Assembly (NCBI GenBank): GCA_028689065.1
Contig: JAQTWX010000011.1
Location: forward strand, 1 to 35,944
Length of the DNA stretch: 35,944 nucleotides
Source of the DNA: Candidatus Altimarinota bacterium
GTDB taxonomy: Bacteria > Patescibacteriota > Gracilibacteria > BD1-5 > UBA2023
Direction: 5' to 3'
The notes under the pieces are model-generated. The model ran no database searches and was not told where the DNA came from. It was given only the letters and a program-made list of their open reading frames with translations. The position numbers and the translations under genes are program-made. Shown in pieces: positions 1 through 35,944 of the stretch (the first letter of the stretch is position 1; each line of letters starts with the position of its first letter).

Positions 1-719
1 TCATGAATCTTCTCGATGAAATATTCTTCGAGAGGCTTGTTGAGGTTTTGTACCAAATCATTTGCTACAAGGTGTCCTTGGTGAATAATAGCAAAAGAAT
101 CACAAATAGATTCAACATCCGAGAGTATATGGGTATTGAAAAATACAGTTGTTCCCTGTGTTTTGAGTTCGAGAATAAGATCCTTAACCATCTTACGTCC
201 GATAGGATCGAGCCCGCTCATGGGCTCGTCGAGAAACACGATGGATGGATTATTGATAATCGCTTGTCCGAGTCCGATACGTTGGAGCATCCCTTTTGAG
301 TATTTCGCGAGGAGCTTGTCTCCGACAGTATCGAGTCCGACTTTATGAAGGATTTTTTCTATTCTTTCATTAAGTTCAGCGTCAGGAATCTTGAAAAACT
401 TTCCATTAAATCGAAGGAATTCTCGTCCAGTTAGGTACTTATAGAGATAGGTATTTTCTGGCATAAATCCAATTTTTTCCTTGGTTTCATTCGAGAGGGT
501 GGTATCGCCAAGGATGTTTACAGACCCCTCATCTGGTTGAATGAGTCCGAGGATGGTTTTCATAGTTGTTGTTTTCCCTGCTCCATTGGGCCCAAGAAAA
601 CCAAATACTGATCCAGATTTAATCGAAAGATTGATATCAAATAATACTTGTTTTCCATCGAGATATTTACTAAGGTTTTCTATAGACACTGCTGGGATTT
701 TTGTTGCTGTACTGCTCAT
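1..719 (-). CDS. ABC transporter ATP-binding protein (partial, C-terminus cut by window start)
   Basis: ATPase subunit of an ABC transporter; it would hydrolyse ATP at the inner face of the membrane to drive a separate permease that is not in the window. 239 residues are visible from the ATG at 719. Walker A reads GPNGAGKTTT (about residues 37-46), the signature region is YSKGMLQRIGLGQA, Walker B reads IVFLDEP and is followed by MSGLD, and the switch histidine lies in FFNTHILSD. The SKGMLQR form and the GSVNILG segment are typical of the CcmA/NatA/YxlF-type export ATPases that pair with ABC-2 permeases, so a drug, lipid or polysaccharide exporter is a reasonable guess. The substrate cannot be told. 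The gene diverges from the peroxiredoxin gene. Confident on family, not on substrate. Confidence 0.93.
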   Translation of the reverse strand, partial: MSSTATKIPAVSIENLSKYLDGKQVLFDINLSIKSGSVFGFLGPNGAGKTTTMKTILGLIQPDEGSVNILGDTTLSNETKEKIGFMPENTYLYKYLTGREFLRFNGKFFKIPDAELNERIEKILHKVGLDTVGDKLLAKYSKGMLQRIGLGQAIINNPSIVFLDEPMSGLDPIGRKMVKDLILELKTQGTTVFFNTHILSDVESICDSFAIIHQGHLVANDLVQNLNKPLEEYFIEKIH

Positions 720-844
720 AAATTATGATTGTTCTAAAAAATATTTCTGTCATTATAGAAAAACTTCTCATTTTTCAAAATTTCCTTGCAAAATTCCCCT
801 GAATTCGTATCATTACACATTCCTGTTTTTATTTATAATCTGGA

Positions 845-940
845 ATGAAGGGGAATTATTCTTTACCAGTGAAGACAAAGCAGAAAGTAACCTCGTGCCA
901 CCCAAGCTGTCTTTACTTCAAAAGAATATTCCCCCTTCAT
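845..940. repeat. imperfect inverted repeat / hairpin in intergenic region 720-1094
   Basis: The 20 bases at 845-864 match the reverse complement of 921-940 at 18 positions. The inner parts (870-883 against 907-920) still match at about 10 of 14, so a long imperfect hairpin could form. The inner segment 872-883 (aagacaaagcag) is also perfectly complementary to 1016-1027, so a competing fold with the downstream repeat is possible. The 375-base gap between the two divergent genes otherwise shows no gene. I cannot tell a structured leader from a degraded small mobile element. Confidence 0.55.
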
Positions 941-956
941 AAACTCACTATCTCGA

Positions 957-1054
957 AGTAAAAAAGGAATTTTTATTTCGAGATCGAGACAGCTCATAGC
1001 ACTACAAAATCTCCACTGCTTTGTCTTGGACGAGAAATTAATATTCCTTTTTAC
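957..1054. repeat. second inverted repeat directly upstream of the peroxiredoxin gene
   Basis: The segment at 957-980 (core gtaaaaaaggaat) is complementary, with small mismatches, to 1033-1054 (core attcctttttac). The loop of about 50 bases contains ctgctttgtctt at 1016-1027, the exact partner of 872-883 in the upstream hairpin. It ends about 40 bases before the peroxiredoxin start, so it may be in the 5' leader of that mRNA. Function unknown. Confidence 0.5.
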
Positions 1055-1094
1055 GAGTATTACAGGACTTTCTACTTTTTCACTTTTCTAATCT

Positions 1095-1712
1095 ATGTCA
1101 CACTCATGCGATTTTGAAGATATTATGTTCGTAAAAATTGATGAACCAGCTCCTGGTTTTGATCTTCCAGCATACGACCCAATTAAAGACGATGAAACTC
1201 GTGTTTCTCTCGAATCTCTTGCAGGGAAATGGACAGTCCTTTTCTACTATCCAGCAGATTTTACTTTTGTTTGTCCTACAGAACTCAAAGATATGGCAGA
1301 TATGAAGAGTCAATTTGATGCACTCGGAGTTACGGTTCTTGCAGCTTCAACTGATACACATTTCTCTCACCGAGCATGGGTGAAACATGAGAAGCTCATG
1401 GAAGGATTCCCATACGTTATGCTCGCTGACCACAACGGAGAAGTTGCTTCCATGTACAACATCCTCGATTTCAATTCAGGAATCGCAGGACGTGGAACTT
1501 TTGTCATCGATCCAGATGGAATTGTTCGGGTTATCGAAGTCACTTCTGGACCGCTCGGACGAAACTCTGCGGAACTCATTCGAAAGATTGAAGCACTTCA
1601 ATTTATGCGAGCTAATCCTGGAACTGCATGTCCAGCAAAATGGGCGGTTGGAGCCAAAACTCTCACGCCTTCTATGAAAATTTCAGGTGAAGTATTTGAA
1701 GCACTTAATTAA
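1095..1712 (+). CDS. ahpC: 2-Cys peroxiredoxin, AhpC/Prx1 type
   Basis: Thiol peroxidase that reduces hydrogen peroxide and organic peroxides in the cytoplasm. The peroxidatic cysteine is Cys60 in DFTFVCPTEL and the resolving cysteine is Cys179 in GTACPAKW, so this is a typical 2-Cys enzyme. At 205 residues it is slightly longer than AhpC (about 187) because of an N-terminal extension of roughly ten residues; an alternative start is the Met at 1128 (MFVKIDEP), which fits the family better. No UGA codons are used, and most of its many glycines are GGA. It is followed at once by a strong terminator and has its own leader with inverted repeats, so it is probably transcribed alone. No AhpF-type reductase is nearby; thioredoxin is a likely electron donor (inference). 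Confidence 0.95.
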   Translation: MSHSCDFEDIMFVKIDEPAPGFDLPAYDPIKDDETRVSLESLAGKWTVLFYYPADFTFVCPTELKDMADMKSQFDALGVTVLAASTDTHFSHRAWVKHEKLMEGFPYVMLADHNGEVASMYNILDFNSGIAGRGTFVIDPDGIVRVIEVTSGPLGRNSAELIRKIEALQFMRANPGTACPAKWAVGAKTLTPSMKISGEVFEALN

Positions 1713-1725
1713 TAAAACCAAGAGA

Positions 1726-1769
1726 AAAGCACTCCCGAGAACATACTGTTCGAGGGAGTGCTTTTTTTA
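1726..1769 (+). terminator. rho-independent terminator after ahpC
   Basis: A 16-base stem (agcactcccgagaaca against tgttcgagggagtgct, 14 of 16 matching) with a three-base loop, followed by seven T. It lies just after the peroxiredoxin stop and slightly overlaps the end of the convergent gene at 1767. Confidence 0.88.
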
Positions 1770-2279
1770 TTTCCTGCTTCCATTTCGTATCGAGATACGA
1801 GAACGGATTGATTTTATTCTTTCTGGACGACCACGACCATCTCGTAAAATTCCTTGCGGAAGGAACCGTTTCGAAGAGAGGTTATGATTCATACGATCTT
1901 GTAATTTCCAATGTGACCAATGAGGACGAGCGTACGGAGTGAAAATTGGTTTTTGTTTTTGTATCACAGTACCGATAATCAGAGGGGTACCAATGTTTTC
2001 AAACAGTCTTATTGTCAGAGTTCTTAGTGCCACTCCACCTAAAGCTAAAACCATATGTCTCATTTCTTTTTCCTCCTGATAATGAGTGATGATAAATATG
2101 GGAGAATTGGACTCATTCTCCATTATTTTATTCAACTGCTCTAACTGCTCTTGAATATGATGATAAGAAGAATCTACGATTAATATTTTTGGAATATAGT
2201 CCCTTTCTTGTTTCTCAGGAGGAGTATACCCCCAATCGATGTGTCCTTGAGTTCTAACATTTATTAATTCTTCTGCCAT
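1767..2279 (-). CDS. hypothetical protein, 170 aa
   Basis: I do not recognise this protein. The N-terminal 110 residues alternate strands and helices in a way that loosely recalls a receiver-like or other alpha/beta fold (KILIVDSS, then SPIFIITHY), but the acidic-pocket and lysine motifs of response regulators are not convincing. The last 60 residues are rich in Arg, Lys and His and look disordered or nucleic-acid binding. The gene is real: an AGGAGG sequence sits 9 bases before the ATG, which stands out because most genes here have no such site. A second, near-identical AGGAGG plus ATG occurs inside the gene at 2061-2077 in frame, so a shorter product starting at MRHMVLAL is possible. It lies 53 bases downstream of the small gene 2333-2542, probably in the same transcript. 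Confidence 0.7.
   Translation of the reverse strand: MAEELINVRTQGHIDWGYTPPEKQERDYIPKILIVDSSYHHIQEQLEQLNKIMENESNSPIFIITHYQEEKEMRHMVLALGGVALRTLTIRLFENIGTPLIIGTVIQKQKPIFTPYARPHWSHWKLQDRMNHNLSSKRFLPQGILRDGRGRPERIKSIRSRISIRNGSRK
2061..2088 (-). promoter_or_regulatory. internal duplicate Shine-Dalgarno plus ATG
   Basis: On the minus strand AGGAGG (2072-2077) is followed 8 bases later by an in-frame ATG (2061-2063). The surrounding 24 bases nearly copy the real start region of the same gene at 2277-2302 (both contain TCAGGAGGAAAAA and then GAAATG), differing by short insertions. It could start translation of a C-terminal fragment of about 98 residues. Confidence 0.45.
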
Positions 2280-2288
2280 TTCTTTTTT

Positions 2289-2294
2289 CCTCCT
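2289..2294 (-). promoter_or_regulatory. strong Shine-Dalgarno AGGAGG deciding the start at 2279
   Basis: The plus-strand bases are cctcct, that is AGGAGG on the minus strand, 9 bases upstream of the ATG at 2277-2279. It supports translation of the gene. It is exceptional here: most neighbouring genes begin directly after AT-rich, pyrimidine-rich leaders. Confidence 0.75.
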
Positions 2295-2332
2295 GATGAG
2301 TGCAAAGATAGAAAATAGCCAATAATGAGTTT

Positions 2333-2542
2333 TTATTTTGGTTTCTGAGTCATGTTATTTGCTACATCCTGTCTAATTCGAACTATGATAGTATCAATAT
2401 CACGTGTTAGATTTAGGGCTTCATTTCTATCGCCTCTGTCGATAGCCTCAAGCATCTCATCTCCTTTTATCTTAATTTGGCGTAATTGTCCTTGTATATA
2501 CACCTTTGAATTATGAGGCATGGGAGTATATTTTTCTCACAT
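2333..2542 (-). CDS. small hypothetical protein, 69 aa
   Basis: A short charged helical protein with no family that I recognise. The start at 2542 gives ATG TGA, read Met-Gly under code 25; the alternative ATG at 2521 gives 62 residues. The sequence has helical segments rich in Ile, Arg and Asp (GDEMLEAIDRGDRNEALNL and DIDTIIVRIRQDV) and could be a small two-helix protein. It stands upstream of 1767-2279 on the same strand and is probably cotranscribed. No Shine-Dalgarno sequence is visible. Confidence 0.5.
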
Positions 2543-2652
2543 AATTTTTAGAATAGAAATAAGATTACAAGAGTCTTTCTATAAGACCACATAAGTAGGA
2601 TGATATAGTTTTTTCATAAAAGTCAAGCTTATTACTTTATAGATGCTTTGTG

Positions 2653-2680
2653 TTGCTTTTTTCTCTTGAATCCCTATACT
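2653..2680 (+). promoter_or_regulatory. probable sigma-70-type promoter for gltX
   Basis: TTGCTT at 2653-2658 and TATACT at 2675-2680 are separated by 16 bases. They lie about 28 bases before the gltX ATG, which would leave a short leader without a Shine-Dalgarno sequence. Confidence 0.5.
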
Positions 2681-2708
2681 GCTCGGGTTATTTTTTCTTA
2701 TATTTCGT

Positions 2709-4349
2709 ATGACTGATTCTAATCTTACTCTCGCAAATCTTCTCTTTCCAGATCTTCCTTATACTCCAGAATCTCTTGAGACTCTTTATCCGAGTCGAAC
2801 TATTTCAACCGTAACTCGTTTTGGTCCGAGTCCGACAGGGTTTCTTCATATCGGAGGAGTATATACTTCACTCCTTTCCGAACGTATCGCTCATTTGAAC
2901 GATGGAGTATTTTATCTTCGAGTCGAAGATACGGACGATAAGCGTGAAATCGAAAATGGGGTTTCTATGATCACCGAAGGGCTTGCGAAATTCGGCATCA
3001 CGATAGATGAAGGTCCGATTGGTCTGGGTAGTGCAGATATTGGTTCGTATGGTCCATATACACAATCGAAACGAGGTTCTATTTACCAGACGTATATTAA
3101 AGAGCTTGTGGCTCGTGGGATAGCGTATCCATGTTTTCTTACTGAAGAAGAATCTGCTGCAATCCGTGAAGAACAGAACCTCGCAAAACAACCACTTGGA
3201 ATCTACGGTTCATACAGTCCTTGGCGTTCCGCGACTCTCGAGGAAGTTCGGGCAGCTATCGCAGAAGGCAAGAAATATGTTCTAAGGTTTCGTGCTCATG
3301 GAAATCCAAGCAAGCGTGTAAAACTCCACGACGAGATTCGTGGAGATATCGAGATGCAGGACAATTTCATGGATACTGTGCTCCTGAAGCAGACAGGTAT
3401 TCCGACCTATCACCTCGCTCACGTAGTAGACGACCATCTCATGCGAACGACCCATGTTATCCGTGCGGAGGAATGGATTCCTTCCTTTGCTCTTCACATC
3501 CAGCTCACCGAGGCGCTCGGATTTATTCCTCCAAAGTATATTCATATCGCTCCGCTCCTAAAAGCCGATGGAGGAGGGAAACGTAAACTCAGCAAACGGA
3601 AAGACCCAGAAGCCAATGTGGAGTTCTTTTTCGAACAGGGATACACGGTCGAAGCCCTCGTAGATTATATGTTCAATATCATGGATTCCAAATATGAAGC
3701 TTGGCGACTCGAGAATCCTACTGCGGATTATAAAATGTATCCACTTACGATTGATCGACTTCCGCTCTCTGGAGCACTTTTCGATATCGTGAAACTCGAT
3801 TCTATTGCAAATGCTGTTTTGACAAAACTTTCAACCGAGGAGCTTCAGTCTCAAGGACTCAAATGGGCTCAGAAATATGATAAAGATCTTGCTCATCTTA
3901 TGGAAATATATCCAGATATGACATACAAAGCACTCGATATCGAGCGTCATACAGAAAAAGATCCACGCCGATTTACAAAATTTTCCGACCTCCGTGGACA
4001 ACTTCAATTTTTCTATGAAGAAACTTTCGAGACTTTAAGAAACTCTGCTCCATTCCTTCCAGACTGTATTACTCCTGAAGTTCAGAAAGCATTCATAGAA
4101 GATTATTTAAAGAATTATGACGCAACTATGGAACGGGATGTCTGGTTCGAACAATTGAAGAATATTGCCCACGCCCATAAGTTCGCCCGAACAGGAGATG
4201 AATGGAAAACAGGGGAATATATCGGACGAGTTGGGGACGTTGCGATGATGCTTCGTCTTCTTCTTTGTGCTTCCTCTAAAACCCCGGATCTCTGTTACAC
4301 GATGCGAGTTCTCGGGCGAGAAGTGATGGAAAAAAGATTAAAGAGATAA
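2709..4349 (+). CDS. gltX: glutamyl-tRNA synthetase
   Basis: Class I aminoacyl-tRNA synthetase that charges tRNA-Glu (and possibly tRNA-Gln) with glutamate in the cytoplasm. The HIGH-type motif appears as HIGG (47-50) in FGPSPTGFLHIGG and the KMSKS loop as KLSKR (293-297). The Rossmann fold with its insertion fills about residues 35-330, followed by the helical anticodon-binding part. At 546 residues it is somewhat longer than the usual 460-510. The start is unambiguous, with a plausible promoter just upstream. No UGA is used for glycine, unlike its neighbours downstream. It may lead a transcript including the methyltransferase (30-base gap) and the membrane protein that follow. Confidence 0.96.
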   Translation: MTDSNLTLANLLFPDLPYTPESLETLYPSRTISTVTRFGPSPTGFLHIGGVYTSLLSERIAHLNDGVFYLRVEDTDDKREIENGVSMITEGLAKFGITIDEGPIGLGSADIGSYGPYTQSKRGSIYQTYIKELVARGIAYPCFLTEEESAAIREEQNLAKQPLGIYGSYSPWRSATLEEVRAAIAEGKKYVLRFRAHGNPSKRVKLHDEIRGDIEMQDNFMDTVLLKQTGIPTYHLAHVVDDHLMRTTHVIRAEEWIPSFALHIQLTEALGFIPPKYIHIAPLLKADGGGKRKLSKRKDPEANVEFFFEQGYTVEALVDYMFNIMDSKYEAWRLENPTADYKMYPLTIDRLPLSGALFDIVKLDSIANAVLTKLSTEELQSQGLKWAQKYDKDLAHLMEIYPDMTYKALDIERHTEKDPRRFTKFSDLRGQLQFFYEETFETLRNSAPFLPDCITPEVQKAFIEDYLKNYDATMERDVWFEQLKNIAHAHKFARTGDEWKTGEYIGRVGDVAMMLRLLLCASSKTPDLCYTMRVLGREVMEKRLKR

Positions 4350-4379
4350 TGAATTTTATTTTGATGTATAAATATATCT

Positions 4380-4919
4380 ATGACTTTTTTAAAGAGCGTC
4401 ATTACTAATTATCGCACAGTTGGAGCTATCGGTCCGTCTTCTCAATTTTTGTATAAAAAAATGATTAGCCCTATGGATTTTACACAAGATATTCATATCG
4501 TGGAATTTTGAGCAGGAAATGGAACTTTCACGGATGCTCTTTTAAAAAAAATAACTCCTGATTCCCAAATTAGTATTTTTGAGATTGACCCTTTTTTTAT
4601 TAAAAAACTTCAATCTAAGTACAAAAATGAAAGTAGAATAGCAATTTATCCACTTGGAGCAGAAGAGTCTGTTAAATTTTTTGAACCAGAAAGTATTGAT
4701 TATATTCTTAGTTCACTTCCGTTTGGTCTTATGGGAAGTTCGGTTATATCTAAGATACTTGAAAGTGCAAAACATATTCTCAAAGAACAGGGAAAATACA
4801 TTCAGTTTCAATACTTTCTCCAGAATAAAAAAGAAATTCATAATATTTTCCCGAAAGTACGTTACAAATTTACATTTCTAAATCTCCCTCCGGCATTTAT
4901 ATATATCTGCAAAAAATAA
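4380..4919 (+). CDS. SAM-dependent methyltransferase (PmtA / rRNA dimethylase-like fold)
   Basis: Class I methyltransferase of 179 residues. Motif I is EFGAGNGTFT (about 42-51), in which the first glycine (residue 44) is UGA at 4509-4511; motif II ends in the acidic FEIDPFF, and YILSSLPFGL (motif IV region) resembles the phospholipid N-methyltransferase and KsgA-like groups. These methylate a lipid amine or an RNA/protein nitrogen; the substrate here is open. Read with the standard code the gene is broken at the SAM-binding loop, which is good evidence for code 25. It ends 12 bases before the VTT-domain membrane protein, so a membrane-lipid role is attractive but unproven. Confidence 0.82.
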
Positions 4920-4931
4920 AAAACATTCTCT

Positions 4932-5576
4932 ATGACACGTACTCGTAAACTTATCCTCACGATAATTATTCTTCTTCTTTTTGTAGCGGGGATGATCACG
5001 AGTATTTATCTGTATATAACGGGATTTGATTTAGTAAATTTCTTTACTTCGTTGCACCTGAGTTTAGATGCAAAAATAGGAATCCTCCTCCTCCTTTACA
5101 CTTTTCGAAATTATCTTTTTATTCCCTCAACCGTTATTATAGTCCTTTCTGGTTTTGTATTGCAGAATTTCCCTTTGACTGCTATTGTAAGTATATTGGG
5201 GGTTGGTATCGGTATTGCTGAGACGTATGCTATAGGATATCTATTCCGAGAAGATATGACTAGGGATAATAAGAATCTTCAGATTATAAATAAATATAAG
5301 AAACAAATAGAGAAAAATGGCGCGAAGGTAGTGTTCTTCAGTTGCATGTTTCCTCTTACTCCTGTTGATTTCGTTTACTATGCAGCTGGATTTGTGAAAT
5401 ATAAATTTATCCCCTTTTTTATAGCAGCTATTATGGGGGAGATGTGGCTCATACTCCTCTATGCGTATCTTGGGATAGAAGCTGAAAAATATACAACTTT
5501 TGCCGTGTATTTTGCTCTGTTTTTTGCTGTATTATTCGGTATCTGGTGGTTGTGGAAAAGACAAAAAAAACAATAA
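4932..5576 (+). CDS. VTT/DedA-like (TVP38/TMEM64 family) membrane protein
   Basis: Integral membrane protein of 214 residues, related to the SNARE-associated/VTT proteins that are implicated in lipid scrambling or membrane homeostasis. Predicted membrane segments lie at about residues 7-28, 46-66, 70-95, 135-155, 160-182 and 188-208. The region FRNYLFIPSTVIIVLSG carries the family's re-entrant Pro/Gly-rich part, and the second half has FPLTPVDFVYYAAG, matching the conserved F/R-P-x-x-P-x-D segment. No UGA codon is used. It follows the methyltransferase closely and precedes the YigZ-type gene by 29 bases. Confidence 0.82.
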   Translation: MTRTRKLILTIIILLLFVAGMITSIYLYITGFDLVNFFTSLHLSLDAKIGILLLLYTFRNYLFIPSTVIIVLSGFVLQNFPLTAIVSILGVGIGIAETYAIGYLFREDMTRDNKNLQIINKYKKQIEKNGAKVVFFSCMFPLTPVDFVYYAAGFVKYKFIPFFIAAIMGEMWLILLYAYLGIEAEKYTTFAVYFALFFAVLFGIWWLWKRQKKQ

Positions 5577-5605
5577 TCCATATACTATTTTCTCTGTAAA
5601 ATCAT

Positions 5606-6040
5606 ATGACTCATACTTTCATAAAACCTCAAATATCTCTTGGATTCGACGACGTTATTATTCCAAAGATCGAGAATGTTTTTGCGAGCGATGTGCTTGT
5701 GGATAGAGGTTCCAAGTACGGATATGGTTTTACGAAAGTAGGGTGAAAAGAGGATATAAAAGCATTTCTGAAACATATCCGCTCTACAAAGCCTTTTGAT
5801 AGTGCCGATCACTGTAGCTATGCTTTTCGCATCCGCTCACCAGAAGGAGTTCTCGTAGAAGGAAAATGAGACGATGGAGAAACCGGAGCGGGTCAGTGTA
5901 TTCTCCGCGAACTCAAGAGAGAAAATATCGAGCAAGCTATACTGGTAGTCAGTCGTCACTTCGGTGGAGTCTACCTCCAAACCGACCGGTACAAGAATGT
6001 CGTGGATGTTGCACGGATGGGGATAGAGAAGATGGGGTAA
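5606..6040 (+). CDS. YigZ/IMPACT family (UPF0029) protein
   Basis: 144-residue protein with the IMPACT N-terminal fold. Family marks are the SADHCSYAFRI segment (usually D-x-H-x-C-x-A-y), DDGE at residues 89-92, and VVSRHFGG followed by a YLQTDRY loop. Bacterial members (YigZ, YvyE) are cytoplasmic and of uncertain function; the eukaryotic relative IMPACT modulates translation control through GCN1. Usual bacterial members run to about 200 residues with a second domain that is absent here. Two in-frame UGA codons are read as glycine, one of them right before DDGE. It closes the plus-strand run that starts at gltX. Confidence 0.85.
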
Positions 6041-6567
6041 TTTATTCTACTTTCCCTTTCAACTTCATATGTATAATATTTTACAAGTGTCTCAAGAAAA
6101 AGTAAAGAGGAATGCAAACACACGTGGTTGTTTAAAACAAATAACTTAATAATTCAATTATAAATTATATTCCTCTTCTTTTTCTTTTGAAAACAAAGAA
6201 CTTGATGAATAGTTTAAAATAATTTGTTTTTCTATCTTTTTTTTATATAATCATCTCTCAAATTAGGTACATATATATCCTTTGCAGAGGAATTATATCT
6301 CCTATATATTTAGAGAATATTTTTTATCTGACATATAGAAATTAATTAGTAGCTTTGTAGTACTCTTTTGAGTTTTGTAAGCTGTTCATTAGTTTTCAAT
6401 ATTTTTTCGTTTTTTGTCGGAATCGATTTTTTCTGTTGTTGAAAATAAGAATATATCCCTCAAAATACAATCAATGTGAATATCCTAGAAAATTCTCTTG
6501 CAGGAATTTTCTCATACAAATAAGCACGAACATGCTTTTTATTTTAATTAAATTTATCAATATACAT
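6041..6567. other. 527-base AT-rich intergenic region before RNase J
   Basis: I find no gene or recognisable structured RNA. Two weak signals: an eight-base perfect inverted repeat (6106-6113 with 6169-6176, agaggaat/attcctct) followed by a T-rich stretch, possibly a poor terminator for the preceding gene; and a TTGTTT (6224-6229) with TATAAT (6246-6251) at 16-base spacing that could be a promoter for the RNase J leader or for a small RNA. The long 5' region would suit leader control of rnj, but nothing here proves it. Confidence 0.4.
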
Positions 6568-8553
6568 ATGCCTCACACAATCCCACCGCAGGGCGGAAAT
6601 AATAATCCTCAAGGAGAACGTCCTGTTTCTCACTTCGATAAACGAAGAGAACATGGACACTCTGGATATGGAAAGAATCGTGTTTCACATGCAACATGAG
6701 GACTGAAAACTCGACATACTGGACAGGGTGTTCCTCCAAAAAAGTTTTTCGGTTCTATGCGTCAAAATCAGTCAGATGAGAAGCTTCTTCCGGGTTCAAG
6801 TTATCTCTTTCCTGCAAATAGACGAAATAAAAAATCATTTCCTTTTTCTACTCCAAAACAAGCGATTCGAAAAAAACATAGTGTTATTGAACTTCGACCG
6901 AAACCGATTGAGAAAGAAACTCTTCGTATCGTTCCTTTCGGAGGACTCGAACAGGTTGGTCTCAATTGTATGGGATTTGAATACGGAAATGAGATTATCA
7001 TCGTTGATATGGGACTCCAATTCCCTGATCAGTATCAACATGGAGTTTCTTCCAGTATTCCAGATCTTTCTTATGTGCATGGAAAAAAAGTTGTAGCAGT
7101 ACTTATTACCCATGGGCATATCGATCATATAGGAGGAATTCCTTATGTAATGCGTCAACTTGGGAAAAATATACCGCTCTATGCAACCCCTATGGCATAT
7201 GAGCTTATTAAGATGAAGCAGTCTGAGATTGATTATCAACTCACTAATATGCATGAGTATCACCGTAATAAATCAGTAGTACTTAGTGATAATTTTACGG
7301 TTACACCATTTACTGTGGATCATTCTATTCCTGATAGTGTCGGACTTTGTATCGATACTCCTGTTGGACGATTCATCCATACTGGAGACTGGAAGTTCGA
7401 TAAACAACCACTCCCACATCGTCCTTCTACGGATTATGAGCTTCTTCAAAACTTTGGAGATCGAGGAGTACGAGCGCTCTTATCGGATTCAACCAATGCA
7501 CATCTCTCCGGATCATCTATCTCCGAATCAGAGGTTATCGGGTCTATTGATGATATATTTGCAGGAGCAAAAGCTCGAATCATTACAGCAACTTTCTCAT
7601 CTATTATTGATCGTATTATTCTTATTATTGCGACATCTGAGAAGTTTGGACGAAAGGTAGTTCTTCTCGGACGAGGGATGAATAACTATATGGATATAGC
7701 TCTCAAGCTTGGATATGCACGCCCAAAACCGGGAACACTCATTACTATGGCGGAAGCAGATAAGCTTCCGGATGATCAGGTAACTATCTGTTGTACTGGG
7801 GCACAAGGAGAACGTTATGCTGCTCTTATGCGTATTGCAACAGGAGAATCGCACGATACTTCTCTCAAACCAACTGATACGGTAGTATTTAGCTCCTCGG
7901 TTATCCCGGGAAATGAACGTTCCGTTCAAGGACTCTTTGATATTATCATGGCGCAGGGGCCTCGAATCTGTCAATATAAGGAATCTCGTATTCATGCTGG
8001 AGGACATGCTCAAGAAGAAGATACTAAAAAAATGATTTCTCTTATTCGACCGGAAGTATATGTTCCAATCTACGGATTCCCGTTCATGCTTCATGGAAAC
8101 GCACAAAATGCCTATGACCTCGGATATGATGAAAATCATGTTCTGATTGGAAAGAATGGTCAAATTTTTGAATTTACAAAGGATTCTTTTAAGCTTACTA
8201 ATATGTACGCTCCACATCGTCTTGTAACGGTTGATGGGAATATGATTGGATACACGAAAGAAGATTCTCTTCATGATCGGTTTCAGCTTTCGACAGGAGG
8301 AGCGATGGTGGTGAGTATAGCGAAGAAGGCAGGAGAGTACCTCTATCAGTTTGATAATGTCGGACTTCCGAAGATATCGGAGTTTCCACACCTCGAGAAG
8401 AAACTTGTTCAGCTTCTCGATACTATTCTTATGGGGGATATTTCTAAATTTAAAGACGTTGAAGCACTCAAGAAGCATATCGCCAAGAAAATCGGAGATA
8501 CCGTGTTCGATGAGCTTGCGAAGGAACCTCTTGTTATGGTACTCGCACATTAA
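6568..8553 (+). CDS. rnj: ribonuclease J (metallo-beta-lactamase/beta-CASP nuclease)
   Basis: Exo- and endoribonuclease for mRNA decay and rRNA processing. 661 residues. The zinc site HGHIDH (182-187) sits in LITHGHIDHIGGIPY, the beta-CASP domain and its signatures follow (LLSDSTNAH, SSVIPGNERSVQ, HAGGHAQEEDTKKMI), and a C-terminal domain ends at ELAKEPLVMVLAH. The start at 6568 adds a basic, Gly/Pro-rich, probably disordered tail of about 63 residues before the Met at 6757; the tail is joined to the enzyme only when the TGA at 6697-6699 is read as glycine. Such extensions are known in some RNase J proteins. Only one of several dozen glycines is UGA. A long inverted repeat and a bidirectional terminator follow the stop. 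Confidence 0.95.
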
Positions 8554-8554
8554 A

Positions 8555-8678
8555 AGAAATCTCCTGCAAAATGCGAATTTCGCACTCAAATCTTCCGTTC
8601 CTCGTTCTCCGTACATGAGTACGGTTCACTACGGTACTCGATTTTCATGCAAACTTCATCATTTTTCAGGAGATTTCT
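8555..8678. repeat. 124-base inverted repeat directly after rnj
   Basis: The 19 bases at 8555-8573 match the reverse complement of 8660-8678 at 18 positions. Inside are smaller palindromes, such as ccgtac/gtacgg around 8616-8631 and a related cggtac. The element begins right at the rnj stop codon and ends before the terminator at 8693. It could be a folded 3' UTR, a processing site or a degraded miniature transposable element. Confidence 0.6.
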
Positions 8679-8692
8679 ATCTAAGTATATGG

Positions 8693-8727
8693 TAAAAAAA
8701 CACCCCGAAAATTCGAGGTGTTTTTTG
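8693..8727. terminator. bidirectional rho-independent terminator between rnj and the DUF167 gene
   Basis: The stem acaccccgaa/ttcgaggtgt (9 of 10) with a short loop has an A run before it and a T run after it, so it can end transcription from both strands: rnj on the plus strand and the DUF167 gene on the minus strand. Confidence 0.85.
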
Positions 8728-8730
8728 TGT

Positions 8731-8985
8731 CTATCCAATCCTCACAAGCTTCACCGTATCGGTCGCTCCGGAAACCACCTCGATGGTATCTTTCCGGACC
8801 CTGAGTTCTTCCGCAAGAAATCGGATAAGCTCCTCATTGGCTCGTCCTTTTTCCGGCACGGCTTTCAGTCGGATCTTAATCGTTCCATCATCGAGGGTAC
8901 TCAGATACTCCGTCTTCGGTTGTTTGGTGGTAACTTTTATCCGAAGATAGGTTTTTCCCGTGGGGTTGAGTGTGATGGGAGGCAT
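8731..8985 (-). CDS. DUF167 / YggU family protein
   Basis: 84-residue cytoplasmic protein of unknown biochemical role. The family hallmark is clear: IKIRLKAVPEKGRANEELIRFLAEEL, followed by V-R-K-D-T-I-E-V-V-SG and a C-terminal LVRIG. Members are small alpha/beta proteins, often encoded beside cell-division or pyrroline-carboxylate genes; here it is the last gene of the minus-strand run, 69 bases after der with a terminator between them. Confidence 0.88.
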   Translation of the reverse strand: MPPITLNPTGKTYLRIKVTTKQPKTEYLSTLDDGTIKIRLKAVPEKGRANEELIRFLAEELRVRKDTIEVVSGATDTVKLVRIG

Positions 8986-9017
8986 AGGAAAATATTTAAA
9001 ACTTATAATAATAACTT

Positions 9018-9051
9018 AATCCCCCTCAATCAAGAAAGATTCAGGGGGATT
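9018..9051 (-). terminator. rho-independent terminator after der
   Basis: Stem aatccccctcaatc/gattcagggggatt (13 of 14) with a six-base loop. It lies just past the TAA of der at 9055. Both flanks are AT-rich, so it may partly serve both strands. Confidence 0.8.
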
Positions 9052-9054
9052 TTA

Positions 9055-10764
9055 TTATTCATCGTAGGATTCTTCCATTCTTTCCTTTTTAGTTCATCGT
9101 CCCTTTCGTTCCGGTTTTTCTCCCTTTGGTGCAGATTTTCGCTCGATTTTTTTCTCCACTTCCTCTCGATTTTTTTCCAGTTCTTCGTGGTGTCGTTCTG
9201 CATCATCTTTGAGGCGTTCTTCTTTGAGACCTCCTCCTTTCTTGAAGATACTTTCTCGACCTTTGAGCTCGACTATAATTGGAGTCCCGGCAAATCCGAA
9301 GAATTCACGGATACGGTTCTCGATATAACGCTTGTAAGAGAAGTGAAAGTGACTCTCGTTATTGACCGATATCATGAATTTCGGAGGATTTACATCCACC
9401 TGAGAACCGTAATAGATTTTTGGCTTATGTGCCTTTCGATTTCCGGTCGGTGCGTGCTGATAGGTAATCTGCGAGAGGAAGTCATTGAATACTCCAGTTT
9501 TCACACGTTTATTCCGCTCTTCGCGGATTTTGAAGGCGATGTCGAGGATAGCATCAACACGCTTTCCGTCTACTGCCGAAGTAAATACCGGAGTGACATA
9601 AGAAATGAAATCGAATTCCTGTGCTATATATTCAATATATCGGTTCATGATAGTAGATCCGGAAAACCGTTCATTGGTCTCGGACATCTCTGGCGCTCGA
9701 TTATGTGGTTTGAGCGGAGATTCTGGAAGGGGAGGAAGTTTATTTTTCTTACCTTTTATTTGTGTGAGTTTCTCAGCTTCAGATTTTGCTTTATCAAGGG
9801 CACGTTGTGCTTCACGTTCCTCAAGAGTCTGAACGGTTGGACGAGCAAGGATCTTATCCCACTTGTTACATACAAGGATAATCCCTTTTTTTTCTTCGAG
9901 AGCTCGCTCTACCACATGTTTATCTTGAGAAGTGATTCCTTCATCCGCATCGATAACGATAGCGACAATATCGGCACGTGTTATGGACCGTTCAGAACGT
10001 AAAACGCTCCATTGTTCAAGGTTAGCACTTCCAATTTTCCCAGATCGACGAATACCTGCCGTATCGATGAGGACGATTTTTTCTCCATTCCATTCCACGA
10101 TGGAATCGATAGAATCGCGAGTCGTTCCCGGCATATCCCGAACCATGGCACGGTTTGTTCCAGTGATGGCGTTAATGAGGCTCGATTTTCCTACATTTGG
10201 TCGTCCAATGATAGCAAGTTTGAGCATCCCTTCATCGTATATTTCCTCCTCGTAGTTATAGCCATTCTCTTTGAGATTATGAACCATAGCAAGCTTGAGA
10301 ATATCGAGTCCACGGTCGTGAGCAGTACTAGTGATAACAAAATCATCGAATCCGAGAGAAGCAAGGGCGTATGCCTCATTCATACGTTCGATATTATCTG
10401 CTTTATTTGCAACGATAATAACTTTTTTTCCGGATTTTCGAAGAAGCTTGGATATTTCTTGATCGAGAGCAGTAAGTTTATCATACTCGAGTACAAAGAG
10501 GATGAGATCAGAACGAGTAATGGATTCTTGTACACGATTTCGGATATCTGCAAGGATTTCATCATCCTCTCCAATAGTAATACCTCCGGAATCGGCGAGT
10601 ATATAGGATATATGATTCTCTGCATCATGCATCTGGTACTCGACAATATCTCGCGTCGTATTTTCTGTATCGGAAACAATGGCAATTTTATGTCCGGAGA
10701 GCATATTGAAAAGGCTCGATTTCCCAACATTGGGACGTCCGACAATAGTGATTCGTGCAATCAT
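9055..10764 (-). CDS. der: ribosome-assembly GTPase Der (EngA)
   Basis: Essential double-GTPase for 50S ribosome maturation. Two G domains each carry GRPNVGKSS (first at residues 9-17, second near 195), with NKAD and NKWD as G4 motifs and DSGG/DTAG as G3, followed by the KH-like C-terminal domain. I place the start at MIARITIVG (10764), not at the upstream Met at 10809. Read with UGA as glycine, the protein runs 13 residues past an in-frame TGA at 9094-9096 to a TAA at 9055. Oddities: an insertion of roughly 60-70 charged residues in the second G domain between NKWD and TSAVDGKRV, and a charged Glu/Lys-rich C-terminal tail. 569 residues against the usual 430-490. Confidence 0.95.
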
Positions 10765-10822
10765 GATTTTTAATGAAAATTGAGATAGTAAGTATCGTGT
10801 ATTTAACACGAAGAAAGAATAT

Positions 10823-10850
10823 AAAAAATGCTATAGAATTAGCATTTTTT
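10823..10850 (-). terminator. terminator-like hairpin after the secreted coiled-coil gene
   Basis: The perfect stem aaaaaatgct/agcatttttt has an eight-base loop and gives a T run on the minus strand. It lies about 50 bases after the stop of 10899-11447 and before the der start, so der probably has its own promoter. Confidence 0.65.
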
Positions 10851-10898
10851 GAAATATGTTGGTAGTATAGTGAAAAGAGGGGAAAAAGCAAAAAGAAT

Positions 10899-11447
10899 CT
10901 ATTTCTGTCCTACAAGCTTAGAAATTTTTGAATCGAGATTTTCTTGGATATAAGAAAATACGGAAGAAAGAATTTTTCTTCTGTTATCAGATATATTTCG
11001 TGAATTAATAACCTGAATTTTTACATCGATATCACCACGTATTTTTTCGAGGAGTTTTGCTTGCGCTGGAGCATTATTGTTTGTAATACGTTCTATACTC
11101 AAATTGAGATTTGCAAGTATTCTATCAATCTTGAGTTTATATGATTCTATAAGAAATGTATTGATATCATTGATAGTTTTTTCTTGTTCCTTTCTTTTTT
11201 CATCTTGTTCTTTTTTATTAACTTCAATACCTATTTCTTGCTTTTCATGAAGTTCTTTTTTTGTTTCTTGCTTTTCATTAACGTCTTCTTTATCTGTTTC
11301 ATCTGCAGATAATAATCCAGTATTATCGTATCCGATAATAGTACTTTCATCCAGGAGTGTTTCAGATGTTATTTTTGTCGCAGCAAAAACATCTGCGGTA
11401 GAACAGATACAGAGAGCGAGTAGAATATATCGGAAAAGGATATTCAC
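10899..11447 (-). CDS. secreted coiled-coil protein, unknown function
   Basis: 182 residues. The N-terminus has a clear signal peptide (MNILFRYILLALCICS, then ADVFAA, cleavage expected near residue 23). It continues with an acidic segment, then a Lys/Glu/Gln-rich stretch (about residues 52-95, including repeated K/E-K-Q-E) typical of a coiled coil, and then a longer helical region. I recognise no domain. It follows the histidine kinase gene after 209 bases in which I see no gene, and ends at a terminator-like hairpin. Exported, perhaps periplasmic or surface-bound; the function is open. Confidence 0.7.
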   Translation of the reverse strand: MNILFRYILLALCICSTADVFAATKITSETLLDESTIIGYDNTGLLSADETDKEDVNEKQETKKELHEKQEIGIEVNKKEQDEKRKEQEKTINDINTFLIESYKLKIDRILANLNLSIERITNNNAPAQAKLLEKIRGDIDVKIQVINSRNISDNRRKILSSVFSYIQENLDSKISKLVGQK

Positions 11448-11656
11448 GAGGAAAAGGATATGATGGATTAAAATAATGACGTGTAATATACTCTCTTTTG
11501 TAAAAATACCAAATCGTCAAGGTGAATAATTCGTGAAGAGATTTTTTTAAAAAGTCATCCAAGTAAATAATGAATTTGTTATTATTTTCTTTTTTAAAAA
11601 AATATTATGAATTTTATACTGATAAATCTTTCATCATTGCTTAAAATACCAGGTTT

Positions 11657-12997
11657 TTATTTTATGAAATTCATTTTTAAACAAAATCATTTTCAGGTGT
11701 TACTTTCTATGGAAAGCACTCCTTTGTGGAGTGACACGATTTTTTCAATTACAGAGAGTCCTATTCCGATTCATCGCTCTTTTGAGGCACTTCGTGATTT
11801 ATCTACCTGATAGAATTTTTCTCGTATAAATGCTAACTCTTTTCGTGGTATTCATTCTCCATTGTCTTGGAAAGTGAGAAATATTTTCCCATCCCTTTCC
11901 CTGCTTTTTATGGTAAGAGTTTTTTCTTTCCCTGCATATTTTATAAAATTTGAGAAAATATTATGAAGGAGTTGAATGAACTTGCTTTCATCGAATTGAA
12001 GAAAGATAGGGGTTTTATTTTCAACGATAAGAATTTGCTGATTTTGTTTTGCAAGAAGAGGTACATATTCCTCTTGTAGATTTTTCATGAGTTTTATGAA
12101 ATCGATAGAAATGATTTTGAGTGCATCCACATCTGTTTGTTCGAGTTTTTCATATTCCATAATGGACCCAGTAATTTCTATGAGACGGTCAATTTCTTTA
12201 TGGAGAAGTGTATAATTTTTCGGTGAATTTTCGATAACTCCATCATCCATCCCCTCAAGGTAACACTTAATAGCAGTAATAGGTGTTTTAATCTCATGGC
12301 TCAAATCCGAAAGGAGATCAGAACGGATTTTTTGCTGATGAGAGAGATTTTTATTGAGAGCGTTGATGGTATTGATAAGTGCGCCGAACTCATCTTTTTT
12401 CTTATATTCAATCTGTTTGTATCATTTTCTGGAAATAATATGAGAAAGGTTTTCTATAATGGATTGAATGGGACGAAAAGAAAGACGTATCCATATCCAT
12501 GAAATTATCAAGATAAAAACAATAATGAGGATATTTACAAAAAATATTGAACGCAGTACTTGTAAAATGAATTGTCCTTCGGGAGTGGTATTATGAAGAA
12601 AAGAGAAGTTGAACATCCCGGAAAAAAAGGAATCAAGAGCCTTTATAAAAAGTACCTGTTCAATGGAATTTTCTGGAACACCGATACGCTGAAGAGAATC
12701 AATAATGGATGGTGCATATATTTGGGGATTGGCAGAGAAATGTTCAAGAGAAGTAGATATTCCAGAGAGATCAGAAAGGATTTTCTTATATTCTTCTATA
12801 GTTGCATCATCGAGATCTTTTGTGTTCGTAAAAGCTCCGATGAGATCAAAATTAATATCTGGCACTTCCTGTTTTATACTTGTTAAATATTCTCCAAAAT
12901 ACTCGGTTGCAAAATATTTAAGTGCAAAAATATTTATCCCGATTACCATTATGAGGATAAGGAATATGTAGATAAGGAATTTCTCTGAAAATTTCAT
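11657..12997 (-). CDS. sensor histidine kinase
   Basis: Membrane-bound kinase of a two-component system; partner of the regulator encoded 7 bases upstream. Membrane segments lie at about residues 9-29 and 150-175, flanking an extracytoplasmic sensor region of roughly 120 residues with no recognised fold. Then come a HAMP-like stretch, the H box SHEIKTP with phospho-acceptor His234, an N box around LLHNIFSNFIKYA, the DNGEGIP G1 box, FYQVDKSR as F box and GIGIGLS as G2 box. Several glycines in the catalytic domain are UGA, including the one in DNGEG; without this reading the gene splits into three fragments. The Met at 12997 is preferred because it follows the regulator stop; the Met at 13036 would overlap it by 32 bases. 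Confidence 0.9.
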
Positions 12998-13004
12998 AGA
13001 AAAT

Positions 13005-13697
13005 TTATAAAGAAGTTTTGATAATTCGGTACCCAATTCATCGGACAGTTTCTATTGTAGCAGCATCTCCGATTTTTTTACGAAGATTTTTCATGTGTGT
13101 ATCAATGGTACGGTCATAGATATAGTGATCATAACCGATAATCTCTTTCATGAGCGTTTCTCTCGCAACTATATGATCCTTGTGTTCTATAAGATAGGCG
13201 AGAATAAGAAATTCTGTTTTGGTTACCTTGATAATTTCATCAGAAATTTTCAAGATATATTCTCAAAGATCAAGTTTGATTGATTCAAAAGACACTATTC
13301 ATTCTTTTTGACTTGATGATGTTGCTGGTTTGCCAAGACGTTTGAGAATGGCTCCAATACGAGCGACAAGTTCTCTAGGAGAGAAAGGCTTCGATATATA
13401 ATCATCGGCTCAGAGCTCAAGTGCGCGCACCTTATCATCTTCATTATCACGTGCGGAAAGTATAATAATAGGGACTATACTTGTTTCTCGTATTTCTTTG
13501 CATACAGAAAAACCATCTTTTTTTGGGAGATTGAGATCAAGAATAATGAGATCGAACGTTGTTTCTGAATCTTTAAAGATATTTACAGCCTCTTCTCCAT
13601 TATGAGCCGTGCTCATTTTTATGTCACTTTTGGCAAGATATAGAGAAAGAGAATCAACGATTCCGGAATCATCTTCAACAAGAAGTATATGAGTCAT
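13005..13697 (-). CDS. OmpR/PhoB-type response regulator
   Basis: 230-residue DNA-binding regulator. The receiver domain (1-120) has the acidic pair Asp9/Asp10, phospho-acceptor Asp54 in LIILDLNLP, Ser81-Ala82, and Lys103 in YISKPF. The winged-helix domain (about 130-228) ends in TVRGIGYRI. Two conserved glycines are UGA: Gly96 in LELGADDY and the one in VRGIGYR, where the family almost always has glycine, which makes this gene one of the cleanest proofs of code 25 in the window. It is 7 bases from the kinase gene. The genes regulated are unknown; the exported proteins around it are candidates. Confidence 0.95.
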
Positions 13698-13731
13698 AAA
13701 TGTATTTTGAATATTTATACAAAAAATCTTT

Positions 13732-14124
13732 TTATAAACGACGAAGTCTGTTAGTGGCTGATAGAATTTCTGAATGAGATTCAGATAGTTTTACTGATTT
13801 TCCAGATTCTACGGCTTTTGTTACAGGACTTAAATCATGATAATCGGAATTTAAAATATCATAAGGACGTAAAGCTTTCTCTGTTTTTTCTTGTGTTCTT
13901 AATTGAAGCGTTACAACTGATTCAGAAGCAAGAACATAAAGAAAAACAAATGGCATTCATGGAACTCTGATTATAAAGTTCTCAATAGTTGCTTGCAATA
14001 TATCGATGCTAGAAATAGAGGGGGAAGGATTTTCCAGTATTTTTATTTTATTTTCTCGAGCAATTTGATTCAAGAAATTATTATCAAATCGGTCAGAGAC
14101 TCTTTTTATAAAATTTTTACTCAT
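13732..14124 (-). CDS. hypothetical protein, 130 aa
   Basis: I do not recognise it. The reading frame is continuous from the ATG at 14124 to TAA at 13732 when the TGA at 13957-13959 is read as glycine. The middle has a moderately hydrophobic strand-like segment (FIIRVPGMPFVFLYVL) and the C-terminal third is polar with Ser/Thr/Arg. No signal peptide. It sits 33 bases after the exported protein gene and 34 bases before the response regulator, so it is probably cotranscribed with both. Confidence 0.6.
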
Positions 14125-14157
14125 AATTATTTAAAATAAAAAATGGAGGTAAGGAGA

Positions 14158-15162
14158 CTATTTCTTTTTACATATATTGCCATAATAGGTACTTACATCG
14201 GTTTTTTTTGCAATTTTTCCTATAACTGCAGCGTCACAGGCAATAGTTCGTTCAAAGGCTGATCCTTGAATATTTTCCATTTTCTTGATTTCTTCGAGAG
14301 AATTTTCGTATTTTCCGATTATATAATAACTTCGGTATCGAATACGAAGAACTTCTAAATCATTTGGATGATTAATAATATATCTATCAGAAAGTTTTAG
14401 AGCATCAAGAAGTTTGGTTTGATCATAAGCAGTCTTGATTTCATTGAGTGTTACCTCAGTTGTTCCAGTACTCTGAATAGAAGCAGTAGAATTTGTTGTA
14501 TTCACTGAATCACTAGTAACAGAAGTTGGAGTGAGAAGTTTTCCTTTGTAATTTGGATTCTTTATGCGAGTACGAACAGATTTTATGTAGGGATTAGTTC
14601 CAAAAATAGTTCGATATTTCTGTGAAGCATAGTCGAGATCAAAGAGTCCCACTCTTGTAAAAGTAAGATTATTATCAAAAGTATAAGAAACCTTTGTCTT
14701 AAAGGCAGTAACTCCCGGAGGATTTTTTCCATCATCGAGAGAAAGAAATACTGCATTTGGTTCTATGAATTCAAAAAGCCCGATAGCAATATATTCTGGG
14801 AGATTGTTTTCGGCAATAATATCACCAAGATTTATATTCGCTTGTTTTATAACCGCAGCATAGATATCGGATTTTGGTGTTGTTGAGGTAATAATAATCG
14901 CTCCAGAAAGAGAATTATTCGTATTTGCATTTGTTCATGTATTTGTTATTGTGTTGGTTCCTCGGATAGCTGCAAGTTCCTGCTTGAGTTGTGTATTTTC
15001 CATTTCAAGTACATGGATACGATCCTCGTATACTTGAACAAGTTTTGTTAATGTGTCAGTAATAGTAGCTTTTAGGTTAGATATATCATCGGCTCGAACA
15101 ACAGAAAGAGAACTAAGGAGTCCGATACAAATAAAAGAAAAAAAATATTTGCGAGAAAACAT
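14158..15162 (-). CDS. exported protein with coiled coil, Thr/Asn-rich linkers and TPR-like C-terminus
   Basis: 334 residues in one frame once the TGA at 14935-14937 is read as glycine. The order is a signal peptide (MFSRKYFFSFICIGLLSSL, cleavage near residue 24), a short heptad-like coiled coil (about 30-65), a Thr/Asn-rich linker, a beta-rich region (about 85-185), a second Ser/Thr-rich linker (about 215-240), and a C-terminal helical part (LDALKLSDRYI, then LEVLRIRYRSYYIIGKYENSLEEI) resembling one or two TPR-like hairpins. No known family recognised. It follows rnhB by 30 bases. Probably a cell-envelope or surface protein that is part of the two-component operon. Confidence 0.7.
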
Positions 15163-15192
15163 ACAAAGAAAGATGAAAAAATATCATCCCAA

Positions 15193-15822
15193 CTATATGA
15201 ATTCCTCCTCTAAAATCAACTTTTTTATAGGTGCATAACTCTTGCGATGTATATCTGACGGACGATGAATAGAAAGAAGTTCTTCATGAAGGCGAGTTCC
15301 ATATCCCTTATGTTTCTCAAATCCATAATTTGAATATGTTTTTGAAAATTCTTTCATAATAGTATCTCGACTTACTTTTGCAAGAATAGAGGCAGCTTGG
15401 ATTTCTGGAACAAATCCGTCTCAACGAATAATGTATTCAAGTTTCTTTTGATTAATATTCTCAAAACTATAGTTATCCCGCCCGTCTATTTTTATGGATT
15501 CAAAATTATCTCCTATCTGTGAAAGTACCTGTTGAAGTGCTTTCTGCATCGCAAGACGATTCGCTTCACGAATGCCGACCTGGTCGATAATCTCAGAGCT
15601 TACCACTCCGATTCCACCGAAACAAGTTCCTATTTTCATAGATTCCTGAATCATATCGAAAATTTCCTCCCGTTTCTTGGGAGAGAGTTTCTTGGAATCG
15701 TTGAGCAAAGAAGTAAAAGGATATTTTAAATCTTTTCTTAATGCACAAACTCCAGCAACAACAGGACCTGCCCAAGATCCTCGTCCTGCTTCATCAACTC
15801 AGAGAAGAAAGTTTTTTTTCAT
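15193..15822 (-). CDS. rnhB: ribonuclease HII
   Basis: Cleaves the RNA strand of RNA-DNA hybrids and ribonucleotides embedded in DNA. The active-site signature GVDEAGRG (8-15) supplies Asp10 and Glu11; another acidic residue lies in [10 protein letters not shown], and ILAKVSRD in the C-terminal half is the usual conserved helix. The glycine before VDEAGRG (Gly8, 15799-15801) and the one at 15421-15423 are UGA. 209 residues, normal for the family. It heads the minus-strand run and diverges from the Hxs locus across a 317-base gap. Confidence 0.95.
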
Positions 15823-16139
15823 AGATTATTTTAATAGATGTTCAATTTTATTTGAAAAATACAATATATAATGTTTTTTGTACTATTTTAAATTATTTTG
15901 ATGAGTAATTATAAGAGATGAATTATGTATTTAGTATATCTATGATGTATCGTTTTTCAAAATCAAAAAAGAAGAAGTAGAGGGTCTTTTATAAATTTTA
16001 AGCGACTGATTTTTATAGACAAAAAAAGTTTTTATCCTACCATTTATAATGAGTATTTTCTTTTTGACTTTGATGTGGATTGTATATAATTAGTGACACG
16101 TAAAATATAAGTATATTTCAAATATATAATCATCATTCC
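15823..16139. other. 317-base divergent intergenic region between rnhB and the Hxs locus
   Basis: Very AT-rich, with no open reading frame that looks real and no structured RNA that I can name. It must hold the promoters for both directions; a good plus-strand candidate lies at 16064-16090. Another TATAAT at 15867-15872 has no convincing -35 partner. Confidence 0.5.
16064..16090 (+). promoter_or_regulatory. probable promoter of the Hxs operon
   Basis: TTGACT (16064-16069) and a perfect TATAAT (16085-16090) with a 15-base spacer, about 50 bases before the hxsD ATG. The same short spacing is seen at 32533-32559, upstream of the FliG-like gene. Confidence 0.55.
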
Positions 16140-16715
16140 ATGATAGAATTTCTCAAAAAAAATATCGAAAATAATCGTTTCGAACTCACAATAGATACAG
16201 GACTTTTTAATTCTCAGATTGTTCTGAAGGCGGCATACAATTTCCTTGACCGAGGATATTTCTTTTTCGGGCTTGATGGAGAAAAAAGTATCACTCTTCA
16301 GTTCACTCCAAAGGAGGGTGTAAAAGAAACTCCTGAAAGCATTATAGGGGATTTTTCTGATGAACTTTTGAGTGTTTTACTCAGAGATATGCTTGAGAAA
16401 GATAATAAAGATATCCGAGAAAAAATCGTCGGTGCTGCTATTGCAAATAGTTTGGATAGTAAAGGCTTTGTTGAGCTCGATACCAATAGAAAACAGGATA
16501 ATATGCAAAATAATCAAATAGACTTCGACAAAGATATTGATGAGATACTTCGAGAAATAGAGAATGATCCAGAACTTAAGATTGATGAAGCCGAAATAGA
16601 GAGAATATTAAAAGAGATAGAAGAGGAGACACAGAGCGAGTTATTAGAGAAAACAACCATTACTTTAGATGTTAATGCTGTTAAAAATGCTAAAGAAAAC
16701 TTTCAAAGTAAATAG
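16140..16715 (+). CDS. hxsD: HxsD-like protein of a His-Xaa-Ser peptide-modification system
   Basis: HxsD is a small protein always found with the radical SAM maturases of His-Xaa-Ser systems; it may present the precursor peptide, but its role is unproven. The first 115 residues fit the family: LKAAYNFLDRGYFFFGLDG, then FSDELLSVLLRDML and IREKIVGAAIANS, corresponding to the usual AAYxFxDR, FxNELLDxxLR and IRxLIxxxA patterns. Family members are about 100 residues; this one has 191. The extra C-terminal part is strongly acidic (many Glu/Asp in FDKDIDEILREIENDPEL and following) and helical. It has no UGA. It is first in the operon and its 3' end overlaps the next small gene by 29 bases. Confidence 0.8.
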   Translation: MIEFLKKNIENNRFELTIDTGLFNSQIVLKAAYNFLDRGYFFFGLDGEKSITLQFTPKEGVKETPESIIGDFSDELLSVLLRDMLEKDNKDIREKIVGAAIANSLDSKGFVELDTNRKQDNMQNNQIDFDKDIDEILREIENDPELKIDEAEIERILKEIEEETQSELLEKTTITLDVNAVKNAKENFQSK

Positions 16716-16887
16716 TGTTCTCTATGGAGAAAAAAATATAGAGCAAATGATAAAAGATTTCTCTGATTTTTCTCTGGATTATAAAGAAGGAATTTTGAAT
16801 ATTTCATGAAATACTGATGAAGAAATCGAAGAGATTTTTCATGAAAGTATGAATTATCTCATTGCTCTCTATAATGAGAATATTTAA
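16687..16887 (+). CDS. small second HxsD-like protein, 66 aa
   Basis: Starts inside the end of hxsD (29-base overlap, different frame), which suggests translational coupling, and stops 24 bases before hxsB. The pattern VNSVLYGEKNIEQMIKDFSDF, followed by strand-forming GILNISG and IFHESMNYLIALYNE, repeats in miniature the HxsD layout of YxxxxIxxAxxxFxD, a beta-hairpin and F-x-N-E-L helix. I therefore read it as a shortened paralogue or partner of HxsD; this is inference. One glycine is UGA, so the standard code would cut it to about 40 residues. Confidence 0.6.
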
Positions 16888-16911
16888 ATCCAAAACCCAA
16901 AAAAACATAGT

Positions 16912-18399
16912 ATGATAAATCTGGAAAAAATAAAAACACTCAAAAGTAATACGGTTGGTTTTTTTCGTTTCAAAAAATTTGATACTGATACGTATCTCAT
17001 TACTAATGATATTGCCAAGTATTCTTTCCTTACAGGAAAAGAATTCTCTGATTTTATCGCAGGGAAGCTCACTTCTGGAGATAAATACGAGGAATTAAAA
17101 TTAGGAAAATTCATCAAAGATGCGAATTATGAACAGGATATGACAATTGGTTTTGCGAAAAAGAATCAATTTCTCGCACATGGTCCAGTACTTCATATTA
17201 TCGTAACAACTCTCAGATGTAATCATAAATGTCAGTATTGTCATGCGGCCGTTGCTCCAATGACAGCCAAAGACATGGATATGACAGAGGAAACAGCAAA
17301 AAAAGTAGTCGATGCTATTTTCTATACTTCTTCTCCTGATTTAACTATCGAGTTCCAATGAGGAGAATCGCTTGTGAATTGGGATATTGTAAAGTATGTC
17401 GTAGAATACGCGGAAATTAAATCTGTTCATCTCGCAAAAAACATCACTTTTGCACTCGTTTCCAATCTCAGTCTCATGGATGAAGAAAAACTTCAATATT
17501 TATTGGATCATAATGTACAGATTTCCACTTCTCTTGATGGTGATGAAGAAACACATAATTTCAATAGAACTTTCAAAGATGGGAACAGTTTCGAAAAAGT
17601 CACCTACTGGATTCGAAGAATAAATACAGAATATGAAAAAAGAGGAATACAGAATAAAGTCTGAGCACTTCTTACTGTTACGAAAAAAACTCTTCCACGA
17701 TATAAAGAAGTGATAGATGCCTATGTAGAACTCGGGCTCGATTCTGTATTTTTGAGACCTCTAAATCCCTATGGTTTTGCTGCTGCAGAATTAGAAAAGC
17801 TCGGGTATACTCCAGAAGAATTTATCGAGTATTATGAGAAATCAATGGATTATATACTCGAACTCAATAAAAAATGAATACATATAAGAGAGAGTCTCAG
17901 TTCCATTTATCTTTCTAAGATACTTACCGATAAGGATCCAAACTACCTCGATGAGAGAAGTCCATGTGGAGCATGTATTGGACAAGTTGCGTACAATTAT
18001 GATGGGAAAATATATAGTTGTGATGAATGACGAATGCTTGCACGAATGGGGGACACTAACTTCCTTATGACGGAAGTACAAGAAACTGGAGAAGAGACAT
18101 ACAAAGAAATGATCGAAAGTGAAATAACAAAAGTAATGGTTCAAGCGAGTACTCTTGATGGACTTCCTGGATACAATGATAGCGTATACAAGCCTTACAT
18201 AGGAGTTTGTCCGATTCATAGCTATAAAACAAGCGGAAGTCTGATTCCAAATTATTCAAAAGACCATAAAAAACTTCTTGATTACGCTGTTCTTGATTTT
18301 ATTTTCCAGAAACTCAGGAATCCAGAAGATAAAGCAGTATTTGAAAAATGGCTCGGAATGGAAAATGCTACAGTAACCAGTCAGTGTGCAGGAATTTAA
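16912..18399 (+). CDS. hxsB: His-Xaa-Ser system radical SAM maturase HxsB
   Basis: Radical SAM enzyme that modifies His-Xaa-Ser repeat precursors; the exact chemistry is not known to me. 495 residues. The N-terminal segment (GFFRFKKF, then YLITNDIAKYSFLTGKEF) is typical of HxsB. The SAM cluster is Cys103, Cys107, Cys110 (CNHKCQYC); GGES at 150-153 replaces GGEP, with UGA for the first Gly. Further family marks are STSLDG, FLRPLNPYGFA, YILELN and AYNYDGKIYSCDEGRMLARMGD. Candidate auxiliary-cluster cysteines are 352, 355, 370, 433 and 492. Four UGA codons (17359, 17662, 17875 and 18028) break the gene in the standard code. The substrate is very probably encoded next door at 18439. A clear HxsC was not found. 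Confidence 0.92.
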
Positions 18400-18438
18400 A
18401 ATAGTACGAATATATTTTTATCTCATAAATTTCTCTGT

Positions 18439-18864
18439 ATGGAACCAAAGAAAAAACTATTTCCAAAACTCAAGAAAAAACTCCGAGGGTTTCTCACTGA
18501 TGAGAGTGGAAAAATAAGCAAAAAAGATGCTCTTGGATTAAGTGTATGAGCTATGTTATTGATGGGGGCGGAAGATGGTTCTGCATATGTTACTGGACAT
18601 GGAAATTCTGCTGGAGTTGGTTGACATGGAAGTATGTCTGTAACAACCGATGGACTTACTACTACTACTAGTACTAGTTGATTTAGCGCTACATCTTCTC
18701 ACGCAAGCGGAATTGTTAATGGGCATTATAGTGGTACTCCTTCTGCAACGGTCAATCCAGGACATTGTAGTGCAGCAGGAACCTGACATGGAAGTCATGG
18801 AAGTCATGGAAGTCATGGAAGTCATGGAAGTCATGGAAGTCATGGAAGTCATGGAGCTTGGTAA
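18439..18864 (+). CDS. hxsA: His-Xaa-Ser repeat precursor protein (HxsA-like), 141 aa
   Basis: Probable substrate of HxsB. The N-terminal leader (1-50) is Lys-rich and then has a hydrophobic helix (ALGLSVGAMLLMG). The core is rich in Gly, Ser, Thr and His and contains His-Xaa-Ser triplets in many versions: HGS, HAS, HYS, HCS (109-111), then seven exact HGS repeats (117-137) and a C-terminal HGAW. The core has 13 histidines and one cysteine. Four glycines are UGA, including the one before the repeat array, so under the standard code only the leader would be seen, and the GAT/CAT repeats look like a meaningless Thr/Ser/Met frame on the other strand. The gap from hxsB is 39 bases. His-Xaa-Ser systems are a predicted peptide-modification family; the product is unknown. 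Confidence 0.88.
18787..18849 (+). repeat. seven tandem 9-base repeats coding for His-Gly-Ser
   Basis: Seven identical copies of CATGGAAGT, followed by a diverged eighth start (CATGGAGCT). Identity at every third base shows recent expansion by slippage. The array lies wholly inside hxsA, in frame. Confidence 0.95.
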
Positions 18865-18890
18865 TTTCTTAATTTTTCAAATATACTCTT

Positions 18891-19517
18891 ATGAACAAAA
18901 GAAATATTTTTATATTTACCTCTCTCGTAATATTCTTTTTTTTAATTTTTTCGTTTCTTTTTTTTAAGAAAGAAGATATTTTTTCTTGATCAGTATCTAA
19001 TTCTTGATCAGTATCTAATTCTTGATCAGTATCTAATTCTTGATCAGTATCTAATTCTTGATCAGTATCTAATGTTGATATTTGTAAAAAAGAAATTTTG
19101 AATAAAAGATATCTTAATAAATATCAAGAATATGGCATTAGCTATGTATATTATAATGAATTAATCGATTTTCCTACAGATACTATCAAAAATTATGATG
19201 AGTTAGTAAATTTAAGTAAAGGTGAGTGTGAGGCTTTGTCGGGTGATATTAAAATCGCTTGCGAGAATTTTAAGAAAAATAATAACCTAAAAGAAGATAC
19301 TAATATTTTCTGTTGAGATAAAAATCTTGATGATAAATTAAAAGTTTCAAAGATGTTAATATCAAATATAGATTGTGGATTTCCTAAAGACCTTAGAAAT
19401 ACTAAAACTATATATTTTTATCATTACTTTAAAACACATCCTACAGTATACAAAAATTTATTGGATTCGCTCTTTATAGAAGAGAGTTGTAAAAACTTCC
19501 CATGAAAAAAAGATTAG
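18891..19517 (+). CDS. membrane-anchored protein with five Ser-Gly-Ser-Val-Ser-Asn repeats, 208 aa
   Basis: No family recognised. One N-terminal membrane segment (about residues 7-25, FIFTSLVIFFFLIFSF) anchors it, followed by KKEDIF and then five exact six-residue repeats SGSVSN (residues 32-61), each with a UGA glycine. The C-terminal 145 residues are polar and helical with six or seven cysteines and several aromatic residues, and probably lie outside the cytoplasm. It sits 26 bases after hxsA, and its end overlaps the next radical SAM gene by 16 bases, so the two are likely translationally coupled. It could be a second substrate of the locus or a surface receptor; this is inference. A standard-code reading loses the whole N-terminus. 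Confidence 0.65.
18984..19073 (+). repeat. five perfect 18-base tandem repeats
   Basis: Unit TCTTGATCAGTATCTAAT five times without a single difference, in frame with the membrane-anchored protein and coding SGSVSN when TGA is glycine. Each unit contains TGATCA, a palindrome. Perfect identity means very recent expansion or active turnover. Confidence 0.95.
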
Positions 19518-20425
19518 AATTTCATATTACCACTATTTGTAATCAGTCATGTATATTTTGTAGTGAGTCCGATAGAATGGAAACTCATAAAAAATATCCT
19601 ATATCTTTTATACAAATAAAGATTATTCTGATAGATAAGAAAAAAAAAGGATTCTCGCATGTTACTTTTCTATGATGAGAGCCAACATTATATCCAAATT
19701 TTGAAGACCTATTGGTTTTTACTAAAAAGCTGGGATATAAAATCATGCTCATTAGTAATGGATTTTGATTACAAACAAAAGAGAATGCATTTAAAATTCT
19801 TTCTAATATAGACGAGATTTCATTATCTATACACTGATATAATAAGGAGACATTATCGTATCAAACATGAAATAATATTGCATATAATCAATTACTTAAG
19901 GTTATTGAAAATATAACAGAGTTTAATTATTTGCATAAAAATAAAGTTTATTATTACGCTAATATAGTTATCAATAGCCTTAATTATTCTCATGTATTAG
20001 ATATAATAAAATTTATTCAAAATACAAAGTATCCTTGGAATCAATTACTTGTTTCATATATAGCACCGGAATGAAGGGCACTTAAAAAGTATAAAGAATT
20101 ATCCTTCGATTTTAATAATTTTAAGGCGTATATTCCTGAAATCATATCTTTATGTAACTCTATTAAAATAAAGATTAATTTTTTTTGAATTCCTCTATGT
20201 GTCTTGTGAGAAGATAATATTGTTTATTCCAATGATACACATTGGACAGAGAGAAATACTATCGAAAGGTTTACTACAAAAGATGGAAAAGTTACGCTTA
20301 TAGATATATATTCTCCTGATTCATCGAGGGAAAGAAGTTTTATAGACAAGTGTATAACCTGTAAATGGATAAAAAACCCATGTACTTGAATTTTTAATAA
20401 ATATCTTGAGTATTACAAATTTTAA
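19502..20425 (+). CDS. radical SAM protein, 307 aa (array member 1)
   Basis: Radical SAM enzyme of unknown substrate. The SAM cluster is Cys13, Cys17, Cys20 (CNQSCIFC), GGEP lies at 58-61 with both glycines UGA, and the C-terminus has CITCKWIKNPCTG, a Cx2Cx6CxG motif that probably binds an auxiliary iron-sulfur cluster or helps position the substrate. It overlaps the repeat membrane protein gene by 16 bases, so that protein is a candidate target or partner. Glycine is written mainly as UGA. Close relatives with this C-terminal motif are common in peptide and sugar modification clusters; I cannot assign a named subfamily. It does not show the hallmarks of HxsC. Confidence 0.85.
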
Positions 20426-20495
20426 TATATAAATGCAAAGAAACCTATTTTTATTCTCAGTCTAGCTAGTTAAAATATCCTTTTATATAAAATAT

Positions 20496-21419
20496 ATGGT
20501 TGTACTGTATATCATGACATATGATTGTAATCTGCGATGTAAATATTGCGATATAATAAAAACAAAAAATAATATATCGAGTAACGTAATAGAACAATCA
20601 TTTAAATTCATATCTAGTTTGAAATTTAAAATTGAAGAGGTTAAATTTTTTTGATGAGAGCCTCTTTTGATGAAGAAAGATATTGAATACATTATCAATA
20701 ATATACCATTAAAAGAAGTTGATTATTTTATAACTACCAATGCTACTTTAATTGATGATAGGTTCATGGATTTTGCAAAAGAACATGATATTAAACTCAC
20801 TTTTAGTATAGACTGAGATAAGAATACAACCTCTTTGAATAGAAAGGAATCATGAAAAAAAGAGGTATATGATATAGTCTTAAAAAATACTATACAGTAT
20901 TCTCCATTTATCAGAATCAATATGGTTATCACATCAACTACAGCCAAATATATGGTAGAAAATTTTAATTTTCTTTATGCTCATTGAGTAAGAAATTTTA
21001 ATTTTTTACCAGAATATTGGTCTAACTGGACAAAGGAGTGATTAAAGGATTTGGCTTTGGGCTTTAAGGAAATACTTGAACTATATTCAAATTGAAAAAA
21101 ATTCTCATTAATTAATATTGAAAATTATCAGGAACTCCCTTTCTTTAACTTATGAATAATAATTGATACGGATGGAAAGATATATTGAACGAATCATATA
21201 TTGTCATGACATTTTTGAAAACATAAAAAAGAACTAGAAATTTGAGATGTATTTAATGGATTAAAATTTGATATCTCCGATAGGGGGTTTGCTCAACAAT
21301 ATATAAAAAAATTAGATTTTATAAATCATACTAACTACAGTAGTTCAATAATTAGATCGGTTGAATATATAGATAGTATCTTGAATAACTTCGTAAATAA
21401 CTTTCAAAATCTAAAATAA
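20496..21419 (+). CDS. radical SAM protein without C-terminal cluster cysteines, 307 aa (array member 2)
   Basis: SAM cluster Cys11, Cys15, Cys18 (CNLRCKYC) and GGEP at 53-56, both glycines UGA. SIDG and TTNATL follow, giving a normal radical SAM barrel. The region IIIDTDGKIYGTN looks like a SPASM-type segment in which the first cysteine is gone, and after Cys18 there is no further cysteine, so no auxiliary cluster is expected. This sets it apart from the other array members. 12 of its 16 glycines are UGA, an extreme ratio. It stands alone between two AT-rich gaps of about 70 bases. Substrate unknown. Confidence 0.8.
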
Positions 21420-21485
21420 TATGAGTAAATTATTTAGACAAAGATAGATATGTTATACACACCCTTCCTATTTTAATATAAATTT

Positions 21486-22343
21486 ATGAAGAAAATTCTC
21501 ATTACTGGAGCAGATGGAATGCTCGCTCATGATTTCATACAATCTCAAAAAAATAAATTTCAGATTATTTGATTTGATAAATCAGTCTTGGATATAACTG
21601 TATTACACAATATTGATACTATAGTTCAAAATGTAAAACCAGATATCATACTTAATTGTGCTGCGTATCTAAATGCTGAGAAAGCAGAAAAGGAAGAAAA
21701 AAAAAGGAATTTTGATGTTAATGCACTCTGAGTATTTAATCTTGCAACTATTGCAAAAAAATATCAAAAAGATTTTATTACACTTTCAACCGATTATGTT
21801 TTCGATGGTCAAAAAAGAAATGGGTATAATGAAACGGATATTCAAAATCCACTCAATAATTATGGGCTTGCAAAGTATCTTGGAGAAAAACTTGCCACTG
21901 AAATTTATAGCAATACTCTTATAATAAGAACCAGTTGGCTTTATGGTGGTGGAAAAAATTATGATAATTTTGTTAATACAATAGTATGACTTTTAAATAA
22001 CGAGAAAGAAATAAAGATTGTAAATAATCAATTTTGATCTCCAACTTATACAATGGATTTATCAATGGCTATTTGAGAGATAATATCCAATATAGAATTT
22101 TTACGATGAAAAATATTTCATTTATCTAATGATATTTCTAATAACGGAATTAGTTGGTTTGATTTTGCTGATAGAATCTGTAAAATCAAGAAGAAATGAG
22201 CACAATTAGTTCCTTGTTCTAGTGAAGAATATGAATCTGGTGACATTAGTCGACCAAAATTCAGCAAACTGAATAATAATAGTTCATTTCTATTACGTAA
22301 TTGGGAAGAAGGGCTGAAAGAATATTTAAAAAGACTTGAATAA
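21486..22343 (+). CDS. RmlD-like dTDP-4-dehydrorhamnose reductase / extended SDR
   Basis: NAD(P)H-dependent reductase or epimerase of nucleotide sugars, 285 residues. The Rossmann motif ITGADGML (6-13), NCAAYLNAEKAE, STDYVFDG and the catalytic YGLAK (about residues 121-125) followed by GEKL are typical of RmlD, which makes dTDP-L-rhamnose by reducing dTDP-4-keto-rhamnose. Later RTSWLYG and the SPTYTMDL segment fit too. The other rhamnose genes (rmlA, B, C) are not in the window, so the true substrate may be another 4-keto sugar. Many UGA glycines. It lies 22 bases before the putative glycosyltransferase. Confidence 0.82.
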
Positions 22344-22365
22344 CTTCATAAAAATTATTGACTCT

Positions 22366-23541
22366 ATGTGATTGCTTGATTTAGAAATAAATACTATATC
22401 TCAAATTGATATTTTGAGAAGATTTTGTAAAAATGTTTTGTCAAAAACATTCAGTATAAAAAATAGTAGAGTTTTATTAATAATGAGTGAACCAATTTAT
22501 TTTAATTTATATCTCAATAAGATACTTTTTTTATACTTTCATATATTAAAAGTTGATTTAGATATAGTTTATCTAGAAAATCCTGATTTATTTTTTGATG
22601 TAGAAAAAGAGAAACATAAAGAAATTAAAATTTCAGATTTTGATAGTTTTTATTCTAATAGTAAGGTTTCAGAAATCCTATGATATAAATTAAACTTCAA
22701 TTTTTTAAGTTTAGATGAAATATATAACAATGACTCCTATAAACTAATAGTTGTAAGTTCAGTATCGTTTGCTTATAATTTTGATTTTCTTTTAAAAAAG
22801 ATTTCTTGAGTAAAAAAAGTTCATTTTTTCCTTAATGATGGCTGGTGAGCAAAAAAAGAATTTCCTGATATTATTTGAAATAAGTTGATAGAAAAACTTG
22901 CAAAGTATGATGAAAAATCATCTAAGAATAAAAAGATGTATGTTGATCTATCTCAAAGAGAATGATTTATTTTTTCTAATCTTTTTTCTCTTTTATATTT
23001 TAAAAATATCAATTTCAAGTCAAAGATCTTTGATTTACTTGCTGTTGGTAGACCTAAATGAAGGGATTTTGAATTAATTAAATTTATTTTAACTAAAAAT
23101 GCTACGATCAAAGTTTTATTTCTAGTTAATAATGAAGCAGATTTCAATACCATTAAAAATATGTTTATTTGATATAAATGAGTCAAGATTTGATTTAATG
23201 GACTTTCTTATGAAAATTTTTTTAAACTTATTTCATTAAGTAAAATAGTAGTTAATTGTTTAGCTCCTTGATTTAGAAGTAGTTTATGAATAACTTCATT
23301 GCAAATAGTAGCATCCACTAGTTCTATTATGTTATCTAAAAAAAATATTTTTTATACTAAGTGTATCAAAAATTGAATAGATTGATTTTTATATAGGAAT
23401 AAATATGAATTTAATAGACTTGTTAATGATATTTTATTCAAAGTAAACATGGAAGATTTAGAAAAAATTGCTTTAAATAGAAAAAAAAGATTTGACGAAT
23501 CTATGTATCTTGAAAAGATAATTGAAAGCTTTATTTCCTAA
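22366..23541 (+). CDS. probable glycosyltransferase, GT-B fold, 391 aa
   Basis: The start is ATG TGA (Met-Gly). The C-terminal half resembles GT4-like enzymes: FDLLAVGRPKGRDFELI, then YENFFKLISLSKIVVNCLAPGF, GITSLQIVAS and NGIDGFLYRN, the usual order of donor-binding elements including a loop like NGxxGxL. The N-terminal half is divergent and has no clear acceptor motif; the expected E-x7-E motif is not obvious, as a Gln replaces the second Glu in SLQIVAS. With the RmlD-like gene just upstream it could attach a deoxy sugar to a peptide, protein or lipid. The family call is moderate, the acceptor unknown. Most glycines are UGA. Confidence 0.55.
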
Positions 23542-23551
23542 ATAGAAATGG

Positions 23552-24892
23552 ATGGAAATTTTAAGAAAATTACAAAATAGAGAAATAGACCAATTGGTAT
23601 TGCGTGTTTGAAAAAAATGCAATTTTAAATGTCTTTTTTGTAATGTTTGAGATAATGAAAAAGATATTAAAGATAAATACTCCGAAAGAGAATTAGTAAA
23701 AGAATTTTTTTCTAAATTATTAACTTGTAATCTGGAGAATAAAGAAATTTTAATTTCCTTATCATGATGAGAACCAACTCTGTATAAAAAAGATATCTTA
23801 TTTATAGTAAAGTTTATCCATAAGTACTTTTTAGATAAGGATATTAAATTTTATTTAGAATTACAAACTAACGCTACTCTTATTGATTCATATTTTTTAG
23901 AAGAATTAAAAAAATACTGACTAGTTCATATTTTAATATCATTTCATTCAAACGATAGAAAAATTTTTGAAGAATTAATCTGAGTAGATTATTTAAATAT
24001 CAAAAAAGCAATCAATGGTATTGATTTAATTCAGAAATCATGAATTAGTGCATCATTTAATATTATTTTTAATAAAATCAACTATGTAGCCATTCCTGGA
24101 TTAATCGATTTTTTAGTACAAAGATTTCCAGAAATACAAGACTATAATATAGGATATTTTCAACCAAATTGATATTGAGAATTAAATTTCAAAAAATTGT
24201 TTGTAAGAGTAAAAGAATTTTTACCTTACTATCTAAGATCTATAAAAATTTTAGAAAATAATAATAAGAAAATATTACTTCACTTCACTTGATTGCCAGT
24301 TTGTTTATTATGAAGCTTCAAGAAATACTCATTGGAATATAATAATAATTTAGAATTAAGGAAGGTAAAAAGTAATGCAAAAGACTTTCTTATTACATCT
24401 TTAAATAATTGTAATAAATCCTTATTAAAATCTTGTTATCGATGTACATATAACTATTTATGTAGTTGAATATGGAAGAATTTTTCAGAAACAGATATAT
24501 TAGTAAAGCCACATAAATATTATTGAGTGGATAAATTAAAAGATAGATTTATTGATAAATGATTTTTACTTTATAAACATCAGACTATAATCTGATCTGA
24601 TTATTTGGATATTTCAAATATTGTTAAAAATAGTATTAAAAAATGAATTCCTAAAATTACACTTTATATTAAAGATGATTCTTATGTTTTATCAAAAGAA
24701 ATACCTTACTGAATTAATAATATTCAATTTTTTAAGGAATCGAATACCGCAAACTATGCATATATAATTAATAATATTCAATTCTTTGAAGACAATAGAA
24801 TTAATCTTGATATATATATCGAAAATATAAAATCCAAAGAAGAAACAGTCTTGGAAAAAAAATGTAACTTTCTAAATTTTATTTTACTCTAA
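23552..24892 (+). CDS. radical SAM protein with C-terminal extension, 446 aa (array member 3)
   Basis: SAM cluster Cys23, Cys27, Cys30 (CNFKCLFC), GGEP at 72-75 with two UGA glycines, QTNATL and ISFHSN on the barrel. GYFQPNGYGELN near the middle matches the QPNGYAKIN segment of array member 5 (26595-27644), so these two belong to one subfamily. The probable auxiliary motif is CYRCTYNYLCSG. About 120 extra residues follow with alternating strands and helices (ITLYIKDDSYVLSKE, NNIQFF repeated twice) of no recognised domain; they may bind the substrate. It ends one base before the next gene. The substrate is unknown. Confidence 0.82.
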
Positions 24893-24893
24893 A

Positions 24894-25640
24894 ATGAGAG
24901 CCTTAATCTTTTGATGATGAATCAATGCTCAGAAATATATTAATTTATTATTTGATATTTGATACAATATAGATATTGTTACAAATAAGACATTGTTTGT
25001 TTCTGAAAAAATAAATAATTCATATTTATATGAAGAATTTTTACGACAAAAAATAAATTATTCTGTTTTTGATATAATTATAGTTTCCGTAAGACCTATA
25101 ACGAATCAAACAGAAATTATAAAATATTTAATTGGATTGGAATTAGAAAATAAAATTATTTTAGAAAAACCTGTTACATATGATTTGCAATTATTAAATG
25201 ATCTATTGAAACATGAAAATATAACCTATAATATAGAAGAATTATACCTCTCAAGTGAGTTACTTAAGTTATTTGATAACAAACAAAATATTAAGGTAGA
25301 TACGATTAATAAAGATTATAACATTGAACATGCAATAGGCATATTTTTATTAGATAAATCCTTTAAGAATTATTTAGATAAAATCATTTTTAATTTTAAG
25401 AAAACAAACGATTCAAAACTTAATTATGATTTGTATTTAAATGATAATTTACTTATATCATGCAAAGACTGAGTTATTTTTCATAATTCGAATGTTTCTT
25501 TAAATTTAAATTCATTTAAAAGTTTTGAATTTAATTTAAAGCTTTTATTGGCAAATAAAAATTTGAATTTTCTATTCAAATATAATTTTCTTTTATTAAA
25601 AAAATCTTTATTAAAAAATCAAGTAGAAATTGATTTATAA
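24894..25640 (+). CDS. GFO/IDH/MocA-like NAD(P)-binding protein, 248 aa
   Basis: Starts one base after the preceding stop. The N-terminus LIFGGGINAQKYINLL is a Rossmann dinucleotide-binding loop in which three consecutive UGA codons encode GGG. IIVSVRP and IILEKPVTYDLQLLNDLL give the EKP motif of the GFO/IDH/MocA family, whose members oxidise or reduce sugars and sugar nucleotides. The C-terminal part is short (248 against the usual 330-370 residues) and lacks an evident catalytic HxxE-type motif, so it may be a reduced or non-catalytic member. Cotranscription with the radical SAM gene is nearly certain from the spacing. Confidence 0.6.
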
Positions 25641-25650
25641 ATTTCAGTCT

Positions 25651-26589
25651 ATGACTTATAAAAGATTGGAGACTTATGTTTGATGGACATGTAATCAAAA
25701 ATGTACCTATTGTATGGAATTTCCAAACATGGAACAAGTATGGAATAAAAAAGTGTCAAAATATGATATTTTAAAAAAACTTATCAAATACAAAAAACTT
25801 GGGTATAATCATGTTACTTATCTCTGATGAGAACCATTCATACAGCCTGTTTTTTTGGACGCGCTCGTATTATGAAAAAAACTTCAGTATACTATTCTTG
25901 TTACAACGAATTGCACGACTCTTCATATAGATAAACAAGCGAGTAAATTTTTGCCATATATAGATGAGCTAATATTGTCTGTGGAAGCCATAGATAAAGA
26001 AAAACAACAACTCATATCAAGAACTCAAAATTATGTTCATTGGGAGAGTGTGTTTGAGAATATAAAGAAATACTGGAAATGAAGTTTTCTCAAAGCAAAT
26101 ATTGTTATAACTCAGGATAATAAGGATATCCTCTTTGATTTAGTAAAATATTTAAATGATAAATGAATTAAAAGAATAGCTATTACCTATCCAGACCTTA
26201 CTCTTAAATATTATGGAATACAACATACTCTCGAGAGAATTGCTCCAAAATATTCTGAATGTATTAATCAAATTGTCGAAATAATTCATTACTGCAATGT
26301 TCAGAAAATAGAATTAAAGCTTCCAGATTTTCCTTTTTGTATTTTCCCAACAGATAAAGTAGATTTGTATCTTAAATTAACAGATGATTATGATTTTGCA
26401 ACTCGATTGAAAATTCAACATACCGAAGAAAAGTTAGATAGGTGAGATCTTACGGACGAGAGTATATTACCGAGAAATAGACGACATATTTCAAAATGTG
26501 GTAGATGTAAATATGAACATAAATGTTGGGGACCATCAGTGTTTTATGATGAGCTCTATGGACTTAGTGAAATTAATCCTATCTTTTAG
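25651..26589 (+). CDS. radical SAM protein, 312 aa (array member 4)
   Basis: SAM cluster Cys14, Cys18, Cys21 (CNQKCTYC), GGEP at 59-62 with two UGA glycines, VTTNCTTL, and a C-terminal CGRCKYEHKCWGP (Cx2Cx5CWGP). The CWGP ending recurs in a group of radical SAM enzymes from peptide-modification contexts, but I cannot name a substrate. Of about 12-13 glycines most are UGA. The gap to the preceding gene is 10 bases and to the next 5, so it is in the same transcript. Confidence 0.85.
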
Positions 26590-26594
26590 ACCAG

Positions 26595-27644
26595 ATGATA
26601 TCAAAAAGCTGAAATGCTGAAATAATCTACATCAATGAAATAATAAGAGTTACATATAAATGTAATTGGTCTTGCAAATTTTGTAATGTTTTGAAGACGA
26701 ATAATTTTTGAGAAAACGATGTATCCTCAAAAGAGATTATTTACAAGATATTGTCATTAACAAAAAAATACAAGAAGGAGCAACTTGGAAAGTTGATACT
26801 TTCTTTTTCTGGATGAGAACCAACATTAAATAAAAATTTATTGCACTATATTCGATTAGCAAAAAGTATTGGAGTTTGAATTATTGAAGTACAGACAAAT
26901 GGAACTAATTTGTTTAAAAACAAGACATTGGTAAATGATTTGATTGATGCATGACTTGATGAAATATTTCTTGCCCAACATTCAGGAGATGAGATAATAA
27001 ATAAAGAACTCGGAGTATTTTATAGGATATCTGATTTTGTCGAGTGGGTACAATATGTAAAAAAACATCAACTTCATAAAAAGGTATCTATCTATCTGAA
27101 CATTGTAGTAACGAAGATAAATCTCTTTCAAGTGTATTCATATATTCAAATGCTTATCGATATTTGATTTACAGATCTGATTCCCAAGAGAGGGCATTCT
27201 GAAATGATAAATACTCATAAGATTTCTTTTGGTTTCTGTCAACCAAATGGATATGCCAAAATTAACAAGAATCTAGTGTTATTAGATTTTAATGAGAACC
27301 AGATAAATGAAATTCATAGAATAGTTCAGCTCTGTAAACATAATAATATCTTGCCAGATTTTCATTTTACTTCACCTCCGCTTTGTATTCTCGATTACTC
27401 AGAATACAACCTTGAATATGAAAGGTTAAAAAAATTAGAAAATGATGAAAAAAATCATAGGGTTAATGAATGAAACCTGGAAGCATATAAATGGTTATGG
27501 AAGGAAAAAATCAAATTTGATTGATGTAAAAAATGTTGTCATAATAATTATTGCTTAGGATTTTATAAGAATTGGGTAGAATTTGTTTGAGAAAAATATA
27601 CAAAAGAAATGATGGAAAAATTTTTAAATAAAGAAAACCATTAA
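26595..27644 (+). CDS. radical SAM protein, 349 aa (array member 5)
   Basis: SAM cluster Cys23, Cys27, Cys30 (CNWSCKFC), GGEP at 73-76 written GGA-UGA, VQTNGT, then FCQPNGYAKIN, shared in part with array member 3, suggesting duplicated genes of one subfamily. The C-terminal motif is CKKCHNNYCLG (Cx2Cx4CxG). The start at 26595 is supported by an uninterrupted frame with MISKSGNAEIIYINE before the barrel; there is no Shine-Dalgarno. Substrate unknown. Confidence 0.83.
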
Positions 27645-27680
27645 GTATTAAATTAATTCTTAATAATCTAAAAAGATTAA

Positions 27681-28955
27681 ATGCCAAATCAAACTAATCT
27701 TCTCTCAAAAGAAAAAACTCAGGCGCAGAATCGCGTTTGGGTCCGTATCGCTTCGGCTTGTAACAACAAGTGTATTTTCTGTCTGGATTCCGATGCGCAG
27801 AATGGAACTTTTGTTGAGGAAATAGAGGTGAGAAAACAGATACAAAATGGATTCAAAGAGTGATACGAAAATCGAGTGATTATCTCGGGATGAGAGGCGA
27901 GTATCAATCCGAAATTTCCAGAATACATACGGTATGCGAAAGAGATTTGATATGATCGAGTACAAACCGTAACCAATGGTAATACTTTTGCTTCAGCGGA
28001 TTTTTGCAAGAAAGTGTTTGATGCTGGATTGGAAGAAGTGACATTCTCGTTTCATGGGCACAATCCCATGCTTCACGACTATCTAGTTGCAACTCCTGGG
28101 GCTTTCAAGAAATCACTCAAGTGACTCATTTTTATCAAAAAACATTATCCGAATATCATTATAAATGTGGATGTTGTGGTGAATAAAATTAATGTCGCAT
28201 TTCTTCCGGAAATCGTGAAGTTTTTTATGAAGCTCTGAGTATACGAATTTGATCTCCTTCAGATTATTCCTTTTGGACGAGGCTTCAGCGAGAATAAGAA
28301 TAAACTCTTTTATGATATAGAGAAAAATATAAAACCTCTACAAGAAACTTGGAAATTATCCAGAATCCCCGGAATGTATATGTGGACGAACCGCTTCCCT
28401 GCCGAGGCATTTGTTGGATTTGAGGACCTTATCCAAGATCCACGAAAGATTAAATGAGAAGTTATGTGAGAAGCATATGATATGTTTGAGACATTCATTA
28501 AATCTGAAGGGGAAACAAAACCGAATTGTTTTTGAGAAGCATGCGAATGCTGTTTCCAGAATCAGTATTGTCATGATTTCATCAAAAATAGAGAAACAGC
28601 TAAAATATCGAACCCCGAGAAATATGAAATTATTTCTGGCGAACAATTCCCGAGTCAGGTGTATGAAAAGTATGGAAAGACCAAAGAAGATTTTATACAA
28701 TACCTCAAATCAATAGATAAACCACTTATAAATATCCCAAAGTGTCTTGAATGAAGTGGTTTATATCAAACATACAACGATATAAAGGAATGAAAGACTC
28801 TTGAGGATTATACATACAAATACATTGGGAATCTGTATCGGAAAAAGGCTTTGTTTTGTAAGGATTGTACATATAATGATACATGTGATTGAATACATAT
28901 CAATTTTATTCGAAGCTACGGATTTAATATTCTCCAACCAGTAAAAACTCCATAA
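27681..28955 (+). CDS. radical SAM protein with extra cysteines, 424 aa (array member 6)
   Basis: SAM cluster Cys27, Cys31, Cys34 (CNNKCIFC). The second motif is GGEA (70-73) instead of GGEP. FSFHGHNP, NVDVVVNKIN and LLQIIPFGRGFSEN mark the barrel. It has two cysteine-rich parts: a CFGEACECCFQNQYC segment (about residues 280-295) and a C-terminal CKDCTYNDTCDGI, so two auxiliary metal sites are possible. GC content and GGA use are higher than in members 1-5, suggesting that this gene and the next have a different history from the 20-25 kb part. The gap before the next gene is 4 bases. Substrate unknown. Confidence 0.85.
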
Positions 28956-28959
28956 AATT

Positions 28960-29904
28960 ATGGCAAATATTTGATATATTCAGGTGAATCGCTACTGCAA
29001 CAATCAGTGCCATTTTTGTTCGAACCCGAGTAATGGAAATAATATTACTTACGAAAGATGAGTAGAGATTATAAATGATTTTGTCGATAAAAATTACGGT
29101 GGAATAATTTTTACAGGATGAGAGCCGACACTTTCTCCCGATCTGCCCAAATGGATACAATATAGTACATCCATAGGTATGGAGTGTCGGATTATTTCAA
29201 ATGGGATGATGTGTTCCAATTCTGATTATGTAAAAAAACTCAAAGATTCTTGACTTTTGCTTATACATTTTTCACTCTATTCTCATATTCAGAAAGTTCA
29301 TGATTTTCTCACCGATACTCCAGGAAGCTATAGTAAGCTATTGCAATCTATCCAAAATGCTTTGAAACTCTGAATACGGGTACAATTAAATTGTGTTATC
29401 AATAAATATAATCAGGATCATCTTGATAAGACAGTGAAGTGTATCGCTAAAATTTTTCCACAGATTCAACATTTTGTATGGAATAATCTTGATCCTTTGA
29501 TGATGAGAAAAACAGATGTGGCACTCTCTACCTTGCCAGATTTTGATATTGCCTCAAAATCTCTTGGGGAAGCTATGAGATTTCTGGAAGAAAATAATAA
29601 AACCTTCAGAGTAGAAAGATTCCCTATTTGTTTTATGAGATGATTTGAGTGGGCTTCCACCGAAACTAGAAAGATAGTAAAAGACGAGGAACGGATCGTA
29701 CATTTTCTTGATAATAGAGAGACCATACGACAATCTTGAGAACATTGGACACATGACAAACTTGAGGAGTGTAAAGAATGTAATCTTAGTCCTATATGTT
29801 CGGGGGTTTATGAACGAGAAAAATATTACAATTATGTGAAAGTTATTCCACAAAAAATTTCAGAACAGGAGCTACAAGATATCATTTCAAAGATCAAATT
29901 ATAA
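28960..29904 (+). CDS. radical SAM protein, 314 aa (array member 7)
   Basis: SAM cluster Cys13, Cys17, Cys20 (CNNQCHFC), GGEP at 53-56 written GGA-UGA, IISNGM, HFSLYSH, and the C-terminal CKECNLSPICSGVYERE (Cx2Cx5CxG). It shares the CNNxCxFC pattern with array member 6 and begins 4 bases after it, so the two probably work together or form a complex. It converges on the prepilin-peptidase-like gene with only 11 bases between the stops and no visible terminator. Confidence 0.85.
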
Positions 29905-29915
29905 AAATTGGATAA

Positions 29916-31277
29916 TTAATTATAAAAAGTTTTTAGATACTCCATTATTATACTTGTAATATTTCAGATTATCTGATCTCATAGAAAATAAGTAATGAGA
30001 AATCCAAGAAAAATATATCCTCAAAAGGCAAAAGTTTTTAGAATTTTTATGGTAGTAATCTCATTAAAGTGAGGAGTTTTTTCTTTCTTGTGATGTACAT
30101 TTGTAATCTTGTATATTTTTACAAGCATCCTTTTTGTTTCATTATCAATAGGATTACTCATATGAGTGAAATACTCTTTTGGATTCGGGTACAATAATTT
30201 CCTTCTTTTTTGTGTTATTTCTTTTATCGAAGCATTGTCCAAACAGAATCCAAGAGGGGATTGTTCTCCAAATATCTTTGCAAGATATTCTTTATCAACT
30301 ATATCTCCTGCTTTTAGGTTTTTTATATCGATAAAATCCTGTTCGGCGAGTTGAAATGTTATTTTATAACTATATTGTAATATCTTAAAGATAATATATA
30401 TTCCTATATAAAGTGTAAAAATCCTTATGAGATACAAGTGTATTTCACTTGGATTCATTCTGTATTCATAAACTATAAAACCGATTAGAACAACAAAAAG
30501 CAGACCGATAAGAGCAAAATCTAAAGTAGTGTCGTTTTTTATTCGAGTCTCCTGTTTTAATGACTCTTTTAGTTTGTTTATCAAGATTCGTATTCCATAA
30601 ATCACCCCGATAGATACTCAAATTAAAGCGAGTAGTATATAGGAGGTATAATTTTGAAGATACTCAATGGCTTGTAAATAATAGCTACTTTCCTTGATAT
30701 AAACAAAGATATATAATCTTGAGAGACGTATGCTGACAAAAAATATCAAAAAGAGTAAAATCCATTTGAGAAGTTTCAGAAAAATCACATTCTTGTAGAA
30801 ATTTCCATCGCCGTGTTTCAAAAAAGCCACAGATTTTTCTTTTAAGTCCATATATATATTCTCATATAAACTTTTTGCATATTTCCAGTTAAATAGACAT
30901 TTTCAGAAGTAGAAATAAAGAAAATAGAGGAATAAATAGATAAGAGTGAGAAGTGCAATATTTCCTATAAGAGGAATAATTCCAGTATTTGGGATAAAAA
31001 GAGCAAGAACAAGGAGATATTTTGCGTCTCAGGCAGACCAGATTCAAAAATAGTACAAAACAAAAGATATAACTAAAGTGAGAATAATCTGTCAGAAAAA
31101 CCAGAAAATATTTATTTCACCAGAAACAGAAAATAAATACGTGTAGTAGAAGGGAATAAGAAAGAGAAGATACCCAAGGAATTTATTTGGGATTTTTTTA
31201 TACCGAATATCGGATAATATTATCTGGTAATTGATAAATAAAAAGGGGATTGCCAAGAGATATAAATAATATTGCAT
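29916..31277 (-). CDS. prepilin-peptidase-like (A24) membrane protein with long C-terminal extension, 453 aa
   Basis: One frame under code 25; it falls into three pieces otherwise. The first 150 residues look like an A24 aspartic prepilin peptidase: Asp23 in SDIRYKKIPN and Asp84 in WSAGDAKYL, the two catalytic aspartates, in a bundle of hydrophobic segments. Bacterial and archaeal A24 enzymes cleave leader peptides of pilin-like proteins at the membrane. The remaining 300 residues hold four or five more membrane helices (for example FLKLLKWILLFLIFFV and LDFALIGLLFVVLIGF), a soluble piece (AEQDFIDIKNLKAGDIV), and a last hydrophobic helix reached only by reading TGA at 30021 as glycine. No pilin gene is near. 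It might cleave the exported products of this locus; that is inference. Confidence 0.72.
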
Positions 31278-31339
31278 AATTCTGGTTTAGTATATACTTT
31301 CTCCGTGCAGTATATGTTTATTTTGGTAAATATCAATGT

Positions 31340-32509
31340 ATGGAAATGGAGTATTATGTTCTCGGAAAGAAAGATAATCAGATGGTATCATCCTATTTTG
31401 ATAGATATTACCTATTGCTTATATCCTATCTTGAAGCACTCTCAAAAAAAGGGATTTTATCGCAAGAAATAGGGGAATTGCTTTCCACGAGAGAATCTGA
31501 ACTTGATTCAGAATGCTCCCTAAAGGGGCAAGCTATAGAAAAGAGAGATTTTATACTCTCTCCTGATCAGTCATCCATTATTAATGTTCTTTACAAAGAA
31601 CTTATAGAAGGGAAGTCTCAATATCTTTGAGATTATAAAAGATATGAACAACAATTAAAAAAAGAGATAGATTTATTTTTGAACGGAAAACATAACGAAC
31701 TTACTATGAGCCAAGGAGCTCATATCTATGGAACACAAATAAAACTTACTATTCTCGATAATAATCCTTATAATCAGATGGAGGCACATCCAGATCATCA
31801 AGCAACAGGTTGAGTGATGTGATATGGACAAAAGTCAGAAGAGGAATGGTTGCGAATATATGAAAAAACTTTTGGATTATTGAAAGAGATAGATATAGGA
31901 ACATATACCGAATTGAATCAAATTATAAAAAAAATTGTTCCTCTTTGAACGTCTTTTTGAACGCATAATTCTGCTTCCTATAAAGAATGCGTAGGACATC
32001 TTTATATGGGATATACAATCGATTCTGATATGCCCGAGATAAATAACCTTGAAGCAATTATACATGAGTCCTCTCATAACAAACTCAATCTCATTCTGCA
32101 ATTCGACCCGATTGTACTTAATGATAAACAGGAAAAATACTATTCTGCCATCAGACCGGATGCTCGCCATATTCATGGAATATTTCTCGGATATCATGCT
32201 TTTGCGCCTACTATGTACATAATCATGAAAGCATATTTGAATGGCTATCTCTGAAATCATAAACAATGGTTTGAAAAAATAGTACTTTACTACATCAAGA
32301 CGAAATTTCTCCAGAAAATGATCAAGAAATATGCTATTCTGACAGAGCTTTGAAAAGAGATAAGCGAGGAAATAGATTACGTGATAAAGGAAATGGACGT
32401 GCTTATAAAGAAACTAAATCCAAGTTCAGAAGTTTTAAAAAGAGCCAAGGAAAGACAGGAACAACATTTTCAGGAAGTAAATAGTAAATATCCGTATTTG
32501 GAATACTAA
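31340..32509 (+). CDS. HExxH protein resembling aKG-HExxH-type peptide beta-hydroxylases, 389 aa
   Basis: The motif IHESSHNKLNLIL places HExxH at His242-His246, followed by YYSAIRPDARHIHGIFLGYHAFAP (split here: YYSAIRPDARHIHG at about 268-280, then LGYHAFAP). This order, HESxHxKL, then Y-S-x-x-R-P-D-x-R-x-x-x-G and a HxF helix, is what I know from the HExxH-motif putative peptide-modification family (alpha-ketoglutarate-dependent beta-hydroxylation of residues in RiPP precursors). It suggests His242/His246 and a later residue as iron ligands. It lies across a 62-base gap from the divergent prepilin-peptidase-like gene. An ordinary zinc protease is the alternative, but the flanking motif argues against it. 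Confidence 0.72.
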
Positions 32510-32532
32510 AAATAAACGTCCTGGAAACAACT

Positions 32533-32559
32533 TTGACATTTGCTCAGAATTACTATAAT
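32533..32559 (+). promoter_or_regulatory. consensus sigma-70 promoter for the FliG-like gene
   Basis: TTGACA at 32533-32538 and TATAAT at 32554-32559, both perfect, with a 15-base spacer, 31 bases before the ATG at 32590. The gene is therefore probably transcribed separately from the HExxH gene. Confidence 0.65.
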
Positions 32560-32589
32560 AATTCAAAATTATTTTGTAATATTCTCTTT

Positions 32590-33495
32590 ATGGAGCGGAC
32601 TTTTAAGTTTTTTTGAATACCTGTATTGCGCATTACTGAGACGAGAACAAAACAAGATATAGTGAATGAAACTTCTCATTTGAAACTGCAGTGAAAAGTT
32701 CAACGGGATATAACAAAAATTTTGAATTACCTAGAAGGAATGGAAGCAAAAGAGGAGTTGTATGATATCGAAAAAGAGATTTTGGTTTTGCGTAAATATC
32801 TTTCCGCTATTCCTTTTGTTAGACTCTCTCATATTCTTCGCGATGACGTTTTATCTACCCCTATCCTTTTTTTATATTTACAAATTATCTATACTTATAG
32901 CGAAGATGTTCCATGATTGAGAGACTGGATTATAAAAGAATTTAAGGATGTGCTCGTAAAAGGTTTCTCTGAAACTTCTATTGAGAACGATCTGATAGTA
33001 ACCAAAATCAATATTGAAAGCATTAATACTCTTTTATGAAATGAACTCAATCAATTTGTATATATTCCTAAATGCGGACGTGATTTAGCAACAACCTTTA
33101 CAAAAGCTTTTAGTGGAGATCCAGAAGTAGAATCATTAATAGAAATGTCTGAATTCAGAAAATTTATGGATATCCCATTTCAATTCACAAATATTCTTGA
33201 AATTGATGATCAGATTATTAGAATATTTATACAAGAAATACTAGTAGCCTGATTATCAGAAGATTTAGTGATTATGCTTGTAGCAAGTAACGAAGAAGTG
33301 AGAGAAAAAATCTTCAATAATACGTCTCGAATAATTCAGATACAATTACGTAGCGATATAGAATGAAAAAGCCCTGTATCTGCAAATGAAATGGCAATTG
33401 CAGAAGGGAAAGTAATTGCTGTCATAACAAGACTTCTAAATGAAAATGAAGGAGCAAATCTTCCTTCGAATAGTTTATATAGTGATTGAAAATAA
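32590..33495 (+). CDS. protein with FliG C-terminal-like domain, 301 aa
   Basis: The last 110 residues (from about 193) read FQFTNILEIDDQIIRIFIQEI, ... LSEDLVIMLVASNEEVREKIFNN, TSRIIQIQLRSDIEGKSPVSANEMAIAEGKVI, and align in order with the FliG C domain (FEDLvlLdDraIQkvL; dLalALK-x-AseevkekilsnmSkraaemL; G-P-v-x-x-x-dvexAQ-x-I). In FliG this domain meets the stator in the flagellar motor. Nothing flagellar is expected in such a bacterium, and the normal charged EHPQ core of FliG is missing. The N-terminal 190 residues (helical) are unrecognised. Six UGA glycines. Alternatively it is a convergent armadillo-like helical repeat; the resemblance is by eye only. Confidence 0.5.
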
Positions 33496-33514
33496 TCTGA
33501 ATCTCACTACATAT

Positions 33515-33547
33515 AAAATCCCACCATATTGTGGTGGGATTTTTTAA
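33515..33547 (+). terminator. rho-independent terminator after the FliG-like gene
   Basis: Perfect stem aatcccacca/tggtgggatt with a short loop and a T run. It separates the plus-strand locus from the convergent tRNA gene and can work on either strand, as the A-rich 5' flank gives a T run on the minus strand. Confidence 0.88.
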
Positions 33548-33554
33548 TTTCAAA

Positions 33555-33642
33555 TGGCGGAGAGAGGGAGATTCGAACTCCCGGTGGGTTGCCCCACACA
33601 CCCTTTCCAAGGGTGCGCACTAGGCCACTATGCGACCTCTCC
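33555..33642 (-). tRNA. tRNA-Ser, anticodon GGA
   Basis: Class II tRNA with a long variable arm. Acceptor GGAGAGG pairs with TCTCTCC, the anticodon stem CACCC/GGGTG encloses TTGGAAA, and the anticodon is GGA (plus-strand bases 33606-33608), decoding UCC/UCU. The variable arm is GTGTGGGGCAACCCAC-like and the T arm is GGGAG TTCGAAT CTCCC. The discriminator is G and CCA is encoded (33555-33557). It matches the strict serine set. No suppressor-type tRNA-Gly(UCA) that would read UGA is in the window. Confidence 0.95.
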
Positions 33643-33764
33643 ATATTAGAGTGGGGCTCTATTTATATGGAAAAACGGATTTTTTGCAAATAAATGTCTA
33701 AAATTGTAAAAAAATGAAAATGAAGTATATTCTTTGCAAATACTTCTCAAATCTTTTTAGATAT

Positions 33765-34880
33765 ATGTACGATATTATTATCATCGGTGGTGGTGCTGCC
33801 GGACTTTTTTGCTCTATTGCTGCTCCAAAAAATCTCCAAAAAATCATCCTCGAAAAAAACAGTTCCCTTGGAAAGAAAGTTATTCTTTCTGGTGGAGAGC
33901 GTTGCAATGTAACAAATATCGATATAACTCCAGAGGATGATTATTTTTGAGAAAATGTGAAGGCGATTCATAGTCTTCTCTCGAAGTTTTCAAACTATGA
34001 TATGATTGATTGGGTTGAGAAACATGGGATCACAACTTGTGTCGAAGATCGAGGACGAGTCATACTCGAAAGCGGAAAGTCCAAGGATCTATTAGATCTC
34101 CTTATACGCGAGTCGACCAAAAATAGAACGGAAATTCGAACCAGATTCGATATTACTCAGATAGAAAAAATAGATGATATTTTCCGCATTCACGGAAATG
34201 ACGGAAGTATTATAGAAGGAAAAAACCTCGTTGTGGCAACAGGAGGTAAGAGTTTTTCGCAGGTCGGAACTGACTGATTTGGATATACGATTGCTAAACA
34301 ATTCGATATAGAAATGACTGACCCTTATCGTGGACTTTGTGGCATGGTAACTCGAGAGGACTTATCGGAACTTTCTGGAAGTACTCTTGATCTTACACTT
34401 TCCGTGTATGATAAAAACAAACTCCTGTATAACGAAAAAGGAGCATTTCTTTTTACTCACACCGGACTTTCGGGGCCGATTGTTTTCAATGCAGTTATCA
34501 AACTCGGTGAGCATTTACGAAAGCTCGGAATCAAGGAATCGCAACAAAAAGCTTATTTTGATGAACATATCACTATAAAACTCACTTTCAATGAAGAGAG
34601 TATGACCAAGAAAGTGAAGAGTTTTTTTGAGCTCGATGAGACAAAGAACGAAGTATTATTTCATCTTGCTGATCTTAAATCTTGGGCAGAAGCAAAAGTA
34701 ACGGGGGGTGGGGTAAAACTTAGTGAACTAACTAATTCCTTCGAATCAAAAAAGATAGAGAACCTCTATTTTATCGGAGAGGTGCTCGATTTGACAGGGA
34801 AAACTGGAGGATTCAACCTCCAACAAGCTTGGGCGACAGGATATGTCTGCGGGAAATGATTTGAGAAAATCGGGGAATAA
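33765..34880 (+). CDS. NAD(P)/FAD-dependent oxidoreductase, BaiN/HI0933 family, 371 aa
   Basis: Flavoprotein of unknown physiological substrate. FAD-binding IIIIGGGAAGLF (4-15), family-specific LGKKVILSGGERCNVTN, LVVATGGKSFSQVGTDG, FTHTGLSGP, AKVTGGGVKLSEL, and GEVLDLTGKTGGFNLQQAWATGYVCG are all in order. The start is set at MYDIIII (33765), not at the Met 17 residues earlier. Three UGA glycines (33948-33950 and two others) are needed to keep it whole and take it to TAA at 34878. Two or three dozen other glycines are GGN. Starts a plus-strand pair with the MutY-like gene, 59 bases downstream. Confidence 0.93.
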
Positions 34881-34939
34881 TATTTATTACTCTCACAATT
34901 TCAAAATTGTTTTGCATATTTTATTAATAATGTATACGA

Positions 34940-35944
34940 ATGCGGAAATTTCCTTTTCAAACACTTCTCGACTGGTCGAAAATCCACGGTCGTCACTCAC
35001 TTCCTTGGAGGCAGTATTTTCATCTTTCTACAAAAGATCTTTCTTATCATGTTTGGCTCTCCGAGATTCTTCTTCAACAGACACAAGTAGATAGAGTTAT
35101 TGGATATTATGAGAATATTTTGAAACATTTTCCAACCATAGAATCGCTCGCAAATACTTCCTACGAAGAGTTTTTCTTTTATTATCAATGACTCGGATAC
35201 TATTCACGAGCACGAAATATGCTCCGTACAGCAAAAATTATCGCCGAGGAATATGGATGAATTTTCCCAAATAATACAAAAGAACTTGTATGACTTCCTG
35301 GAGTAGGTCCCTATACTGCAGCTGCGATACAAGCATTTGTATATGATGAAAAAGTTCTTAGTTTCGATACTAATCTTGAGAAAATATTCTCACGATATTA
35401 TCACGGAAGTCGCTTTCATAAACTTACTAAGGGGGAAAAGATTCAAATCGAAAAAGATTTTCAGAGTACTGGAATCTCTGGACGTGAGATGAATGCTGCT
35501 TTTATGGATTTCGGGTCGCTCATCTCAGTAAATACAAAACCATCTGACAAAACACAATGGGGAGTTATTGAAGCAAAATATCCGCTTGCAGATTGTAAGT
35601 GGATGAATACCTCAGGTATATTGGAAATACAGGAAAAAAAGAAAAAACAAATTTTCCCCACTAAAGACGCAAGTATTATCGTCATACTCCATGAAAACCA
35701 TAAAACTTATTTTTCCTCTTCAAATAAGGAATATAAACCATTTATTCTTCCTCCAACTGAGGAGGACATCCGTCATTTTGTACAAGAATATTTTCGTACT
35801 CACTATAACCTTGAACTCTCCGTCCGTCCTGTTCATGACAAGTATTTCGAAAATGACCAACCATTTGTTGTTTGTAACGCCCAGGTACAGAAATGAGATG
35901 TTGTATTTGCGAAATACGGAAAGGAAAATAAAATGATGGGCTCG
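34940..35944 (+). CDS. mutY: MutY-like A/G-specific adenine glycosylase (partial, cut by window end)
   Basis: Base-excision repair enzyme that removes adenine mispaired with 8-oxoguanine. Features: PWRQYFHLSTKDLSYHVWLSEIL, with catalytic Glu42 in SEILLQQTQVDRV, the HhH motif LPGVGPYTAAAI, and catalytic Asp190 in AFMDFGSLIS. The four cysteines of the [4Fe-4S] cluster that follow in normal MutY (Cx6Cx2Cx5C) are missing; SLIS has Ser where the first Cys belongs and the segment after it holds only one Cys. The beginning of a C-terminal Nudix-like 8-oxoG recognition domain (ASIIVILHENHKTYF) is visible. 335 residues shown, no stop. UGA glycines include those around 35191 and in LVGLPGVGP. Confidence 0.88.

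Follow-up and report, generated by a model that had tools for sequence, protein, structure and literature searches.

The window analysed here, a whole contig of 35,944 nucleotides, was found to carry a gene island at 16140-32509 that is best read as a variant His-Xaa-Ser (Hxs) system producing a peptide that bears many modifications and is destined for export (probability about 0.68). Gene content, fixed island ends, co-occurrence and co-variation were observed directly and form the basis of this reading, from which the assignment of enzymes to sites, the export and the chemistry are inferred. The left end of the island consists of four + strand genes encoding HxsD, an HxsD-like protein, HxsB and a His-Xaa-Ser precursor, in the positions given by a preliminary description of this DNA; that description stopped at 18864, and the island runs 14 kb further, through seven more radical SAM genes to an A24-type peptidase gene and a gene for an aKG-HExxH-type hydroxylase. 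All eight radical SAM proteins (P0003 and P0006-P0012) contain a CxxxCxxC motif and a radical SAM domain, and six of the eight contain C-terminal CxxCx5-6C motifs. The toolkit is unusually large for so small a genome, with eight radical SAM enzymes here and up to nineteen in relatives, and the concentration in one island of 8 of the 14 radical SAM domains encoded by the 1.04-Mb genome suggests that the product matters to the lifestyle of the organism.

Reading TGA as glycine (code 25) is supported at conserved glycines of HxsB. Of the four in-frame TGA codons in this gene, three correspond to alignment columns with Gly in 50/50, 40/45 and 47/50 HxsB relatives using table 11 (background for this comparison, 6.6%), and the fourth to a variable column. 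TGA is also found within the GGE motif of HxsB and of the other island radical SAM genes. The precursor gene contains four TGA codons, and no table-11 open reading frame covering it was found, as expected from the earlier claim that the precursor is lost under the standard code. An explanation of the locus as chance or as an annotation artefact of TGA read as Gly could appeal to the low-complexity repeat and to these four codons, but is refuted by the TGA codons on conserved HxsB glycines and in the GGE motif, and by the conservation of the precursor family in 44 genomes. Standard-code annotation breaks the island genes, and such loci may therefore be undercounted.

HxsD (16140..16715, + strand, 191 aa) scored 51.7 bits with TIGR03976, marginally over the cut-off of 50, and comprises a core matching the model and an acidic C-terminal extension (family A1, 39 rows); in its AF2 model the core has the order b-b-a-b-b-a(long) and the C-terminal part is of low confidence. 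The gene for the HxsD-like small protein (16669..16887, + strand, at most 72 aa) overlaps the end of hxsD and scored 24.1 bits with NF038315, below the cut-off of 41; the protein adjoins HxsB in 39/41 loci, and its AF2 model (pLDDT 90) has the order b-a-b-b-a. The order of strands and helices predicted for HxsD and its partner differs from that of the PqqD-like winged helix of a RiPP recognition element (RRE). Close structural relatives of the two were sought by comparison of predicted structures, which returned middling matches only. The top matches of the HxsD core and the small partner were Rpb11-like (Z 7.6) and KH/Pcc1-like (Z 8.8), and no function was drawn from these folds because the scores are about level with those that unrelated models reach. 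HxsB (P0003; 16912..18399, + strand) scored 497.3 bits with TIGR03978 (cut-off 370) over profile positions 3-466 of 466, in agreement with the full-length match claimed earlier, and has CxxxCxxC at residue 103 and GGE at 150; among solved structures it matched only 5wgg/5why, a radical SAM protein.

The precursor (18439..18864, + strand) is HxsA3/A4-like, with sub-threshold scores of 32.5 bits for HxsA4 (NF038313, cut-off 55) and 24.4 bits for HxsA3 (NF038309, cut-off 65), and is laid out as a leader, a hydrophobic stretch, a HASGIVNGHYSGTP box, an (HGS)7 array and an HGAW end. It contains 11 H-x-S triplets compared with a shuffled mean of 2.1 (11 was reached in 0/20,000 shuffles), and its DNA contains 7.7 perfect copies of the 9-bp unit CATGGAAGT. 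The gene is single copy in the genome. Within the precursor family (A3, 36 rows), 35/36 members match HxsA3 and 30/36 match HxsA4 (E up to 1), the box residues N94 and G95 are each conserved in 35 rows and H96 in all 36, and the C-terminal HGS array often ends in RW, QW or GWC. Export of the precursor appears likely, because the end of the conserved leader is hydrophobic and carries an AxA-like site (present in 33/37). The FLTDESG segment of the leader resembles a Flp/Tad pilin; a pilin reading was tried and rejected, as no Pfam pilin family was matched at E up to 10 by any of the 36 members. In 42 H-x-S candidates of other phyla, a few of which are false hits, the VNGH(Y/F)S box was not found, and it is by this comparison the clade-specific part of the precursor. 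The precursor form had been regarded as new, which holds for this box, although HxsA2, A3 and A4 variants were already present in NCBIfam. Three genomes (G049, G041 and G019) retain HxsB and have Gly-Ser repeats in place of the HGS array; these Gly-Ser-rich precursors indicate that the array is dispensable in some species. Gly-Ser repeats instead of the HGS array, with HxsB kept, were noted in the precursors of loci L037, L063 and L068.

Directly after the precursor lies a gene for a membrane-anchored protein with an (SGSVSN)5 linker (18891..19517, + strand), which has no family match and includes an 18-bp tandem repeat at 18983-19073. A protein with a transmembrane anchor follows the precursor immediately in about 13/23 islands. 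The gene at this place often encodes 200-350 aa with an N-terminal membrane anchor, its position being kept while the sequence varies; such anchored proteins were seen in the window and in G032, G047, G039, G056, G043 and G049, and further in G019, G076, G001, G057 and G027.

The remainder of the interior (all + strand) alternates radical SAM genes with other cargo. P0006 (19502..20425) is HxsC-like, with NF038332 (HxsC4) as its best match at 80.5 bits (cut-off 500), and has CxxxCxxC and C-terminal CxxCx6C motifs; P0007 (20496..21419) is PapB-like (NF047865, 125.8 bits, cut-off 340), and a gene of its type comes after a P0006-like gene in several islands. These are followed by an open reading frame for an SDR-like protein (21486..22343, identity judged by eye), by P0013 (22336..23541, no family match), by the HxsC-like P0008 (23552..24892; TIGR03977, 82.7 bits, cut-off 267.9; C-terminal CxxCx5C) and by P0014 (24894..25640), a possible Gfo/Idh-type oxidoreductase whose match to PF01408 (18.7 bits) is below the cut-off of 24. 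P0009 (25630..26589) is HxsC4-like (NF038332, 58.6 bits, below cut-off) and P0010 (26595..27644) is a further radical SAM protein; the two have 89% and 85% identity, respectively, to their counterparts in a sister genome. The interiors of some islands include a DegT aminotransferase gene. NifH-like and NifD-like nitrogenase-family genes were noticed inside some Hxs islands of these reduced genomes (L084, 13620-15664; L074, 10542-12434). The radical SAM families of the islands are distinct from each other rather than near copies, and a C-terminal CxxCx3-7C motif is present in 130/245 island radical SAM proteins other than HxsB, compared with 0/365 controls.

The locus had been called complete-looking with HxsC missing. 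No protein over the TIGR03977 cut-off of 267.9 was found in any of 79 genomes, the best match in the window being 111.7 bits, and to this extent the claim stands; the locus is longer than was thought, however, and for several of its downstream genes the best sub-threshold match, or one of the high ones, is to TIGR03977 or HxsC4; these appear to be diverged HxsC-like genes. Two of these are P0011 (27681..28955, + strand), which is HxsC4-like (NF038332, 128.5 bits, cut-off 500) and has two C-terminal CxxCx5C motifs, and the adjacent P0012 (28960..29904, + strand), which gave the 111.7-bit match to TIGR03977. The orthologous pair adjoins the peptidase gene or sits at most two genes away in most of 17 islands examined. 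Matches to P0012 (E 1e-40 or better) were obtained in 29/79 genomes, most at 58-87% identity, with those in G029 and G057 at only 31-32%. Pairs of the P0011-P0012 type also occur near HxsB in Parcubacteria, Buchananbacteria, Elusimicrobia and Myxococcota. We propose that the pair fills the HxsC role and that P0012 may be the functional HxsC of the lineage.

At the far end, an A24 (type IV prepilin) peptidase-like membrane protein (hereafter PP; 29916..31277, - strand) scored 26.0 bits with PF01478, just under the cut-off of 26.5, and the motifs D.K.KkIPN and AGDaKY are conserved in its family. It is followed by an aKG-HExxH-type peptide beta-hydroxylase (P0016, hereafter HE; 31340..32509, + strand) that scored 52.3 bits with TIGR04267 (cut-off 40) and whose family conserves an HESSH motif; no solved structural relative of P0016 was found. 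In 12 genomes, members of a family of large secreted proteins (~900 aa; e.g., L059, 17055-19847) were observed beside HE at the island end, and no Pfam family was over cut-off for them.

Among 194 relatives searched, HxsB was over cut-off in 45, nearly all within the same order, and the HxsB proteins of the group, whose named records are Candidatus Gracilibacteria, form one clade (SH-aLRT 98). The claim of an Hxs-type modification locus in a code-25 bacterium was supported, HxsB and HxsD being over the cut-offs of their models when code-25 translations were searched (the precursor, the D-like protein and the HxsC-like proteins were below theirs) and the D-d-B-precursor order recurring in relatives; the organism itself had been described as new for Hxs, and HxsB is in fact widespread in its order, as a single clade. 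In a set of 79 genomes, HxsB was scored as any match under 1e-50, truncated matches included, giving 48 genomes with HxsB and 31 without. With p values that treat genomes as independent and ignore kinship, the precursor was present in 43/48 versus 1/31 (p 1.6e-15), HxsC-like genes in 41/48 versus 2/31 (p 9e-13), PP in 32/48 versus 2/31 (p 4.5e-8) and HE in 26/48 versus 2/31 (p 9e-6). Several of the 16/48 HxsB genomes without a PP match are fragmented. Radical SAM genes with no H-x-S protein beside them had been named as a potential objection, which for the most part does not hold, 43/48 HxsB genomes having the precursor; at least genus g9 (G014 and G023), with HxsB and no recognisable H-x-S precursor, is a real exception, and the other HxsB genomes without a precursor include G002 and G020, whose HxsB contigs are truncated, and G068. 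G029 was considered as a case of a precursor without HxsB and was set aside, its contig running for only ~250 bases beyond the precursor and stopping at the expected start of HxsB.

The islands have fixed ends, D-d-B-precursor on one side and PP-HE on the other, the latter often followed by the large secreted protein. In the 16 islands with both ends on one stretch, the span from HxsB to PP is 11-37 kb and contains 2-19 radical SAM genes, including HxsB. Identity to the sister genome G001 is 88% for D, 89% for B, 85-89% for P0009-P0012, 68% for PP and 78% for HE; no orthologues of P0005-P0008, P0013 or P0014 were seen in the fragments of G001, where the island is split over three contigs and some gene absence may reflect assembly loss (the SDR-like gene at 21486-22343 was outside this comparison). 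A clean empty site was sought in the sister G004, where what adjoins RNase HII is not the island; the right flank is rearranged and no clean junction was obtained. Carriage of HxsB by phage was also considered, and none was confirmed in viral contigs.

Longer HGS runs accompany larger numbers of HxsC-like genes (Spearman 0.61, p 9e-5, n = 35, genomes taken as independent with no tree correction), and the same trend is seen inside genera g3, g14 and g17, where 0-2 HxsC-like matches were obtained in species whose HGS runs are short or absent and 3-5 in species whose runs are longer. P0012 was matched in 23/28 genomes with HGS runs of at least three, compared with 0-1/7 genomes with shorter runs (p 1e-4 to 2e-3; the split at three was chosen after the data were seen, with no tree-based correction); the other five genomes with runs of at least three have no P0012 match. 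Because HxsB stays where the array is Gly-Ser only, the sequences suggest that HxsB works elsewhere than on the HGS array, perhaps on the box. Within the lineage, differences in array length and enzyme set between related species are natural experiments, from which the enzyme acting at each site can be inferred.

Under the favoured reading, the precursor comprises a leader of ~49 residues, the conserved HASGIVNGHYS box and the HGS array. HxsD and its small partner would dock the leader on HxsB, and HxsB would act at the conserved box, because both HxsB and the box remain in genomes whose precursors lost the array. The P0011-P0012 pair would take the role of HxsC and act on the HGS array. Species-specific changes would come from the interchangeable radical SAM genes of the interior, and the HExxH enzyme would hydroxylate side chains; removal of the leader and export are suggested by the A24-type peptidase and the signal-like hydrophobic stretch. 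As to the chemistry, the leading guess, although a doubtful one, is a carbon crosslink from His to Ser like those of three-residue cyclophanes. The H-x-S spacing fits the triceptide motif, a crosslink of an aromatic ring to a carbon of the third residue. A precedent is the radical SAM/HExxH pathway described in PMC12636437, which hydroxylates His and Asp in a cyclophane peptide. Candidate roles of the product are a surface coat, metal binding, or a weapon against host or rivals.

It is not quite an even bet that the island works combinatorially, a fixed precursor and HxsD/HxsB core and a fixed HxsC-like pair, peptidase and hydroxylase being joined by an exchangeable radical SAM cassette (islands of up to 19 in all) that is swapped per species, each species thereby making its own heavily modified surface or secreted peptide. 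Against the favoured reading stand the HxsC-like and precursor scores below cut-off, the lack of a recognisable precursor in genus g9, the five genomes with HGS runs of at least three and no P0012 match, the Gly-Ser-rich precursors, the borderline A24 match and the 16/48 HxsB genomes with no PP match; the interior enzymes may also have substrates other than this precursor. Such a possibility is taken furthest if Hxs comprises only D, d, B, the precursor and P0011-P0012, with the interior radical SAM, SDR, oxidoreductase and nitrogenase-like genes belonging to unrelated pathways (e.g., glycan or cofactor synthesis) in a variable region. The SDR-like gene, the weak Gfo/Idh match, the DegT aminotransferase and NifH/NifD-like genes of some islands and the differing interiors of sister genomes would fit, but the HxsC-like genes are nearly confined to HxsB genomes and increase with HGS run length, and a SPASM/twitch-like C-terminal motif is present in 130/245 island radical SAM proteins other than HxsB, which makes this arrangement rather unlikely.

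We consider it more improbable still that the peptide is a bacteriocin-like toxin for host or rival cells, with the variable membrane protein as immunity factor and cargo turnover as an arms race. A fast-changing membrane-anchored protein right after the precursor in about 13/23 islands, interiors that are not alike in sister species, and the episymbiotic lifestyle attributed to the lineage in PMC8406219 are consistent with a weapon; no family of toxins, dedicated exporters or immunity proteins was recognised, however, and the peptidoglycan-binding domain of canonical HxsA suits a role in the cell envelope. That same domain (PG_binding_1), together with the His-rich arrays, the A24-type peptidase at the island end and the ~900-aa secreted protein beside HE in 12 genomes, would favour a His-rich metal-binding or adhesive surface protein for which modifications tune stability only, HxsB being the sole essential maturase and the other enzymes redundant paralogues. 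This account was given similarly low odds: the Gly-Ser arrays of G049, G041 and G019, with HxsB kept, indicate that metal binding by His is not a universal role, and the radical SAM families are distinct, not near copies.

Compared with the canonical HxsDBCA system of Aeromonas salmonicida plasmid 4 (NC_009349), the island has the HxsD and HxsB families and an adjacent His-Xaa-Ser repeat protein in common, on the same strand and with the same order at the D-B start. HxsC lies right after HxsB in A. salmonicida, whereas the diverged HxsC-like genes of the island are up to 10 kb away; the A. salmonicida HxsA has HRS/HSS repeats and a peptidoglycan-binding domain, and the island adds a D-like protein and a precursor with another leader, the VNGH box and the HGS array. 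The NCBIfam families HxsA3, HxsA4 and HxsC4 (NF038309, NF038313 and NF038332) resemble the island in that members of the precursor family match the first two and P0011 is best matched by HxsC4, although the window precursor and P0011 are below their cut-offs. Judged by these models, the system is a variant of Hxs: its A and C parts score below curated cut-offs, and it lies in an unusually large radical SAM island with a changing interior. Hxs loci with multiple radical SAM genes in Parcubacteria, Buchananbacteria, Elusimicrobia and others (L107, L108, L121 and L133, radical SAM genes counted within 10 kb only) share D-(d)-B-precursor, several radical SAM genes and a P0011-P0012-type pair. In ChlBH, as cited in PMC12636437, a radical SAM and an aKG-HExxH enzyme are fused and both types act on one peptide, with His hydroxylation; the radical SAM and putative HExxH enzymes of the island are encoded by separate genes. 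The literature searched contained no Hxs product and no published work on Hxs or radical SAM peptides of Gracilibacteria.

Two further occurrences were recorded. In Myxococcota (L138, L153, L158 and L169), the vicinity of HxsB includes HExxH hydroxylase genes that are relatives of P0016. In the plasmid collection, HxsB relatives of <60% identity were present on 313 Klebsiella plasmid records, and most matching records are predicted to be conjugative.
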